Source: Paracoccaceae bacterium (GTDB lineage Bacteria > Pseudomonadota > Alphaproteobacteria > Rhodobacterales > Rhodobacteraceae). Taken from it: a stretch of 64,000 nucleotides of DNA. The notes under the pieces were generated by a model. It worked only from the letters and a program-made list of their open reading frames with translations. It was not told the DNA's origin and made no database searches. A program made the translations under genes and the position numbers. The stretch spans positions 1 to 64,000 of the forward strand of contig JACONK010000001.1 of the NCBI GenBank assembly GCA_014323795.1, written 5' to 3'. Below are positions 1 to 64,000 of the stretch, piece by piece. How positions within the stretch are numbered: the stretch's first letter is position 1; each line of letters opens with the position of its first letter.

Positions 1-207
1 CTGGTGGACCTGTTGTTGCGCCAGCAGCAGTGCAGGGTAGCTATGATCGGACAGGATAACCGCTGAAGGCATCTAAGCGGGAAGCCCCCCCAGAAAAAAG
101 GTCTCCCTTGAGGGCCGTGGAAGACCACCACGTCGATAGGCTGGAGATGTAAGCGCTGTGAGGCGTTCAGTTGACCAGTACTAATTGCCCGACAGGCTTG
201 ATTTGAT
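1..207 (+). rRNA. rrl: 23S ribosomal RNA, 3' end only
   Basis: The first ~200 bases match the conserved 3' end of bacterial 23S rRNA, including the domain VI stretch with ctgaaggcatctaagcggga and the terminal cagttgaccagtactaatt...gacaggcttgat. The gene enters from outside the window, so only the tail is seen. The exact 3' end (about 200-207) is estimated from family pattern. It is followed by the 5S gene, as in a normal rrn operon. Confidence 0.95.
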
Positions 208-261
208 CCGGTAGAAGCCAGATTTCTACGGATTCAGAATGGTGAGATATTCGTGTGACTT

Positions 262-402
262 TGTCCTTTCCAGGTTTGGTGATCATAGCGCGAGCAAAAC
301 ACCCGGTCCCATACCGAACCCGGCCGTTAAGTGCCGTTGCGCCGATGGTACTGCGTCTTAAGACGTGGGAGAGTAGGTCATTGCCAAACCTGGAAAGGAC
401 AA
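262..402 (+). other. rRNA processing stem enclosing 5S
   Basis: tgtcctttccaggtttgg (262-279) and ccaaacctggaaaggaca (384-401) are reverse complements flanking the 5S gene. The paired flanks extend the terminal helix of 5S well beyond the mature RNA, which is the usual shape of an RNase-processed precursor stem. Seen directly in the sequence. Confidence 0.7.
274..390 (+). rRNA. rrf: 5S ribosomal RNA
   Basis: A 117-base segment begins gtttggtgatcatagcgcga and ends ttgccaaacc. It contains the conserved loop sequence cccggtcccataccgaac and the 3' arm gtgggagagtaggtc, all typical of alphaproteobacterial 5S rRNA. It lies about 70 bases after the 23S end. In many Rhodobacterales rrn operons an initiator tRNA-Met follows directly; here it lies 4.6 kb further on. 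Confidence 0.95.
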
Positions 403-427
403 GGTGCCTCTCTGAAGATGAACATGA

Positions 428-454
428 AACGCCGCGCCATGCCTGGGCGGCGTT
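428..454 (+). terminator. possible rrn terminator hairpin
   Basis: aacgccgc and gcggcgtt form an 8-bp perfect stem about 37 bases after 5S. No clear T-run follows, so its role as an intrinsic terminator is weakly supported. It is the best hairpin between the rrn operon and the next gene. Confidence 0.4.
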
Positions 455-962
455 CAAGACAGCTGAGGCAGATCCCGCCTGACGGCTGCGTCTTGTGGCC
501 TTTTTAGGTGGCTGGCCTGTGGTTCAGTCATCGGCAGAAGGGTGCGTTTTGTGCGGCTTCGGCCCGGGTATCGAAGCCCTGATTGATCCTGTGGCGTCGC
601 TTGTTGAACGGGATGGCGCAGTTTTACCGTCCCAGGACAATATTGATACCATAGACCCGGAATTCTGGTGATCAAAGTGCGGTGCAGGCCGGGACGGACG
701 GATATGATCAATTTTATCCTGCGTGACGGCCGCGCACCTGTTCGGCAGGTGCAAGGGGTTCCGGGTTAATCGTACAAGCAGTTCGTAACCAGCTCCTCTG
801 GCGTCAGCGCAAAAATAACATGTATTGAGCCGAGCAAGGGTTCCTTCTGGCGGAAAACAGGTCAATAATACCCTGACAGGCAAATTGGCGGGCCAGTCAG
901 ATGCGGCTGCCCCGCCCGTTTCCTGTGCAGCAAATACCGGAGAATACCCGGGAAAGTATTGG
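455..962. other. no gene seen (508 bp)
   Basis: Short open frames exist on both strands, but none has family-like sequence or a convincing ribosome site. I see no tRNA and no repeat. The stretch after about 750 presumably holds the promoter of the isomerase gene, but I cannot place it. Confidence 0.5.
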
Positions 963-1412
963 ATGCCCCAGAAAATACGCGTTGTGCTTTCGAGTGATCA
1001 TGCAGCCATCGGGCTGCGCCAGGATATAGCGGGATATATCTCCTCCAAAGGCTATGACGCTATAGATATCGGCCCCGTCCTCCCGGAAAGCACGGCTTAT
1101 GCCCCCCACGGTCAGGCGGCGGCGGCGCGGGTGATCTCGGGCGATTGCCGGTTCGGCATTATTCTGTGCGGGACAGGGCAGGGAATCATGATGGCCGCCA
1201 ACAAGATGCCGGGTATCAGATGCGGTGTGTGCTCGGATCCGTTTTCTGCCCGCATGATCCGACAGCACAATGATGCCAACATGCTTGCCATGGGCGCACG
1301 GGTGGTGGGGGATGCGCTTGCGCTTGCTATTGTGAATGCTTTCCTTGACGCGGAATTCATGGGTGGCCGTCACGCGCCGCGGGTTGCGCTGATCGAACCG
1401 CTGGCCGATTAA
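963..1412 (+). CDS. rpiB: RpiB/LacA/LacB-family sugar-phosphate isomerase
   Basis: A 149-residue protein of the RpiB family, which interconverts ribose-5-phosphate and ribulose-5-phosphate in the pentose phosphate pathway (cytosol). The family N-terminal SSDHA motif lies near residue 9, and the CGTGQG phosphate-binding/active-site loop with its Cys is near residue 69. The HNDAN motif that follows fits the conserved family sequence. Length is normal (about 145-150). The open frame runs upstream to 825, but homology begins only at the ATG at 963, so that start is chosen. Its TAA stop overlaps the start of the next gene (TAATG), implying co-translation. Related members isomerise other sugar phosphates, so the exact substrate is inferred. 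Confidence 0.85.
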   Translation: MPQKIRVVLSSDHAAIGLRQDIAGYISSKGYDAIDIGPVLPESTAYAPHGQAAAARVISGDCRFGIILCGTGQGIMMAANKMPGIRCGVCSDPFSARMIRQHNDANMLAMGARVVGDALALAIVNAFLDAEFMGGRHAPRVALIEPLAD

Positions 1413-2191
1413 TGCCGGAAGGCCACACGATCCACCGCGCCGCCCAGGACCAGCGCCCCATGCTGATCGGCCAGCCGATTGCGATGAGCTCCCCCCAGGG
1501 CCGGTTCGCGGCGGGGGCGCGGCTGCTGGACAGCGCAATCGCAACCGGTATCGAGCCGATCGGCAAGCATATCCTTTATCACTTCGATAACGGCCGCAGC
1601 CTGCACCTTCACCTCGGGCTTGCGGGCAAGATCTACCGCAGCCCGAAACCGGTGCCGCCACCGCGCGATGTGGTGCGTGTGCGTATGGAAAGCGCGACCC
1701 ATGTGGTTGATATCACCGGCCCGGCGATTTGCGAGATACTGGGTGTGGCTGAACTCAAGGCTTTCCGCCTGCGTTATGGCCCGGACCTGCTGGCAGAAGT
1801 ACCGGATCCGGCGCGGGCCATCGAAAAAATACATGCCAGCCGTTCACCGATCGGAACACTTTTGATGAACCAGAAGGTCATTTCCGGCATCGGAAACATC
1901 TACCGGACTGAAATCCTTTGGCTTTTGGGCATCCATCCGTTGACGCGGGGATGCGATCTTGGCACGGACATCCTTATCAGAATGTGGCAGAAGCTGCGCG
2001 ACCTGATGCTGATAGGGGTGCGCTACGATTCCATCATCACCAACGGCGACCTGCCAAAGGCAGGCCAGGGTGTGGGCGAACGGGTGCACATATACGGCAA
2101 GGAAGTCTGTCCGAAATGCACCGGCCCGATTGTTGTATCCAGGCTCAATAACCGTACGCTCTACCATTGTGCCGCCTGCCAGACACGCTGA
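1412..2191 (+). CDS. Fpg/Nei-family DNA glycosylase/AP lyase
   Basis: A 259-residue base-excision repair enzyme that removes oxidised bases and cleaves the abasic site. It begins MPEGHTIHRAAQD; Pro2 is the catalytic nucleophile and Glu3 the acid of the family. The MPEGHTI form resembles Nei-type (endonuclease VIII) more than classical Fpg (MPELPE). The helix-two-turn-helix region with GIGNIYRTEILW is present (about residues 155-167). The C-terminal zinc finger CPKC...CAAC is complete at residues about 234-257. Length is normal and the gene is intact. It overlaps the stop of the isomerase gene by one base (TAATG), so the two form a small operon. Substrate preference among Nei subfamilies cannot be told from sequence alone. 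Confidence 0.88.
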   Translation: MPEGHTIHRAAQDQRPMLIGQPIAMSSPQGRFAAGARLLDSAIATGIEPIGKHILYHFDNGRSLHLHLGLAGKIYRSPKPVPPPRDVVRVRMESATHVVDITGPAICEILGVAELKAFRLRYGPDLLAEVPDPARAIEKIHASRSPIGTLLMNQKVISGIGNIYRTEILWLLGIHPLTRGCDLGTDILIRMWQKLRDLMLIGVRYDSIITNGDLPKAGQGVGERVHIYGKEVCPKCTGPIVVSRLNNRTLYHCAACQTR

Positions 2192-2317
2192 CCATGGATC
2201 TGCCCACGCCGCGGTTTGGCGAGCCTGCATTGAAACATCTCCGGCCAGGGGCAGCCTGAAAGCCCTGTTCTGTATAACCTGAAGGCCACCCAGGCTACGC
2301 ATCAGGGCTTTCGTTGT

Positions 2318-3184
2318 TCACGCAAGCTGCAGCCAGCCCGGCGGGCATATGTCCGGGTTATCCTTGTCCGGTGCGGCAAACCATTGCCGCGGGGCCACCA
2401 CCTGTTTTGAAACGGACGGATTAAGATATGCACCCCACCAGGAAAAAGACGAATTGGCGATAACATGATGCCGGCACAGGGTCATCAGCCGCAGGTCTTC
2501 ATATTGGTGGTCACTGTCATTTTCAGCCACCACCCGTTTGGGAAAGGGCAGGTCAAGGTTGTCCCGCACCCATTGCGGGTCATCCGAAAAGACAAAGACC
2601 AGCGGGCAAATCCCCGCCGCTGTGGCGATTTGTGTCAGTGCCCTGTGATAGTAGCCCTTGCTGCACAGCCCGTGGATCGCGTTGGTTTTTTTGTTGGCAA
2701 CATAATCCCCGCGCCGGACGTGAAGGGAAACCGCCGGGGTCGCCATGATTTCATCGGCAAGGCGCAGGTTGGATTGACTTGCCGGCGTGACAAAGGCGAA
2801 ATCACGGCGAATCTGATCCCTTTTACCTGCAAAGAAACGTTCGCTTTGCCAATAACCGTACAGATAAGTCGCGGGGCCAGCCCTTTCTATCCGCGCATCG
2901 TAACCGTCCGCCTGCTGTCCTAGAAGGGGCGGGTTTATCAACCCGGCCCGCCAGGCCAGCCAGGCTAATTTGCCGGTCTTCCGCACGGGCGGCAATTCAG
3001 CGTCTTCAGGTTTCTGCGCCTTGATATCAAAATGGTGCAGGGCATAGCGGCGGGGCGGGTTTGTCGAATACAGCCTCCGGCAATCCAGCCCCAAAGGCAC
3101 CCCGTGACGCAAGGCCAGTGCCCGGCCCGCCGCATACTGGAACATCTGGTTGCCCAGGCCCCCGAACAGGGCTGTAATAATCAC
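2318..3184 (-). CDS. glycosyltransferase family 11 (fucosyltransferase-like)
   Basis: A 288-residue GT11-type enzyme, the family of bacterial alpha-1,2-fucosyltransferases that act on O-antigen or LPS glycans using GDP-sugar. The N-terminal GGLGNQMFQYAAGRAL (residues 8-23) and the HVRRGDYV motif (about residue 153) are the family hallmarks; the Arg of HxRRxD binds the donor. The C-terminal half carries the NSSFSWWGAYL motif, also typical. Translation begins at a GTG that overlaps the stop of the upstream glycosyltransferase (GTGA), so the three transferases are translationally coupled in the order GT25-GT25-GT11. Intact; length matches the family. The transferred sugar is inferred from the family. 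Confidence 0.85.
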   Translation of the reverse strand: MIITALFGGLGNQMFQYAAGRALALRHGVPLGLDCRRLYSTNPPRRYALHHFDIKAQKPEDAELPPVRKTGKLAWLAWRAGLINPPLLGQQADGYDARIERAGPATYLYGYWQSERFFAGKRDQIRRDFAFVTPASQSNLRLADEIMATPAVSLHVRRGDYVANKKTNAIHGLCSKGYYHRALTQIATAAGICPLVFVFSDDPQWVRDNLDLPFPKRVVAENDSDHQYEDLRLMTLCRHHVIANSSFSWWGAYLNPSVSKQVVAPRQWFAAPDKDNPDICPPGWLQLA

Positions 3185-4053
3185 AGGAATCGCCTTTTCT
3201 TGTTATACAAAGGGGAGGTACCGACCTTGTCCTGATAAGGCACAGATCTGAATATCGTATTGTGGCACCGGGCAAAAAACCTTTGGCGCAAGCTGTCCCG
3301 CAACTGGCGGAAAGGGCGGATAATTTCCCGCAGGCATCGGTGCGGTCCGCGGGTATTCTTTTTATGTTCGTCCCGTTCGCCCTGCAGGATGCTTTTTTCA
3401 AAGCCCGGCGCAGTATTTTCAAAGAACAGATCCTGCAAGGCAAAGGCAGGGGTGATTTGATAGACAGCCCAACGGGGAAACAGGCCCAATTCCGGATTGA
3501 ACAAAATATAATCCACCGGTTCACACAGGTTTTCCGTTGCATCCAGGGCGTCCCGTAACGCCTGCCGGCTTAAAAAATACCCTCCGGACCCGCCATGCAG
3601 GGACATTAACCGAACCAGTGTGCGGCCCCCGTGGGCCGGGCCGGACCACCGGCTGCAATGGCATTTACGGAAGGTGGTTTCTGCCTTGATCATATGGGCA
3701 TCTGCGGGAATCCAGCCGACCCCTTCAAAAAAGACTTTGCAGTCCTGGGAAAGGTGCAGGTCATCTTCGGCGATGAAGGCCCATGGGGCACCCCATTCGT
3801 CCGTAGCGGCAAGGGCGCGGGACCAGGCGCGCCGGTGGCTTAAAAAACAGCCGATTTCCGCAGGTCCCATGGGGAATTTTGTATACCGGCGCTTTGTCCG
3901 TTGTGCCCCAAGGCTGGCCGGGGAAATTGCATGGCCGTCCACCGCCTCTACCCTATGGGATTCAGGCCCCAAGGTACGCATTTGTTCTTCAAACCACATG
4001 CGCCGGGCTGCGGACACTTTCAGGTTGATGTAAAAAACCGGTATCCCTGTCAC
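3181..4053 (-). CDS. glycosyltransferase family 25 (LPS-type), copy 1
   Basis: A 290-residue GT25 protein, the family of LPS beta-galactosyltransferases such as Neisseria LgtB/LgtE. The start YINLKVSAARR matches the family's N-terminal INLxxxxxR signature, and the acidic metal/donor motif FIAEDDLHL lies near residue 98. SLHGGSGGYFLS near the middle is the conserved GTxGYxIS-like motif. The protein is a paralogue of its upstream neighbour: both share the order INL, VEAVDG/IAAVDG, MGPAEIGCFLSHRRAW/LGPREMGCFLSHRAAW, AEDD and HGG..GYF. It overlaps that neighbour by 4 bases and the GT11 gene by 4 bases. The likely role is LPS or capsule oligosaccharide decoration; the linkage is unknown. Confidence 0.82.
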   Translation of the reverse strand: MTGIPVFYINLKVSAARRMWFEEQMRTLGPESHRVEAVDGHAISPASLGAQRTKRRYTKFPMGPAEIGCFLSHRRAWSRALAATDEWGAPWAFIAEDDLHLSQDCKVFFEGVGWIPADAHMIKAETTFRKCHCSRWSGPAHGGRTLVRLMSLHGGSGGYFLSRQALRDALDATENLCEPVDYILFNPELGLFPRWAVYQITPAFALQDLFFENTAPGFEKSILQGERDEHKKNTRGPHRCLREIIRPFRQLRDSLRQRFFARCHNTIFRSVPYQDKVGTSPLYNKKRRFL

Positions 4054-4853
4054 GGGTCACCCGCGTAGGGCACTTTTGTGGTGTCGGTCGTCAGTGCAGC
4101 CCCCGCCCGAATAAAGGGGCGGGAAATTTCCCTCCATATTTTGGCCAGGCCCCCTGGCTTGCCCGGCAGCATAATTTTCTGTTCGCGCAGGCTTTCCGCC
4201 CGGTCCGCGTCCAGTGTACTTTCCGGCGGTTCGGCCCCCTGGAAAAAGCGGTGCTGCACACAGATGGCCGGGTCCAGCTGCCAGATTTGCAGATGCTGTG
4301 TCACACCGAACTGCGGATTAAAAAGGATATGATCTGCGGCGTCGCATTTATCCGCCGTTTCGCGCAGCAAAATCTCTGCCCCTTGTTTTGAAATAAAATA
4401 TCCTGCCGTCCCGCCGTGATAGGATAACAGCCGCCGCAGGGCATGCCCATGGGGCCGGGCGGCGGGTTTCCGGGACATCCTGATCTTTTGACGGCAGGTT
4501 TCAGCCTTGACCATATCCGCCTGCGCGGGCAGCCAGTCGGTGTGCGTAAAAAACCGGGCCGCGTTGGCAAAACGTATGTCATCTTCGGCGATGAAGGCCC
4601 AGTTCGCCGTGTCGTCAACAACCTGCTGCCATGCGGCCCGGTGGCTTAGAAAACAGCCCATTTCCCTTGGCCCAAGGGGCAGATGGCCTGATCTTTTTGC
4701 AAACAGCCGGGTGCGGGTGGCACTGTCGATGGTTGTGCCATCCACGGCCGCAATGCGGGTGTATTGGATGCCTGCAGCACGGGCCTGTTGGTCAAAGTCG
4801 GCCAGCCGGTCGGTGCTGCGGTCAAGATTAATCAGATAGCAATGGACTTTCAT
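4050..4853 (-). CDS. glycosyltransferase family 25 (LPS-type), copy 2
   Basis: A 267-residue GT25 protein and first gene of the three-gene coupled transferase operon. It has the N-terminal YLINLDRSTDRL signature, the REMGCFLSHRAAW motif near residue 63, FIAEDDIRF near residue 90 (the DxD-like acidic motif) and LSYHGGTAGYFIS near residue 148. Its architecture equals that of copy 1, so the pair probably arose by tandem duplication and then diverged, perhaps in acceptor use. The ATG at 4853 is the natural start: homology begins at residue 2. Upstream lies about 130 bases of AT-richer DNA before the initiator tRNA gene. The role in LPS core/O-antigen assembly is inferred from family. Confidence 0.82.
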   Translation of the reverse strand: MKVHCYLINLDRSTDRLADFDQQARAAGIQYTRIAAVDGTTIDSATRTRLFAKRSGHLPLGPREMGCFLSHRAAWQQVVDDTANWAFIAEDDIRFANAARFFTHTDWLPAQADMVKAETCRQKIRMSRKPAARPHGHALRRLLSYHGGTAGYFISKQGAEILLRETADKCDAADHILFNPQFGVTQHLQIWQLDPAICVQHRFFQGAEPPESTLDADRAESLREQKIMLPGKPGGLAKIWREISRPFIRAGAALTTDTTKVPYAGDP

Positions 4854-4980
4854 AAAACACCTGTCATTCTTAAATGGCGGGTGAGGCTTGCTAATTATCT
4901 TTTCAATAAATTACAAGGGCGGGACAAGAATTCACTTGTATCCCTTCCGGTTCATCCCTAAGTGCAGGATATCGGATTGG

Positions 4981-5057
<77 letters not shown>

Positions 5058-5229
5058 TGCCCGGCCGGTATCGGCACGGGGTATGCTTGGCCGCGGCTTT
5101 TCAGATTTTCAGGCTGTCCCGAACACACGCTCAGGGGGGCACCGCCTATCGCCCGTGCGCCGCCTTTGTGGCGGGCGGCACGGGTGTGGCCAATGTGGCG
5201 GGGCCGATGTTTCACAGGCGTTCTCGCGG

Positions 5230-5813
5230 TCAGATACCGCCGCCACAAAGGCGGTGCCAGGTTGCTCTCCGATTCTTATCGATACGCGGTGGCGGATAGG
5301 GAAGCGCATCTTCGTAGCCCTTTGCCACCGCTGCGCTATCCGTGCGGAAACGGTCGTAGACCTTTACAACCTCCTGCCCGACAGGGCCTGGCAAAGGTTG
5401 CCGCCGGGACCTGAACCTGCTGGTGAATTGTGCGACAGGGCTTTTACGCCTGACATCTTTGATCATGCCGATAAGGGCAGGCACGTCGGATGCGCAGAAG
5501 TTGTTGATGAGCGTCGGGGCACTGTCATAGCGCAGCGGCATGGCAGCGGGTTTCCAAGTGGCCTCGCCGAACGTGCCGTGGTGCCGCATCCTGACCGGCG
5601 GGGTGACATGAACAAGCCTGACCCCAAGGTGGCCGTTCTGGGCAAACGCGAACCGGGCCCCGTTGTGTTCGGTCAGTTTTTTTTCGGGTTCATCAGATTT
5701 TTCTGATGGCATCCTGTGCACCCGAAACTTCCGAATTCCCACAGGGGGTCGGTTCTCATCTCGTCCGGATTTTTAAGATCGGGCTGCCGAAGCATGACGA
5801 TGACGATGCGCAT
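5230..5813 (-). pseudogene. Nmad-cluster partner protein, frameshifted at an A8 tract
   Basis: A conserved-looking gene split over two frames. Frame one starts at the ATG at 5813 with MRIVIVMLRQPDLKNPDEMR and includes a CTGCH motif that could bind metal. It runs into a stop just after eight A's (T8 on the + strand, 5677-5684). The other frame continues the same protein through LVHVTPPVRMRHHG and PAAMPLRYDSAPTLINN to the stop at 5230. One extra or two fewer A's would join them into about 194 residues. The start lies directly after the Nmad2 reading frame, so coupling is likely. I do not recognise a named family; from context it is a third member of a nucleotide-modification-associated operon. 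The lesion may be true decay, sequencing error in a homopolymer, or a slippage site. Confidence 0.6.
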
Positions 5814-5814
5814 G

Positions 5815-6402
5815 TCAGCCACCCTCGGTGCAGCCACATGCTGCGCCCGCGTCCCGCGGTGCACCGTGAAAGCCGGGGGCGCAGGTTCGTTTCAACCAGG
5901 TGAGCAGGCTGTCATCGGCCTCAGGAACCATTTCATCGACACGGTGTCCCTAGCCTGAACCCGCACCCTTCCCGCCGATGGAACACCAGTGCAGATGCCC
6001 GGGCAGTTCCTGCGGGCTCTCTCCGAAATACCATGTCTCTTCCGGGTCAAAGATCAATACCGGTGCGCTCAGATCCTTGGACATCTCGCCGTTCTTTTCG
6101 TGATATCCGGGGCGCAGGCGTTCAGGATCCCTGTCAGGATGAAGCTTGTATACCGCGTCGCGACGCTTGGGGTAGGCGTAACGATTCGTGTATTCCGGCC
6201 ACCCGACAACTTCCGATACCCGTCCCGCATAGGCCAGCATGTGCCGGGGAAACGGGGAAGCTGCGAATGCGGCGATCAAATCACTGGCGCGTGCTGTTCT
6301 GCGAATTTTAGGTTTGCAGGTGGCAAGGGTAAGCATGCCATCCTGCGGACATGGGGCCGAACCGTTGTCTTCGGCCAGAACGTAGCGATAGAAGCGTGCC
6401 AT
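5815..6402 (-). pseudogene. Nmad2-domain protein interrupted by in-frame TAG
   Basis: The N-terminal part (150 residues from the ATG at 6402) resembles the nucleotide-modification-associated domain 2 family described by Iyer, Aravind and colleagues, with MARFYRYVLAEDNGSAP and the hallmark LATCKPKIRRTA near residue 27. A TAG at 5952-5950 stops it after GGKGAGSG. The same frame then continues for about 44 codons (GHRVDEMVPEADDSLLTWLK) and ends at a TGA at 5815-5817, 2 bases from the next start. The downstream part looks like the natural C-terminus, so a point nonsense mutation is likely. A Shine-Dalgarno-like agaagg precedes the ATG. The family is linked to DNA base modification by genomic context only; catalytic activity is unproven. 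Confidence 0.65.
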
Positions 6403-6466
6403 TTGTGTTACCTTCTCTGTCAGAGCTGCGGCCTTTCGGCCTGTTTTTCATGTCAATGCCTGTCAT

Positions 6467-7210
6467 TCACCTGTCGGCGTTGCTTTTCAATCCCGAAATC
6501 ACATCTGCGCACCAGTGCGCGGCGTCATCGCGTGCGCCTGCATCGGCAATAAATTCCTGCCCGCGGGCGGCGGCGTTCAGCCCGTCGGCCCCTGTCCAGC
6601 GCGCTGCCTGTGCGTGATATGTCAGGCCGGTCTCGCGCAGCCATTGCGGAACGCGCCAGCAGCTGGCCCGGTGCCCGGGCCGCGTCAGGCGCAGGTCATC
6701 CCGGGCTGTGTCGGCGGCATGTCCGCACCCCAGGTACAGGGTATTGTTCCGGTTCCATTCCCCGAGCGTGTGCGGATGACGCCGCCTGAACCCGGCGGGC
6801 TGATCCTGGGCGGCCGGATGCGGCCCCAGCGGGATCACCTCTTCAACCTGCAAATATCCGAAGAATCGGTGGTGCCGATTCCGGGTACCCGGCTCAGCGA
6901 AAAGCCCGAAAAACAGGAAGACATCGCCAACACCGACGGCGTTGTTGGAAAGATGAGCCTGCGCACTCCCGGTTTGGCCAAAGGCGCATCGGCCTGATTC
7001 AAACATGGGGTCGTGATGGCAAAGATTGCCGCCCGCAATCCGCCCTTTGGTCACGTCCTCCACAACCTTTGCGAGTCCGAGATCAGCATAGGTGGTTACG
7101 GACCGATGAGCGGTCGGAATCGGGAGGGAGGTCGGCCTGCCGTCAATAATCGGCGATGGGGCCTTGCCCGCGGCAGTGTCAAAACCTTTCCTGCTGAAAA
7201 TGATTTTCAT
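6467..7210 (-). CDS. Nmad3-domain protein
   Basis: An intact 247-residue protein starting MKIIFSRKGFDTAAGKAPSP, the characteristic opening of nucleotide-modification-associated domain 3 proteins. It continues with the family pattern LPIPT (about residue 31), VEDVTKGRI, CHHDP and GQTGSAQAHL (about residue 79), and GVGDVFLFFGLF (about residue 92). Near the C-terminus AAARGQEFIAD also fits. The family occurs in operons with DNA-modification genes in phages and bacteria; its biochemical role is unknown. It is the first gene of the Nmad trio: 64 bases before Nmad2, which in turn abuts the third gene. No lesion is visible here, in contrast to its two partners. Family assignment is from memory of the motif, function is inference. 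Confidence 0.75.
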   Translation of the reverse strand: MKIIFSRKGFDTAAGKAPSPIIDGRPTSLPIPTAHRSVTTYADLGLAKVVEDVTKGRIAGGNLCHHDPMFESGRCAFGQTGSAQAHLSNNAVGVGDVFLFFGLFAEPGTRNRHHRFFGYLQVEEVIPLGPHPAAQDQPAGFRRRHPHTLGEWNRNNTLYLGCGHAADTARDDLRLTRPGHRASCWRVPQWLRETGLTYHAQAARWTGADGLNAAARGQEFIADAGARDDAAHWCADVISGLKSNADR

Positions 7211-7335
7211 GCCAATCCGTCCGGGGCCTCATCCCCGTTGTGCGCTGCGTTTTCCGGTACCGCGCCGTCGAAACCGCCGACAGGGCCGCGCCCTGCGGGT
7301 ATTGCGGGCGGCAGGGCAGCACACCATGTTCGGCC

Positions 7336-10300
7336 TCAGATCTCGTGAATGACCGGCGGCACATCACAAACTTCCCTGGCGATTTCGACAACATGGCGGT
7401 GATGGGTCAGGTAGATGGCCTGGCCGCTTCGGCCAATCCGCTCCATCAGGCGGCAGGCGGCCCGCGTACGTTCCTCATCAAAGGTTTCAAAGACGTCGTC
7501 GCAGAAGAAAGGCAGCCGCACACCCTGTGCCACATACAGTTCATAGGCCGCGGCCCGCAGCGCGAGGTAGAGCTGGAACCGGGTTCCTTTTGACATGGCA
7601 CTGATCTGCTTTGGCGTACCGGTCGCATCCACCGCCAGCAGGATTTCCGACGCACCGTCCGGTTGTGTCTGCAGCTTCCGGTAGGCACCGTTGGTGAGCT
7701 CCGCAAAGGCACGCTCGGTGGCGGCCATCATGTCGCCCCGATGTTTGTCGCGATAGCGGCGGATGGCCTCTTCGGCCAGGCGCAGGCCGAAGTCCCGCTT
7801 CAGGTAATCGAGAACTGTTTCCTCAATCTGCATCTGCACGGTTGTGCGCTGCCCGACCAGTTCGGCAACTTCTGCACTGCCCGTGATGTTGTCGCGATCC
7901 CGGTCAGCATGCGCCCGGGCAACAGTGGCGTCGGATAATCGTTTTTCTGCACGGCCAATATCGGCCTCCAGCGATTCACGCTGTGCCGCGAGGTCTGCAG
8001 CCGTCTTGTCGGCCAGCCGATCACGGGCCTCGTCAATCCTCTGCAACGAGAGATCGTCAAGAATCTGCTGTTCGATTTTGGCGAGCCGTTCTCTCTTTCC
8101 GATGACGTCAAGGCCCGTGTTAACGGCGGTCCGCAGGGTGCCAATGGTGCTGGTATCCACCGAATTTGGAAATACTGCACCAAGTTCCGTCACCTTCCTG
8201 TCAATGTTTTCGAGTGTCGCATTGAGCTCCGTGTGCCGCGTTGCACCCTCTTCCAGCCTGGTGCCTAGATCCTCGTAGCGCGCCTTGTCCGCCTGCGCCT
8301 TGTCTGCAACGTCCCGCAAGTGCCGGAACATCTCGAGAGGGGCACTTCCCGCGATGTCAAAACGTGCAGCAAGGGCGGCGATGGCTTCCGTAAACCGGTG
8401 CTGGTCATTCTGCATCGCCGAAACCTGGCGTTCGGCCTGTCGCCGCTGCGCGTCGTATTCGCGCAAATCCCGCAACTGCCCTGGCGCGGCGGCAAGCCTG
8501 TCGGGTGACAGCACTTCGCCGAAAAGATCACGCACCCTGGTATTCCATGCCTCAGCCGCCTTTATGGAGGCGTCGTCAAAGGCAGTTTGCACATCTTGTC
8601 GGCGTTCAATTTCCTTTTCAAGATCGGCGATCTTGTCGGATGCCTTGCGCATCTTTTCCTGGTAATCCCGCTCGCCCACGGCAAGACTCCGTGCAGCCCG
8701 CACCGCTGCATCGAATGTCGGGGTTTCCAGCCCGGCGAGCGGTGCGAGCTGCTGCCGAAACTGTTCTGCCCGGTCCAGCGTCCCCCGGTGCTGTTCGGCC
8801 AGCCTGTCCCGTTGCCGCCTGGCGGCTGTGGCCCTGGCGTGGCGTTCAACCCAGTCAGAAAAAGCGGCAGGGGAAAGTGCCGGAAGGCCGATCTTCGCGG
8901 AAAGGTGGTGAACCTGGCCCTCGATCTCTCGCGCCTGCTCAATGAATCCATTGTGCTGTTCCCTGATCTTCGTGGCGCGATCTTGCGCGTCCGCCAGATC
9001 CTGCCGCAGCTTTCGCAGTTCGCCGAGCTTATCGGCGTGGATGAGCCGGGCCGCGTTGATGTCATCCACTTTTTTCATCGCGGGCGCAAAGATGTCTGCG
9101 CTCTCCGGGGTCAAGGTATCGCGATGTGCCTGCCACAGGGCGTCGCGCCGGGCCTGCGCGGCCCGTGCCTCTTCATCACTGGCGATTCCGGCACTTTCCG
9201 AAAGGCCGGTCTTTGCCTTCAGTCCGGCAATTTTTTCCTCGAATTCCTCCAGCCTGTCGGCCTTGCGCCTGATCTTCCCGGTCAGGTCGGCGTAGCGTTC
9301 GGCAATTTCGGCTGCCGTCGGCGAATCAACCGGGCAATCGGGGAGTGCGCTGAAAGTGCAGGTACCTGTGGAAAGCGCATCGAGTGCCTCTTGCAGCGCA
9401 GTATTGGCAGACGCGATAGCTTGTCTTGCCGTGGCGACCTCTGGTGCCAAGGCGTCAGCGTCAAATCGCTCCATCACATCCAGCACCCCCGTCCGGGTCG
9501 GTGGATTTTCCAGCAAAACCTGACGTGATTTTTGTGCTTCAGCGAAGCGTGTCTGCAGCTCTGCGATCTCGCACTGTCCGGTTTCCCGGTTGCCGGCCGC
9601 CGTGCGCATCTTGTCGCGCAAATCCTCAAGGGTGGTGATATCTGCCGAAGCTATGACAAGGTCTGTCACAGCGCAGTCTTCGGGTGCGCCCAGGTCACGG
9701 GCGATATGCCTCATGTCTGAAATCGCATTCAGACGGGCCTGTTCGCGGCGGGGAAGATCCCGCAAAGCCGGCTTCATCCGGCTGTGCAGTTCATCCAGGT
9801 CGTCAAGCTGTGCGCCGAGGGCGAGGCTTTCTGCGTTTATAACCAGGGCCGTACGCTTTTTCCGGATACTGTCGAGATCGTCAACCAGCCGTTGCAACTC
9901 GGTATCTGCCTGTATCCGGTCGTTCATCAGCGTGTCCAGGGATTCGGGATTGATATCAATCCTCTCGGGGTACCCGGCGTAATCCGCGACCTCGTCCATA
10001 AGGCTGTCAAACTCGCGCAGATTGGGCATGGCCCGGCACAGCGCGGCGATCCGGGCTTTTTCGGCGCGAAGCGCGTCTCGTCCCACCCGCGCCTTTTCTT
10101 CTTCATCCCTGGCGGTCTGAAGCGCATCCTTCAGCTTCCACCACGCATGGGCGTTGACATCGATCTCCCGGATTTTGTTTTCAATATCACGCAGTTCGTG
10201 CTTCAGTTTCGCGACCCGGGTGGTGCTGGCCCGCTTCTTGTAAAGGTTGCCTGCTTCGGTCCGCGCCTGTTCAAGAACAGCGTTGAGGTCCGCGACACCG

Positions 10301-10761
10301 GCCGCGGCAGAAAACAGCATCCGGCCAATATCCCCTCGCGCACTGGCGATGTCTTCACCGCCCCTTTCTATGGTGTTGTCGTCAAGGCAAAGCAGACTGC
10401 GATAATCTTCAATCGACAGCCCGCCAAGGTGCGCTGTGATTGCTGTTTCAGGCAGGGGCGTGTCCGCCCCGTCCCTTAGGTTGTCACTGCGGGACGGCAG
10501 CCGTGTGAACACGCGGGTTTTCCCGCCGATATCGAAAAGGCCGGAAACCCGGAGGTTTTTTCGCTGGTGTCGGAAATCGTAGGGTTCCCGATGGGGAAAG
10601 CCATAGAGAAGACGCAGATAGGCTTCCATCGCGGTGGTCTTGCCCGCTTCGTTCAAGCCGTAGATCAGATGAAAATCCGAATCCTGCCCGGCAGTTCCGA
10701 AATCGAGAACCCTGCCCGTGAAATGACCGAAAAAATCAAGAGAGAGCTGTTCGATTCGCAT
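7336..10761 (-). CDS. YhaN/SbcC-like SMC-type ATPase
   Basis: A 1141-residue ATPase of the YhaN/SbcC type. Walker A GLNEAGKTT is at residues 35-43. It is followed by the family segments RLLYGFPHREPYDFRH and LLCLDDNTIERGGEDI, then roughly 850 residues of heptad-rich coiled coil (long runs of E, R, A and L with no globular motif). At the C-terminus come the ABC-like signature AMSKGTRFQLYLALRAA and Walker B FFCDDVFETFDEER near 1085-1100, then a switch-like LTHHRH. Such proteins pair with a calcineurin-like nuclease to process DNA ends. The nuclease gene is immediately upstream and overlaps by one base (TGATG), so the two form a complex by family precedent. This subunit is intact while its partner is frameshifted. 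Confidence 0.88.
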   Translation of the reverse strand: MRIEQLSLDFFGHFTGRVLDFGTAGQDSDFHLIYGLNEAGKTTAMEAYLRLLYGFPHREPYDFRHQRKNLRVSGLFDIGGKTRVFTRLPSRSDNLRDGADTPLPETAITAHLGGLSIEDYRSLLCLDDNTIERGGEDIASARGDIGRMLFSAAAGVADLNAVLEQARTEAGNLYKKRASTTRVAKLKHELRDIENKIREIDVNAHAWWKLKDALQTARDEEEKARVGRDALRAEKARIAALCRAMPNLREFDSLMDEVADYAGYPERIDINPESLDTLMNDRIQADTELQRLVDDLDSIRKKRTALVINAESLALGAQLDDLDELHSRMKPALRDLPRREQARLNAISDMRHIARDLGAPEDCAVTDLVIASADITTLEDLRDKMRTAAGNRETGQCEIAELQTRFAEAQKSRQVLLENPPTRTGVLDVMERFDADALAPEVATARQAIASANTALQEALDALSTGTCTFSALPDCPVDSPTAAEIAERYADLTGKIRRKADRLEEFEEKIAGLKAKTGLSESAGIASDEEARAAQARRDALWQAHRDTLTPESADIFAPAMKKVDDINAARLIHADKLGELRKLRQDLADAQDRATKIREQHNGFIEQAREIEGQVHHLSAKIGLPALSPAAFSDWVERHARATAARRQRDRLAEQHRGTLDRAEQFRQQLAPLAGLETPTFDAAVRAARSLAVGERDYQEKMRKASDKIADLEKEIERRQDVQTAFDDASIKAAEAWNTRVRDLFGEVLSPDRLAAAPGQLRDLREYDAQRRQAERQVSAMQNDQHRFTEAIAALAARFDIAGSAPLEMFRHLRDVADKAQADKARYEDLGTRLEEGATRHTELNATLENIDRKVTELGAVFPNSVDTSTIGTLRTAVNTGLDVIGKRERLAKIEQQILDDLSLQRIDEARDRLADKTAADLAAQRESLEADIGRAEKRLSDATVARAHADRDRDNITGSAEVAELVGQRTTVQMQIEETVLDYLKRDFGLRLAEEAIRRYRDKHRGDMMAATERAFAELTNGAYRKLQTQPDGASEILLAVDATGTPKQISAMSKGTRFQLYLALRAAAYELYVAQGVRLPFFCDDVFETFDEERTRAACRLMERIGRSGQAIYLTHHRHVVEIAREVCDVPPVIHEI

Positions 10762-11988
10762 CAGGATATCGCCCCCTTCATTTGGGCGAGGATTCTCTCT
10801 GCGCCATCCGTCGCAAGACGTTGCGCAAGCCGGTCCATCGCAGCTTCATCGGGCAGCAGCCTGTCGCGCTGTTGCTGCGTCAGCTCCTGCAGAATATCTT
10901 CGATGCCTGTGCGGCAGATATTGGAAAAGCCCGGTTCCTCGCGGATACCCTTCATAATCCCGGCCAGCTCATCCGTTGCACTGTGACCGGGTTGCGCGGT
11001 GTCGGACAGGTTGAACACAACCTTGTCCAGCCAGAGGGTGCCCGTGTTTCGGGCATATTGCGCCGCGGTGTCCCGCCAGATGTCCTGATCACGCAATATC
11101 TGCCAGCGCCGGCGCGTGTGTCCGACCAGTTCCAGGCGCACTACGGCGTTGTCTGACGCCAGGTTGCGCGCCGTGTCCTGCAGGGTTTGTCTTAGCCGAT
11201 TCCGCAGGGCATCGTCGTTATCGGTATCTGTGGCGTTGATACGCAGGTGCAGGAATTCTACTGCTGAGGTCGGCACTTCCTCGATCTCAGTCCCTTTATT
11301 AATTGGTCAAAAGCGTGGCGGATTTCGGACCGGGCTCGCCGATATCCCGCCCCTGGGGCGTTCCGGGCATCACAACCCATGGTGCCTCGGAGTGGACCTG
11401 CCGACTGTGAACATGGCCCAGGGCCCAGTAATCGAAGCCAGCGGCTGTCAGGTCACCAACCGTACAGGGTGCGTAGGGGTCATGCCCCGCGGCACCCATG
11501 AGAGAGGTATGCAGCATCGCTATGTTGATCGCACCCGCAACCGGCGCGGGAAATTTCGGCAGCAGGCTTTCCGGGGCATGGCGGCCAGCGAAACTGACGC
11601 CGTGGATCCAGACGTTCTCTGCGAGTTTAACCTTGCCGCCGCGGCCGTCAAAGACATGCACATTGTCGGGCAGGGCCAATGCACCGGTAAGAGGATTCTC
11701 GGCGTCGTGATTGCCCTTGATATAGAACACACGAATCCCGCGCTCCCGCAGGTGTTCCAGTTGCACGGTCAGGAAGGCGACTGTCTGTGCGCTCCGCTCT
11801 GCCCCGTCAAACAGATCGCCTGCAATCAGCAGGGCGGCAGCATCCCTCTCAACGGCACTGCTGATGATTCTGGTGAGCGCGGTGCGGCTGGCTGTCTGAA
11901 CCCGTTCCCGCAGATCGGGGTCTCGCAACGCGAGGGATTTTAACGGGGAGTCGAGGTGCACGTCAGCCGTGTGAAGAATTCTGATCAT
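10761..11988 (-). pseudogene. SbcD/YhaM-like metallophosphoesterase, single frameshift
   Basis: A DNA repair exonuclease of the calcineurin-like family, partner of the YhaN-type ATPase downstream. The catalytic half (from the ATG at 11988) has every metal motif: HTADVHLD, AGDLFD, KGNHDAE, MLHTS and GHVHS. It runs to a stop at 11299-11301 shortly after the GEPGPKSATLL that normally precedes the capping domain. A second frame carries the rest, EIEEVPTSAVEFL to the end at 10761 (about 171 residues). Removing one base in the AT-rich stretch near 11298-11306 would restore a ~405-residue protein. As read, only the catalytic domain would be made, without the C-terminal part expected to contact the ATPase. 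A sequencing error is a serious alternative, since this is the only lesion. Confidence 0.75.
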
Positions 11989-12280
11989 TTACGGGTGCCT
12001 TGTTCCGGACGTCATATCCTGTTTTGGGAAGACCATCTTCCCCCGGTATCGGGGTTTTGCCAACGGGCCGGTCCGGTTTGTTCCGCCGGTTGCGGGCAAA
12101 ATTTTCCCTGCCATCAGTGCGGGCTGACAGGTTTGCCAACAGGAATATATTGAGCCAACTTTCAGCTGGATTCTAAACGGGTTGATGCGGTGATCAAGGG
12201 TATATTTTGACAAGGCGGGTGCTTCCCGCATCAGCCGCCGCATTTCAAAACCGATATTTCCACGTGTCGGGGCCACCCTG
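11989..12280. other. intergenic, no gene seen
   Basis: About 290 bases separate the helicase stop from the nuclease start on the same strand. I see no conserved frame, RNA or strong hairpin. The segment may hold the nuclease-ATPase promoter; none can be placed with confidence. Confidence 0.4.
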
Positions 12281-14014
12281 TCAAATCGGCCAGTCCGTTT
12301 CGAAGTGACGGAACAGCGGTTCAATCTGCCGCGGAATTTCACCCCTGAACGTTATCCCCAGATATTCTGCGGCACGGGTTGCCCCGACATAGAGGTAATT
12401 TAAAAACAGACATGGATACCTGGAAACAGTCTGATCCATATCGATAAAGAAAACGGCCTCAAACTCCAGCCCTTTGATGTGATGGATATTGAATATCCGC
12501 ACATCCCGGTCATCGCCGGCAACATGCCCATCCTTACAGGCTGTGGCGGACATGTTGATGTCTTTCAGCCGGGCGTTCAGAGCCCGTTCCAGGGGTTCGG
12601 CCTGGTCTTCCTCATTGACCAGAACAGCAATCGTCGTGGCATCTTCAACACTTCGATTGATCTGATGGATGCGCTTTGTCAGCCACGCCGCAACGGCGGC
12701 GGGGTCACCAAGGTTTGGGTGCCAGACGGGTGCTAAACCTTCCGCATCAAGGTGTTCGGGCGGGGCGATGTTATCCGCCCGAGATCCGCCAAGGGTTGCG
12801 ATTTCCTGCGCAAGGTTCACGAGTTGTTGACTTTGGCGGTATGATCTGGTTATCGTCCTGCGCACAATCCCTTTATTTATCCAGTCCAGTGCTTCATTCG
12901 ATTTGATGCCCCAGGACGTCAGCCGCTGATTGATATCGCCGCACAGAAAGAGCGAACCGATTGAAGGATGCGCAATCTCGTTCATGCAAGCGAGCTGCAC
13001 CCGCGAAAAGTCGGTCGCCTCATCAACCAGAACCTGTGCCCTTTGAATGTATCGGACGTACGCAAGGGGCCCGGCCGATGGAAGTTCAGAACCCGCCCGG
13101 CCCCGATAATAACCCAACAGTTCATTAGCGATCCGGAGTGTTGCAAGGATTACGAGGTCAAGTTCCTGCCAGTGGATATCCGACGAATTGGGCGGTATAG
13201 CCTTGTACCAGTGCCCCGTCTTTGCCTTTTGGGTGCGGAAGTGTTTGTATACCCTTGGGATACGGCGAAAGAACAGCTGTTCAAGACGCTCGAACTTCCG
13301 AAGGCGTGATTTTTCGGCCAACAGCTTGCCGAGTTTAGCAATCTCGTCTTCTTCCGGGATGCGGTCAGGGCCCAGCCAATCAAGAATCCTGCCGTTTTGC
13401 GACTTCTGCGAAACATATTTTTGGTTCTGCCGTGCCTTTGCCAAAGCCTTCAGGGCGCGTTCAAGGTGCATGCGCCCTTTCTGCAGGCTGACCCGCCGGA
13501 CCCTGGGCGCGGCGGTCTGTGCGTCCGCAGCGTCCGGTGCTTCTTTCTCATCAGCATCGTGAGAGACAACAGCCTGCTGCAGGGATATTTCCTGGATAAG
13601 CAAATTCCGGTCTTTTTGCCTGAAATGAAACGTCTCCTCGTCTCCGGCTGCGAGAGAAGCAATACGGCCAAGCGGGGCCCTGTAGCTCGCAACCGTGAAC
13701 CCGTGTATCGAAGGGGGAGTGCTGCGGCTGACAAAGATCGTGTAGTCTTCATCATTTTCGCCGATAGCGTGTATGCGGGCGATAACAGGTTCCCTTCTCA
13801 ATGCCAGTGCCGCCTTGTAATTTTCATCCCCGGCCTCCCGGAGGCGGTCAACCTGCCGGGGGTTATTCAATGTATTAACGCTTGCAAATACGCTTGCAGT
13901 GCCTGGCTGGCGGGACGTCAGTGCGGCTTTTGCCTGTTCTGCCACCTTCTCGATGCAGGTGAGCGAATCGTCCGCTATTTCCGCAAGGATGGCTTCTTTT
14001 TGCGCCTTTGTCAT
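12281..14014 (-). CDS. UvrD/REP-like SF1 helicase lacking Walker A
   Basis: A 577-residue protein with the C-terminal motor motifs of superfamily 1 helicases: motif II VLVDEATDFS (about residue 330), motif III-like CGDINQRLTSWG, motif IV-region SYRQSQQL, motif V HIKGLEFEAVFF (about 508) and motif VI YLYVGATRAAEYLG (about 537). No GxxxxGK[ST] Walker A sequence can be found anywhere, although related helicases carry it a few hundred residues before motif II. The start at 14014 is supported by a good Shine-Dalgarno (ggaaaggaag) and by MTKAQKEAIL. Upstream codons in the frame are not protein-like. Either an in-frame deletion removed the ATP-binding loop, or this is a non-hydrolysing relative. It is the first gene of the one-directional array leading to the nuclease, ATPase and Nmad genes. 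Confidence 0.75.
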   Translation of the reverse strand: MTKAQKEAILAEIADDSLTCIEKVAEQAKAALTSRQPGTASVFASVNTLNNPRQVDRLREAGDENYKAALALRREPVIARIHAIGENDEDYTIFVSRSTPPSIHGFTVASYRAPLGRIASLAAGDEETFHFRQKDRNLLIQEISLQQAVVSHDADEKEAPDAADAQTAAPRVRRVSLQKGRMHLERALKALAKARQNQKYVSQKSQNGRILDWLGPDRIPEEDEIAKLGKLLAEKSRLRKFERLEQLFFRRIPRVYKHFRTQKAKTGHWYKAIPPNSSDIHWQELDLVILATLRIANELLGYYRGRAGSELPSAGPLAYVRYIQRAQVLVDEATDFSRVQLACMNEIAHPSIGSLFLCGDINQRLTSWGIKSNEALDWINKGIVRRTITRSYRQSQQLVNLAQEIATLGGSRADNIAPPEHLDAEGLAPVWHPNLGDPAAVAAWLTKRIHQINRSVEDATTIAVLVNEEDQAEPLERALNARLKDINMSATACKDGHVAGDDRDVRIFNIHHIKGLEFEAVFFIDMDQTVSRYPCLFLNYLYVGATRAAEYLGITFRGEIPRQIEPLFRHFETDWPI

Positions 14015-14360
14015 CGGTCTGTTCTTCCTTTCCGGTTCAATTGCATCCCGCCTTTGAACGTCCGGTATTGGCCGGACCATGCAAGCCGTGTGTTTGGTGT
14101 GCCTGCTGTTATCCTCCGCGGAAAACTGATCGCATGTATCCCGGGTGTACCCGCTCAATCTGCCTGACATCTGTGACATCAACAGACTTTGGAACGGTTG
14201 GGAACATGTCAAGGCGTCCGCCCGCCGTTGCCAACTTTTACACTGGCCTTGCCAGGCGGCTGATACTCCGGGTGCCTGTCGGCCATACCTGACGAACATC
14301 TTAACCCGATCCTGCCTGGCGGGGCTGGTGCGGTGACTTCGGCCAGGGTGCCCGATCATT

Positions 14361-14960
14361 TTGAATGTGGCACGCAGCCTCTGTGCTGCATCAAGATATG
14401 GCCGCGAATGTGGCGTGACAACAAAACCGGCGACAGGGCTGCCGGGCAAGGCGGGACAAACACTCAGCTTCGGCTTCCTGAAATCAGGTGCACACATCTA
14501 CATTGCCGTATCCGGCGGAATTGCCACAGACCCCGATTCCGGGAGTCGTTCGACCTGTCTGGTCGGGGCACCTAGCGGTGTTGAGGGACGTCTTATAGCC
14601 GATGGTGACACTACTCCGGTTGGCGAAAGTGACATGTCTTCGTCAGGTCGAACGGTAGCGACCCAAATGTGCCGTGGTCCCGGAAGTCCTGCAGAACTCC
14701 GTGTCCTGCCAAGGCCTTATTGGAACGGGCTTACAGAAGCCGCACAGGACGGTTGCTTTGGGGACGCATGGATGGTTGCCCCCGAGGCGGACCGTATGGG
14801 TTACCGTTTCAAGGGAAGCCGTACTCTAATTCGTTGAACGGGAACAACCGTTTGGGGCGGGAGCCGATCCATCCAGCATCGCAGACGGGTGCTATTCCTG
14901 TGGCTCCATCCAGGTTCCTCGCCCAACGCAATTCCCTAAATGATCTCTGGTATCCTGTCT
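14361..14960 (+). pseudogene. 5-oxoprolinase subunit C (PxpC/KipA) remnant
   Basis: Remains of a biotin-dependent carboxyltransferase-domain protein (PxpC/KipA family), which with PxpA and PxpB hydrolyses 5-oxoproline. Recognisable blocks are LSFGFLKSGAHIYIAVSGGI, GSRSTCLVGAPSGVEGR, LRVLPRPYWNGLT and DAWMVAPEADRMGYRFKG in one frame. After a stop, a second frame gives FGAGADPSSIADG and GSIQVPRPTQFPK. The N-terminal part and the final third are missing or unrecognisable. At least one frameshift and one truncation are present, and no PxpA or PxpB gene is nearby. The 3' end abuts the IS256 remnant, whose insertion may have removed the rest. Confidence 0.7.
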
Positions 14961-14985
14961 GATCCGTCAATTTTCACCATTTTGT

Positions 14986-15760
14986 CTACGCCGACATTAT
15001 CAGTCTGAAGGTCATTGCGCCCCCTGTTTTGCGGTTGAGGCAGCCTTTGGTTTTTCCTGTGCGGTGGCGAACGGTAGCGCAGGCACTTTCGATGGGATTG
15101 GTCGTGCGGATGTGCTGCCAATGCTCTGCGGGGAAGTCATGGAAAGTGCGCAGCGCATTCAGAACACTGCCGGTTTTATGGAACCGGCCGCGCTGTTCAC
15201 AGGTGTTGCCAAATACCTCACGCAATGCGGCCCGGAAACCAGGGGCACCGTCTCCGGCGGCGAGACCGGAAGCCCGGGACAGACCCCGCCTTTTGAGTTC
15301 AAGGAGCAGTTCCCGCCAGCATCGGGTGGTTTCACGGTAACGGCCTGCCAGGCCCAGGATTTCTGTGCGCCCCCATTCGTTTGCTCCAACCAGCACCGGA
15401 ACACATTATTTTCCTCCATACCCGGCCGGAAACAGACACCATCGGCCCAGACAGAGACGATGCGCCGGGCGCAGCGGTCGCGCCACAGCCAACGCTCACA
15501 ATTTTCTCGCCAACCCGCTTTGAGCCGTGAGATGGTGGTGGACGACAGGTGCGCCGCGTTCGGTCCGCACGGAGCCGCCGGAGCCTTCTGAAAGTTCCCG
15601 TGGAGATGCCCCCGAGGCAAAGTCAGGTCAGTAATTCTTTCACTGATTTGGCCTTGCGAAGATACAGTGGCACAATCGAGGAGGGGAACCGCACTTTCCC
15701 AGCCTGCTGCCCTCGGCCCCCCGTGGAACTTTCACGGCAACCGGGCCGATGCCGGTCATG
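14986..15760 (-). mobile_element. IS256-family (mutator) transposase remnant
   Basis: Fragments of an IS256-type transposase lie in three frames on the minus strand. From N to C they are TGIGPVAVKVPR, PLYLRKAKSVKELL, GISTGTF/GNFQKA, SRLKAGW (transposase core), VSVWADGVCFRPGMEE (catalytic-domain block), RGLSRASGLAAGDGAPGF (the GDGALGFW-like motif) and IRTTNPIESACATVRHRT (C-terminal signature). Only the middle and C-terminal parts are seen; internal frameshifts and a stop make it non-functional. Terminal inverted repeats were not found by eye. It sits between the pxpC wreck and the tRNA-Ser gene, at the edge of the helicase-nuclease-Nmad array. Confidence 0.82.
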
Positions 15761-15799
15761 ATATCGCGCCCGGTTCTGCCTCAAACGCCCGTTCAGTCA

Positions 15800-16187
15800 A
15801 TTGCCATGCGCCGGAAAAGCGGTGATGGTATCTTTCGTCAGGTGGCATATCCCTTTCCCGGCAGAGAATTGACGGCCGGGGAACAGCACCACAACATACC
15901 GCCACCCAGGGCCGGCATCAAATTTCAGATATTTCTCGCTTGCGTACGTTGGGGATGCTGTCGGACCTGTTGCCTGGCAATGCGCCCGCCGAAACATTAT
16001 CAACGGGCCGATTAAATTCTGCGCGGGACAGGTTCAGCACAGCCGACCCGTGCAGGATCCCCAACCCAAAAATTGTTTCTCCGGATGTGTGACCAGCCAT
16101 CGGGCAAGAGCGGGTGTAAAGGGCTATATTATCTGATCTGCAAACATCTTGCGCCCCGGGCAAGGAATACCTAAGCAGTGTAGCGTC
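15800..16187. other. no gene seen (about 390 bp)
   Basis: The DNA between the IS256 remnant and tRNA-Ser shows no frame with family-like sequence. It may contain further decayed sequence of the element or its target. The last ~60 bases presumably include the tRNA promoter. Confidence 0.4.
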
Positions 16188-16277
16188 GGACAGGTGGCCG
16201 AGTGGTCGAAGGCGCACGCCTGGAACGCGTGTAGGCGGGGAACCGTCTCCAGGGTTCGAATCCCTGTCTGTCCGCCA
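16188..16277 (+). tRNA. tRNA-Ser (GGA)
   Basis: A 90-base class II tRNA with encoded CCA: acceptor ggacagg pairing with cctgtcc, anticodon loop ctggaacg (GGA), a long variable arm (taggcggggaaccgtctcc) and T-loop gggttcgaatccc. It is a complete cloverleaf by eye. Confidence 0.95.
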
Positions 16278-16619
16278 TTTACCCCTGAAAACTGTTTGCC
16301 CGCGCCGGCTTTGGCTGGGTTTTCCCGCTGCATTACAAGGCTGTACGGGCAGGTTCCGGGCCATCCCGGATGTTTGGCTGTTCCTGAACCCGGTCCCTGG
16401 GGTAGCCCCTGCGGGGGGTATCCGCGCCACAACCGAAAGGCACGACCGGGATATTCCCGGAGCTTTGGGTGTCCTGGTTCGCGGGGGCGTCAGGGACGTG
16501 GTGCGGGCCATGGGCGGCACCGGCATCAGGCGGCCTGCGGAAAAGCACCTGGAGGGCGGGCAAAAATACCGCAAAAACCGCGGCGGAAGTTTACGCCAAT
16601 TGGCGCAGGGGATGCCGAT
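16278..16619. other. no gene seen (about 340 bp)
   Basis: Between tRNA-Ser and the broken acyl-CoA dehydrogenase no conserved frame is visible. An open frame crosses part of it on the plus strand, but the sequence before residue MQYGPSERQ does not look like protein. Confidence 0.4.
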
Positions 16620-17633
16620 ATGCAGTACGGACCAAGCGAGCGGCAGGAGCTGATTGTATCCACCGTTCGGTCTTTTGTGGAAAAGGAGTTCTATTCCCAC
16701 GAAACACTGGTGGAGCGCACTGGAAAGGTGCCCCGCGAGATCGCTGAAGAGATCAAACGCAAAACCCTCGATCCTGGGTTTTACGCCTGCAACTTTCCCG
16801 AAAGCGTGGGCTGTGCCGGGCTCAGCCATGTGGATTTCATGCTGGTAGAACGGGATCTCGGGCGCGGATCGATGGCACTCAGCCATTTTTTCGGGTGACT
16901 GCAAAACATCCTGATGGCCTGTGAAGGGGAACAGGTCGACCGCTACCTGATGCCCGCCGTGCGTGGTGAAAAGATGGACGCACTGGCGATGACAGAACCC
17001 GGTGCCGGCTCCGACGTGCGCGGGATGAAATGTGCCGCAATACGCGACGGTGGCGATTGGGTGATCAACGGAACGAAGCATTTCATCTCTGGTGCGGAGC
17101 ACGCGCATTTCGTGATCGTCTTTGTGGCCACAGGGGAGGATCAACCCCCCCGGAGTTTGAAAAAGCGCATCACCTGCTTTCTGGTTGATCGCGGGCATCC
17201 CGGCTTCATCATTCGCGACGGCTACAGGTCCGTCAGCCACCGGGGCTACAGGAACATGGTACTCGACTTCGACGATTGCCGCCTGCCGGTGTGGCGGCGG
17301 TGCTTGGTGAGGTTGACAACGGGTTCAACGTGATGAACACCTATGATCACCGAGATCGACGCCGCGGATATGCTGACGCTGTCCGCGGCGGCTCGCTTGG
17401 ATAAAGGCATGCCGTCAAACCGGCAGATTGCAAGCGCGAAACTCTACGCTTCCGAAATGCTCGCACGGGTGACGGATGCCGCGGTCCAGGTTCACGAAGG
17501 CATGGGGCTGATGGACGACTTGCCGCTCGAACGCTTCTGGCGCGACGCCAGGGTGGAACGCATATGGGACAGAACATCCGAGATCCAGCACCACATCATC
17601 AGCCGCGACCTGTTACGGCCGCTGGGGGCATAA
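16620..17633 (+). pseudogene. acyl-CoA dehydrogenase, broken
   Basis: A flavin acyl-CoA dehydrogenase in three pieces. The N-terminal helical domain starts MQYGPSERQELIVSTVRSF and runs to HFFG, where an in-frame TGA (16896-16898) replaces a sense codon. The same frame continues with [23 protein letters not shown], the FAD/substrate motif, and ISGAEHAHF. After CRLPV the frame is lost. About 40 residues that normally hold the start of the C-terminal helical domain are missing, and the end resumes in another frame with MITEIDAADMLTL and VQVHEGMGLMDDLPLER, which includes the cofactor-binding signature. A nonsense mutation plus a deletion with frameshift make loss of function certain if the sequence is right. 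The broken acyl-CoA synthetase at 19061 is a likely former pathway partner. Confidence 0.9.
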
Positions 17634-17811
17634 GGATAAAGGGGAGTATATACTGTCAGACGTCGCGAATCATGCTGGTTTTCCTGTTCAATTTCCTCGG
17701 CCGGTGCGAACGGATATGAACTTCTGCGCGGCTACCGGGCAATCTTTCCCCCGGTCGCCACAGATATTCTATGCGTCGCCCGGTCTCACATAACAAGATT
17801 TACCAATGCGC

Positions 17812-18681
17812 CTATTGCGCAAGCCAACTGGTCAACGTCCGAAAGAAATCGGATTCTTCCTCGATAAACGGATAGTGGCCGGAGTCTTCGAAAATTACCA
17901 AAGTTGAATTTGGCAGCAGTTCGGCGATCCGTCCGGCACCGGCATCGACCGGTGTAATCCCATCGTGCCGTCCCGCCATAATCAAGGCCCGGGTCCGGAT
18001 AGAGGGAAGCGTTTCAAGCATGTTGAATGAACCAAGCAAGCCGACACCGGCGTTCCATGCGCGGTATTCATAACGGGTGCGCGCATCCAGATCGGCCCCC
18101 GTCTTTTTGTCCCACTGATGGAAGTAAATTTCCGCCACCGGATTCCACGTTGTGCGCCAGTCTTCATTGTCCGCCATCGGCCGGGAAAAGAGTTTACCGA
18201 ATGCGGCCATGTTATCTGGCGGGCCGGTAACCGATGGCTGATAATCAAAGGCCGGTACCGTATTAACCAAAACCAGCCCGTCAAGGCGATCCCCGTAAGA
18301 AGCTGCGAACTTTTGCGCAATGAATCCACCATAAGAATGACCGACAAGAGTGAACCTGACATGCCCCAGGGCAGTCATCAATTCCGCGGCGTCCGAGCTC
18401 AGACGCTCCAAATTCATATCTGCATAATCGCCGGGCTTGTCAGAGCGTCCGTTCCCGAAGTGATCATAGTAAACAACCGTGTTGGTGGACGATAATTGAT
18501 CAAAGTATGGGCGCAGGTAATCATGGCTTAACCCCAGGCCACCATGCATGATCAGGATTGGCTCTCCGCTGCCGATAGTTTCATAGAACAGATTTGCGCC
18601 ATTAACCTCTATCTTGTCGGCTGCGGCAGCGGTAACAGCCATGAATGCCACGCAAACAGCGGCGAGAGTTTTTTTGATCAT
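17812..18681 (-). CDS. secreted alpha/beta hydrolase
   Basis: An intact 289-residue alpha/beta-fold hydrolase of the proline-iminopeptidase/epoxide-hydrolase-like group. The first ~21 residues (MIKKTLAAVCVAFMAVTAAAA) form a signal peptide, so it is probably exported to the periplasm. The oxyanion-hole segment IMHGGLGLSHDYL follows. The nucleophile elbow VGHSYGGF holds the catalytic Ser near residue 120, MAGRHDGITP supplies the Asp near 235, and DSGHYPFIEE supplies the His near 263. A Shine-Dalgarno aaaggagat lies about 6 bases before the ATG at 18681; the longer frame upstream is not credible. It stands alone between two ruined genes on the other strand and is notably undamaged. The substrate cannot be told. 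Confidence 0.85.
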   Translation of the reverse strand: MIKKTLAAVCVAFMAVTAAAADKIEVNGANLFYETIGSGEPILIMHGGLGLSHDYLRPYFDQLSSTNTVVYYDHFGNGRSDKPGDYADMNLERLSSDAAELMTALGHVRFTLVGHSYGGFIAQKFAASYGDRLDGLVLVNTVPAFDYQPSVTGPPDNMAAFGKLFSRPMADNEDWRTTWNPVAEIYFHQWDKKTGADLDARTRYEYRAWNAGVGLLGSFNMLETLPSIRTRALIMAGRHDGITPVDAGAGRIAELLPNSTLVIFEDSGHYPFIEEESDFFRTLTSWLAQ

Positions 18682-19060
18682 TGCGCATCTCCTTTTTTTG
18701 TTGCTTGCCCAAAGGCCCGGAGATTGTAGCCTGGCACCTTGGGGAATCATTATGGTCATTGCGGGAACACTGCGTCAAGACCTTGATAGGGAAGAAGCAA
18801 CACCTGCCATCGGGTGCCTGAATACCGCATTGTCCTTTGGTGTGCCACAATCACGCCGTATGATGTGTGCAGGCGGGGCCTTATCTGCGGTGGTGGCCAT
18901 GATCCGGTCAGGGGCCGTGCCCGCCTCATACCCTGTGGTGATATTGAGGGTGACACCGCTATTGGTGATCTCCCACAAGTTTCCACGATTGGAATGGATG
19001 TAATGCCCAGGGTAAACGCCTACGGCGGAATCATTTATCTTTCCGGCACCAGCACCTGGC
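18682..19060. other. no gene seen (about 380 bp)
   Basis: The divergent region between the hydrolase and the acyl-CoA synthetase remnant shows no conserved frame. It should contain the hydrolase promoter, but I could not assign -35/-10 boxes. Confidence 0.4.
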
Positions 19061-20954
19061 ATGATGCGCCTCGCCCGCCTGTTATATCCTAAATCCGTTG
19101 CCGTGGTCGGTGGCGGGGCTTGGTGTGCCTGTGTCCTGTGGCAGCTTCCGGTATGGATTCAGGCGGGGCGGTCTGTTTTGCCAGCGGTTTTTCAGAGGCC
19201 GGGATGGAGGATGCCACCGGATCAGATCGTCAGAAAGCCCTTGTCACCGCAGCAGGCGGCATGCCGATCCTGGGCCCCAATTGCTACGGTTTCATCAACG
19301 CGCTCGACAATGCCTGTGTCTGGCCCGATCAGCACGGATTGCAGCCGCAAACATCGGGCGTCGCCATTCTTACACAATCCTCCAACATGGGAGTCAACAT
19401 CACCATGGCCGCACGGGCCTTGCCGGTTGCTGCGATTGTGTGTGTCGGCAACCAGGCACAGATTGGCATGGCAGATATCGCCCGGGTGCTAATTGCCGAT
19501 GAGCGCATCACAGCCCTTGGCCTGCATATCGAAGGTTTCGCGAACCTGCGCACCTGGGAGGCCCTGGCCCAAGAGGCGGCGCACCGTGGCCTGCGGATCG
19601 TGGCACTCAAGGTCGGAAAATCGGAGGCGGCGCGCACCGCGACCGTGTCGCATACCGCATCTCTGGCAGGGGGAGACGCCGGTGCGTCCGCCCTGTTAGC
19701 CAGATTGGGCATTGCGCGGGTCGGCGATCTTCCAACGCTTTTGGAAACACTGAAACTGCTGCATCATTGTGGCGGGCTTTCGTCTAACCGGATCGCCACG
19801 ATCAGCTGTTCGGGCGGCGAAGCCAGCCTGTCGGCGGATATGGCCCATGACATGGAATTGGAATTTCCCCCGTTGAACGCCCGGCAGAAGACCAGCCTGC
19901 GCAAGGCCCTGGGGCCGATGGTGGCATTGGCCAATCCGCTCGACTATCAAACTTGCATCTGGCGCGACACAGCTGCCATAGCCCGGGCGTTTTCGGCCAT
20001 GGTTGATCCGGAAATTGCCATGACATTATTGCTGGTGGATTTTCCCAGGGTTGACCGATGCGACCCGGCTGACCGGGAATGTATTATTGAGGCGGCGATT
20101 GCCACACATGGCAGAACAGATGGCGTCGTGGGCATGGTCGCGACTTTGCCCGAAACCATGCCCGAAACCATCGCTGAACGGCTGGCGGCGGGTGTTGTCC
20201 CGTTCCTGGGGCTGCATGAGGCGTTGCAGGCGGCTGAAGCGGCAGCCCTGGTGCTGCCAGTGGCGGACGATCCGCTGCTTTTGCCAAATGCAAGGGCGCA
20301 TACACCGCGGCTGTTGACCGAGGCTGAGGCGAAGCGGGCCGTTGCCGCCCATGGCGTGGATATACCGTGTGCCGCCCGAATTGTGTCGGTGAATGCGGCG
20401 GCAGAGGCGGGTGTGCCATTCCCCGTGGTGTTGGAAGCTGAAGGCTTTGCCCATAAAACTGAAGCCGGGGCTATCGCATTCAACCTCACCACCGCGGAAG
20501 AGATTCGCACGGCGGCAGAGGCGATGGAGGCGCCGGCCTGTCTGGTGGAGGAAATGATCGCCGGCACCGTGGCAGAACTGCTTGTCGGGGTTGTGAAAGA
20601 TCCGGCACACGGGTTCGTTCTGACGTTGGGTGCCGGCGGTATTCTGACCGAACTGATGCAGGACCGTGCCAGTTTGCTGGTACCCGCGACAGCAGATTCC
20701 GTGCGAAAAATTTTGGGCAAACTGCGCGTCGCAAAGATACTCCTGGGGTATCGCGGGGCGCCGCCTGCCAACCTCAACGCTATTGTCACGGCAATCATGG
20801 CTGTGCAGAAATATGTCCTGAAACATGCCGAAGGGCTCGAAGGGGTGGAGGTAAACCCCTGATGTGCACCCGTGACCGTGCCGTGGCCGCAGACGTCATG
20901 ATTCGGAGGGCTGATACCCGAAAAATCCCCTATCACTTTCTTTTAAGGGTTTAA
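19061..20954 (+). pseudogene. NDP-forming acyl-CoA synthetase, broken at both ends
   Basis: An acyl-CoA synthetase of the ADP-forming (acetyl-CoA synthetase/pimeloyl-CoA-synthetase-like) type. The original start MRLARLLYPKSVAVVGGGAWC (the CoA-binding Rossmann opening) is followed at once by a shifted frame and SGGAVCFASGFSEAG, so about 55 residues of the CoA-binding domain are deleted. A long undamaged stretch follows with GPNCYGF, SHTASLAGGD (the phosphohistidine loop region), SCSGGEASLSADM and the ATP-grasp segments EAEGFAHKTEAGA and LTLGAGGILTELM. At 20857-20862 a frameshift in a run of four C's produces a stop after VEVNP; the next frame continues CTRDRAVAADVMIRRAD, the usual end. The central ~520 residues could still be translated, but without an intact CoA site. 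Confidence 0.85.
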
Positions 20955-21084
20955 ACAGCCTGTGCAAATGCATGGTCAAATATATAATCTCCCTTCCTTT
21001 TCGCTTGACATCCAAGAGCTTGGGGCGGCGGATATCCCATCCGGACAAGCCCCCGGGGTGGTGATCCGTCACAGGCATCAGGCC

Positions 21085-21313
21085 GGAGATGCTGAATCTG
21101 TTTGCCGAGGGCCAGGTGGCTGAACGGGAGGCACAGGGCATAATAAAAGGTCTGACCTGCTTCGGTAGTATGACGTATTATGATATGAAACGCAATAGTG
21201 CGGAGGCCGTTTTGCACATTTCCGTGCGCAACACGATCGGGATGCTGCAGCTGAACGCGGACGACGCTGTGCGCGTGGAGTGGAGCGTAGAGAGCCTGGT
21301 GGTGTTGTCTTAA
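21085..21313 (+). pseudogene. C-terminal (TOBE) remnant of a PotA-type ABC ATPase
   Basis: A 75-codon relic whose sequence (NLFAEGQVAEREAQG, then GLTCFGSMTYYDM and DAVRVEWSVESLVVLS) resembles the C-terminal TOBE domain of spermidine/putrescine ABC transporter ATPases. No nucleotide-binding domain precedes it. It ends 20 bases before the convergent RNase E/G gene. It matches in theme the broken potD-like gene at 23391, suggesting a former polyamine uptake locus around here. Recognition rests on a short segment. Confidence 0.5.
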
Positions 21314-21333
21314 GCGTTATGATTGCCGCGCAT

Positions 21334-22395
21334 TCAGGCAGGTCTTCCGGATGTCTTCCCCAGTGCCAGCGTTAAGGGTATCCGTACGCGCTTGCGCTGC
21401 AATTCCAGATGGCCGAGGCTGGTCCAGCCGACAATTCTGGTCTCGATCCTATCCGCTCGCAGGGACTTCCTGAAGGCATCCGCCACCAGGCACCGTTCCT
21501 TTTGCGCCATCGGTGCCATATCAACCACGATCTGTCCGCCGAGCCCGCGCAGGCGCAATTGCCGTGGCAGCTCTTGTGCTACGCCAAGGTTTGCCTTCAG
21601 ACCTGCTGCAAAAGACGTATCGCCACCGGTGTTCACGTCTACGGCCACGAAGGCCGTTGTAGGCTCGATCACCAGCATCCCGCCACCCGGCAAGGGTGCT
21701 GCCGGGTGAAAGAGGTCATCCAGCACCTCGTCCAAACCGAGGTTGGCAAGACATCCTGCTTCCCGCAAAACCTCATCGGGTGCGGGCCAGTCCCGCCGGG
21801 CGGCGTGTTCAGCTGTGGGCGCATCGACCAGCAGTTGCGGCGGGCCATTCACATCTTCCACCACAGCCTCCGCGAGGCGGCGTACGGTAGCGATATCTTC
21901 GGCAATTTGTCTATCTTCGGTGCCATCCGCCGCTGACCGGATAATTAACCCCAGGTTCGGGGCCGCCCCGTCCATACCCTCCAGCACCAGCCCGTTCAGC
22001 CGGTCCCGTTCAGCCTCATTCCTGATCCGGCGCGCAAGGTTCCATCCCGGTGTCCCGGGGGTGACGGCGGCGTAGCGGCCCTTGAAAATCAGTTTGGGCG
22101 TAACCGGTGAGGCCTTTCCGCTGCCTGCGAATGAGGTGACCTGAACCAGCATCACCTGCCCCGGCCTGATGCCTTTGGCGTGCCGCAGATACCCGCGTTT
22201 CCCGGTGCCAAGGTCAAGCGTCAGACCGCCCTGCCCCTTCATCGGTCGCAGAGTCTTTGCCCTGTAGATCGCACCGGGCCGAGGGGTATCCGTGTCTGCA
22301 TCAACAAGCAGATCCTGAACCGCCCCGTCCGTGATCAGAACCGCGCAATCGCGTCCGCGCCAGGTATCGGTCAGGATGATGCGCCCGCGTTTCAA
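21334..22395 (-). CDS. ribonuclease E/G family endoribonuclease (short form)
   Basis: A 353-residue RNase E/G-type enzyme for RNA decay and rRNA processing. The S1-like region ([17 protein letters not shown]...GKRGYL) lies near residues 30-65. The catalytic metal Asp pair is seen in [17 protein letters not shown] and [11 protein letters not shown] near residues 250-300. The C-terminal zinc-link cysteines and scaffold region of classical RNase E are absent, as in the short alphaproteobacterial form. The likely start is TTG at 22395, overlapping the Maf stop (TTGA). The longer upstream frame merely overlaps maf. It is third in the infA-maf-RNase operon. The yacG gene that often follows in this group is not present; a decayed ABC fragment lies there instead. 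Confidence 0.82.
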
Positions 22396-22952
22396 AGCAC
22401 ACCCGCCGATTGCAGGAGCCCTGCGGTTTCTGCCAGCGGCAGGCCTACGACGTTGGAATAGCTGCCGTTGATGCTCGGGATGAATGCCGCGGCGCGGCCC
22501 TGAATGGCATAGCCCCCTGCCTTGCCCTGCCATTCGCCGCTACCGAGATAGGCTGATACATCTTCTGCCGACAGCCGTCTGAAACGCACCCTGGTGGCGA
22601 CATCCCTGACTGTCAGACGGTCCTGCGTCCGCAGGGCCACGCCGGTGATCACCATGTGCCGTCGCCCGGATAAAATCTGCAGGAAAGCGGACGCCTCCCG
22701 AGCGTCTGCGGGTTTCGCCATGATTCGCCGCCCGGCAGCCACAATCGTGTCCGCCGTCAAGGCAACCTCATCCGGGGCCAGCACAAGTGCACTGGCCTTT
22801 TCCGCCGCCAGGCGCCGGGCATGGAGCCGGGGCAGTTCCCCCTTCAAAGGAGTTTCGTCTATATCAGTCGGCCGCACGTCGTGCGGGATCACGCCAATCC
22901 GGGCCAGCAGTTCCAGCCGCCGGAGACTGGCGGAGCCCAGGACAAGTTTCAC
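22392..22952 (-). CDS. maf: Maf-family nucleotide pyrophosphatase
   Basis: A 186-residue Maf protein, a house-cleaning nucleoside triphosphate pyrophosphatase acting on modified or non-canonical dNTP/UTP in the cytosol. The diagnostic opening [14 protein letters not shown] (family LAS.SPRR.ELL) is at residues 3-16, and the second motif [14 protein letters not shown] near residues 68-81 includes the catalytic Asp. [13 protein letters not shown] and [13 protein letters not shown] complete the fold. Translation starts at GTG, overlapping the infA stop by 4 bases (GTGA), and its own stop overlaps the RNase start. It is intact and of usual length. Confidence 0.9.
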
Positions 22953-23167
22953 TTGTAGCGGTAGTTGATCCGGCCCTTGGACAGGTCGTAAGGCGTCATC
23001 TCTACCTGGACCTTGTCACCTGCAAGCACGCGGATGCGATTTTTGCGCATCTTTCCTGCAGTGTGGGCGATGATCGCATGGCCGTTCTCAAGCTCTACCC
23101 GGAAGGTCGCGTTCGGCAAAAGCTCGGTCACAACGCCATCGAATTCGAGAAGTTCTTCCTTGGCCAT
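22949..23167 (-). CDS. infA: translation initiation factor IF-1
   Basis: A 72-residue IF-1 with [20 protein letters not shown], the OB-fold segment [20 protein letters not shown] and the ending GRINYRYK, all nearly invariant. It binds the 30S A site during initiation. It heads the operon infA-maf-RNase E/G, a common alphaproteobacterial arrangement, with 4-base overlaps throughout. The divergent potD remnant begins 224 bases upstream. Confidence 0.96.
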
Positions 23168-23390
23168 ATCGTTTCCGTATAGTGCGGGGCCTGTGTGCCC
23201 GCCTGCAAGGGGGCATATGCAGGGCGGATAGCCAAAGATCAAGGTAAAAGCGGGATTCCTGTGCCGCGGACCGATAATATTTTCAGTGCCGGACCGGGGT
23301 ACCCGCTTCGCTTGGGCTTCACCTGGCTGTCTATACCATGGGTTCGAATCAGAACACCGCCGGGGCAAAGTAAAAGTAGAAGGAGAAATC

Positions 23391-24325
23391 ATGAAATTAT
23401 TCAACAAACTGCTGTTCGGGGCTATACTTTCTGCCGTGCTGTCCGTGCCAACGTTTGCCGCTGACACGGCGAGGCACCGACCTGTGTTTTCTTCGGTGAA
23501 GAGGAAAAGGCATTCCAAAATCTGCGTTCCGGATTCCGGGCGGATGTGTCCCACCCGTGTGTCCCGGTCGGTCAGCAAACGGCTGGAAGCAGACCTGATC
23601 GAACCCATCGACATATCCCGGGTGGAGCGTCGGAATGTTATCCGCCGATTGGGGAACCACCGCGCCGACCTGCCGCACCGACTGTGGCGGAGGCTGACCG
23701 CGGCGCGCTCACGATATTCAAGAACCCGAAATATGCCGGTCGCATTTCGCTGCCCGACAACGTGGATGACATCTATGCGCCGGCCTGTCTTGCAACCGGC
23801 CTGACAGATTGGGCAAAATCTGCCCAGGAAGACTTCGCCAGGGCCAGTGCATGGCAGCGTGAAGTACACACGCTGGTGCACAGACAGCTACCGGGCGGGC
23901 TGACGGGGCAGAGCCTGGCCAACTGATGACATCGGGCGAGGTGGTCGTGTCCTGGGTCTGGAATGAGACGCCGACGAATTTGCAGGCCGAAAACATACCT
24001 ATCGAGGCCAACCGTGCAACCAAAGAGGGTTCTTCGACCTGGTTCTCCGGTCACGTGAATCTGAAAAACGGGCCCGGCGGCGAAGACAGGATGTATGGTT
24101 TCCTTAACGCCTGGGCAGAACCGGCCTCGGCTGAGTACATCGTGAACGAATGGGGCTAAGGCCACGGTAACGCCGCGGCCATGGTCACCATGCATGGGGC
24201 TGGATGTCGTCGACCGTGTCGGCCTCGGCCCGGTTGACGTACCTTTGCTGCACCAAGTCCCGATGAAGCAGCAAATGCGCGAAAAGATGATCGTGGAATT
24301 TGAAGAGGTCAAAGCCGGGCTCTGA
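23391..24325 (+). pseudogene. polyamine ABC transporter substrate-binding protein (PotD-like), broken
   Basis: A ruined periplasmic binding protein for spermidine/putrescine. It starts behind an excellent ribosome site (gaaggagaaatc) with a signal peptide, [20 protein letters not shown]...FAAD. Homology then jumps between frames: [20 protein letters not shown] and [17 protein letters not shown] in one; SGEVVVSWVWNETPTNLQAE and GSSTWFSGHVNLKNGPG in the next. A TAA replaces the Tyr codon after NEWG (24157-24159), and QMREKMIVEFEEVKAGL ends in yet another frame at 24325. At least four lesions mean no functional product. With the PotA-type tail at 21085 it marks loss of polyamine import. Confidence 0.88.
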
Positions 24326-24544
24326 TCCGGGCATGTGCCAGGAAGTATTGCCGACCGGGGTGTCCTTTTGATTCGGGATTCACTGGTGCAGGCTGCGCCT
24401 CCGGCGGGGTATCCCGGGCCAGAAGAAGAACGGGCAACGCCTTTTGGGGCAGGAAATTCCCCGGCGGTGAGCCGAAGGCGGGCAGTGCCATTGATCCGGG
24501 AGATAATGACACCCCATACCCTTATCGGGCCAAGTGCCTTTGGA

Positions 24545-25426
24545 TCATCGGGTAGGCCGGGGTACTTCGCCCCGATAATCGTAGAATCCCCGACTGGTTT
24601 TGCGGCCCAGCCAACCAGCTTCCACATATTTAACCAGGAGTGGGCACGGGCGGTATTTTGTGTCTGCCAGCCCGTCGTGCAGCACGTTCATAATAGCGAG
24701 GCATGTATCGAGCCCGATGAAATCCGCCAGTGCCAGCGGCCCCATCGGATGGTTCGCGCCAAGCTTGAGCGACGTGTCAATCGACTGCACATTGCCGACA
24801 CCTTCATAGAGCGTATAGATCGCCTCGTTGATCATCGGCATCAGAATACGGTTCACGATAAAGGCGGGAAAATCCTCTGCGGTGGAGTATGTCTTGCCGA
24901 TCCGGTCCACTACACCCGCGACGGATTTGAAGGTTTCCTCATCGGTCGCGATTCCGCGAATCAGTTCGACCAGCTGCATGATCGGCACCGGGTTCATGAA
25001 ATGAAGGCCCATAAACCTTTCCGGCCGGTCCGTCCGGCTGGCCAGACGGGTGATCGAAATAGACGACGTATTTGAGGTCAGGATCGTGTCATCGTTTACG
25101 TGAAGCAGTATATCTTCGAAGATTGCCTGCTTGATTCGTTCTTTCTCGGTGACGGCCTCAATCACCAGATCTACCGGGCCGGTATCCGCAAGGTTGTCCA
25201 CCGTCATGATGTTCGTGAGTGCCCGCTTCTGGTCGTGCTCTGTGATTTTGCCACGTGCCACGGCCCGCCCGAGGTTGGTGTCTATCGTCTGCACCGCTTT
25301 CTTAAGCGTATCAGAATCGATATCGTAGAGTCGCACATTAATACCGGCGAGCGCGAAGACATGGGCAATCCCGTTGCCCATCTGGCCCGCGCCGATCACC
25401 GAAACTGTCTGAATATCTCTGCTCAT
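24545..25426 (-). CDS. 3-hydroxybutyryl-CoA dehydrogenase
   Basis: A 293-residue NAD(P)-dependent 3-hydroxyacyl-CoA dehydrogenase that oxidises or forms 3-hydroxybutyryl-CoA (butyrate/PHB and fatty-acid metabolism). The Rossmann dinucleotide motif VIGAGQMGNGIAHVFA is at residues 10-25. LTSNTSSISITRLA and FMGLHFMNPVPIMQLVELI (about residues 115-155) contain the catalytic Ser and the His of the HFxNP motif. Glu of the catalytic dyad lies in LVEL. The C-terminal helical domain has NRILMPMINEAI and GANHPMGPLALADFIGLDT. It is complete and undamaged although its surroundings are decayed. Upstream etfAB, frequent neighbours in this group, are not seen. Confidence 0.9.
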   Translation of the reverse strand: MSRDIQTVSVIGAGQMGNGIAHVFALAGINVRLYDIDSDTLKKAVQTIDTNLGRAVARGKITEHDQKRALTNIMTVDNLADTGPVDLVIEAVTEKERIKQAIFEDILLHVNDDTILTSNTSSISITRLASRTDRPERFMGLHFMNPVPIMQLVELIRGIATDEETFKSVAGVVDRIGKTYSTAEDFPAFIVNRILMPMINEAIYTLYEGVGNVQSIDTSLKLGANHPMGPLALADFIGLDTCLAIMNVLHDGLADTKYRPCPLLVKYVEAGWLGRKTSRGFYDYRGEVPRPTR

Positions 25427-25716
25427 GCCTCAAGGGGTAATGGAACCCGACCGCCTGCGCAAGTCAGCCAAAACCGTCATTGCCGGGTGCGTCGAAAATC
25501 GGGATTAGCCGGATGTCCTATATGGCGACCTGGCGATGATACACCACAGCCTGACAGGCGGGGTCGATCTCCATTCCCGGAAACGCGCCGCCTGCGTTAT
25601 TCAAGTGCTGTCCTGACAGGCCAGGTGTCCCTGGTGCCGGGTGCTGCCTCCTGACATTATGCCTTGTATGCGGGCAACGGCTGCCTGGCCGTATTTCAGC
25701 AACCGAAGAAAAGGTG
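25427..25716. other. no gene seen (290 bp)
   Basis: No conserved frame is visible between the dehydrogenase start and the divergent DUF1178 remnant. The carbon-nitrogen hydrolase gene that often precedes DUF1178 genes is not recognisable here. Confidence 0.35.
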
Positions 25717-26000
25717 ATGATCTGTTACACCCTGAAATGCGCAGACGGGCACACCTTTGAAAGCCGGTTCCAGTCTGCCGATGCGTTTGACACACTTTGT
25801 GCCCGGGGCAGGGTGACCTGTTCCGTCTGTGGCACCCCGGCGGTGGAAAAGGCGGTGATGGCCCCCCGGATTACGGGCGCGTGACCCGGATGTGCCAAAA
25901 GGGGCCTTGTCACGCCCGGCCTCGCCTGCCGGACAGGCCCTGGCGGCGCTGCGCCGCAAGGTGGGGGCACACACCGAAGACGTGGGCGAAAACCTGGGGA
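25717..26000 (+). pseudogene. DUF1178 family protein remnant
   Basis: The first 55 codons read MICYTLKCADGHTFESRFQS...FDTLCARGRVTCSVCG, with VEKAVMAPRI closely following. This is the well-conserved N-terminus of DUF1178 proteins, including the CxxC zinc-ribbon-like pair. The frame ends at a TGA (25882-25884). The next piece, SPAGQALAALRRKVGAHTEDVGENL, continues in another frame, and then the homology fades near 26000 before the typical C-terminal half. So there is one frameshift and a lost 3' end. The family has no established function. Confidence 0.75.
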
Positions 26001-26612
26001 TTATATATTTGATTAGACGCCCGAATACTGCATCCTTCACCGCATACATGCCCTGCTTTTGTTTTCCCTGCGCAGCCATGAAAGCGTACAGGTGCTGCCT
26101 TGGGGTGTGTTGCAGGGGCCGCACGGCACCACACGGTCTGGCATAGCCATTCGGCCCGCCGTCCGGGCGTGGCAGGTTATGGTCAGGTTCCCGATAGCCG
26201 GGTTCATCAAACTTTCTGCCACATCCCCTGCAACGATGGCCGTGCCGGTCGGGCACCATGCGCATACATTTGTGCCCGCGTCCGCCACACCCCCTCCGGT
26301 TCCTTCACGCGCTGTCTAATGCGCAAGGGCCGGTGTGTGCACTTCCCCGTCATCGGTGCGGGCGGGTTCTTGCGTCCTGAATCCCTGCAAGCCCGTATAA
26401 GGTGAAAGACCGACCGGTTAATCGGCACTTAAAGCCCGATAAAGGAGGCGTTACCCCCCGTATCTGACCCTTGCGCCTGGCCCTGGATTTACATTAAGGC
26501 GAAAAACCGGGCACCAGTCTTTCTGCCCGGGGCGGGAAAGATGCAGGGCCGGGTCTGTAATCCCCGTATAATCTCCCTTATAACCGGGCACCCGCACACC
26601 CCAGGATCCGCG
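26001..26612. other. no gene seen (about 610 bp); possible copA promoter
   Basis: No credible gene is found. A TATAAT hexamer at 26567-26572 lies 41 bases before the P-type ATPase start and could be a -10 box, but no good -35 is placed at the usual distance. I see no clear CueR/CsoR-like palindrome by eye. Confidence 0.3.
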
Positions 26613-28811
26613 ATGCCTGAAACATTGTCACTTAAAATCCGGGGATTGCACTGCGCTTCCTGCGTCGCACGTGCGGAAAAGGCCCTAAAGGCCGTTCCCG
26701 GGGTGACAGATGCACGGGTTAATTTCGCCACCGCGTCGGCACAGGCAGATGTCGCACGGCAGCTGGACCCAAAAATCCTGGGCCAGGCCCTGCGGTCGGC
26801 AGGGTTTGAGGCAATCCCTGATCACACACCCCGCAACCTGGCCAACGAACAGGCGGAAACACTCCGGGGCCTGCGGCGGGATACGATCCTTGCCGCCGCC
26901 CTGGCCACGCCCCTGTTCCTGGTGGAAATGGGCGGGCATCTTTACCCGCCGTTCCACCATTGGGTAATGGCCGCCGTCGGCTGGCAGACCAGCTGGTGGG
27001 CGCAGTTTGTGCTGGGCTCTGCCGTGATCTTTGGCCCTGGAAGACGCTTTCTGCGAACCGGCCTGCCCGCCCTGTGGCGGCGGACGGCCAACATGAACTC
27101 CCTCGTGGCCCTGGGCACACTTGCAGCCTGGGGATATTCAACCGCGGCACTTGTTGTCCCCGAAATATTCCCCGCGGGAACCCGGGCGATCTATTTCGAG
27201 GCGGCGGCGGTAATCGTGACGCTGATCCTGCTCGGCCGGTTGCTGGAAGCCTGCGCCAGGGGCCGCGCCGGGGAGGCGATCCGCCAGCTTGCCACCCTGC
27301 GCCCGAAAGAGGCAGAGGTGAAACGCGCCGGGACATTTGTCCGGTTGCCGGCAGCCGCAGTGCGGGCCGGGGATGTGGTGCGCGTTCGCCCCGGTGCCTG
27401 TATTCCCGCCGACGGCCAGGTCACCGCCGGGGCGTCCCGCGTACACGAAGCTATGCTGACCGGAGAACCGGCACCAAAGGCCAGGGGGGTCGGCGATTCG
27501 GTCACCGGGGGAACCCTGAACGGCACCGGCACCCTGACGGTAAAGGTTTTGGCCGCCGGTGCCGAAAGCGTCCTGGCACAGATCATCGCGATGGTGGAAC
27601 AGGCCCAGGATGCCAAACTGCCGGTGCAGGGAATCATAGACCGGGTGACAGCCATCTTCGTGCCGGTTGTCATCGGCCTCGCCGCCCTGACAACGGCCGT
27701 CTGGGCGATAATTGATCCGGCACTTGCCATCATCACCGGGGTCAGCGTGTTGATCATCGCCTGCCCCTGCGCCCTAGGGCTGGCCACGCCGATTTCCATC
27801 GTCATCGCCATCGGGCGCGCGGCACGGCTCGGTGCCTGGTTTCGCCGGGGCGAGGCGTTGCAGGTTCTGGCGACTGCCCGCGTTGTGGCCTTTGACAAAA
27901 CGGGTACCTTGACTGTCGGCCATCCCGCCGGCGTCGCGGTGCGCTATGCACCCGGCCGGGGGGCACAGGATGTCCTCGCCCCGGTCGCCGGGGTGGAGAT
28001 CCTGTCTGAACATCCGCTGGCAAGGGTGATTGCCCGATATGCCGCCCGCGCAGGCGTTGTACCGGCCACCGCGACAGGATTTCGCGCCGTTCCCGGCAAA
28101 GGTGCCTGCGCCAGGGTGGATGGGCGCAGCGTTCTTGTCGGGTCAGCCGCGTTTCTGCGGGAACACGGGGCGGACCCGGCCGGTATCGCCGCCCCGGCCG
28201 GCACCGCAGCACCAAAGGTCTTTGCCGCCATAGACGGCACCGCAGTCGCCGCCTTTGAGATCTCGGACGTCTTGCGCCCCAACGCGGCCGACACCATAGC
28301 ACACCTGAAGAAACAAGGGCTGCATGTGGCCCTGATCAGCGGCGACACCGCCGCCGGCACCGGGCCTGTCGCCGCCCGTCTGGGCATCACCGACGTAAAT
28401 GCCGGTATACTGCCCGGCGAAAAACAGGATGCCGTGCGCAGGCTGCGCGCCGCCCACGGCCCGGTGATCTTTGTCGGCGACGGTATCAATGATGCCCCGG
28501 CCCTGGCAGAGGCGGATATCGGCATCGCCATGGGCTGCGGAACCGATATCGCCGCCGAAAGCGCGGATGTGGTTCTGCCGGGCAGTGATCTGGCAGCAGT
28601 TGCGCGGGCCTTTCAGATCGCGAAAGCCGGGATGCGCAACATCCGCCAGAACCTGTTTTGGGCATTCGCCTACAATGCCGCGCTAATCCCCCTGTCCGCG
28701 GGAATTGCCTATCCGCTGCTTTTGTCGCCGATGCTGGCTGCCGGGGCGATGGCGGCTTCATCGGTCTGCGTGGTGGCCAATGCCCTGAGGCTGCGAAAGG
28801 CCGGCCTGTAA
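26613..28811 (+). CDS. copA: heavy-metal (copper-type) P-type ATPase
   Basis: A 732-residue P1B-type ATPase that exports Cu(I)-like metal across the inner membrane. One N-terminal metal-binding domain carries GLHCASC (residues about 10-16). Two TM pairs precede the actuator domain with its LTGEPAPK loop. The transmembrane CPC motif sits in IIACPCALGLATP near residue 382; CPC marks the Cu/Ag subgroup. The phosphorylation site DKTGTLT is near residue 427, the subgroup-specific SEHPLA near 464, and the hinge GDGINDAPALAEADIG near 622. Length fits a single-MBD CopA. ATG at 26613 is chosen because homology starts there. The gene is intact and isolated, flanked by non-coding DNA. Metal specificity is inferred from motifs. 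Confidence 0.9.
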   Translation: MPETLSLKIRGLHCASCVARAEKALKAVPGVTDARVNFATASAQADVARQLDPKILGQALRSAGFEAIPDHTPRNLANEQAETLRGLRRDTILAAALATPLFLVEMGGHLYPPFHHWVMAAVGWQTSWWAQFVLGSAVIFGPGRRFLRTGLPALWRRTANMNSLVALGTLAAWGYSTAALVVPEIFPAGTRAIYFEAAAVIVTLILLGRLLEACARGRAGEAIRQLATLRPKEAEVKRAGTFVRLPAAAVRAGDVVRVRPGACIPADGQVTAGASRVHEAMLTGEPAPKARGVGDSVTGGTLNGTGTLTVKVLAAGAESVLAQIIAMVEQAQDAKLPVQGIIDRVTAIFVPVVIGLAALTTAVWAIIDPALAIITGVSVLIIACPCALGLATPISIVIAIGRAARLGAWFRRGEALQVLATARVVAFDKTGTLTVGHPAGVAVRYAPGRGAQDVLAPVAGVEILSEHPLARVIARYAARAGVVPATATGFRAVPGKGACARVDGRSVLVGSAAFLREHGADPAGIAAPAGTAAPKVFAAIDGTAVAAFEISDVLRPNAADTIAHLKKQGLHVALISGDTAAGTGPVAARLGITDVNAGILPGEKQDAVRRLRAAHGPVIFVGDGINDAPALAEADIGIAMGCGTDIAAESADVVLPGSDLAAVARAFQIAKAGMRNIRQNLFWAFAYNAALIPLSAGIAYPLLLSPMLAAGAMAASSVCVVANALRLRKAGL

Positions 28812-28833
28812 ACACAGGCAGCGGACAGGCCGG
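28801..28833 (+). terminator. hairpin at copA stop codon
   Basis: ccggcctgt (28801-28809, running into the stop codon) pairs perfectly with acaggccgg (28825-28833) across a 15-base loop. No T-run follows, so it may be a 3' stabilising stem rather than an intrinsic terminator. Confidence 0.35.
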
Positions 28834-29231
28834 CACGAGGCTGTGGCGGCAGGCATCCCCATCCGCCACATACATCGTTGCAAAGCGCACACTGAACCGG
28901 AACACGACCGCCCCGGTGTCGCACGAACATAAAAAAGAGTGTCAGACACAGCCCGCCGCCCGGCCCCCCTGTGGCGGCAGGTGACATGGCCTGCGGGTAT
29001 TCCGGACCAGTATCGCACCCGTCTCCCCAATCAGCACAGAGGCCAACATTCCGCCACATCGGAAGCGGCAGAATGAACGGTGCCGCGGAAATATCCGTGC
29101 ACCCTTCTATCGGGCCTGTGCCGCCAATTCGCCCGGTATGATCCCTGTCGTGGCAACACAGGCAGTCCGGTCTTTGGCAGGTTGATGACCGTGACCCGCT
29201 GCGCTGAAAGTCACGCAACCGGAATAATGCA
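28834..29231. other. no gene seen (about 400 bp)
   Basis: Between the P-type ATPase and tRNA-Leu no conserved frame, RNA or repeat could be recognised. Confidence 0.4.
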
Positions 29232-29318
29232 TGGTGCGGGCGGCGGGATTCGAACCCGCACGGCCAATCGGCCAACAGATTTTAAGTCTGGCATGTCTAC
29301 CAATTCCATCACGCCCGC
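29232..29318 (-). tRNA. tRNA-Leu (UAA)
   Basis: An 87-base class II tRNA on the minus strand with encoded CCA: acceptor gcgggcg pairing with cgcccgc, anticodon loop cttaaaa (TAA), variable arm tgttggccgattggccg and T-loop gggttcgaatccc. Confidence 0.95.
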
Positions 29319-29366
29319 GGGCACACCGCAGGTGCCTTCTGCGGGGCACGTTGTAAAGACCAGGGT

Positions 29367-30293
29367 CTAGAAAAAGCCGGGACCCATGCGATGCTTAAGT
29401 TCTTTGGCCATCTCCGCGCCGATTTCTGCCGCGCTGGCGGCGGTGCCGGTGAGCTCTGCCGTGATCGCTTCTGACCCGTCAGGGCGGATCACCTCCCCGC
29501 GCAGGGTTATGGAGTCGCCGCGCAGGTCTGCCAATCCGGCGATCGGCGTTTGGCAGGATCCGTCAAGCCCGGCCAGCAGCGTACGTTCCGCTGCCAGGCG
29601 GGTGGCCGTGCCAGTGTCGTTGATCAGCCCCAACATTTCTGCGACCCTGTCATCATTGGCCCGGCGCTCAATACCGATAGCACCCTGCGCAATCGCGGGC
29701 AGCATGTCATCGGGGCTGATCGGTGTGGCCGTATCGCCCGCCATGCCCAACCGGTTCAGCCCGGCCATGGCCAGAAAGGTTGCCTCTGCCGCCCCGTCCG
29801 CCAGTTTTTTCAGTCGTGTCTGAACGTTACCGCGGAACTCCACCACCTGAAGGTCGGGCCGACGATAAAGAATCTGCGCACGCCGCCGCAAGGAAGAGGT
29901 GCCGACGACAGCACCCCGGGCCAAGTCGCCCAAACCCCTGATCCCTGCGGACAGAAAACCATCGCGCACGTCTTCGCGGGGCAGCAGGCAGTCGATCACC
30001 AGCCCGTCGGGCAGATCCACCGGCATGTCTTTCATCGAATGTACGGCGATATCGATCATGCCATCCAGCAGTGCTTCTTCAATTTCCCTGGTAAAGAGCC
30101 CCTTGCCGCCGATCTGGCCCAAGGGGCGATCCTGCACCCGGTCCCCGGTGACCTGGATGCCCCTGATCTCGAATACATCTTCCGGCCAGCCGAGGGCGAC
30201 CATCAGCCGGTCGCGGGCTTCATGGGCCTGGGCCAGTGCCAGCGGGCTGCCGCGCGTACCAATTTTCAGGGGTGTGTCAGGCGAAATTTGCAT
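29367..30293 (-). CDS. hemC: porphobilinogen deaminase (hydroxymethylbilane synthase)
   Basis: A 308-residue enzyme joining four porphobilinogens into hydroxymethylbilane, in haem and bacteriochlorophyll precursor synthesis (cytosol). It shows KIGTRGSPLALAQAHEA (residues 9-25), the catalytic Asp in VHSMKDMPVDLP (about 78-89), TSSLRRRAQIL and EFRGNVQTRLKKL in the substrate site, and the cofactor-attachment Cys in LDGSCQTPIAG (about residue 245). The longer upstream frame is unlikely; homology begins at ATG 30293. It is complete and of normal length. A tRNA-Leu gene lies just downstream on the same strand. Confidence 0.95.
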   Translation of the reverse strand: MQISPDTPLKIGTRGSPLALAQAHEARDRLMVALGWPEDVFEIRGIQVTGDRVQDRPLGQIGGKGLFTREIEEALLDGMIDIAVHSMKDMPVDLPDGLVIDCLLPREDVRDGFLSAGIRGLGDLARGAVVGTSSLRRRAQILYRRPDLQVVEFRGNVQTRLKKLADGAAEATFLAMAGLNRLGMAGDTATPISPDDMLPAIAQGAIGIERRANDDRVAEMLGLINDTGTATRLAAERTLLAGLDGSCQTPIAGLADLRGDSITLRGEVIRPDGSEAITAELTGTAASAAEIGAEMAKELKHRMGPGFF

Positions 30294-30342
30294 AACAATC
30301 TGTCTAGGTCGGTTGTCCGCACCTGTCCAGATATCGGGCCGG

Positions 30343-30591
30343 TCAATATCTTTCGTCCGGTTCCTGTCCGTCGCCTTCAAAACGGATGATGTGGAATTGC
30401 CCGCACGGATCAAAGGCCCGGATATTCACGATCTTCATCAGACGGGCGTCTTTGTCTACAGCGGGGCTTTCCCTGCCGACACCGCCCGCGTAGCCGATCA
30501 GGGCACAGCACCTGAATTCAGAAACTTTTCCGCGCCACAACTGCCCGGGCAAGAAGCCGCGGGCCGTCGCCCCGGTGATGGGCACTGTCAT
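30343..30591 (-). CDS. small unknown protein coupled to DUF1285 gene
   Basis: An 82-codon frame whose ATG overlaps the TGA of the DUF1285 gene (TGATG), the layout of translational coupling. The C-terminal half (ARLMKIVNIRAFDPCGQFHI and on) looks moderately protein-like; the N-terminal half is rich in Gly, Arg and Cys. I recognise no family. It occupies the place where a CoA pyrophosphatase or CCA-adding enzyme is often found in related genomes, so it could equally be a chance frame or a relic. Low confidence. Confidence 0.3.
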   Translation of the reverse strand: MTVPITGATARGFLPGQLWRGKVSEFRCCALIGYAGGVGRESPAVDKDARLMKIVNIRAFDPCGQFHIIRFEGDGQEPDERY

Positions 30592-31193
30592 CAAGCCTTC
30601 AGTTCCGCACTTGGGATAACCGGGAAGAACTGTCCACCGGACCATATGCCGAACCAGCGTTCTCCCTGGTGATCTTCGTGGCTGCCGTGGTCAACAAGGC
30701 GGTAAAAGCTCTTCCGGTCGATCAGCGCCTCCAGATTGGCGCGAATCAGGATGTAAGGGCTCGGTTCCCCCGTTTCCGGATCACGCGCCACGCGAATCGG
30801 GTTTTTCGGTCCGGCCGCGACAGCGTCATCCACGTGAGTCAGGAAGGTCAGCGACTGGTCGCGGCCTGCACCAGTCGCCTCAAAGTCGATGGCCACAAAG
30901 GGTGCATCATCTACGGCAATGCCCGCCTTTTCCACCGGCGTGACCAGAAAGTAGTCATCTCCGTCCTTGCGAATAATGGAGGAAAACAGTTTCACCAGTT
31001 CCTGTCGCCCGATCGGCGTACCAAGGTAGAACCACGTTCCATCCCGTGCGATGCGCATATCAAGGTCGCCGCAAAACGGCGGATTCCACAGGTGCACTGG
31101 CGGGCAGCCCTTCCCGGCAGCGTCTTTTGCGGCCTGCGCCAGGCTGTTCGCGCTTACCTTCCCGCCCTTTCCAATACCTGTGGGATTTGTCAT
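30591..31193 (-). CDS. DUF1285 family protein
   Basis: A 200-residue protein of the DUF1285 family, found next to MoxR/DUF58/DUF4159 operons in many alphaproteobacteria. Typical segments are PPVHLWNPPFCGDLDMRIARDGTW..LGTPIGR (residues about 35-65), LVTPVEKAGIAVDDAPFVA (about 86-104) and a C-terminal half with RANLEALIDRKSFYRLVDHG. Its function is unknown; structures of relatives suggest a small ligand-binding fold, but I infer nothing firmer. The start ATG at 31193 lies 69 bases from the divergent MoxR start, so both share a promoter region. The longer upstream frame is antisense to moxR and not real. Confidence 0.85.
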   Translation of the reverse strand: MTNPTGIGKGGKVSANSLAQAAKDAAGKGCPPVHLWNPPFCGDLDMRIARDGTWFYLGTPIGRQELVKLFSSIIRKDGDDYFLVTPVEKAGIAVDDAPFVAIDFEATGAGRDQSLTFLTHVDDAVAAGPKNPIRVARDPETGEPSPYILIRANLEALIDRKSFYRLVDHGSHEDHQGERWFGIWSGGQFFPVIPSAELKA

Positions 31194-31262
31194 TTGCGCT
31201 TGCCGGTATACTTTGTTCCAATACATGCGGATGGTGACTCTGCCAGTTTGAAGGTATTTCCC

Positions 31263-32273
31263 ATGGATCAGAATGCAAGTGCCCTGGCAGATCGGGTGGA
31301 ACGGACGGGCAACCTGCTGGCCCGGGCCAAAAAGCAAATATCCAAGCGGATTATCGGCCAGGATACGGTTGTGGAACAGGCAATTGTCGCCCTGCTCTGC
31401 GGCGGGCACGCGCTGCTCGTGGGGGCACCCGGGCTCGCGAAAACGCGACTCGTTGATACGCTGGGGACAGTGTTCGGGCTGATGACGAACCGGATCCAAT
31501 TCACGCCGGACCTGATGCCTGCCGATATACTCGGCTCCGAAGTGCTGGAAAGTGCCGAAGATGGCACACGCAATTTCAAGTTTTTGAAAGGCCCGGTATT
31601 TACGCAGCTCCTGATGGCTGACGAAATCAACCGCGCTTCCCCACGCACCCAATCCGCACTGCTGCAGGCGATGCAGGAGCACCAAGTGACGATCGCGGGC
31701 CGGGAATACGACCTGCCGGCACCCTTTCACGTGCTGGCCACGCAGAACCCGATTGAACAGGAGGGAACGTATCCGCTGCCGGAGGCACAGCTTGACCGGT
31801 TCATCCTGCAGATCGACGTCAAATTCCCCGGGCGCGGGACTGAGCGGGATATTCTGATTGCCACCACCGGTGCCGGGCATGCCAGGGCAGAACCGGTCTT
31901 TACCCCGGCGGAACTGCAGGCGGGCCAGGACGCTGTTCGCCGCATGCCGGTGGGCAGTGCTGTGGTAGAAGCAATCCTCGACGTGGTCCGAATGGCCCGA
32001 CCGGAAGACCAAAGCGCACCTGATTACGTCCGTGATGCCGTCAGCTGGGGTCCGGGGCCGCGTGCCGCACAAGCACTGATGCTGGCAACGCGCGCCCGTG
32101 CGCTGGTGCAGGGGCGGCTTGCCCCGTCCATCGAAGACGTTGCGGCCCTTGCCCGCCCGGTGTTGACACATCGCATGGCACTGGGCTTTACCGCCCGTGC
32201 CCGCGGCGAAGAATTGGGCGATATCATCGCCCGTCTGGTTGCGACTGTTGACAGGGCAGAAGCCGCCGCGTGA
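31263..32273 (+). CDS. MoxR-family AAA+ ATPase
   Basis: A 336-residue MoxR AAA+ protein. Walker A is GAPGLAKTRL (about residues 55-64), Walker B LLMADEINRASPRTQSALLQ (about 116-135) and sensor 1 FHVLATQNPIEQEGTYPLPEAQLDRF, the family signature. MoxR proteins act with DUF58/VWA proteins as chaperone-like machines for metal or envelope protein maturation. This gene heads a four-gene operon (MoxR, DUF58, DUF4159, membrane protein) with 4-base overlaps at every junction. Start ATG 31263 lies just after a divergent promoter region; homology starts about there. Intact. Confidence 0.92.
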   Translation: MDQNASALADRVERTGNLLARAKKQISKRIIGQDTVVEQAIVALLCGGHALLVGAPGLAKTRLVDTLGTVFGLMTNRIQFTPDLMPADILGSEVLESAEDGTRNFKFLKGPVFTQLLMADEINRASPRTQSALLQAMQEHQVTIAGREYDLPAPFHVLATQNPIEQEGTYPLPEAQLDRFILQIDVKFPGRGTERDILIATTGAGHARAEPVFTPAELQAGQDAVRRMPVGSAVVEAILDVVRMARPEDQSAPDYVRDAVSWGPGPRAAQALMLATRARALVQGRLAPSIEDVAALARPVLTHRMALGFTARARGEELGDIIARLVATVDRAEAAA

Positions 32274-33163
32274 CCCGGCTTATCGCCCTGGCCCCGGCGG
32301 CACTGCGTGCGGAAGCGGAGGCGCAGGCCGCGGGCTTTCCCGGCCTGCTTGCGCAAGCGAGCAGGTTGGCCGCCACCCTCAGCCCGGGTGCCCACGGTCG
32401 CCGCCGTGCGGGGCCGGGGGATCAGTTCTGGCAATACCGCCCGGCTGTGGCAGGCGACGCACGGCAACGGATCGATTGGCGCCGGTCCGCTGGTGCCGAC
32501 AGTCATTTCGTGCGGCAAATGGAATGGCAGAACCGGAAAGCGGTCCACTTCTGGATCGACAGTTCTGCTTCAATGGCCTACCGTAGTTCGGATAAACTGC
32601 CCGCAAAAGGCGTACGCACACGGGTTCTGGGCCTTGCCATTGCAATCCTGCTTGCCCGGGCGGGCGAAAGCTTCGGCCTGATGCAAGACCCGGAACCGCC
32701 GCGCAGTGGCCGCGGACAGGTGACCAGGATGGCTATGCGCCTTGCCGCCGCCGGGGAACGGGATGATTACGGAGTACCGCCCGGCAAGGACATGACGACG
32801 GGCAGCCGGGCTGTTTTTATATCGGATTTTCTGGGCGATTGGAACCGGCTTCCGGCAGCCCTTGGCCAGTCGGCGGCGCAGCGTGTGCAGGGCTGTCTGA
32901 TCCAGGTGCTGGACCCGGCGGAGGAGGCATTTCCTTTCGACGGGCGCACAATCTTCGAATCCATGACAGGTGCCGTGCGTTTTGAAACCCGCCGCGCAGG
33001 AACCCTGCGCGATGATTACCTGAAACGCCTTGCCGCACGGAAAGATGCGCTCAGACAGTTCGCCCGGAAGACTGGCTGGATTTTTATGACCCACCACACA
33101 GACAGGCCGACACGCCCGGCACTGATGTGGGCCTATAACGCGCTGTCGAAGGTGAGCCTGTGA
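32270..33163 (+). CDS. DUF58 (VWA-like) protein
   Basis: A 297-residue DUF58 protein, the usual partner of MoxR. The family core GRRRAGPGDQFWQYRPAVAGD then ARQRIDWRRSA (about residues 43-75) is clear. The VWA-like metal-site DSSASM follows near residue 97 (DxSxS). No transmembrane segment is seen, so it is probably cytosolic or membrane-associated through partners. GTG start at 32270 overlaps the moxR stop (GTGA); its end overlaps the next gene by 4 bases, implying coupled translation of all four. The role in recruiting substrates to the MoxR ATPase is inferred from family precedent. Confidence 0.88.
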   Translation: MTRLIALAPAALRAEAEAQAAGFPGLLAQASRLAATLSPGAHGRRRAGPGDQFWQYRPAVAGDARQRIDWRRSAGADSHFVRQMEWQNRKAVHFWIDSSASMAYRSSDKLPAKGVRTRVLGLAIAILLARAGESFGLMQDPEPPRSGRGQVTRMAMRLAAAGERDDYGVPPGKDMTTGSRAVFISDFLGDWNRLPAALGQSAAQRVQGCLIQVLDPAEEAFPFDGRTIFESMTGAVRFETRRAGTLRDDYLKRLAARKDALRQFARKTGWIFMTHHTDRPTRPALMWAYNALSKVSL

Positions 33164-35916
33164 TTACGCTTGGCCCCATAGGCTTTCTTGCGCCCTGGCT
33201 TCTTGCCGGGTTATCGATACTGCCGCTCCTCTGGTGGCTGCTGCGCGCCATCCCTCCTGCGCCCCTGCGCCGCCGTTTCCCGGCGGTGCTGCTGCTGCTG
33301 GGGCTGGAAGACAAGGAAACATCGCCCGACCGCACCCCCTGGTGGCTGTTGCTGCTGCGCATGCTCGCTGTATCCACAGCGATAATCGCTTTCGCCCGGC
33401 CAGTGTTGAACCCGACTGATCGCATTCCGCGCCACGGGCCTCTGCTGATCGCCATGGACAGTTCCTGGGCCAGTGCCCAAAGCTGGGCCACCCGCCAGGC
33501 CAAACTGGCAGAGGTCTTGCAATATGCCTCCCAGGACGGTCGCCCGGTTGCTGTCGTGCGTTTGACGGATAAGCCCACGGCGGACGCGCCACTGGCCTTC
33601 GCGGATGCCGAAACGGCGACTGCACGGGTCGATGGGTTGCAACCCAATGCCTGGTCACCGGACTATGCCCCCTGGGTCGCGGCTGTAGCACAGGCGGAAC
33701 CTTTTGAAACGCTCTGGATTTCCGATGGGCTGGCCCGTGCAGGCCGTGCGGAATTTTATAAGGCACTATCGGAAAAAGGTGCCGTGTCTGTCAGCGAAAC
33801 CGGCACAGTTGTGCTGGTGCTGAAGTCGGTGACCATTAACGACGGCATGCTTGCGTTCAGTGCCGCACGGTCGTCAGACAGTGGCGAACGCCGCTTTAAA
33901 TTATTCGTTGAAGGGACGGACCCGACGGGCATCGCCCGGGTGCTTGCCCGTGCCGACGGTGCGTTCGAAGAAGGTGCGACCGAGGCGGAAATACATCTGG
34001 AATTGCAAAGCGAGTTGCGCAATCGCGTTACCCGCGTGGCCATCGACGGCATCCGTTCCGCCGGGGCGGTGCAGCTGGCCGACGACGCAATCCGGCACCG
34101 GTCCGTGGCACTTTTGGGTGGCGTGCGGGAGCAGGAGGGCGCAGCCCTTGTTTCCCCCCTGCACTTCCTGCGCAAGGCATTGGCACCAACGGCAGACCTT
34201 TTCGAGGCGAACCTTGCCGACACGCTGCAATCGAGCCCGGATGTGATCGTCATGGCTGATGTGGCTGGCCCGGGCGAGGCGGAAACACAAGAGATCGTCA
34301 CCTGGGTGGAGCAAGGCGGCCACCTCGTCCGTTTCGCCGGGCCACGGCTCGTATCCTCCGGCATCGGCCAGCGGGAAGAACATCCTCTGCTGCCTGTTCG
34401 CCTGCGCCCCGGCGGACGCAGCGTTGGCGGCGCGATGAGCTGGGGGGCACCGAAAATGATTGAACCCTTCGGCCCGGGCTCGCCATTCTTCGGCCTGAAG
34501 ATTCCGGCGGATGTGGCGGTGATATCCCAGGTCGTGGCACAGCCGGACCCTGATCTGGCGGCGCGGGTGCTCGCATCTCTCGCCGACGGGACACCGCTGG
34601 TGACAGCAAAGGATCTCGGCAATGGCCGGGTCACCCTGTTCCACGTGACGGCCAATGCGGACTGGTCAACATTGCCGTTATCCGGGCTCTTTGTGCAGAT
34701 GCTGGAACGCCTGGTAATCTTGTCCCCGGCGGGCGGGCCGGACGCCGCTGAAATTGCCGACACCACATGGGTACCGGAAAAAACGCTTGACGGTTTCGGT
34801 GTGTTGCGCCCCGCTGCGGGTTTCGCCGGTGTGGATGGTGCCCGCCTGGCCGCACGCGATTTCGGTGCCGATATGCCCCCCGGAATCTATGCCGACGAGA
34901 ATCGCCGTGTGGCCGTGAACGCGGTGGATGCGGATACACGGATCGCGCCTGTTTCCTGGCCCGGCGGCACGGCATTCGTCGCCATGACTCCCGCCGAACA
35001 GCCGCTGCAATCCTGGCTGTTGCGGGCAGTTCTGATACTGCTGGCGGCTGATGTTATCGCAACGCTTTGGATTGGCGGGCACCTGCGATCACGCGGGGTG
35101 GTGGCCGGGCTGGCGTTGGCGTTTGCGCTGGCACCGATGAACGCGCAGGCGCAGGCGGAAAAAGATATCCTGCGTGCTGCAAACAACACCGTGCTGGCCT
35201 ATGTTCTGACCGGTGACCCGGCCCTGGATGAAATATCTGACACTGGCCTGACTGGCCTGTCGGCAGAGCTTTACCGCCGCACGTCGATTGAACCGATCAC
35301 TCCTGTTGGCGTGGACGCAGAGACAGACGAACTATCGCTATACCCGTTCCTGTACTGGCCGATTTCCGACACCCAGTCGCCGCCGGGCGCGAAGGCTGTT
35401 GCCAGGATCAACGCTTTCCTGCGCGGCGGCGGAATGATTCTTTTTGACACGCGGGACAGCAATATTTCCGGCGGGTCTGGTGCGGGCACACCTAACGGGC
35501 GTGTGCTGCAGAGTATCACCCGGCAGCTGGATATCCCTCCTTTGGAACCGGTACCGCACGACCACGTGCTGACCCGCGCCTTCTACCTGCTGCAGGACTT
35601 CCCGGGACGCTATGCCAACGCGCCCGTATGGGTGGAGGCGGCACCCCCAAATGCCGAACGGATCGAAGGCATGCCCTTTCGCAACCTCAACGATGGCGTG
35701 ACCCCGGTGGTGATCGGTGGTAACGACTGGGCCAGTGCCTGGGCGATCGACGAATCCGGACGGCCCATCTACCCGGTCGGGCGCGGCTCTGCCGGGGAAC
35801 GTCGGCGCGAGTTCGCATTTCGTTTCGGGGTCAACCTGATCATGCACGTGATGACCGGGAACTATAAGTCGGACCAGGTGCACGTGCCTGCCCTGCTGGA
35901 TCGGCTGGGGCAATGA
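33160..35916 (+). CDS. BatA-like membrane protein with C-terminal DUF4159
   Basis: A 918-residue inner-membrane protein. The N-terminus has two hydrophobic helices of the BatA/aerotolerance-regulator type (GFLAPWLLAGLSILPLLWWL, then the segment at about residues 60-80), followed by a VWA-like domain with IAMDSSWASA near residue 103. A further TM pair comes near residues 605-650 (AVLILLAADVIATLWIG and GLALAFALAPMNAQA). The C-terminal ~210 residues are DUF4159: LAYVLTGDPALDEISDTGLTGL, FLRGGGMILFDTRD and a final GVNLIMHVMTGNYKSDQVH. DUF4159 belongs to the amidotransferase-like fold group. It is translated from an overlapping GTG (33160). It probably forms the membrane arm of the MoxR system; client unknown. 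Confidence 0.88.
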   Translation: MITLGPIGFLAPWLLAGLSILPLLWWLLRAIPPAPLRRRFPAVLLLLGLEDKETSPDRTPWWLLLLRMLAVSTAIIAFARPVLNPTDRIPRHGPLLIAMDSSWASAQSWATRQAKLAEVLQYASQDGRPVAVVRLTDKPTADAPLAFADAETATARVDGLQPNAWSPDYAPWVAAVAQAEPFETLWISDGLARAGRAEFYKALSEKGAVSVSETGTVVLVLKSVTINDGMLAFSAARSSDSGERRFKLFVEGTDPTGIARVLARADGAFEEGATEAEIHLELQSELRNRVTRVAIDGIRSAGAVQLADDAIRHRSVALLGGVREQEGAALVSPLHFLRKALAPTADLFEANLADTLQSSPDVIVMADVAGPGEAETQEIVTWVEQGGHLVRFAGPRLVSSGIGQREEHPLLPVRLRPGGRSVGGAMSWGAPKMIEPFGPGSPFFGLKIPADVAVISQVVAQPDPDLAARVLASLADGTPLVTAKDLGNGRVTLFHVTANADWSTLPLSGLFVQMLERLVILSPAGGPDAAEIADTTWVPEKTLDGFGVLRPAAGFAGVDGARLAARDFGADMPPGIYADENRRVAVNAVDADTRIAPVSWPGGTAFVAMTPAEQPLQSWLLRAVLILLAADVIATLWIGGHLRSRGVVAGLALAFALAPMNAQAQAEKDILRAANNTVLAYVLTGDPALDEISDTGLTGLSAELYRRTSIEPITPVGVDAETDELSLYPFLYWPISDTQSPPGAKAVARINAFLRGGGMILFDTRDSNISGGSGAGTPNGRVLQSITRQLDIPPLEPVPHDHVLTRAFYLLQDFPGRYANAPVWVEAAPPNAERIEGMPFRNLNDGVTPVVIGGNDWASAWAIDESGRPIYPVGRGSAGERRREFAFRFGVNLIMHVMTGNYKSDQVHVPALLDRLGQ

Positions 35917-37994
35917 TGGGTATCGTATTTTCCCCCCTCGTCGATTGGCCGGTAATCTGGGCAGCAGCGGTACTTTGCGCTGTGTCGGCAGGCCTCGCGC
36001 TATGGCGCGGGTTGCCGGGGTGGTGGCTGCGGCTCTTCGGCTTCGTTGTGCTTTTGATGGCTCTTGCCGGACCGGCATTGCGGGATGAAACGCACGAGCC
36101 CCTGACAAACGTCGTCTTCGTCGTGGCGGACCGGACGGAAAGCCAGTTAATTGCCCTTCGGCAGGAACAGATGGAAACCGGTCTGGCCGCACTTTACGCA
36201 GGCCTCGGTCGGCTGGAAAACTTCGAAACGCGGCCGGTGGAAGTTACCAACAACCCCGGTGCAGCGGACGATGGCTCTTTTATCATGGCAGCCTTGGCCG
36301 AAGCAGCGTCAGAGGTGGCGGAGACCCGCATTGCGGGTGCCCTTGTCCTGACAGACGGACGCATCCATGACGCAGCCCTTCTGGATAATTTCCCGGCTCC
36401 CGTTCATGTGCTTCTGACAGGAGAGGAAAATGACTGGGACCGCCGCCTGATCGTTGAGAATGTGCCCGCCTTCGCGATTGTCGGGGAGCCGGGCAAGATC
36501 TTCCTGCGCATCGAGGATCATGGTGCCGTGCCTGCGAACGTGCCGGGCCGTGCGCAGCTGCGTATATCTGTGGACGGCGGACTGGCACAGGAATTCCTGG
36601 TCGAAACCGGTCGCCGACTTGAACTGCCATTTGCCTTGCCCCATGCAGGCATGAACGTGCTGCAGTTCACCGTTCTGGCAGAAGAAGGTGAATTGACGGA
36701 TCGCAACAACTCTGCCGTGATCTCGATCAACGGTGTGCGGGACCGGCTGCGCGTCCTGCTCGTATCAGGCGAACCGTACGCAGGTGGACGAACCTGGCGC
36801 AACCTTCTGAAATCCGACAGTTCCGTCGATCTGGTGCATTTCACCATCCTGCGCAGCCCGGATAAGCAGGACGGTGTGCCTGTGCGCGAACTGTCTTTGA
36901 TTGCCTTCCCGACCCGCGAACTTTTTGTGGAAAAAATAGATGAATTCGACCTGATCATCTTTGACCGTTACCGCCGCCGGGGCATCCTGCCCGGCCACTA
37001 CATGCAGAACGTGGCGGAATACGTGAAAAACGGCGGCGCGGTTCTGGTTGCATCCGGCCGGTCTTTTTCGACCGCTGAAAGCATCAGCCGTACACCGCTG
37101 GCAGATGTGCTGCCGGCCCTGCCCACCTCCAGGCTGATTGAACGGGGCTACCACCCCCGTATTTCGGAACTCGGCAACCGGCACCCGGTGACAGAGGGGT
37201 TGGCGCAGTTTGCCCCCGCCAGCCCTTCGGCACAAGACGATACCCCCGGCTGGGGCCGCTGGTTCCGCCTTATCGAGGCGGAGGTGAAAACCGGCGATGT
37301 GCTGATGACGGGTGCCGATAATGCGCCGCTTCTGGTGCTTGGCCGGGCGGGTGCTGGCCGCATCGCTATGATATTGAGCGATCACACCTGGCTCTGGTCC
37401 CGCGGGTTTGAAGGCGGCGGACCCCAGCTGGAACTGCTGCGCCGCCTGGCCCATTGGATGATGAAGGAGCCGGAACTGGAAGAGGAACGCATCACGGCGG
37501 AGGTTACGGGTGACCGGGTGACCGTGACACGCCGCTCCCTGGGTGAAGAGCATAAGGACATCACCGTGACCGGTCCGGACGGCAGCACCCTTGTGTTGCA
37601 GCCCCGCCGGATTTCGCCAGGCCGTTGGGTGACAGGGTTTTCGGGAAAAGAGAACGGGATTTATCGCCTGACGGACGGGGAACTCCTGTCCGTCGTGGCC
37701 ATCGGCCCCGTCGCCCCGCGGGAGTTTGAGAAAACAATCGCAAGTGCTGCCGCGTTTGACCCGATCATGGCCGCAACCGGTGGCGCGGTACTACGGCTGG
37801 AAGAGGTGGCTGAACCACGCCTGCGTGTGGTCCGCGAAGGCCGTGTGGCTGCCGGGCGCGGGTGGCTGGGTGTGACGAACCGGGATGCCTATGTGGCCAC
37901 AGATATCCGGCAGTCGCCTCTTTTGCCCGGTTGGGCCTGGCTGGCACTGACAGTTTCCCTGATGATTGCCGCGTGGCGATACGAAGGCCGTTAG
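35913..37994 (+). CDS. membrane protein of MoxR/DUF4159 operon (amidotransferase-like)
   Basis: A 693-residue protein, last of the coupled operon, starting at ATG 35913 inside the stop of the DUF4159 gene (ATGATGG). Two N-terminal TM helices (about residues 10-26 and 36-52), a VWA-like region with VFVVADRTESQ (about 65) and VLTDGRIHD (about 147), a beta-rich middle, and RLRVLLVSGEPYAGGRTWRNLL beginning a class I glutamine-amidotransferase-like fold (about 282). The C-terminus ends with one TM helix, WAWLALTVSLMIAAW. The catalytic Cys/His of true amidotransferases are not evident. It resembles proteins annotated only as hypothetical beside DUF4159 genes. Its role as periplasmic sensor or scaffold is inference. 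Confidence 0.8.
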   Translation: MMGIVFSPLVDWPVIWAAAVLCAVSAGLALWRGLPGWWLRLFGFVVLLMALAGPALRDETHEPLTNVVFVVADRTESQLIALRQEQMETGLAALYAGLGRLENFETRPVEVTNNPGAADDGSFIMAALAEAASEVAETRIAGALVLTDGRIHDAALLDNFPAPVHVLLTGEENDWDRRLIVENVPAFAIVGEPGKIFLRIEDHGAVPANVPGRAQLRISVDGGLAQEFLVETGRRLELPFALPHAGMNVLQFTVLAEEGELTDRNNSAVISINGVRDRLRVLLVSGEPYAGGRTWRNLLKSDSSVDLVHFTILRSPDKQDGVPVRELSLIAFPTRELFVEKIDEFDLIIFDRYRRRGILPGHYMQNVAEYVKNGGAVLVASGRSFSTAESISRTPLADVLPALPTSRLIERGYHPRISELGNRHPVTEGLAQFAPASPSAQDDTPGWGRWFRLIEAEVKTGDVLMTGADNAPLLVLGRAGAGRIAMILSDHTWLWSRGFEGGGPQLELLRRLAHWMMKEPELEEERITAEVTGDRVTVTRRSLGEEHKDITVTGPDGSTLVLQPRRISPGRWVTGFSGKENGIYRLTDGELLSVVAIGPVAPREFEKTIASAAAFDPIMAATGGAVLRLEEVAEPRLRVVREGRVAAGRGWLGVTNRDAYVATDIRQSPLLPGWAWLALTVSLMIAAWRYEGR

Positions 37995-38742
37995 GGCCGG
38001 GTTCCGCCCGTTTCCGTTAATTCCGATAGCCTGCACCAACCACGGGAAACAATTAGGAAACGCCACAATCTCAAAAGCCAGGCCTTCGGTGCCCGCCAGG
38101 ATGGGGCGGGCGGTTCTGAAAGACAGGGTGAAAAACCGGACCGTCCAAGTGCCTCCGCTAATAAGATTCCCGCCCCGTTGCTGAAAGATAACCGGGCACT
38201 GCCCTGCCACAGCGATTTCAAAATGCCGGCTTTCAGTGTGTTTCGGGATGCAGGCAGAAAACCGCTATGGCTGTGGCGCGAACTGTTGCGGATCTGTTCA
38301 GTATCCTGCCCGGGCCGTTCGGCCCTGGTTAGCTTGCCTGTGCCGGCCGGCCCGAACACTTGCACCTGTGATGGGCCCCCGGACCGGTCTGGTCGGCGGC
38401 GGGTCTTGCCTGACCTGCTCCCGGGTTGTGGCGATTGAATATGTGCCCATCAGGCTTGTGCATGCCATGCGGGGTCGATGTGGCGGATGATTCCAAAGGT
38501 TGGCAAATACAATGAAGGTCAGCCAGGGTTTCCGGTATTTGCCTCCGTCTTCACGTCGGATAATTCGTCATGTGTGCTGCCGCCCCGGCAAGCTGCGGGA
38601 TTTGTGGCAAATTCCGGTATTTCCCATTTCTTTTCGTGCGATTTTTGCCTATACGCCCGCATCTGCGCGGTTTCCGCGCTCCATGGACCTTGCTGGACGA
38701 CATCCCGGCATGCGTCATAACCCTGATCGGAAAGGAGCCCCG
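37995..38742. other. no gene seen (about 750 bp); rpsO leader at the end
   Basis: No conserved frame is present on either strand. truB and rbfA, which often precede rpsO, are absent. The last stretch must contain the rpsO promoter and leader; a good Shine-Dalgarno, ggaaaggagc, lies at about 38729-38738. Confidence 0.45.
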
Positions 38743-39012
38743 ATGTCGATTACGCCCGAAGAAAAGGTGACCATCCTCAAGCAATTTGCCACCAAAGACG
38801 GCGACACAGGTTCGCCGGAGGTGCAGGTTGCAATCCTGACCAGGCGAATTTCCACGCTGACGGAACACTTCAAGACCCACAAGAAAGACAACCACTCCCG
38901 CCGTGGTTTGCTGAAGATGGTGGCACAGCGCCGCAAGCTGCTGGACTACACCCGCAGCAGGGATGAGGACCGCTATCAGAATTTGATCAGGCGGTTGGGC
39001 ATCCGCCGCTAG
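38743..39012 (+). CDS. rpsO: 30S ribosomal protein S15
   Basis: An 89-residue S15 with [20 protein letters not shown], the invariant [16 protein letters not shown] (about 20-35), [16 protein letters not shown] and the RNA-binding [20 protein letters not shown] ending in GIRR. It binds helices 20-22 of 16S rRNA. ATG 38743 is supported by the upstream aaggag. In relatives pnp follows directly; here two minus-strand transcription units intervene. Confidence 0.96.
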
Positions 39013-39130
39013 GCCATACTTCGCCGGAAGTTCCATGCGCCCGTTGACTGGTTTCCGCAGGTTTTTGCCCTAAGCCTTTCAAAAGGCGCAGAAGAAGGGC
39101 CACGGGTCGCTGTGAACGCGACCTTGGCCC

Positions 39131-39442
39131 CTAAAATCGCTCCGCCCGCAGCACTTCGCAGTCGGTCACGCAAACAACGCCGATGTGTTTTTCCACTACG
39201 GCGAAGGCCGCCTTTAGCAAGGGATCCAGTTTTTCGGGTCGTACGATGCACACAACCTGCAGCATTCCTTCTGCCCGGCTGATCTGGCCGGCACGGGCCC
39301 ATTTTCCTGATCGTCCTGACCCGCCGAACACTGGCAGGATGGTGTAGCCAGTCACGCCCGCGTTTTCGATGGCAGTCGTCAGGCGCGATTGCATGACCTG
39401 CTCAATGGTGATTTCGACGCGTTTGGCCCTGTGTGTTTGCAT
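39131..39442 (-). CDS. SbtB-like PII-family regulator
   Basis: A 103-residue PII-like protein, starting MQTHRAKRVEITIEQVMQSR. The PII fold is visible in EITIEQVMQSRLTTAIENAG, TGYTILPVFGGSGRSGKW (T-loop region, about 31-48), LQVVCIVRPEKLDPLLKAAF and VVEKHIGVVCVTDCEVLRAERF (C-terminal strand). It follows an SbtA-type transporter gene by one base, the standard SbtA-SbtB pairing in which the PII-like trimer binds adenine nucleotides (such as cAMP or AMP) and gates bicarbonate uptake. Relatives of GlnB carry a uridylylation Tyr in the T-loop context; here the T-loop is short, consistent with an SbtB-type protein. Function assigned by neighbour and fold. Confidence 0.8.
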   Translation of the reverse strand: MQTHRAKRVEITIEQVMQSRLTTAIENAGVTGYTILPVFGGSGRSGKWARAGQISRAEGMLQVVCIVRPEKLDPLLKAAFAVVEKHIGVVCVTDCEVLRAERF

Positions 39443-39443
39443 G

Positions 39444-40421
39444 TCAGCCTCCGTTCGCGGCCTGGGCCAATGCCAGGTAAAGCGGTATCCCGGCCACAAG
39501 GTTGAAGGGGAAAGTAACCCCCAGTGACAGGGTAAGGTAGATTGACGGATTCGCCTCCGGCAGGGCAACGCGCATGGCGGCGGGCACTGCAATGTAGCTC
39601 GCTGACGCTGACAGCGTCATCAAAAGCAGGGTGCCCCCGGTGCTGAGCCCCAGCAAAAGCGCACAGCCGAACCCGATGATGCTGCCGGTAACGGGCATCA
39701 GGACGCCGAAGAGGATTGCGCCCATGCCCAGGACATGGTGCCCCTTTTGCATCCCCCGACCGGCCACCAGCCCCATATCCAGAAGAAACAGGCAGAGTAC
39801 GCCCGTAAAAGGTGCCACGATGAAGCCGGATATATCCTCCATGCCTTCCGGGCCAGTGGCAAAGCCGATTATAAAACTGCCGACCAGCAGAACGATGGAA
39901 CCGTTGAGAAGGATTTCCCGCCATAGGGTGCTATCCATGCGGTGCCCGTTACTGCCCCGGGATACCAGCCAAAGCGCAGACAGAATGGCCGGTGCTTCCA
40001 TCGCGGCGGCAACCGCCACCATGTAGCCTTCTGCGGCAATGCCCTGGCTTTCCAGCACGGATGTGGCCGCCACAAACGTCACGATAGAGATAGAGCCATA
40101 GTGCCCCGCCACCGCCGCGGCATTCAGCCTGTCTATGGAAGACAACACACGCAACAGGCCAAAGGCGATGAAGGGGATAAGCGCAGACATGATCACGCCA
40201 GCCAGCAGGGACAGCCCAAGTCCGGCATCAATCCCATGGTCGGCTACGCTGACTCCGCCTTTGAAGCCGATGGCAAATAGCAGGTAGATCGACAGGGCCT
40301 TGGCCACGGCCTCCGGTACCGACAGGTCGGATCGCACGAGTGCTGCGAACAGACCGAGTGCGAAGGACAGAACCACCGGAGAGATCAGGTTCTGTGCTGC
40401 CAAAGCGAATATGTCAGCCAT
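39444..40421 (-). CDS. SbtA-type sodium-dependent bicarbonate transporter
   Basis: A 325-residue integral membrane protein with about ten hydrophobic helices, of the SbtA/DUF897 family. Landmarks are NLISPVVLSFALGLFAALVRSDL (helix 1), AKALSIYLLFAIGFKGGVSV (helix 2), the GHYGSISIVTFVAATSVLE re-entrant region (about 110-128) and the similar STGGTLLLMTLSASASYIAVPAAMRVALPEANPSIYLTLSLG near the C-terminus, the two inverted repeats of the fold. SbtA imports HCO3- with Na+. It is located in the inner membrane. ATG 40421 is preferred over an in-frame TTG upstream. It overlaps nothing and is followed after one base by the PII-like regulator. In a heterotroph it may supply carboxylases. Confidence 0.82.
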   Translation of the reverse strand: MADIFALAAQNLISPVVLSFALGLFAALVRSDLSVPEAVAKALSIYLLFAIGFKGGVSVADHGIDAGLGLSLLAGVIMSALIPFIAFGLLRVLSSIDRLNAAAVAGHYGSISIVTFVAATSVLESQGIAAEGYMVAVAAAMEAPAILSALWLVSRGSNGHRMDSTLWREILLNGSIVLLVGSFIIGFATGPEGMEDISGFIVAPFTGVLCLFLLDMGLVAGRGMQKGHHVLGMGAILFGVLMPVTGSIIGFGCALLLGLSTGGTLLLMTLSASASYIAVPAAMRVALPEANPSIYLTLSLGVTFPFNLVAGIPLYLALAQAANGG

Positions 40422-40616
40422 TATGAACGTCCCGTTCAATCAGTGCCGCGGGTGCCGCGACCTCATCTGAACCGAAGTGTAATATAAAGCACGGCCCTGG
40501 GAAAGGGTGTCACGGCACATACAATGTCCCGCGGCCCCCCTGTGGCCAATTGTGCGGATGCGTGTCCGCGATCCGGGTAATCTGTCACAGTCCGCCGATT
40601 GCGAAATGGATCTGAC

Positions 40617-41681
40617 CTAGGTGTTGCTTTCCAGCAAGGTTTGATAAACAGCCATGATCGCCCTGGCCTCTCCGTGGATCTGAAACCGCTCTTCCACATG
40701 GGTGCGTGCGGCCCGGCCCTGGTGTTCGCGTACCTTTTCATCATCCAGCAGACATGCCGCGGCTGAGGCCATGGCCACCGCATCGCCGGGAGGTATCAGA
40801 ATCCCGGTTTCGCCTGGCACCACCATTTCCTCGAATGCGCCAACAGTCGTTGCAATCACGGGTGTGCCACTGGCCATCGCCTCCAGGGGGGTCAGGCCGA
40901 ACCCTTCCCACCGCTGCGGCGCGATAAAGAGGTCAAGTGCCTGATACCAGTGCGCCACCCGGTCCACCGGCACTTCGGGCGGGAACCGGATACGTTCAGC
41001 CAGGCCGCAGGCCGCAACCCTGATCTTCAACTCCCGTGCGAACCTCTGGTGTTTCCCGGTGGCACGCCCCATGACGATGGCACTTGCCTTTGGCCGGGTT
41101 GCCAGCACCTTGATCATGGCATCAACAAAGACATCGGTACCCTTCTGCGCCCGGATACGCCCGAAACAGCCAACCAGAGGTCCAGAGGGCAACCCAAGTG
41201 CCGCCTTCACCGCCGCACGGTCGGCGGGCGGGTGAAAATGCGCGGTGTCAATCCCATGCAGGATAATCTTTGAGGGTCGCCCCAGATACGAGGCCGTCTT
41301 TTGCGATGTTGAAATCACCGCATCCATCTGTTGGATTAGCCATTTCGAATATCCCGTATGGATCCGCTGCGAGGCTGAAGTGAACAGCAGTTTCAGTCGT
41401 TTTCGGAACAGATGCTTCAGGATCAGACCTGCCAGCATCTCGGAATTCCGCCGAGCGTGCCACACCCGCACACCCCTTGGCCCCCGCCGCGGCATGGTCA
41501 GAAGTGCGGTATAGCGGATCTGCGGCACATGGCCGGGCAGTGAAGGGGCGACTGCCGCGACTGCCATGCTTTTGGCCTGTAACGGTACCAAGCGTACCAC
41601 TGTTGCTGTCACGCCCGACAGGCGGCGTTTGAAATTCGGCGCGATCACGTCAACGGTTGCGGGGTCCGGATACGCTATCAT
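40617..41681 (-). CDS. LpcC-like LPS core glycosyltransferase (GT4)
   Basis: A 354-residue retaining glycosyltransferase of family GT4. The opening VDVIAPNFKRRLSGVTATV is characteristic of LpcC, the mannosyltransferase of rhizobial LPS core, and related proteins. The Rossmann-like C-terminal half shows VGCFGRIRAQKGTDVFVDAM (about 172-191) and the donor-binding EX7E-type segment APQRWEGFGLTPLEAMASGTPVIATTVGAF (about 252-281). It is cytosolic or membrane-associated, likely acting on Kdo2-lipid A core. Intact; length normal. It stands alone between sbtA and the divergent pnp. The sugar transferred is inferred from the family. Confidence 0.82.
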   Translation of the reverse strand: MIAYPDPATVDVIAPNFKRRLSGVTATVVRLVPLQAKSMAVAAVAPSLPGHVPQIRYTALLTMPRRGPRGVRVWHARRNSEMLAGLILKHLFRKRLKLLFTSASQRIHTGYSKWLIQQMDAVISTSQKTASYLGRPSKIILHGIDTAHFHPPADRAAVKAALGLPSGPLVGCFGRIRAQKGTDVFVDAMIKVLATRPKASAIVMGRATGKHQRFARELKIRVAACGLAERIRFPPEVPVDRVAHWYQALDLFIAPQRWEGFGLTPLEAMASGTPVIATTVGAFEEMVVPGETGILIPPGDAVAMASAAACLLDDEKVREHQGRAARTHVEERFQIHGEARAIMAVYQTLLESNT

Positions 41682-42203
41682 GGGGTGCGCTTATCGGGCG
41701 CGGGCGTATCAGGCAAGCACCGTGCGGAAATCGGAGTCATAACCTTCGTACGCCAGATTTCTGCCCGGCATCCAGGTGACCCGTCACAGCATTTTACTCC
41801 TGCGCCAGTACGGCCAGTGTTTTCTGCCGGTCAGAAAGCCGACACCGGAATCGATTGGACCCGCCTTGCCACTGGAAAACGCTTTGCCCGCAATGCGAAT
41901 GGCCGCAATCATCAACCGACATCCTGTAGCGGGCGTATCCGGCCAGAGCAGTTGCCTGCACGGCAGGAACGGCGAGAGCCAAGGCGATATATCGATGCAA
42001 TGATGAGATGAGCCTGGTCATCATGCAACGGCCCTGAAACCTTCCCCTTTCCAACCCGGCCACATTCCCCTATAGCACACACACCTTGAGATGACGCCTT
42101 TGACCCTGGGTGCATGAAAGGAACAGGGGTCGGCGGCGATGGGGCCGTCACGCAAACGGGAGACATGGGAAACCCTGGAAGTGCTCCCTCACAGGAAACG
42201 GGA
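41682..42203. other. divergent intergenic region; possible small secreted ORF
   Basis: About 520 bases between the LpcC-like gene and pnp. A minus-strand frame at 41794-42024 would encode about 76 residues starting with a signal-peptide-like MMTRLISSLHRYIALALAV, but it has no recognised family, few supporting signals and an unusual composition after it. The pnp promoter and leader must lie near the right end; a purine-rich acaggaaacggga precedes the pnp ATG. Confidence 0.25.
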
Positions 42204-44321
42204 ATGTTCAGTATATCAACGAAAAGCATGCAGTGGGGCGGGGAAACGCTCACGCTGGAAACGGGCAAGGTTGCCCGCCAGGCAGATGGCTGTGTCATCG
42301 CCAGTCTTGGGGAAACCTCTGTCATGGCCGCGGTCACTTTCGCCAGGCAGCCAAAGCCGGGACAGGATTTCTTCCCGCTGACGGTGCACTACCAGGAAAA
42401 ATACTACGCCGCCGGTAAGGTGCCGGGTGGTTTTTTCAAACGCGAGGCCCGGCCCACGGAAAAAGAGACGTTGACCGCCCGCTTGATCGACCGGCCAATT
42501 CGGCCGCTGTTCGTGGACGGATTCAGGAATGAAGTGCTGGTGATGTGCACCGTGCTCTCCCACGATCTGGTCAACGATCCGGATATCGTGGCGATGATAG
42601 CTGCCTCCGCCGCACTGACGATTTCCGGGGCACCGTTCCTGGGCCCGATTGCCGGGGCACGTGTGGGCTTCATGAACGGGGAATACGTCCTGAACCCGAC
42701 CTGCGAAGACATGCATAAATTGCGCGACAACCCGGAACAAAAGCTCGATCTGGTGGTCGCAGGCACCAGAAACGCCGTTATGATGGTTGAATCGGAAGCC
42801 TACGAACTGTCCGAGTCAGAAATGCTCGGTGCGGTGAACTTCGCGCATGGGCAGATCCAGCCAGTGATAGACCTGATCATTTCGTTGGCCGAGGAAGCCG
42901 CGAAAGAGCCGTTTGATTACCAGCCTGCAGATACTTCGGAATTGATGGCCAAGGTCAGATCACTGGGCGAAGACGCAATCCGTGCGGCCTTCAGGATCAC
43001 AGACAAACAGAATCGCACCGCGGCCATCGCCGCTGCGCACGAAACTATTGTCGTGGGCCTTGGCAGGGAAGAGCAGGAAGACCCGGTGCTCGGCCAGGTG
43101 ATTAAACAGCTCGAAAGTGCCGTTGTGCGCGGCGATATCGTGAATAACGGTACCCGGATCGACGGGCGTGCGCTGGATGAGGTGCGGCCCATCGTATCGG
43201 AAACCCGCGTGCTGCCGCGCACCCACGGTTCTGCCTTGTTCACCCGCGGGGAAACACAGGCCCTGGCGGTGACCACCCTTGGTACCGGAGACGACGAACA
43301 GATGGTTGACGCGCTGGAAGGGATGCACAAGTCGAACTTCCTGTTGCACTATAATTTCCCGCCGTATTCGGTTGGTGAAACTGGCCGTGTTGGTCCGCCG
43401 GGCCGTCGTGAAATTGGTCACGGCAAACTCGCCTGGCGTGCGCTGCAAGCTGTGCTGCCGCCGTCGGCCGAGTTTCCCTACACGATACGCATCGTGTCGG
43501 AGATCACGGAATCAAACGGCTCTTCCTCCATGGCGTCTGTCTGTGGCAGCTCGCTGTCTATGATGGATGCAGGCGTTCCTCTGCGGTCCGCCGTTGCTGG
43601 TGTGGCAATGGGGCTGATCCTGGAAGACGATGGCAAATATGCCGTGTTGACAGATATCCTGGGCGATGAGGATCACCTGGGCGACATGGACTTCAAAGTG
43701 GCGGGGACGGAGAACGGCATCACCTCGTTGCAGATGGATATTAAGGTTGCCGGTATAACCACCGAGATCATGGAACAGGCCTTGGCCCAGGCCAGGGCAG
43801 GCCGGATTCACATCCTGGGCGAGATGTCGAAAGCCATCTCGGAGGCGGGTGCGTTCAGCGAACACGCCCCGCGCATTGAAACCATCCGGATCGACCCGGC
43901 CAAGATCCGGGAAGTGATCGGGTCCGGCGGCAAGGTCATCCGCGAAATCGTGGAAACCTCTGGTGCAAAGATCGATGTCAACGACGATGGCGTGATCAAA
44001 ATTGCCTCCTCCGTCGGGGCCCAGATTGATGCGGCCAGGGAAATGATCCTGGGGATCACCGCAGAACCGGAAATCGGCAAAATTTACACCGGCAAGGTCG
44101 TGAAGGTCATGGATTTCGGTGTCTTCGTGAACTTCTTCGGCAAGCGCGACGGTCTTGTCCATGTCAGCCAACTGGCGAATTACCGCGTGGGTCACCCGCA
44201 GGATGTGGTTGCAGAGGGTAAGGAGGTGAAGGTCAAACTGCTTGGCATCGATGATCGCGGCAAAATCCGGCTGTCGATGAAAGTGGTGAACCAGGAAACC
44301 GGCAGGGAAATCATTGCCTGA
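42204..44321 (+). CDS. pnp: polyribonucleotide nucleotidyltransferase
   Basis: A 705-residue PNPase, the phosphorolytic 3'-5' exoribonuclease of the degradosome (cytosol). Two RNase PH domains are complete: the first begins [20 protein letters not shown] with [20 protein letters not shown] (about 73-92), the second with [20 protein letters not shown] (about 336-355) and the catalytic Asp region [20 protein letters not shown] (about 494-513). A KH domain ([20 protein letters not shown], about 570-589) and an S1 domain ([20 protein letters not shown], about 626-645) follow. The ATG at 42204 gives the standard N-terminus; the frame upstream is not conserved. Undamaged. Confidence 0.97.
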
Positions 44322-44343
44322 GCGTCTTCTAATAAATCGGAAA

Positions 44344-44365
44344 GGCGCACCTGCCCAGGTGCGCC
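44344..44365 (+). terminator. terminator hairpin after pnp
   Basis: ggcgcacctg and caggtgcgcc form a perfect inverted repeat centred on cc, so in practice a stem of about 9 pairs with a 4-base loop, 23 bases after the pnp stop. Only gttt follows, so it is a weak U-tract terminator or an mRNA-stabilising stem. Confidence 0.55.
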
Positions 44366-44770
44366 GTTTGCCGCCGCCAGGAAAATCACCAGCGCACCAC
44401 GGCCCGGCCTGAAAGGAAGATGGGTTTATTGCCAACGCGTTCAACACAATAGCGAATGTGCGAATGATTTTCGGGTGGACAGCCGTGACCAGGATGCCCC
44501 CTGCCACCGCGATCATGGGCTGCGGGCCTTCGGGGGGCATGTGGGAAGGTGGGGAATATGACGATGAATTGCAGGCCGTCTACAAACAGCACCACACGGG
44601 GATCATCTGGGCACATAGGCAGGGTTTTGGCTGCTTCACCAGCGAAAACCCGACAATAGTCTTGCCGCAACCTGTGCGGCGGCACCACCGGTTACACCCT
44701 GATCCTGCGCCTGGGTCAGCAGGACAGCCGTTTTGCAATACGCTTTGGCCCCGGGATTTCGGGTCGCTTG
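44366..44770. other. no gene seen (about 400 bp)
   Basis: Convergent region between pnp and the DppDF gene. Frames on both strands look like chance. I recognise no remnant or RNA. Confidence 0.4.
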
Positions 44771-46432
44771 TTACCCGCGCTCAATGCTGGCCGCGATGCG
44801 GTCGGCCTCTTCCGGGCCAAGACGCGGCGGGTGCCAGTCCTTGCCCGGGGCGGCATCCAGCAAGCGCCTGGTGTAGTCGTGCCTGGGGGTGTTGAAAACC
44901 CTGTCCGCAGGCCCGAACTCCACCATCACGCCCTTCTCCATCACGGTGATATAGTCGGATATCTGCGCAGCCACCCGCAAATCATGAGTGATGAAGATGA
45001 TCGCCATCTTGTACTTATCCTGCAGGCTGTTCATCAGCCGCAGAACCTGCTTTTGCACCGACAGGTCAAGTGCCGACACACTTTCGTCTGCGATCACCAC
45101 ATCCGGTTCCATCGCAAGCGCACGGGCGATCCCGATCCGCTGGCGCTGCCCGCCGGAAAAGTTGCGGGGTTTGCGGGCCATGGCAGATTCGCCCAGCCCC
45201 ACCTGTTCCAGCAGATCAATTGCGCACTGGTGCGCCGCTGATGCCGGTACCCCCTGCAAGTGCAGACCACGGGTGACCATTGATCCGACCGAATGCGACG
45301 GGTTTAGCGAGCCGAACGGATCCTGAAAGATCATCTGGATGTTCTTGCGCGCCCGCACCAGATCCTGACCGGTCAGCCCGATAAAATCCTCCCCCTTTAT
45401 GATCACAGCACCTTTGGTCGGCTCTTCCAGCCGGATCAGCGTCTTGGCAAGCGTCGATTTGCCCGATCCGGATTCGCCCACAACACCGAGGGTTTCGCCG
45501 GAGCGCAGAACGAACGCCGCATCTTTCAGGGCATGGACCTGCCTTTTGCCGCTGTCGTAGGTTTTGTGGAGTGCCTTGACTTCCACCATCGGGTCATCTT
45601 TCCGGGTGTTGTCCGGCAGGCGGGTTGTTTGCAAAAGCGGCATCGCGTCCACGAGCAGCCGAGTGTAAGGCTCCTTCGGTGCCATCAGGATTTGCTGTTT
45701 TGGGCCTTCCTCGATCACCTTGCCCCAGCACATCACAGCCACGCGGTCGGCCACGTCGGCCACCACACCGAAGTCGTGAGTGATAAAGATCGTCGCGTTG
45801 TCGTATATCTCCTTGAGATCGTTGATCAGCCGCAGAATTTCAGCCTGGGTCGTCACATCAAGTGCGGTTGTCGGCTCATCTGCGATCAGAATATCCGGCT
45901 TACAGGCAAGTGCCATGGCGATGACTACCCGCTGACACTGACCGCCGGAAACCTGGTGAGGATAGCTGTCGTAGATGCGGGGCGGGTTGGGCAACTGCAT
46001 CTGCTGAAACAGTTCCAGGGTTTCCTCCCTGCGCTCTTCCGCGCCGATGTCCGGGCGATGGAGGGCGAAAACCTCATCCACCTGCCTGCCGATCCTGATC
46101 GCCGGGTTCAGGGCAGCCATCGGCTCCTGATATATCATCGATATGCGGGCACCGCGCAACTCGTTCAGCTCAGCATCGCCCATCCTGAGCACATCTTTGC
46201 CGTCAAACAGGATCTTGCCGGTTGCGGCTTCCAGACGGCTAGGCACGTCATTCATGATCGCGCTTGTCATAACCGACTTGCCGGAGCCTGATTCGCCCAC
46301 CACGCAAAGGATTTCACCACGGTTGAGCGTCAGCGACACGTCCTCCACCGCATACTTTCGGTCGGCACCCGCAGGCAGCGTGATCGAAAGATTTCTGATA
46401 TCGAGAATCGGCACTGCGGATTTGTTCGTCAT
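44771..46432 (-). CDS. fused di/oligopeptide ABC ATPase (DppD-DppF type)
   Basis: A 553-residue protein with two complete ABC nucleotide-binding domains, as in GsiA-type fused ATPases. Domain 1: Walker [16 protein letters not shown] (about 40-54), signature [16 protein letters not shown] and Walker [13 protein letters not shown]. Domain 2: Walker [16 protein letters not shown] (about 318-332), [16 protein letters not shown] and [12 protein letters not shown]. Each is followed by an oligopeptide-type C-terminal segment ([23 protein letters not shown]). It powers peptide import with the DppB/DppC-like permeases encoded at 51006-52956 on the other strand. The two ATPase functions sit in one polypeptide, and the gene is 140 bases downstream of the M20 hydrolase gene. 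Confidence 0.92.
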
Positions 46433-46573
46433 GGCAGGCTCTTGTCGGTCATATCGGTATCAGGGTTTTTATTTTCAGAATGGATACACATTTTGTCCTT
46501 CAGTGCAAGCCGTTATACGATAGAGACCCCTGATCATGTTTAGGATGCAGTGTTTTGCGGTCTGCCTGGTATC

Positions 46574-47746
46574 TTAGGCTGCGGGCATTGCGATTTCTGC
46601 AAGCCGCGCCCAATAGCTTGCGCCGGTCGGGATCATTTCATCATCGAATTTGTATTCAGGATGATGCACCATCGCCGTGTCGCCGTTGCCGATCAGGATA
46701 TAGCTGCCGGGACGGGCCTCCAGCATGAAGGCAAAGTCCTCGCCGCCCATCACCGGGGGTATGCCTTCGGTCACCGCAGTTTCACCGACCACGTCACGTG
46801 CCACTTCGGCTGCGAAGCGCGTCTCTGCCGGGTCGTTCACCATGACCGGGTAGTTGCGAATGTATTTGATATGCGCTGTCGCACCGAAGGTTGCCGCTGT
46901 GCCGGTGACAACAGCCTTGAGGCACTCCTCCATCTGGTCGCGTATGGCGGGTTCCAGCGCACGCACGGTGCCGTGCATATCCACGTGTTGCGGGATCACG
47001 TTGTGCGTCTTCGATTCCGTCTCAAAACTCGTCAGGGACAGAACCGCGTTCCTGATCGGGTCCACATTGCGCGAGACGATGGATTGCAGCGCAACCACAA
47101 TATGTGCCGCTACCAGCGTTGTGTCAATGCAATCATGGGGTTTGGCGGCATGCCCGCCCTTGCCGGTCACGCGGATATCGAAGAGATCCGCACTCGCAAA
47201 GAAAGCACCCTCGCGGATGGCAAAATGGCCGACTGGCAGGCCGGGCATGTTGTGCATGCCGTAGACCTTTTGAATGCCGAACTCTTCCATCATCCCGTCG
47301 TTCACCATCTCCCGCCCGCCGCCGCCGCCTTCTTCTGCCGGTTGGAAAATCACGCAGACGGTGCCGTCGAAATTGCGGGTTTCTGCCAAGTACTGCGCAG
47401 CACCCAACAGCATCGCCGTATGTCCGTCATGGCCGCATGCGTGCATCTTGCCGTCTGTCCTGGAAGCATAGGCCAGCCCGGTCGCCTCTGAAATTGGCAG
47501 GGCGTCCATATCCGCACGCAGGCCGATCACCTTGCCCGACGTATTCTGCCTGCCCCGAATCACGCCCACAACTCCGGTTCTGCCGATTCCCTCTTTCACT
47601 TCGTCGCAGCCCCATTCCCGCAGCTTCTCTGCCACGAGAGCAGAAGTACGGCGGGTGTCAAACTGCAGTTCAGGATTTTCGTGCAGGTCACGCCGGATGG
47701 CAGTTATGCTGGCGTGGGTTTCGGCGAAACGGTTGATCATCGGCAT
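46574..47746 (-). CDS. M20 family amidohydrolase (hippurate hydrolase-like)
   Basis: A 390-residue M20D metallopeptidase of the aminoacylase/hippurate hydrolase group, which cleaves N-acyl amino acids. Metal-site motifs: LRADMDALPI (about 73-82), MHACGHDGHTAMLLG (about 99-113) and FQPAEEGGGGG (about 133-143, with the catalytic Glu pair). GKGGHAAKPHDCID in the dimerisation domain and PVMGGEDFAFML (C-terminal metal ligand) are present. No signal peptide, so cytosolic. Starting at ATG 47746, it lies between the broken argE (54 bases upstream) and the DppDF ATPase, so imported N-acylated peptides are a reasonable substrate. Intact. Confidence 0.9.
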   Translation of the reverse strand: MPMINRFAETHASITAIRRDLHENPELQFDTRRTSALVAEKLREWGCDEVKEGIGRTGVVGVIRGRQNTSGKVIGLRADMDALPISEATGLAYASRTDGKMHACGHDGHTAMLLGAAQYLAETRNFDGTVCVIFQPAEEGGGGGREMVNDGMMEEFGIQKVYGMHNMPGLPVGHFAIREGAFFASADLFDIRVTGKGGHAAKPHDCIDTTLVAAHIVVALQSIVSRNVDPIRNAVLSLTSFETESKTHNVIPQHVDMHGTVRALEPAIRDQMEECLKAVVTGTAATFGATAHIKYIRNYPVMVNDPAETRFAAEVARDVVGETAVTEGIPPVMGGEDFAFMLEARPGSYILIGNGDTAMVHHPEYKFDDEMIPTGASYWARLAEIAMPAA

Positions 47747-47800
47747 GGGATACTCGTTCTGGCTGAGCGCATTGATCAGGGCGCGGATGAAGTTCCCGCC

Positions 47801-48883
47801 CTAGTCGAAATGTTTCCTGGTGACAAATTCATTGGGCTGGAGGGTCTGCTCAATGGAGCCGGGCCCGCAGATCGCGGTGGAAAATCCCGCCCGTTGGAAA
47901 TGGCCCGCTTCTGTCTGGTAGCTGACCACATGAGTCGAATTGTCACCAGTGAGTCGGCTGCAGAGCTGTTCTGCCGCCCCTTTGGTTTCCTGTTCCAGAG
48001 CAGGGACATTGATATTGACCTTGATCTCCACGCCCGTGTCCCGAATGGGTCTGCTGCATCTCTGCTGCCAGTGCTGCGCCGCAAAGGCACGGTAGCGGGC
48101 ATCCCGGCCAGCGTGGCTTTCGCCCCGGATTTTTCCGACATGCAACGTGGTATAGGGCTGCTCGCAAGGGGCATCCGGGTTTGCCACCGCCGCGTTTGCG
48201 GCCGGTGTCTTCCGGTGCCATTCGATCAGACGCACGGCATTCATGATGGCAGAGGCCCCCTTGTGGATGAGAGAGGAGTGAACCTCAAGCCCGTGCACTT
48301 GGGTCAGATAGCCGATAGGGCCTTTGTGACCGGTTACCACTTTCATCAGCGACGGTTCCCCAACGATGCAAATCTTTGCCTTGGGTATATCCTTTGCCAG
48401 TGCGTGAACCATGGGGATGACGCCTGTGCATCCAGCCTTCTTATCATAGCTCAATACGAGCTGGATCGGGCGTTTCAACCCGGATGCCTGCATCTGCGGC
48501 ACATGGATGAGCACCTGGGCCAAAAATCCTTCCTGTCGCAGATGCCGCGCCTGTCGCAGATGCCGCGCCCGTAGTATTTGCCGTTTGCTTCGGTAATAAC
48601 CCGTGGATCTGTGTTCCAAGTCTGGCCTTCAACTGGCACAACATCTGTATGGTCCGACAGGATAACCCCGCCTTCGGTATTTGGCCCGATACGGGCGTGT
48701 AGGCTGGCCTTTGTCCCATTCCCCTTCGTCACCTGGGTTTAAAACAACACTGAGATCGGCCAGATACCCCTCCCCCATCCGATCAAGGGCAGGTTTGATT
48801 TGGGCAGGTTTGATCTGTGCGATGTAGTATCAAAACCGACCAGCGTTTCCATCATTCATTTCAAGCGGTGTGACCCGCGCCAT
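47801..48883 (-). pseudogene. ArgE-type acetylornithine deacetylase, broken
   Basis: An M20A deacetylase (ArgE family) in pieces. The start MARVTPLEM is put out of frame by an extra AATG. METLVGFDTTSHRSNLP follows, with a tandem 15-base duplication (48787-48816, KSNLP twice). GGVILSDHTDVVPVEGQTWN (metal-site HTD) and KYYGRGICDR continue in one frame, with an 18-base tandem duplication (48532-48567) doubling RGICDR. After it the frame shifts to GFLAQVLIHVPQMQASGLK and then runs on through CTGVIPMV, ICIVGEPSLMKVVTGHKGP, EVHSSLIHKGASAIM and GPGSIEQTLQPNEFV to the stop at 47801. Part of the middle domain is garbled. It presumably headed the transport-hydrolase unit on this strand. Confidence 0.88.
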
Positions 48884-48965
48884 ATAACCGGTCCGGGTAA
48901 TTGTATCAGACGAATGTGTTCTCCTGCGCACTTACGTCAAGCCTGAACTCTGCTTCGGACGAAAT

Positions 48966-48995
48966 TTGACGAAAAACCATTGTAATGCGGATATT
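48966..48995 (+). promoter_or_regulatory. candidate promoter for the dppABC operon
   Basis: TTGACG at 48966-48971 and GATATT at 48990-48995, separated by 18 bases, resemble sigma70 -35 and -10 boxes. They lie about 220 bases upstream of the binding-protein ATG, in an AT-richer patch between the divergent argE and dppA genes. Prediction by eye only. Confidence 0.35.
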
Positions 48996-49214
48996 AATGG
49001 GCTTAGCCTTCCCCGCAGACTCCGCTGCCGGAATCACTTCTGCAGGCCAAACGCCACAAACGGAGAGCAACTTGCCGGTATTTCAAATTGCATTACGCAA
49101 GGTGCCACAACGGTGCTGCCCGCACCGGAACGCCGCAACAGCAACCTGCCCTGACACCGCGTATCGATGCCCGGCGTTCCGGGGTAAAAATCTGACCAAC
49201 ATGGAGGAGACACG

Positions 49215-50924
49215 ATGATTTTTCGCAAATTTGCGATTGGCACGGCTTTGGCCACGTTGCTTGCGACGGCGGGTACGGCAGAGCGCGGTTCTGATGGTGC
49301 ACTCAGCATCATCTATTGGCAGGCACCGTCTATCCTTAACCCGTTCCTGTCGGGCGGTACCAAGGAACAGGAAATCTCGTCCCTTATCCTTGAACCGCTG
49401 GCACGTTACGACGAAACTGGCCAGTTGCAGCCCTGGCTCACCACAGAGGTACCGACTGTTGCCAACGGCGGCGTGAGCGAGGATCTGACCTCCATCACCT
49501 GGAAAATCGCCCCGGGCATCATGTGGTCCGACGGCACAGCCTTCACAGCCAACGATGTGAAATTCACCGCTGATTACTGCATGCACCCTAAAGGCGGCTG
49601 TGCGCAACTTTCTAGGTTCGGCGGTGTGACCAGCGTGAAAGTGATTGACGCCATGACGGTCAAGGTGAATTTTGATCAGCCGACGCCGTTTCCCTATGGC
49701 CCGTTTGTGGGTGCCGAGAGCCCGATCCTGCAAAAAGCGCAGTTTGAAAACTGCATGGGCCCCAAGGCACAGGAATGTACCGAACAGAACTTCGGCCCTG
49801 TCGGTACCGGCCCATTTGTCGTCACCGAATTTCGCCCGAATGATGTGATCACGCTGGACGCCAGCCAGAACTACCGTGACCCGGCCAAGCCGGCCTTCGC
49901 CACGCTGACTGTCAAAGGCGGCGGTGATGCGACGGCTGCGGGTCGTGCGGTGATGGAAACCGGTGAATTCGACTATGCCTGGAACCTGCAGCTGGCACCT
50001 GACGTGATCGCCGGTATGCAAGAGGGCGGCAAAGGTACCCCGGTCACCGGCTTCGGCCCGCTGGTGGAACGACTGATGGTGAATTTCACTGACCCGTCGC
50101 CGGACTTGCCGGAAGGGGCACGTTCCACCCGCAAGCATCCGCATCCGTTCCTGACAGATATCAACGTGCGTAAGGCACTGTCGCTGGCCATCGACCGGTC
50201 CTTGCTGGTGGAAATCGGCTACGGCCAGGCCGGTAAACTGACATGTAACGTCGTTCCGGCACCGGAGGCATACAACTCTTCGGCCAATAACGACTGCGTG
50301 ACGCAAGACCTTGAAGGCGCAAAAGCACTGCTTGACGGGGCGGGCTGGGTCGACAGCGACGGTGACGGTGTGCGGGATAAAGACGGCGTGAAACTATCGA
50401 TCCTTTATCAGACTTCCACAAACGCGGTGCGCCAGGATTTCCAGGCGCTGATCAAAGACTGGTGGAACCGGATCGGTGTCGAAACCGAGCTGCGCAACCT
50501 GGATGGCTCCGTGTTCTTTGGCGGTGATCCCGGATCCCCGGATACAGTCCAGAAGTTCTACGCGGACATCGAAATGTACGCGAACACCTTCAACGGCACG
50601 GATCCGCAATCTTACCTGGGCAGATGGCGCTGCGGGAATGAGCCGCGCCCGGAAACCCAATGGCGGGGCGAAAATGTGCCGCGTTTCTGTTCCCGGGATT
50701 ACGGCGCATTGCATGATGAGCTGAGCCAAACTGCCGATCTGGCGGAGCGATCCCGCATCGCTAAAGCACTCAACGACATCCTGATGCAGGAATACGCGAT
50801 CATCCCGCTGGTTCACCGTGGTCGCCTGTCTGCCCATGCAAACAGCCTTGGCGGCGTGAAGATTAACGTCTGGGACAGCGAACTGTGGAATGTTGCGGAC
50901 TGGTACCGCATCAAATCCGACTAG
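49215..50924 (+). CDS. peptide ABC transporter substrate-binding protein
   Basis: A 569-residue periplasmic binding protein of family SBP_bac_5 (DppA/OppA type). A signal peptide MIFRKFAIGTALATLLATAGTA leads. The family signature follows: IYWQAPSILNPFLSGGTKEQE (about 30-50), LEPLARYDETGQLQPWLTTEVP, ITWKIAPGIMWSDGTAFTANDVKFT (about 94-118) and VGTGPFVVTEFRPND. In the C-terminal lobe, DSDGDGVRDKDGVKL looks like a small calcium-loop insertion common in this subgroup. The ATG at 49215 follows acatggaggagacacg, a strong ribosome site. It feeds peptides to the DppB/DppC pair immediately downstream. Intact. Confidence 0.92.
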   Translation: MIFRKFAIGTALATLLATAGTAERGSDGALSIIYWQAPSILNPFLSGGTKEQEISSLILEPLARYDETGQLQPWLTTEVPTVANGGVSEDLTSITWKIAPGIMWSDGTAFTANDVKFTADYCMHPKGGCAQLSRFGGVTSVKVIDAMTVKVNFDQPTPFPYGPFVGAESPILQKAQFENCMGPKAQECTEQNFGPVGTGPFVVTEFRPNDVITLDASQNYRDPAKPAFATLTVKGGGDATAAGRAVMETGEFDYAWNLQLAPDVIAGMQEGGKGTPVTGFGPLVERLMVNFTDPSPDLPEGARSTRKHPHPFLTDINVRKALSLAIDRSLLVEIGYGQAGKLTCNVVPAPEAYNSSANNDCVTQDLEGAKALLDGAGWVDSDGDGVRDKDGVKLSILYQTSTNAVRQDFQALIKDWWNRIGVETELRNLDGSVFFGGDPGSPDTVQKFYADIEMYANTFNGTDPQSYLGRWRCGNEPRPETQWRGENVPRFCSRDYGALHDELSQTADLAERSRIAKALNDILMQEYAIIPLVHRGRLSAHANSLGGVKINVWDSELWNVADWYRIKSD

Positions 50925-50941
50925 GATGAAGTGAAAACCGG

Positions 50942-50975
50942 ACCGCCCTCGCCGAAAGGTTGGGGCGGTTCTTTT
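50942..50975 (+). terminator. intercistronic hairpin with T-run between dppA and dppB
   Basis: accgccc (50942-50948) pairs with gggcggt (50963-50969), with a 14-base loop, followed by tcttttaaaa. It is positioned between the binding-protein and permease genes. Such leaky terminators or 3' stabilisers commonly raise the binding protein level over the permeases. Confidence 0.6.
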
Positions 50976-51005
50976 AAAACCCCGGAGTGCTAAAACGAAG
51001 CGCCT

Positions 51006-52013
51006 ATGCTGACCTTCACGATCCGTCGGTTGATCCTGTCGGTCCCGACGCTTCTTTTCATCTCTTTGGCCATTTTCCTGCTTCTGGAACTTTCCCCCGG
51101 TGATCCGATGGCACAGGTGCCCCTGACCGTTCCTCCGGACGTAAAGGAAAAGATGCGGCAGGCACTGGGTCTTGGCCAGCCGTGGCACATCCGCTATTGG
51201 AAATGGCTCGTTCAGTTCTTCTGGGTGGAGCCGCTGGTGTTTGTCGATTGGCTGACGGGCAGCGGTTTTTCTGCCAACTACCAGCGCATGATTTCCTGGC
51301 AGACCCGCGGGCCGGTTATGGCCTTGGTGGTGCAGTCCCTGCCACAGACCATGTGGGTGGTGGCCATGTCCTATGTCGTTGGTGTGCTGATCGCCATTCC
51401 CATCGGCATTTATTCCGCTTACCGGCATTATTCAATTTTTGATCAGTCCGGCACGTTCATCACGATGGTCGGCTTTTCGATCCCGCCGTTTTTCACCGGT
51501 CCGCTGATGATCGTGATCTTCGCAGTGCAACTGGGCTGGCTGCCGTCAACCTATAACACGGTACACAAGGTTTTGGATTGGGACAGTTTTGTCATCCAGC
51601 TGAAACAGATGGTGCTGCCAATCATGGTTCTTTCTCTGCAGACCACAGCGCAGATATCGCGCTATATGCGGTCATCGATGCTCGACAATCTGAAGCAGGA
51701 CTATGTTCTCACCGCCCGTGCGAAGGGATTAAGCGAATGGATTGTCGTGATGGTACATGCCCTGCGCAATTCCATGATCCCGGTAGTCACTGTTATCGCA
51801 CTGGGCATCCCGTCAGTCTTCGGCGGCGCGATTATTACCGAGAACGTCTTTAAGGTGAACGGGCTTGGCTACCAGCTGCTGATTGCGCTTTTCGCCAGCG
51901 ATATCCCGACGGTCATGACCTTTACCTTTATCTTCGCGGTGCTGATCGTGTTCTTCAACCTGGTGGCTGATATCCTCTACGGCGTTTTGGATCCGAGGAT
52001 TCGCTATGAGTAA
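51006..52013 (+). CDS. peptide ABC permease (DppB type)
   Basis: A 335-residue inner-membrane permease with six hydrophobic helices. The N-terminal helix LTFTIRRLILSVPTLLFISL and the LSPGDPMAQVPL periplasmic segment (about 30-41) are family hallmarks. The ATPase-contact EAA-like loop is ARAKGLSEWIVVMVHALRNSMIP (about 238-260), followed by FGGAIITENVFKVNGLGYQL and the ending LVADILYGVLDPRIRYE. Forms the channel with the DppC-type subunit encoded in the next gene, which it overlaps by 8 bases. Intact and of normal length. Confidence 0.93.
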   Translation: MLTFTIRRLILSVPTLLFISLAIFLLLELSPGDPMAQVPLTVPPDVKEKMRQALGLGQPWHIRYWKWLVQFFWVEPLVFVDWLTGSGFSANYQRMISWQTRGPVMALVVQSLPQTMWVVAMSYVVGVLIAIPIGIYSAYRHYSIFDQSGTFITMVGFSIPPFFTGPLMIVIFAVQLGWLPSTYNTVHKVLDWDSFVIQLKQMVLPIMVLSLQTTAQISRYMRSSMLDNLKQDYVLTARAKGLSEWIVVMVHALRNSMIPVVTVIALGIPSVFGGAIITENVFKVNGLGYQLLIALFASDIPTVMTFTFIFAVLIVFFNLVADILYGVLDPRIRYE

Positions 52014-52956
52014 TCTCAGCGTCGGAAACATCCCCGCCGCCCCACCTTCGAGCCGGTGGCGCGATATCTGGAGCCGGTTCAAACGCCACAAGGGTGCGGT
52101 CATTGGCGGGGGAGGTCTGATCTTCATCACCCTTTTCGTGTTGATTGGCCCCTGCATCTGGACGCTGGAGGCGACGCGGATTGATATTCGTGCCAGGGAC
52201 ATGCGCCCGATCTATACGGCACTTTGGAACGGAGATGCGAAGATCGGGTGGACCCACCCGCTGGGCACGGACCAACTGGGACGTGATTTGCTGAGCCAGA
52301 TGATTGAAGGCGGGCGCACTTCGCTTGCCGTAGGCTGGGCCTCGATGATCCTGGCATTGGTTCTGGGTACGTTGGTCGGTGTGCTGTCGGGGTTTTTCAA
52401 CCGGCTCGACTTCTGGCTGATGCGCTTTACCGACCTGGTGCTGAGCCTGCCGATCCTCCCGCTGCTGCTGGTCGCTGTGACGCTGTTCCGCCAGCCGTTA
52501 CGCACGAACTTCGGACCAGAGACGGGGATGTTCATCCTGATCGTGGGTGTCGTCGGATTGACGAGCTGGATGCAGACCGCCCGCATCGTGCGGGCCGACG
52601 TGCTGGTGCTGAAGGAAAGGGATTTTATCCAGGCCACCCGGTCCATCGGAACGCGACCTTTCGGTATCATCACCCGCCACCTGCTGCCCAACGTGCTGTC
52701 GCCCATCATGGTCAGTGCCACGCTGGGCCTTGCCACTGCGATCATCACCGAGTCCGCGCTGTCGTTCCTGGGCGTCGGCTTTCCGTCCGACTTTCCGACC
52801 TGGGGCAAACTACTGGCGGATGCCGTGCAACGGATGGAAGAATACCCGGAACGCGTTTTTTTGCCCGGCATTGCCATTTCGCTGACCGTACTGGCGGTGA
52901 ATTTCCTTGGCGACGGGCTGCGTGACGCGCTCGACCCGCGTATCAGAGGGCGTTGA
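52006..52956 (+). CDS. peptide ABC permease (DppC type)
   Basis: A 316-residue permease. After a cytosolic N-terminus (SRWRDIWSRFKRHKGAVIGG) comes the first TM helix. The conserved HPLGTDQLGRDLLSQMIEGG is at about 84-103 and GWASMILALVLGTLVGVLSG follows. The EAA-type loop is ATRSIGTRPFGIITRHLLPNV, and the tail ends in VNFLGDGLRDALDPRIRGR. All are hallmarks of DppC/OppC. It overlaps dppB by 8 bases, so translation is coupled. The separate fused ATPase gene at 44771 on the opposite strand completes the importer. Confidence 0.93.
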   Translation: MSNLSVGNIPAAPPSSRWRDIWSRFKRHKGAVIGGGGLIFITLFVLIGPCIWTLEATRIDIRARDMRPIYTALWNGDAKIGWTHPLGTDQLGRDLLSQMIEGGRTSLAVGWASMILALVLGTLVGVLSGFFNRLDFWLMRFTDLVLSLPILPLLLVAVTLFRQPLRTNFGPETGMFILIVGVVGLTSWMQTARIVRADVLVLKERDFIQATRSIGTRPFGIITRHLLPNVLSPIMVSATLGLATAIITESALSFLGVGFPSDFPTWGKLLADAVQRMEEYPERVFLPGIAISLTVLAVNFLGDGLRDALDPRIRGR

Positions 52957-52977
52957 ATTCTGAAAGGATCTGAAGGT

Positions 52978-54198
52978 ATGAGCGACTATTTTGACGATCT
53001 CGAAATCCGGTCAGCGGACCAGCGCGCCGCTGACCTTGCGTCGGCGTTGCCGACGCAAATCTTGAATGCGAAGAGGAACGCCCCGGGATATGCGGTGGCG
53101 TTTGCTGATGTCGATCCGGCAGAAATTAAATCGCTCGCCGCCTTGGCAAAACTGCCCGTTCTGCGAAAATCCGACCTCGGTCAGGCACAGGTGCCGGGCA
53201 ACCCGATGGGCGGTTTCGGCACACGGGGGAGATTTGACCAACTGTTCATGTCGCCCGGTCCGATTTTTGAACCGGGTATGCGCAGCAAGGACTGGTGGCG
53301 CATGGGGCGTGTGCTTTACGCAGCGGGCCTGCGCGCAGGCGACGTGGCCCAGAACTGCTTTTCCTATCACCTTACTCCGGCCGGCGTGATGTTTGACAAC
53401 GCCTGCGCCGCCATCGGTGCCACGGTTATCCCGGCAGGCCCGGGCCAGACAGAAATGCAGGTTCACGCCGCTCACACCCTGGGTAGCACGGCCTACATCG
53501 GAACGCCGGATTACCTGAAGATCATCCTCGATAAAGCGGATGAACTGGGTATCACGCTCGACATCACGAAGGCTGCCGTGGGGGGGGGCGTACTTTTCCC
53601 GTCTTTGCGGCAGGAATACGCGGACCGCGGAATCAGCTGTCTGCAGGGATACGGCACCGCCGACCTTGGCAATGTGGCCTACGAATCCTCGGTGCGGGAA
53701 GGGATGATCGTTGATGAAGGTGTGATCGTCGAAATCGTTACCCCCGGCACCGGCGTTCCGGTTGCCGATGGCGCGGTGGGCGAGGTCGTGGTCACCACAC
53801 TCAATTCCGATTACCCGCTGATCCGCTTTGCAACTGGTGACTTGTCCGCTGTGATGCCAGGGGAAAGTCCCTGCGGGCGCACCAACACGCGCATCAGGGG
53901 CTGGATGGGCCGGGCCGACCAGACCGCAAAGATTAAGGGTATGTTCGTGCGGCCCGAACAGGTCGGTGACTTTGTTGCCCGCCACGCTGATGTTACGAAA
54001 GCCCGCATCGTTATTACCCGTGCAGGGGAAGTCGACCATATGGCGGTTCTGGTGGAAACTTCCGGGACACCGAACGTAGCCACCCTGGAGGCGAGCGTGA
54101 AGGAAACGCTGAAGCTGCACGGGCCGGTCCACCTCCGTAACACCGGTGATCTGCCCGACGATGGCAAGGTGATCGACGACCAGCGGTCGTATGATTGA
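52978..54198 (+). CDS. phenylacetate-CoA ligase (PaaK)-family enzyme
   Basis: A 406-residue member of the PaaK branch of AMP-forming acyl-CoA ligases. The N-terminal segment LPVLRKSDLGQAQ (about 60-72) and FMSPGPIFEP are family-like. The segment CLQGYGTADLGNVAYES (about 220-236) occupies the A5 substrate/AMP region (classical YGxTE); here TAD replaces TE. IRFATGDLSAV (about 280-290) carries the ribose-binding Asp of A7, and GMFVRPEQVGDFV leads to the short C-terminal domain. It begins 21 bases after dppC, so it is probably in the same operon. The acid substrate is unknown; release of aryl or acyl acids from N-acyl amino acids would fit the neighbouring M20 hydrolase. Confidence 0.82.
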   Translation: MSDYFDDLEIRSADQRAADLASALPTQILNAKRNAPGYAVAFADVDPAEIKSLAALAKLPVLRKSDLGQAQVPGNPMGGFGTRGRFDQLFMSPGPIFEPGMRSKDWWRMGRVLYAAGLRAGDVAQNCFSYHLTPAGVMFDNACAAIGATVIPAGPGQTEMQVHAAHTLGSTAYIGTPDYLKIILDKADELGITLDITKAAVGGGVLFPSLRQEYADRGISCLQGYGTADLGNVAYESSVREGMIVDEGVIVEIVTPGTGVPVADGAVGEVVVTTLNSDYPLIRFATGDLSAVMPGESPCGRTNTRIRGWMGRADQTAKIKGMFVRPEQVGDFVARHADVTKARIVITRAGEVDHMAVLVETSGTPNVATLEASVKETLKLHGPVHLRNTGDLPDDGKVIDDQRSYD

Positions 54199-54334
54199 GA
54201 TCCGATAAATCGGCCGGGATGCCAGGAATTCTGTTTGCTGGTGTGGCTGCGGCCCGGATCCGCGCAGCGACGATTGGATGGGGCCGCAGTGACCTGAAAT
54301 CCCGGCCAGGAGACGGCAACCCTTCGCAAAGTGT

Positions 54335-54460
54335 TCAGCCTTGACGGGCTTTGAAGCGTTTCTGCGTCTTGTTTATGACGTAAACACGGCCCTTGCGGCG
54401 GACCACACGACAGTCGCGGTGACGCGACTTGAGTGAACAAAGCGAGTTCTTGACCTTCAT
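54335..54460 (-). CDS. rpmJ: 50S ribosomal protein L36
   Basis: A 41-residue L36 of the alphaproteobacterial type, starting [20 protein letters not shown] and ending [12 protein letters not shown]. The zinc ligands of the CCCH form are partly replaced (two Cys and a His remain visible). Ribosome site aggagaag precedes the ATG at 54460. It lies just upstream of a tRNA-Val gene on the same strand. Clearly real despite its small size. Confidence 0.94.
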
Positions 54461-54542
54461 CGGTCTTCTCCTGAGTGTCACCGGCTGGCATGTGTGGTGC
54501 GCACGGCCGGGTTAAAATCCGGGGCCATCCCCGGAAAAGAAA

Positions 54543-54617
54543 TGGTGGGCGTAACTGGAATCGAACCAGCGACCCCTTCGATGTCAACGAAGTGCTCTCC
54601 CGCTGAGCTATACGCCC
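54543..54617 (-). tRNA. tRNA-Val (GAC)
   Basis: A 75-base tRNA on the minus strand with encoded CCA: acceptor gggcgta/tacgccc, D-arm tagctcagcgggagagc, anticodon loop ttgacat (GAC) closed by cttcg/cgaag, and T-loop ggttcgattcc. Complete. Confidence 0.95.
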
Positions 54618-54742
54618 TGATGCAAAAGCAACACCCTCTGCGGGGTATCTTTTCGTGTTTGCGATCTGTAGAACAAAGCGAGAGTGTGTGCAAGAGGTAT
54701 GCCAACGGAATTCCCAAGACTTTCATCTGTGTATCCAGTGAT

Positions 54743-55603
54743 ATGACTCCTGCACCGTTCCATCTGTATCTGCCCCGGGCTATCAGTTCTGCCGTTGTGT
54801 TTTCCAGCCCCCATTCGGGCCGCGATTATCCCGCACAGTTTTCTGCCGGAAGCGACCTTGATTCGGTCACTTTACGGTCATCCGAAGATGCCTATGTGGA
54901 CCAGCTTTTTTCCGGCTGCCTGACCCACGGCGCACCACTGATCGCCGCCTGTGCCCCTCGCGCTTTTGTGGATCTGAACCGCAGTTCCAAAGATCTTGAC
55001 CCGGCTATCATCGAGGTAGTGCAGGCGGGTGGGCTGAACCCGCGCATCGCCGCTGGCCTGGGTGTGATCCCTCGGGTTGTTTCCGAAGGTCGCCCGATCC
55101 AGTCGGGCAAGATCAAAATGGATGAGGCGCGGGCGCGGCTCGACCGATTTTATTATCCCTACCACAAACAGTTGAAAGACATGCTCGACATCTCGCGGTC
55201 AATTTTTGGAGAGGTGCTCTTGGTCGATTGCCACTCCATGCCGCATGAGGCCCTGGCCCGGTCAGCCGGGCTCTTCGGCGACAGATCCCACATCGTCATC
55301 GGTGACCGTTACGGAACCTCGTGTCGGCCGGATTACGTGTCAGAAGTGGAAGGCTATTTCCGCGACGAAGGCTTCCGAACCGGGCGCAACACACCCTTTG
55401 CCGGGGCCTTCATCACGCAAAGCTATGGTCGGCCAGGTTGTGGCCAGCACGTGCTGCAGATCGAAATCGACCGCAGCCTCTACCTTGACGAAAAAACTGT
55501 CACGAAGTCGGACAATTTCACAAATTTACGCCAGTGTCTGACCCGCGTGATCGCACGGATTTGTCAGATGATGAAACGGCCGCTGCAACTGGCCGCCGAA
55601 TAA
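54743..55603 (+). CDS. N-formylglutamate amidohydrolase family protein
   Basis: A 286-residue N-formylglutamate amidohydrolase (FGase) family enzyme. In histidine degradation such enzymes release formate from N-formylglutamate. The metal motif VVFSSPHSGRDYP (about 20-32), FVDLNRSSKDLDP (about 74-86), LLVDCHSMPHEAL (about 156-168, second His ligand) and GRNTPFAGAFITQSYG (about 211-226) are all present. The open frame runs upstream across the tRNA-Val gene, so the ATG at 54743 is taken as start. No other hut genes are in the window, so the true substrate may be a different N-formyl or peptide compound. The 3' end overlaps the convergent NfeD gene by 86 bases. Confidence 0.85.
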   Translation: MTPAPFHLYLPRAISSAVVFSSPHSGRDYPAQFSAGSDLDSVTLRSSEDAYVDQLFSGCLTHGAPLIAACAPRAFVDLNRSSKDLDPAIIEVVQAGGLNPRIAAGLGVIPRVVSEGRPIQSGKIKMDEARARLDRFYYPYHKQLKDMLDISRSIFGEVLLVDCHSMPHEALARSAGLFGDRSHIVIGDRYGTSCRPDYVSEVEGYFRDEGFRTGRNTPFAGAFITQSYGRPGCGQHVLQIEIDRSLYLDEKTVTKSDNFTNLRQCLTRVIARICQMMKRPLQLAAE

Positions 55604-56072
55604 CCTGTCTTCGAAGGTTGCGCACTTCCAGCGTCATCCGGTTCGCGGATGTAACCTTCACTTTTGCACCGGGTTCTGCCAGTTCGCCGTCCGGCCAGTT
55701 CGCCCGCCAGCGGGTGCCGTCAACCTCCACCGCGCCAGTGCCCGTGTCGAAGTTGAGCACTTTACCAATGCGCCCGACCAGATGATCGGGTCGGGAATTG
55801 AGCGTGGCATGCTCTTGCCCGCCATCTCCGTAGTGCTGCATCAGCCAGCGTCCGGCAAAGGTCAGAACCACGGCAACGACCGCGAAGAGTGTGATCTGCA
55901 CATCGCCCGACAGGCCGGGCATTATCCACAGCAGGAAGGCCATCTGAAAGGCAGCGAGGCAAACCCAGATCAGCACATAGGTGCCAGTGACGATTTCCAG
56001 CGCACCGAGCGCGAAGGCCAGTGCAACCCACCACCAGGGGCTAAGCCCTTCAAGGAGGTCGAGAATCGGCAT
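55518..56072 (-). CDS. NfeD-family membrane protein
   Basis: A 184-residue NfeD short-form protein with three to four N-terminal TM helices (LSPWWWVALAFALGALEIVTGTYVLIWVCLAAF and following) and a soluble C-terminal OB-like domain, HLVGRIGKVLNFDTGTGAVEVDGTRWRA (about 96-123). NfeD proteins partner with SPFH/stomatin proteins in membrane quality control. The start overlaps the stop of the SPFH gene upstream by one base, matching the usual operon. The last ~28 codons extend beyond the OB domain and overlap the convergent hydrolase gene, so the original stop may have been lost. Confidence 0.85.
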   Translation of the reverse strand: MPILDLLEGLSPWWWVALAFALGALEIVTGTYVLIWVCLAAFQMAFLLWIMPGLSGDVQITLFAVVAVVLTFAGRWLMQHYGDGGQEHATLNSRPDHLVGRIGKVLNFDTGTGAVEVDGTRWRANWPDGELAEPGAKVKVTSANRMTLEVRNLRRQVIRRPVAAAVSSSDKSVRSRGSDTGVNL

Positions 56073-57016
56073 CAGAATACCTCCTTTTTACCCGCAACGG
56101 CCTTGGCTATGTTGGCGATACCGCCGACCGAACCGATCAACGAAGATGCCTCAAGCGGAATCATCACGGTCTTGGAATTCGGCGATGCGGCTATGTCTTT
56201 CAGTGCCTGGGTGTAGCCCTGGGCCACGAAGTAGTTGATCGCCTGCACGTCGCCCTTGGCGATGGCTTCTGATACCACGGCGGTCGCGGTTGCTTCAGCA
56301 TGTGCTTCGCGTTCGCGGGCTTCCGCGTCCAGGAATGCGGCCTCTTTCCGGCCCTCAGCTTCCCGAATTTGGCTCTCACGCTTCCCTTCGGCCTGCAGAA
56401 TGGCGGATTGCTTTTGACCCTCTGCTGTCAGGATTTCCGCCCGCTTGTCACGTTCGGCCTTCATCTGACGGGCCATTGCCTCTGAAATATCCGGCGGCGG
56501 CGCGAGGTCTTTGATCTCTACCCGAGTGACTTTCACGCCCCAGGGATGTGCGGCTTCATCAATCACTGCTAACAGTTTCGCGTTTATCACGTCTCTGTTC
56601 GAAAGGCTTTCATCGAGATCCATGGACCCGATCACCGACCGGATGTTCGTTTGCGTCAGGTTCGATAGGGCCCGGTAAAGGTCGCGCACCTCATAGGCTG
56701 CACTGCTTGCGTCCACAACCTGATAAAAGGTTACGGCGTCTGTCACAACCATGGCGTTGTCGCGGGTAATCACTTCTTGGCTGTCAATATCCAGAACGGT
56801 TTCCATCATGTTGATTTTGGTGCCGACCTTATCCATAACCGGGATCAGAAAGCGCAGGCCTGGTTTCAGCGTCCGGGTGTAGCGGCCAAAGCGTTCGACG
56901 GTCCACTCCTCCCCCTGGGGAACGGATTTGACCATCATCCATAACAAAATTACGACAAATATAAAAATTGTGGTTGCGGTGATCCCCAGGGATTCAAGTA
57001 TCAAAAGGTCGGCCAA
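56072..57016 (-). CDS. SPFH/stomatin-like membrane protease-associated protein
   Basis: A 314-residue SPFH-domain protein of the stomatin/QmcA type. One N-terminal TM helix (TATTIFIFVVILLWMMV) precedes the SPFH domain with VPQGEEWTVERFGRYTRTLKPGL (about 32-54), LDIDSQEVITRDNAMV and NIRSVIGSMDLDESLSNRDVIN (about 132-153). An alanine/glutamate-rich helical tail follows (KRAEILTAEGQKQSAILQAEG, about 193-213). The C-terminal segment shows IPLEASSLIGSVGGI. It scaffolds membrane microdomains with the NfeD protein encoded next. Intact. Confidence 0.9.
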   Translation of the reverse strand: MADLLILESLGITATTIFIFVVILLWMMVKSVPQGEEWTVERFGRYTRTLKPGLRFLIPVMDKVGTKINMMETVLDIDSQEVITRDNAMVVTDAVTFYQVVDASSAAYEVRDLYRALSNLTQTNIRSVIGSMDLDESLSNRDVINAKLLAVIDEAAHPWGVKVTRVEIKDLAPPPDISEAMARQMKAERDKRAEILTAEGQKQSAILQAEGKRESQIREAEGRKEAAFLDAEAREREAHAEATATAVVSEAIAKGDVQAINYFVAQGYTQALKDIAASPNSKTVMIPLEASSLIGSVGGIANIAKAVAGKKEVF

Positions 57017-57161
57017 GGTATTTCCTCCTTACTCTGCATCCTGATACCTAGCAGTATGCATGTCCAATTGGAATTCCTTTTGTGCCGGAGCTGTCAGACT
57101 GCTTGGCGAATGCAGCTAATACCCTTATGTTTGGTGCCGAGGCAGAAGGAGTTTTTCAGCA

Positions 57162-58361
57162 ATGAAAGCACCAGGCACCAAGGCTGACGCGCAGTTCACT
57201 CAGCCCGTCAGGATCATTCTGACGATGCTTGTCTTCGTGGTGGTTGTGGCAATTGGTGCAATGCTCGCGTACGAGCGGCTCCTGCCCATTTTCATGGCCA
57301 ATGTTTACCTGAACGGGTTTATCGGGTTGGTTTTTATTTTCGGTATTCTGGCGTGTTTCTGGCAGGTCTTCACGCTGATCAGCTGTGTGAGCTGGATTGA
57401 GGGCTTTGCGATCGACCGGCCGGGGCATCAATTCACGCAGGCCCCGGGCTTACTGGCGTCCCTTGCGGCGTATCTGCGCAAACGTGGGGCGAGGTCAGCA
57501 CTAACGACAAGTTCTACCGCCTCGATCCTCGATTCCGTGGCAACCCGCCTCGACGAGGGCAGAGAGATCACGCGCTACGTAATTAACCTTTTGATCTTCC
57601 TTGGCCTTTTGGGCACGTTTTACGGACTTGCTGTGACTGTTCCCGCCGTGGTCGATACGATACGGTCGCTCGCTCCGCAGGAAGACGGGTCGTCTATGAA
57701 TGTCTTTGATAATCTGATGTCCGGACTGGAACGTCAGTTGAGCGGCATGGGAACGGCGTTCGGGTCATCGTTGCTTGGCTTGGCGGGTTCGCTGGTTATC
57801 GGCTTGCTGGATCTGTTGTCCGGGCGCGGCCAGAACCGGTTTTACGGCGAAATGGAGGAATGGCTGTCGTCGATTACCCGAATTGGCGTCCTTGGCGGGG
57901 GGGAGGAAGCAGACCTCGGCGGGGTAAGCAATTTCGCCCTTGCGGACTTGCTGGAGCACACGACCTTCCAGATGGAAACATTGCAGGGGCTGATTCGGGA
58001 CACTACCGCCGGGTGGGAAAAAACCGACAAGTGCCTGGTCCATCTGGCAGACGTTGTGGAGCGGTTTGCAGAGTCTGTGGCGACCACCCAGAGTGCAAAT
58101 GTGCAACTGACCGAACAGGTCGCCTATGGCAGCGACAGGATTGTGGAATCACTCCGCGACCTGTCTGCCCGGATGCGGCAGAACGACGAGGTCTGGGATG
58201 CGGAGGCCAAAATGCGCCTGCGCAACATCGATACCCAGCTCCTGCGTATCATTGAAGAGATGATATCCGCACGCCAGGATGTCGTGGGCGGATTGCGTTC
58301 GGATATTCTGAGTCTGACGTCCACCCTGCGCGAAGCCATTCAGGCCGAACAGGAGTCCTAG
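57162..58361 (+). CDS. MotA/TolQ/ExbB-type membrane protein
   Basis: A 399-residue membrane protein. Hydrophobic helices lie at about 18-40 (IILTMLVFVVVVAIGAML), 48-72 (FMANVYLNGFIGLVFIFGILA), 138-160 (YVINLLIFLGLLGTFYGLAVTV) and 198-218 (GTAFGSSLLGLAGSLVIGLLDLL). The last two form the MotA/ExbB core, with the LGLLGTFYGL and MGTAFGSSLLGLAGSL signature. Residues from about 240 are soluble and helical, ending in a cytosolic coiled coil. It sits 3 bases before the OmpA-domain gene, implying a stator-like pair driven by ion flow. No Walker, tad or flagellar genes surround it. The pair is a non-flagellar system of unknown cargo. Confidence 0.82.
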   Translation: MKAPGTKADAQFTQPVRIILTMLVFVVVVAIGAMLAYERLLPIFMANVYLNGFIGLVFIFGILACFWQVFTLISCVSWIEGFAIDRPGHQFTQAPGLLASLAAYLRKRGARSALTTSSTASILDSVATRLDEGREITRYVINLLIFLGLLGTFYGLAVTVPAVVDTIRSLAPQEDGSSMNVFDNLMSGLERQLSGMGTAFGSSLLGLAGSLVIGLLDLLSGRGQNRFYGEMEEWLSSITRIGVLGGGEEADLGGVSNFALADLLEHTTFQMETLQGLIRDTTAGWEKTDKCLVHLADVVERFAESVATTQSANVQLTEQVAYGSDRIVESLRDLSARMRQNDEVWDAEAKMRLRNIDTQLLRIIEEMISARQDVVGGLRSDILSLTSTLREAIQAEQES

Positions 58362-58364
58362 GCA

Positions 58365-60260
58365 ATGGCACTTGCCCGTCGCGCTGGCAACCGGTTTTCG
58401 GCCAACATCTGGCCGGGCTTTGTAGACGCGATGACCGCGCTCCTGCTGGTGCTGATGTTTGTGCTAACCATCTTCATGGTCGTGCAGTTTGTGCTGCGGG
58501 AAACGATCAGCGGTCAGGACGAAGAACTGAACGCGCTGACATTAGAAATCGCTGAACTGGCCAATGCACTGGGCCTGGAACGGCAGCGGTCCGCCGGATT
58601 GGAAAGCAGTATTGTATCGCTGACCGGGGCCCTGGAAGCGGCAGAAAGCAACATTGCCGATCAAGCGGCCCGGATATCGACCCTTGAAGGCGCGGTGGCG
58701 GAACGGGACGCAAATATCACGGCGTTTGAAGATCAGGTTACAGCCCTTTTGGCCCGGTCAGCAAATCTCGAGGAAACGCTCGCCAGCCGTGCCGCCCGGA
58801 TCGCCACGCTGGAAGACAGCGGTGCCGAACTGAGTGCGGAGCGTGATCAACTGCTGGCGGATAAGCAGGCGCTTGAGGCGGCAAACGCGCAGGAGATTTC
58901 CCGGAAAGAAGCCCTGCAACTGGCCCTTGCGGCGGCCCGCACCGAAATTGATGCGGCTGCCGAGGCGGCCCGTCTGGCCGCTGCGCGGCGTGAAGCCCTG
59001 GAAACGCTGGTCAGCCAATTGCGGCAGGAGGCGGAGGAACGCGAAGGGTCTTTGGCGACTGCACTCGCCGCACTTGCGGCAACCCGGACTGATTTGGATA
59101 GGTCTGGGAAAAGCCTGACACAGGCCCTGCGGGATTTGACCGCAGCCAACACGGCACTGGAAGGGGCCCATGCCGACCTGCAGATTGCCGGGAACCAGCT
59201 CAGGCAGCAAGGGATGACAGAAGAAGAACTACGCACACGCCTGCAACAGATGGTCGACGAACTGTCATCGGAGCAAGCCGCCCGCTTGGCAGAAGCTGCC
59301 GCAGCAGAAGCACTGCGCACCCGCCTGCAAAACGCGGAGACGGAACTGACAGCCATGACGCTGGCACTGGAAGAAGAGCGCCGCAAGGCAGAGGATACCC
59401 TGACGATACTGGCCGCCGCGGAGTTGGCGCAAGAGGAAGCGGAGACCGCCGCCCGGAATAACCTGACCGCGGCAGAGAGGGATCGTGCGCTGCTTTCGGC
59501 CGCCCAGACCCGTCTGCGCGAGCAAGAGGCCGCAAATGCGCACAGCCAGCGGCAGGTGACACTTTTGAACCGTCAGGCCGCAAGCCTGCGAAAAGAGCTG
59601 CAAAGGCTGCAGGGTCTGCTGGATGCGGCGGCAGAGAAAGACGCACAAGCCGAGGTGCAGATCGAAACGCTGGGGCGCAACCTCAATCGGGCCCTGGCCC
59701 GGGTGGCCGCCGAACAGCGCCGTGCCGCGTCAGAAGCCGCCCGCCGCGCCGCGCTGGAGGAAGCTGAACGCCGGCGGCTGGAAACTGAAGCGCAGGATTT
59801 GCGCAAATTCCGATCGGAATTTTTCGGCCAGCTGCGCGATGTTCTTGGTAGCCGGCAGGGTGTCCGGATCGTGGGGGATCGGTTTGTGTTTTCGTCCGAG
59901 ATCCTGTTCGGCACCGGATCGGCGGAGCTGGGTGTTCGCGGCAAGGAGGAAATCGCCAAAGTGGCCTCCATCATTCGCGATGTAGCTGATAAAATCCCCC
60001 CCGGGATTGACTGGATTCTGCGGGTGGATGGGCACACTGACAAGACCCCCCTGTCAGGCACGGGTTATTATCGCGACAACTGGGAGCTGAGCCAGGGCCG
60101 TGCGTTGAGTGTGGTGAAATATCTGAAAAACGAGCTGGGCATCCCGCCTGAGCGGCTGGCGGCCAATGGGTTTGGCGAATTTCAACCGATTATTGATGGC
60201 GACGGGCCGGAGGCCTTGGCCCTGAACCGTCGCATTGAGCTGAAACTCACAGAACGCTGA
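58365..60260 (+). CDS. OmpA/MotB-like protein with very long coiled coil
   Basis: A 631-residue protein. One TM helix (about 17-44, FVDAMTALLLVLMFVLTIFMV), whose Asp19 occupies the place of the MotB proton-binding Asp, is followed by roughly 440 residues of near-continuous heptad-rich coiled coil (Ala/Leu/Glu/Arg). The C-terminal OmpA-like peptidoglycan-binding domain shows FSSEILFGTGSAELG, LRVDGHTDKTPLSGTG (about 545-560), NWELSQGRALSVVKYL and LAANGFGEFQPI. It pairs with the MotA-like membrane protein 3 bases upstream. The coil would bridge inner membrane and peptidoglycan; ordinary MotB has a far shorter linker. Intact. Confidence 0.85.
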   Translation: MALARRAGNRFSANIWPGFVDAMTALLLVLMFVLTIFMVVQFVLRETISGQDEELNALTLEIAELANALGLERQRSAGLESSIVSLTGALEAAESNIADQAARISTLEGAVAERDANITAFEDQVTALLARSANLEETLASRAARIATLEDSGAELSAERDQLLADKQALEAANAQEISRKEALQLALAAARTEIDAAAEAARLAAARREALETLVSQLRQEAEEREGSLATALAALAATRTDLDRSGKSLTQALRDLTAANTALEGAHADLQIAGNQLRQQGMTEEELRTRLQQMVDELSSEQAARLAEAAAAEALRTRLQNAETELTAMTLALEEERRKAEDTLTILAAAELAQEEAETAARNNLTAAERDRALLSAAQTRLREQEAANAHSQRQVTLLNRQAASLRKELQRLQGLLDAAAEKDAQAEVQIETLGRNLNRALARVAAEQRRAASEAARRAALEEAERRRLETEAQDLRKFRSEFFGQLRDVLGSRQGVRIVGDRFVFSSEILFGTGSAELGVRGKEEIAKVASIIRDVADKIPPGIDWILRVDGHTDKTPLSGTGYYRDNWELSQGRALSVVKYLKNELGIPPERLAANGFGEFQPIIDGDGPEALALNRRIELKLTER

Positions 60261-60858
60261 TCCCTTGCCAAAAGGGCAGGTTTCGCCCGCGCACCCTGAA
60301 TCGGGATATTTGCCGAGCCACAACCACACAACGGTGTAGCAGCGCAGGTTTGGCTGTTGTCGTTTATGCGCTACAATAGTCCCTGACAGCTGTCATGGGA
60401 ACCCCTCACAAGTGTGAGATATCCGCCACAATCAAGGGCATTGCCTGCCTTGGCGGACAGATGTGCCACATGACCAGGCAGTCGGCTCCCGATCCCCGTG
60501 GGCGTTCAGGGAGTATAGGTTGGGTGTGCTTTTATCCTTGTATCGACCGGACCCGGTCCGGTGCAGTCAAAAGCTTTTCCAGCCGCCCGGCGGTGTGCAC
60601 CGTATCGTCAGAGGTTTTGATTTTCAGACCCACAGCTTTTTGCGAGGCTGTCGAAGAGAATGAAAAACAGGTTGGGAAGAACCGTCTTTCGTCCGGCTTC
60701 TGCTGACATGCACAGGGTGCAACTCGCGATATTGGCAAGCACGATCATCAGTTCCTCGTGGTGGCCGACGATAGTCCGGACCTGAGTACGCTCAAGCCGT
60801 GCCGCTTGCGTCGGCACCGCCGAATCGAGGCAGGGTGCCTGTACTACACCTGTCACGG
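60261..60858. other. no gene seen (about 600 bp)
   Basis: Convergent region between the OmpA-like gene and clpA. A minus-strand frame near 60608-60856 contains a hydrophobic patch, and an overlapping frame reads AVGLKIKTSDDTVHTAGRLEKLL, perhaps relics of an old gene. I recognise no family. Confidence 0.35.
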
Positions 60859-63180
60859 CTATTTCGCCGTCAGAAGCGGAGGCTTTTTGCGTGTGACCCG
60901 CGTCTTTTCGGGTGGCTTGATCGTCAGCACGAGATCTCCGTCCCTGACGCTTACTTTCACCAGACCGCCTTTCGACAGTTTGCCGAAAAGCAGTTCTTCG
61001 GCCAGGGGTTTCTTGACGTGTTCCCGGATCACCCGGGCCAGGGGCCGGGCTCCCATTTTTTCGTCGTAACCCTTGTTACCCAGCCATGCTGCAGCGGCAG
61101 GGGTCATTTCGAACACCACGTTGCGGTCCATCAGCTGTGCTTCCAATTGCAGGATGAACTTGTTTACAACCTTGCTGATCGTCTTTCTGGCGAGCGGTGC
61201 AAAGCTGATCACGGCGTCCAGGCGGTTGCGGAACTCCGGCGTGAAGAGATTTTCTATGGCCACCATATCTTCTCCTTCGCGGCGCACACGGCCAAAGCCC
61301 ATAGCGGACCTGGCCTGTTCGGTCGCACCAGCGTTTGAAGTCATGATCAGAATTACGTTTCGAAAATCGGTTGTTCGGCCATTGTGATCGGTCAGTTTAC
61401 CATGATCCATCACCTGCAGAAGGATATTGAAGACGTCCGGGTGAGCCTTTTCAACTTCATCAAGCAAAAGCACACAGTGTGGATTCTGGTCAACGCCGTC
61501 AGTCAGCAGCCCGCCCTGGTCAAATCCGACATAGCCCGGCGGCGCACCGATCAGGCGGCTGATCGCGTGTTTTTCCATGTACTCGGACATGTCGAAGCGG
61601 ATCAGTTCCACGCCAAGGGTATCGGCCAGCTGACGGGCAACCTCGGTTTTGCCTACACCGGTCGGACCGGCGAAGAGGTAGTTACCTATGGGCTTCTCCG
61701 GCTCCCTCAGGCCTGCCCGACCAAGCTTGACAGCTACCGAGAGTGCCTCAATCGCTTCATCTTGGCCAAAAATAACGCGTTTCAGGCTGGTTTCCAGATC
61801 CTGAAGCACCTCTGTGTCATCCTTCGATACGGTCTTTGGCGGGATTCGGGCGATTTTGGCCACAACATTTTCAATCTCTGAGACGTCGATGGCTTTTGTC
61901 CGCTTGTCTGCTGCGATGATGTGCTGGTAAGCCCCGGCCTCATCAATCACGTCGATGGCTTTATCCGGCAATTTGCGGTCGTGGATGTAGCGTGCTGCCA
62001 GTTCGACCGAGGATTTGATCGCTTCCGCCGTGTATTTGATCTCATGGTGTTCCTCGAAATAGGGTTTCAGCCCCCGAAGTATCTTGATCGCGTCTTCCAC
62101 GGACGGCTCGTCCACGTCTATCTTCTGAAAACGGCGGCTGAGCGCACGATCTTTTTCGAAGTGCTGGCGGTATTCCTTGTAGGTGGTGGACCCCATGCAG
62201 CGCAGCTTGCCATCTTGCAGGGCGGGTTTGAGGAGGTTAGAGGCATCCATCGCGCCCCCGGATGTTGCGCCTGCACCGATCACCGTGTGGATTTCATCGA
62301 TGAAGAGCACCGCATCCGGGTGATCTTGCAACGCGGTCATCACGGCCTTGAGCCGTTCCTCAAAATCACCGCGGTAACGGGTACCGGCCAGAAGTGCACC
62401 CATGTCAAGACTGTAGATCGTGGCATCCGACAGAATCTCTGGCGTCTCGCCAGCCACGATTTTGGCAGCGAGCCCTTCAGCGATGGCCGTCTTGCCGACG
62501 CCCGGATCTCCCACGAGGATCGGGTTATTTTTGCGGCGGCGGCAGAGCACCTGGATACAACGCTCCACCTCATGGTCACGGCCGACCAACGGGTCAATGC
62601 CGCCGTCCTCGGCCTTGGCATTCAGGTCTACGCAGTATCTTTGAAGTGCGGTTTTGCCCTTTGTGCTTTCGGATTTTTCGAAGGTGCTTTCCTGTTCATC
62701 CTCCGCCCCGGTGACCGGGCGAGATTCGCCGTAGGACGAGTTCTTCGCCACCCCATGGCTGATGAAATTCACTGCGTCGTAGCGGGTCATATCCTGTTCC
62801 TGCAGAAAGTAGGTCGCGTGGCTCTCGCGCTCGGCAAAGATCGCGACCAGCACGTTGGCCCCCGTCACCTCGTTCCGACCGGAGCTTTGCACGTGGATTG
62901 CAGCGCGCTGGATGACGCGCCGGAAAGCTTTCGTGGGCGTTGCCTCCGATTCATCATGTTCAATGACGAGGTTGTGGAGTTCGGTATCCATGAACCGGAT
63001 CAAGGTGGTGCGCAGGTCATCAAGGTCCACTTCGCAGGCGCGCATGACGCTGGCGGCATCCTGTTCATCTACAAGAGCCAAAAGCAAATGTTCCAGGGTG
63101 GCCAATTTATGGCGGCGCGTATTGGCGAAGGCGAGTGCGGTGTGGATGGCCTTTTCCAGACTGCTTGAAAAAGAAGGCAT
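60859..63180 (-). CDS. clpA: ATP-dependent Clp protease ATP-binding subunit ClpA
   Basis: A 773-residue Hsp100 unfoldase feeding ClpP. The ClpS-binding N-domain has [31 protein letters not shown] (about 8-38). AAA module D1: Walker [16 protein letters not shown] (about 216-230), Walker [16 protein letters not shown]2: Walker [16 protein letters not shown] (about 497-511), Walker [17 protein letters not shown]. The tyrosine pore loop GPPGYVGFD is near residue 543 as [12 protein letters not shown], and the ClpP-docking loop of the IGF type should follow near 615-620 ([10 protein letters not shown] is seen there). ATG 63180 follows aaaaggatgac. A clpS gene, usually just upstream, is not found. 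Confidence 0.96.
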
Positions 63181-64000
63181 TCAGTCATCCTTTTATATGG
63201 TGCGCCCCAAACATACCGGGCTGTCCCTTGAGCGTAGATTTCGGCGTATATGCCTGGGCTTCAAGTGATTTTTGGGAAAGGCCCATGAAAAATCCTGGAA
63301 AAGGCCCACGAAACGGGCGGATTGGTGCTTTTCACCCAGGAATTCATCGGGCAGGCAAGAATGGAAAGAGTTGCATCCGTCTGATTCGGGTCGCCGCCAT
63401 GTGAGGGCGCGGCGGCTCACACCCCTCATACGGAGATTGCCACGAAGAAACCTGTCCTTGCTGTTGTCCTCGCCTGCCTTACCCCCGACCTGTGCGGCAC
63501 CGGTTGATGATTCACAAGGTTTGTGAACTGCTTTTTTTAGCACTTTTGTTGCAGTGAATGTCAACAAGGGCAAAAATCCGGAAATGACTGTTTCAGAAAC
63601 AGGGGATTTAGGTGAGCGTGTCGCCCGCATACGAGTTGAAGACATAAAATTCCAAAATTGCTTGGGGTGTGTTCAAAGGATGAGGTCTTATTAAAGTATT
63701 TTCGGTACCTCGAAACCGGGTTCAGTCAGGTGAACTCGCGGCGAAATGGGCCAGTCTTCATTGGCGTGACCTTTGAATCCGTCACCGGGGCGGGCTGGTT
63801 CCCGCCCCAGCCTTCGTCAGACTGTTCCCATGCCCCGCGTTTCCCTACAGGTGCTATTGTCAGGATTAGTATCACCCGAAGATCATGAATCGGTGCAGGC
63901 GGACGTGGCTGTATTTCTGGTCAGGCATGAACTTCTGCCGATGCATTCAGGTTCGGGAACAGGACAGGCATCAAAAGTTATCCTTGCGGGTGCGCACCTC
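63181..64000. other. no gene seen (820 bp)
   Basis: Upstream of clpA no clpS, phasin or other familiar gene is visible on either strand. The open frames there are not protein-like. It probably contains the clpA promoter; a gene entering from the right edge cannot be excluded. Confidence 0.45.

Follow-up and report, generated by a model that had tools for sequence, protein, structure and literature searches.

Nmad3 and its partner genes, a candidate modified-base reader operon, beside a probably separate nuclease-helicase unit in a Paracoccaceae genome

The minus strand carries six genes between positions 5230 and 14014 of the window, i.e., the whole 64,000-nucleotide stretch of Paracoccaceae bacterium DNA that was analyzed (ORF reading and Pfam; Table 1). 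A preliminary description of this DNA had reported the six genes and placed them between tRNA-fMet and the wreck of an IS256 element; we recovered all six, together with a flanking tRNA-Met gene and a fragment of a Mutator-type (IS256-type) transposase. Its Nmad2 and Nmad3 assignments also held when checked against PF18753 and PF18754, both genes scoring above the Pfam cutoffs. The array looks like two units side by side, with the helicase, SbcD-like, and YhaN-like genes in one and Nmad3, Nmad2, and a third protein in the other. Only Nmad3 and YhaN look intact. Integration at the tRNA-Met gene with a repeated 3' end was considered and rejected; the window contains a single copy of the 22-base tRNA end, and no direct repeat fitting integration was found from 4900 to 16000.

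Table 1. Features of the array and its flanks (window coordinates)
Feature	Position	Strand	Evidence
tRNA-Met gene	4981..5057	+
Inverted repeat, 18-nt arms; putative terminator	5157..5257		Repeat search; spans end of third gene
Third protein, CTGCH motif; frame change near 5680	5230..5813	-	Profile of intact relatives
Nmad2 (PF18753); one in-frame stop	5815..6402	-	Pfam, E 4e-20, first 150 aa
Nmad3 (PF18754), 247 aa; open frame	6467..7210	-	Pfam, E 6e-68
YhaN-like ATPase, 1141 aa; open frame; separate unit	7336..10761	-	AAA_27, E 4e-61
SbcD/YhaO-like phosphoesterase; split frame; separate unit	10761..11988	-	Metallophos, E 4e-12
UvrD-like helicase; internal loss; separate unit	12281..14014	-	UvrD_C_2, E 4e-13
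Mutator-type transposase fragment	14986..15396		Transposase_mut, E 1e-14

The Nmad3 protein scored 229.5 bits in Pfam (gathering score, 27) and is 77% identical to the Nmad3 of locus L085 (dN, 0.16; dS, 1.06). In all three genes of this unit (Nmad3, Nmad2, and the third protein) dN was lower than dS, in comparisons where some dS values were near saturation and one control pair had no dS. Residues S6, R7, K8, G9, H65, D67, H147, Q218, and E219 are invariant in Nmad3. Nmad2 is interrupted by an in-frame TAG at 5950-5952. The piece before this stop scored 72.6 bits (gathering score, 26.1) over profile positions 1 to 156 of 200, and the same frame, still recognizably Nmad2, runs on to a stop at 5815-5817. 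The window Nmad2 shares 67% identity with that of locus L016; an Nmad2 fragment was also found in genome G719. As the preliminary description stated, the third gene follows the Nmad2 frame at once, starting at 5813, one base past the stop. A profile of its intact relatives matches positions 5679-5819 (E 6e-25) and 5218-5685 (E 2e-72), and the frame change sits in an A-rich run.

The neighborhoods of Nmad3 were surveyed with a scan that kept the best 80 of at least 440 relatives and favors close relatives of the window Nmad3. Among the matches listed, 14 of 89 Nmad3 loci carried the third protein, in every case as the next gene downstream of Nmad3 or as a fusion with it. The two proteins form one unbroken frame in L018, L021, and L022, perhaps through a single fusion event, since these are rows of one clade. 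The distance from the Nmad3 stop to the third-protein start ranged from -35 to +13 nt in ten unfused loci (L006 left out); it was -8 nt in four unfused loci and -4 nt in one. On a tree of 97 Nmad3 rows, the third-protein label needed 5 changes (mean after shuffling, 14.2), and none of 500 shuffles gave a value as low. A survey seeded on Nmad3 is unable to reveal third proteins that occur without it; in three overlapping samples of other genomes, for which part of each genome's first-look candidates was scored (e.g., 7 of 28), the third protein was found in 0 of 288, 0 of 397, and 0 of 393. These counts uphold the suggested co-occurrence of the third protein with Nmad3.

Nmad2 adjoined Nmad3 in 8 of 88 distinct loci, and neither partner was detected by profile in 67 of 89, in both cases among the matches listed. 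Partners may be undercounted, because some loci end at contig edges, the flanks of L102 to L109 measure about 1.5 kb, and the L091 copy of Nmad2, which Pfam detects, escaped the five-row Nmad2 profile, leaving this locus among those counted as partnerless by profile. The idea of a fixed trio had to be abandoned: among the 97 Nmad3 loci listed, no second locus carries all three genes. The window belongs to a small clade in whose other members the third protein directly follows Nmad3, whereas in the window Nmad2 stands between the two. In the genome of L009, Nmad3 and the third protein lie together, with an Nmad2 located elsewhere. In an OMG-group genome (L024, G706), a decayed third-protein copy lies outside the examined flank of its Nmad3; the search for nonadjacent third proteins covered 47 of the 83 loci lacking an adjacent one. 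Both of these genomes count against the reading preferred below. In Erythrobacteraceae, Nmad3 occurs alone, at a common chromosomal position. Among cultured hosts, the pair is carried by Pseudoruegeria and Fluviibacterium, and a solitary Nmad3 by Qipengyuania.

The predicted structure of Nmad3 (pLDDT, 94.3; pTM, 0.92) had no match in the PDB at E 0.001. Ranks 1 to 7 (E 0.077 to 0.29; TM 0.18 to 0.29 by query length; rmsd 7.8 to 10.6) were occupied by four proteins, human THYN1, PH1033, PSPTO5229, and Q88CH6, all of which we take to be EVE-domain proteins, and unrelated entries started at rank 8. Among these neighbors, THYN1 also occurs with 5-methylcytosine DNA. In hhalign comparisons, Nmad3 aligned with the EVE profile across 19 columns that surround a GD motif (P 0.0035; reversed controls, 0.47 and 0.51) and with Nmad2 over 140 columns (P 0.006; reversed, 0.13), at probabilities of 9% and 6%, respectively, as two among 13 uncorrected comparisons. 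Nmad2 matched the EVE profile no better (P 0.15) than its reversed control did (0.17). Pfam gave no EVE match for the window Nmad3, Nmad2, or third-protein pieces, and two matches of Nmad3 to solved structures by sequence (E 0.29 and 0.42) were judged to be due to chance. The predicted fold hints that Nmad3 recognizes modified bases rather than makes them.

Judged from its sequence, the third protein is an undescribed family. It had been left without a name, and the family is indeed absent from Pfam, NCBIfam, PADLOC, and PHROGs: the two window pieces had no match over the cutoff in these collections, and 10 intact relatives had none at E 0.01. A c-type cytochrome identity was not borne out, with TIGR01904 (CxxCH cytochrome, NCBIfam) reaching 16 bits (cutoff, 27) and the 10 intact relatives giving nothing. 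Aligned third proteins begin close to the conserved domain. The list of PDB structures obtained for this protein is headed by five YTH entries and 2ar1, presumably an EVE protein (E 0.38 to 1.2). Profile homology to Nmad2 or EVE was rejected, as the comparisons were no better than reversed controls (for EVE, P 0.50 and 0.65 reversed), and so was homology to Nmad3 (P 0.13 and 0.41 reversed). Four viral fiber chains matched by sequence among solved structures (E 0.64 to 0.82) were attributed to chance, and nothing in a viral structure library fell below E 0.001.

Our preferred reading, which we put forward tentatively, is that of a small Nmad3-based operon, a modified-base reader with exchangeable partners, that is not part of the nuclease unit and is being lost here. 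Nmad3 would be a PUA-like (EVE/YTH-type) domain recognizing a DNA or RNA base that is modified or damaged, its partner proteins would act in its complex as effector or second reader, and the CxxCH motif of the third protein may bind metal. More doubtful is the broader proposal that Nmad3 founds an unrecognized bacterial family of modified-base readers, partnered by Nmad2 or by the new CxxCH protein and kept as a standing chromosomal gene in Erythrobacteraceae; if it is true, Nmad3 and its partners are surveillance proteins and not makers of modified bases. The recurrent, sometimes fused partner of Nmad3 and the reader-like hint of its fold provide the modification idea with a concrete competitor.

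That idea, in which Nmad3 and its partners form an enzyme module making a modified base or nucleotide, seems to us rather unlikely. It is implied by the family names, which to our knowledge were given to Nmad2 and Nmad3 from genomic context alone, reportedly in a 2013 paper that named the Nmad domains. The invariant polar residues of Nmad3 would, from the alignment, also suit an enzyme, as would the CxxCH of the third protein. Neighboring genes speak for it as well: a ParB_N and N6_N4 DNA methylase in L086, 1.5 kb past the pair, a Prim-Pol gene and a subthreshold phage terminase match (24.1 bits; cutoff, 24.7) near the pair in L005, and consecutive Nmad2, Nmad3, and DUF1643 genes in L091. However, no constant further neighbor, such as one making or transferring a base, was seen on visual reading of eight third-protein loci (L005, L006, L009, L011 to L013, L021, and L086; Pfam annotation covered ten neighboring genes from L005, L011, and L086). 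The fold adds no support for the hypermodification role proposed earlier: its closest solved neighbors, none of them significant, are base readers. The solitary Nmad3 of Erythrobacteraceae, with its shared place, also argues against an enzyme module, as does a tblastn search of 50,697 phage records that returned no match for the window Nmad3, the Nmad2 piece, or the C piece of the third protein.

The Nmad3 pair is unlikely to be an anti-phage system recognizing modified phage DNA. The neighbors of the pair vary by locus, as would suit such a system (L009 and L012 have common ones), a HARE-HTH gene and a UvrD-like helicase lie beside Nmad3 in L089, and L091 has a WYL regulator; the reader-like hint of the fold is likewise compatible. 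Against it, Nmad3, the Nmad2 piece, and both third-protein pieces had no PADLOC match at E 0.1, nor did ten intact third proteins at 0.01; the pair has no constant nuclease neighbor, and Nmad3 stands alone in Erythrobacteraceae. In its favor, the DefensePredictor study places an NMAD of unspecified number in one tested and one predicted system (PMC13092281). A term search within one paper collection found no study of Nmad2 or Nmad3 and no mention of PF18753 or PF18754; three papers containing either domain name seem, from their titles, to be unrelated. Other papers name nucleotide modification associated domain 1 (PMC10221047), domain 5 (PMC8875630), and one of unspecified number in Roseobacter phages (PMC11288001); PMC11846954 has Nmad5 as its subject, and the available portion of a review of EVE/DCD proteins does not contain the term "Nmad" (PMC7641849).

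The preferred reading includes loss of the operon, which would be in progress in the window genome because both partner genes are broken. The alternative, that errors of sequencing or assembly produced the frame breaks in an intact operon, is quite improbable. The third gene does break within an A-rich run, and the genome is a 37-contig assembly, but the breaks are clustered and of several kinds (an in-frame stop, two frame changes, and a loss of about 310 residues), and a split acyl-CoA dehydrogenase and the transposase fragment are also nearby.

The YhaN-like protein has a full-length relative in genome G034 (40% identity). The SbcD-like frame is split at about 11276-11301, and each of its two parts matches a single uninterrupted frame in L122, L124, L125, and L123, the last cut by a contig edge. 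The window helicase lacks about 310 internal residues, including the P-loop, that are present in a relative (L155:4243-7053), which carries GPPGTGKT within the missing stretch. SbcD and YhaN are adjacent in four relatives (L122 to L125), and YhaN and the helicase are adjacent in one (L155); therefore, the three genes probably belong together. That all six genes constitute a single system in which the nuclease and the helicase act on the modification is very improbable and largely refuted: their common strand and neighborhood and the adjacencies just described favor it, but the window YhaN, SbcD, and helicase were matched in 0 of 89 Nmad3 loci among the matches listed, no Nmad gene was present in the stretches read beside SbcD-YhaN in four relatives or beside the helicase in three loci, and the window helicase gave no match to L089, where a UvrD-like helicase does adjoin Nmad3. 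What stands of the earlier interpretation is thus the association of the third protein with Nmad3; the fixed trio and its link to the nuclease pair and helicase do not.

With respect to known systems, the window genes lying between 7336 and 14014 are of the same kind as an SbcCD-type YhaO-YhaN pair with a UvrD-like helicase, except that the window copies of the helicase and SbcD are broken and the unit stands apart from the Nmad genes. The window Nmad3 and Nmad2 exceed the cutoffs of both models (PF18754 and PF18753), and the third protein belongs to neither family; the family names imply modification, whereas the fold hint obtained here points to a reader. Nmad2 and the third protein have no profile likeness to EVE. 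Among EVE/THYN1, YTH, and PUA-like readers, the solved structures closest to the Nmad3 model are of the EVE type, without significance, and a short GD motif aligns between EVE and Nmad3, which differs from EVE/PUA-like readers in its length of about 240 aa and in its own invariant residues.

The six minus-strand genes of the preliminary description are present in a row, and Pfam names five of them: a UvrD-like helicase, an SbcD-like phosphoesterase, a YhaN-like ATPase, Nmad3 (PF18754), and Nmad2 (PF18753). The array is flanked by tRNA-Met on one side and a Transposase_mut fragment on the other. Only the Nmad3 and YhaN genes look intact. Nmad2 contains an in-frame stop, the SbcD-like gene and the gene for the third protein, next to Nmad2, each have a frame change, and the helicase lacks ~310 residues, the P-loop among them. 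The Nmad unit is decaying in this genome. The split Acyl-CoA dehydrogenase frames and the transposase fragment suggest decay in that part of the genome.

Coordinates of features in the window and at loci in other genomes or contigs (L-numbers)
Sequence	Positions	Strand	Feature
Window	~14014-5230	minus	Six-gene array
Window	5230-5813	minus	Third-protein gene
Window	14986-15396		Transposase_mut fragment
Window	16149-17630		Acyl-CoA dehydrogenase domains, split over separate frames
L008 (Rhodobacteraceae MAG)	10742-11323		Nmad2, also interrupted by one in-frame stop
L155	733-7053		YhaN-like ATPase, then 937-residue UvrD-like helicase frame with P-loop
L091 (viral-collection contig)	5632-9553		Row of WYL regulator, Nmad2, Nmad3, DUF1643
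L086 (viral-collection contig)	7683-8948		ParB_N and N6_N4 DNA methylase, 1.5 kb past Nmad3-third pair
L009	11585-16253		Gene row adjoining Nmad3-third pair
L012	11581-16249		Same gene row, adjoining Nmad3-third pair
L036-L084	~10001-10730		Nmad3 without either partner

The proposal that all six genes form a shared system did not hold in other genomes. None of 89 Nmad3 loci matched the window YhaN, SbcD, or helicase (E 1e-3; flanks of up to 10 kb, several shorter). YhaN had matches in 6 of 60 relatives, and in the four neighborhoods read (L122 to L125) the SbcD-like gene stands immediately before the YhaN-like gene; neither the Nmad genes nor the window helicase had a match there (the L123 and L124 sequences stop a short way from these genes). 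The helicase matched in 3 of the 148 further genomes searched in the family (E 1e-20; L155, L156, and L157), and no Nmad match was present at any of these loci. At L155, the helicase frame opens right after the YhaN-like stop codon, and SbcD was not found in the stretch before YhaN, which the contig start cuts short; YhaN was not found at L156 or L157, where the L157 helicase is a 178-residue frame. Helicase, SbcD, and YhaN were seen all together only in the window. Because relatives carry parts of either set without matches to the other, we take the two sets, from their genomic contexts, as neighbors rather than one system; the nuclease-helicase set may be a separate DNA-end-processing or defense set.

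Searching with an Nmad3 profile gave at least 440 relatives on genome contigs. The best 80 of these, 7 on viral contigs, and 2 more from plasmids make up the 89 loci, 88 of them distinct (L016 and L087 are one contig). The third protein occurs at 14 of the 89, without exception on the same strand and immediately 3′ of Nmad3 or fused to it. The gap, measured at ten loci, is −35 to +13 bases (−8 in four). A single stop-free frame spans both proteins at L018, L021, and L022; L021 and L022 may have a second start, as each has a methionine at the expected beginning of the third protein. Nmad2 adjoins Nmad3 at 8 of the 88 distinct loci, immediately 3′ at L003, L008, L016, L030, L034 (a fragment), L035, and L048 and upstream, by Pfam, at L091, where DUF1643 may be another partner. 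It is also upstream in two (L103 and L109) of eight further loci (L102 to L109). The trio described earlier was seen only in the window, the sole locus with both partners among the Nmad3 loci examined; the L009 genome holds an Nmad3-third pair plus an Nmad2 at another place. L009 and L012 share their gene row, which indicates a fixed chromosomal location of the pair in this gammaproteobacterial lineage. Both frames are open at L005 (Pseudoruegeria) and L006 (Fluviibacterium), which are better for study than this genome, where the unit is decaying.

Neither the two window pieces of the third protein nor ten intact relatives gave anything over the cutoff in Pfam, NCBIfam, PADLOC, or PHROGs. A profile built from the alignment of the ten intact proteins matched only the window gene in the class (289 genomes), phylum (398 genomes), and family (394 genomes) samples, which overlap and in which only part of each genome's candidates was scored (0/288, 0/397, and 0/393 others). 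The same profile picked up a single decayed copy, in G706, when run on 47 genomes or records that carry Nmad3 but have no third protein beside it. Joint action of the third protein and Nmad3 is well supported by adjacency, fusion, and co-distribution. Among the invariant columns of the third protein are WEFGSFGCT and the C and H of CxxCH, a possible metal site.

Nmad3 was probably acquired by this genome, since it was found in 8 of the other 397 genomes of the phylum sample and 0 of 60 relatives, 32 of them in the same genus. Of the 53 genomes with Nmad3 that were checked for Nmad2, 10 have it. In a tree of 97 Nmad3 rows, the window joins L085, then L006, then L005 (supports 100/87, 99/86, and 99/88), all with the third protein immediately after Nmad3. 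With the window row counted as "third" only, the third-protein label requires 5 changes (shuffled mean, 14.2; 0/500 shuffles as low) and the Nmad2 label 8 (9.7; 21/500). The simplest reading would be that Nmad3 and the third gene passed down together, with some losses, within one part of the tree and came to be separated by Nmad2 in the window's lineage. Valine-degradation genes, named from our reading of translations, are common to the Nmad3 surroundings of L037 and 28 or 29 of 47 other loci (L036 to L084, mostly Erythrobacteraceae), a pattern that vertical inheritance of a chromosomal gene would give. Pairwise dN/dS values were 0.16/1.06 for Nmad3, 0.14/0.65 for the third-protein C part, and 0.25/1.99 for Nmad2; with dN below dS, all three were under protein-level constraint for much of their history.

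The Nmad3 unit could be an enzyme, a reading that we keep because polar residues of Nmad3 are invariant and a methylase (L086) and phage-type genes (L005, one of them subthreshold) lie near the pair. It could also be an anti-phage unit, to which loci L089 and L091 may point. Our proposal is that Nmad3 would read modified or damaged bases and would have two alternative partners; what it reads and what the partners do we infer. The third-protein model was fair (pLDDT 79.9, pTM 0.81; residues 34 to 42, including CTGCH, under 50), and the five YTH entries and 2ar1 on top of its PDB list (E 0.38 to 1.2) are only a hint. The Nmad3 model (48 sequences) was confident (pLDDT 94.3, pTM 0.92) and had no significant PDB match (best E 0.077; rmsd 7.8 to 10.6 at ranks 1 to 7). 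Those ranks were held by human THYN1 (three entries or chains) and by PH1033 (twice), PSPTO5229, and Q88CH6, which we take to be EVE proteins; lower ranks mixed YTH, McrB N-terminal, and other PUA-like entries with unrelated ones. Two of the three THYN1 entries or chains are with 5-methylcytosine DNA, and THYN1 is an EVE protein according to PMC7641849. Among 13 uncorrected profile-profile comparisons, neither Nmad2 nor the third protein rose above reversed controls against the EVE profile (21 proteins). Nmad3 gave P 0.006 against Nmad2 (140 columns; reversed control, 0.13) and P 0.0035 against the EVE profile (19 columns; reversed controls, 0.47 and 0.51).
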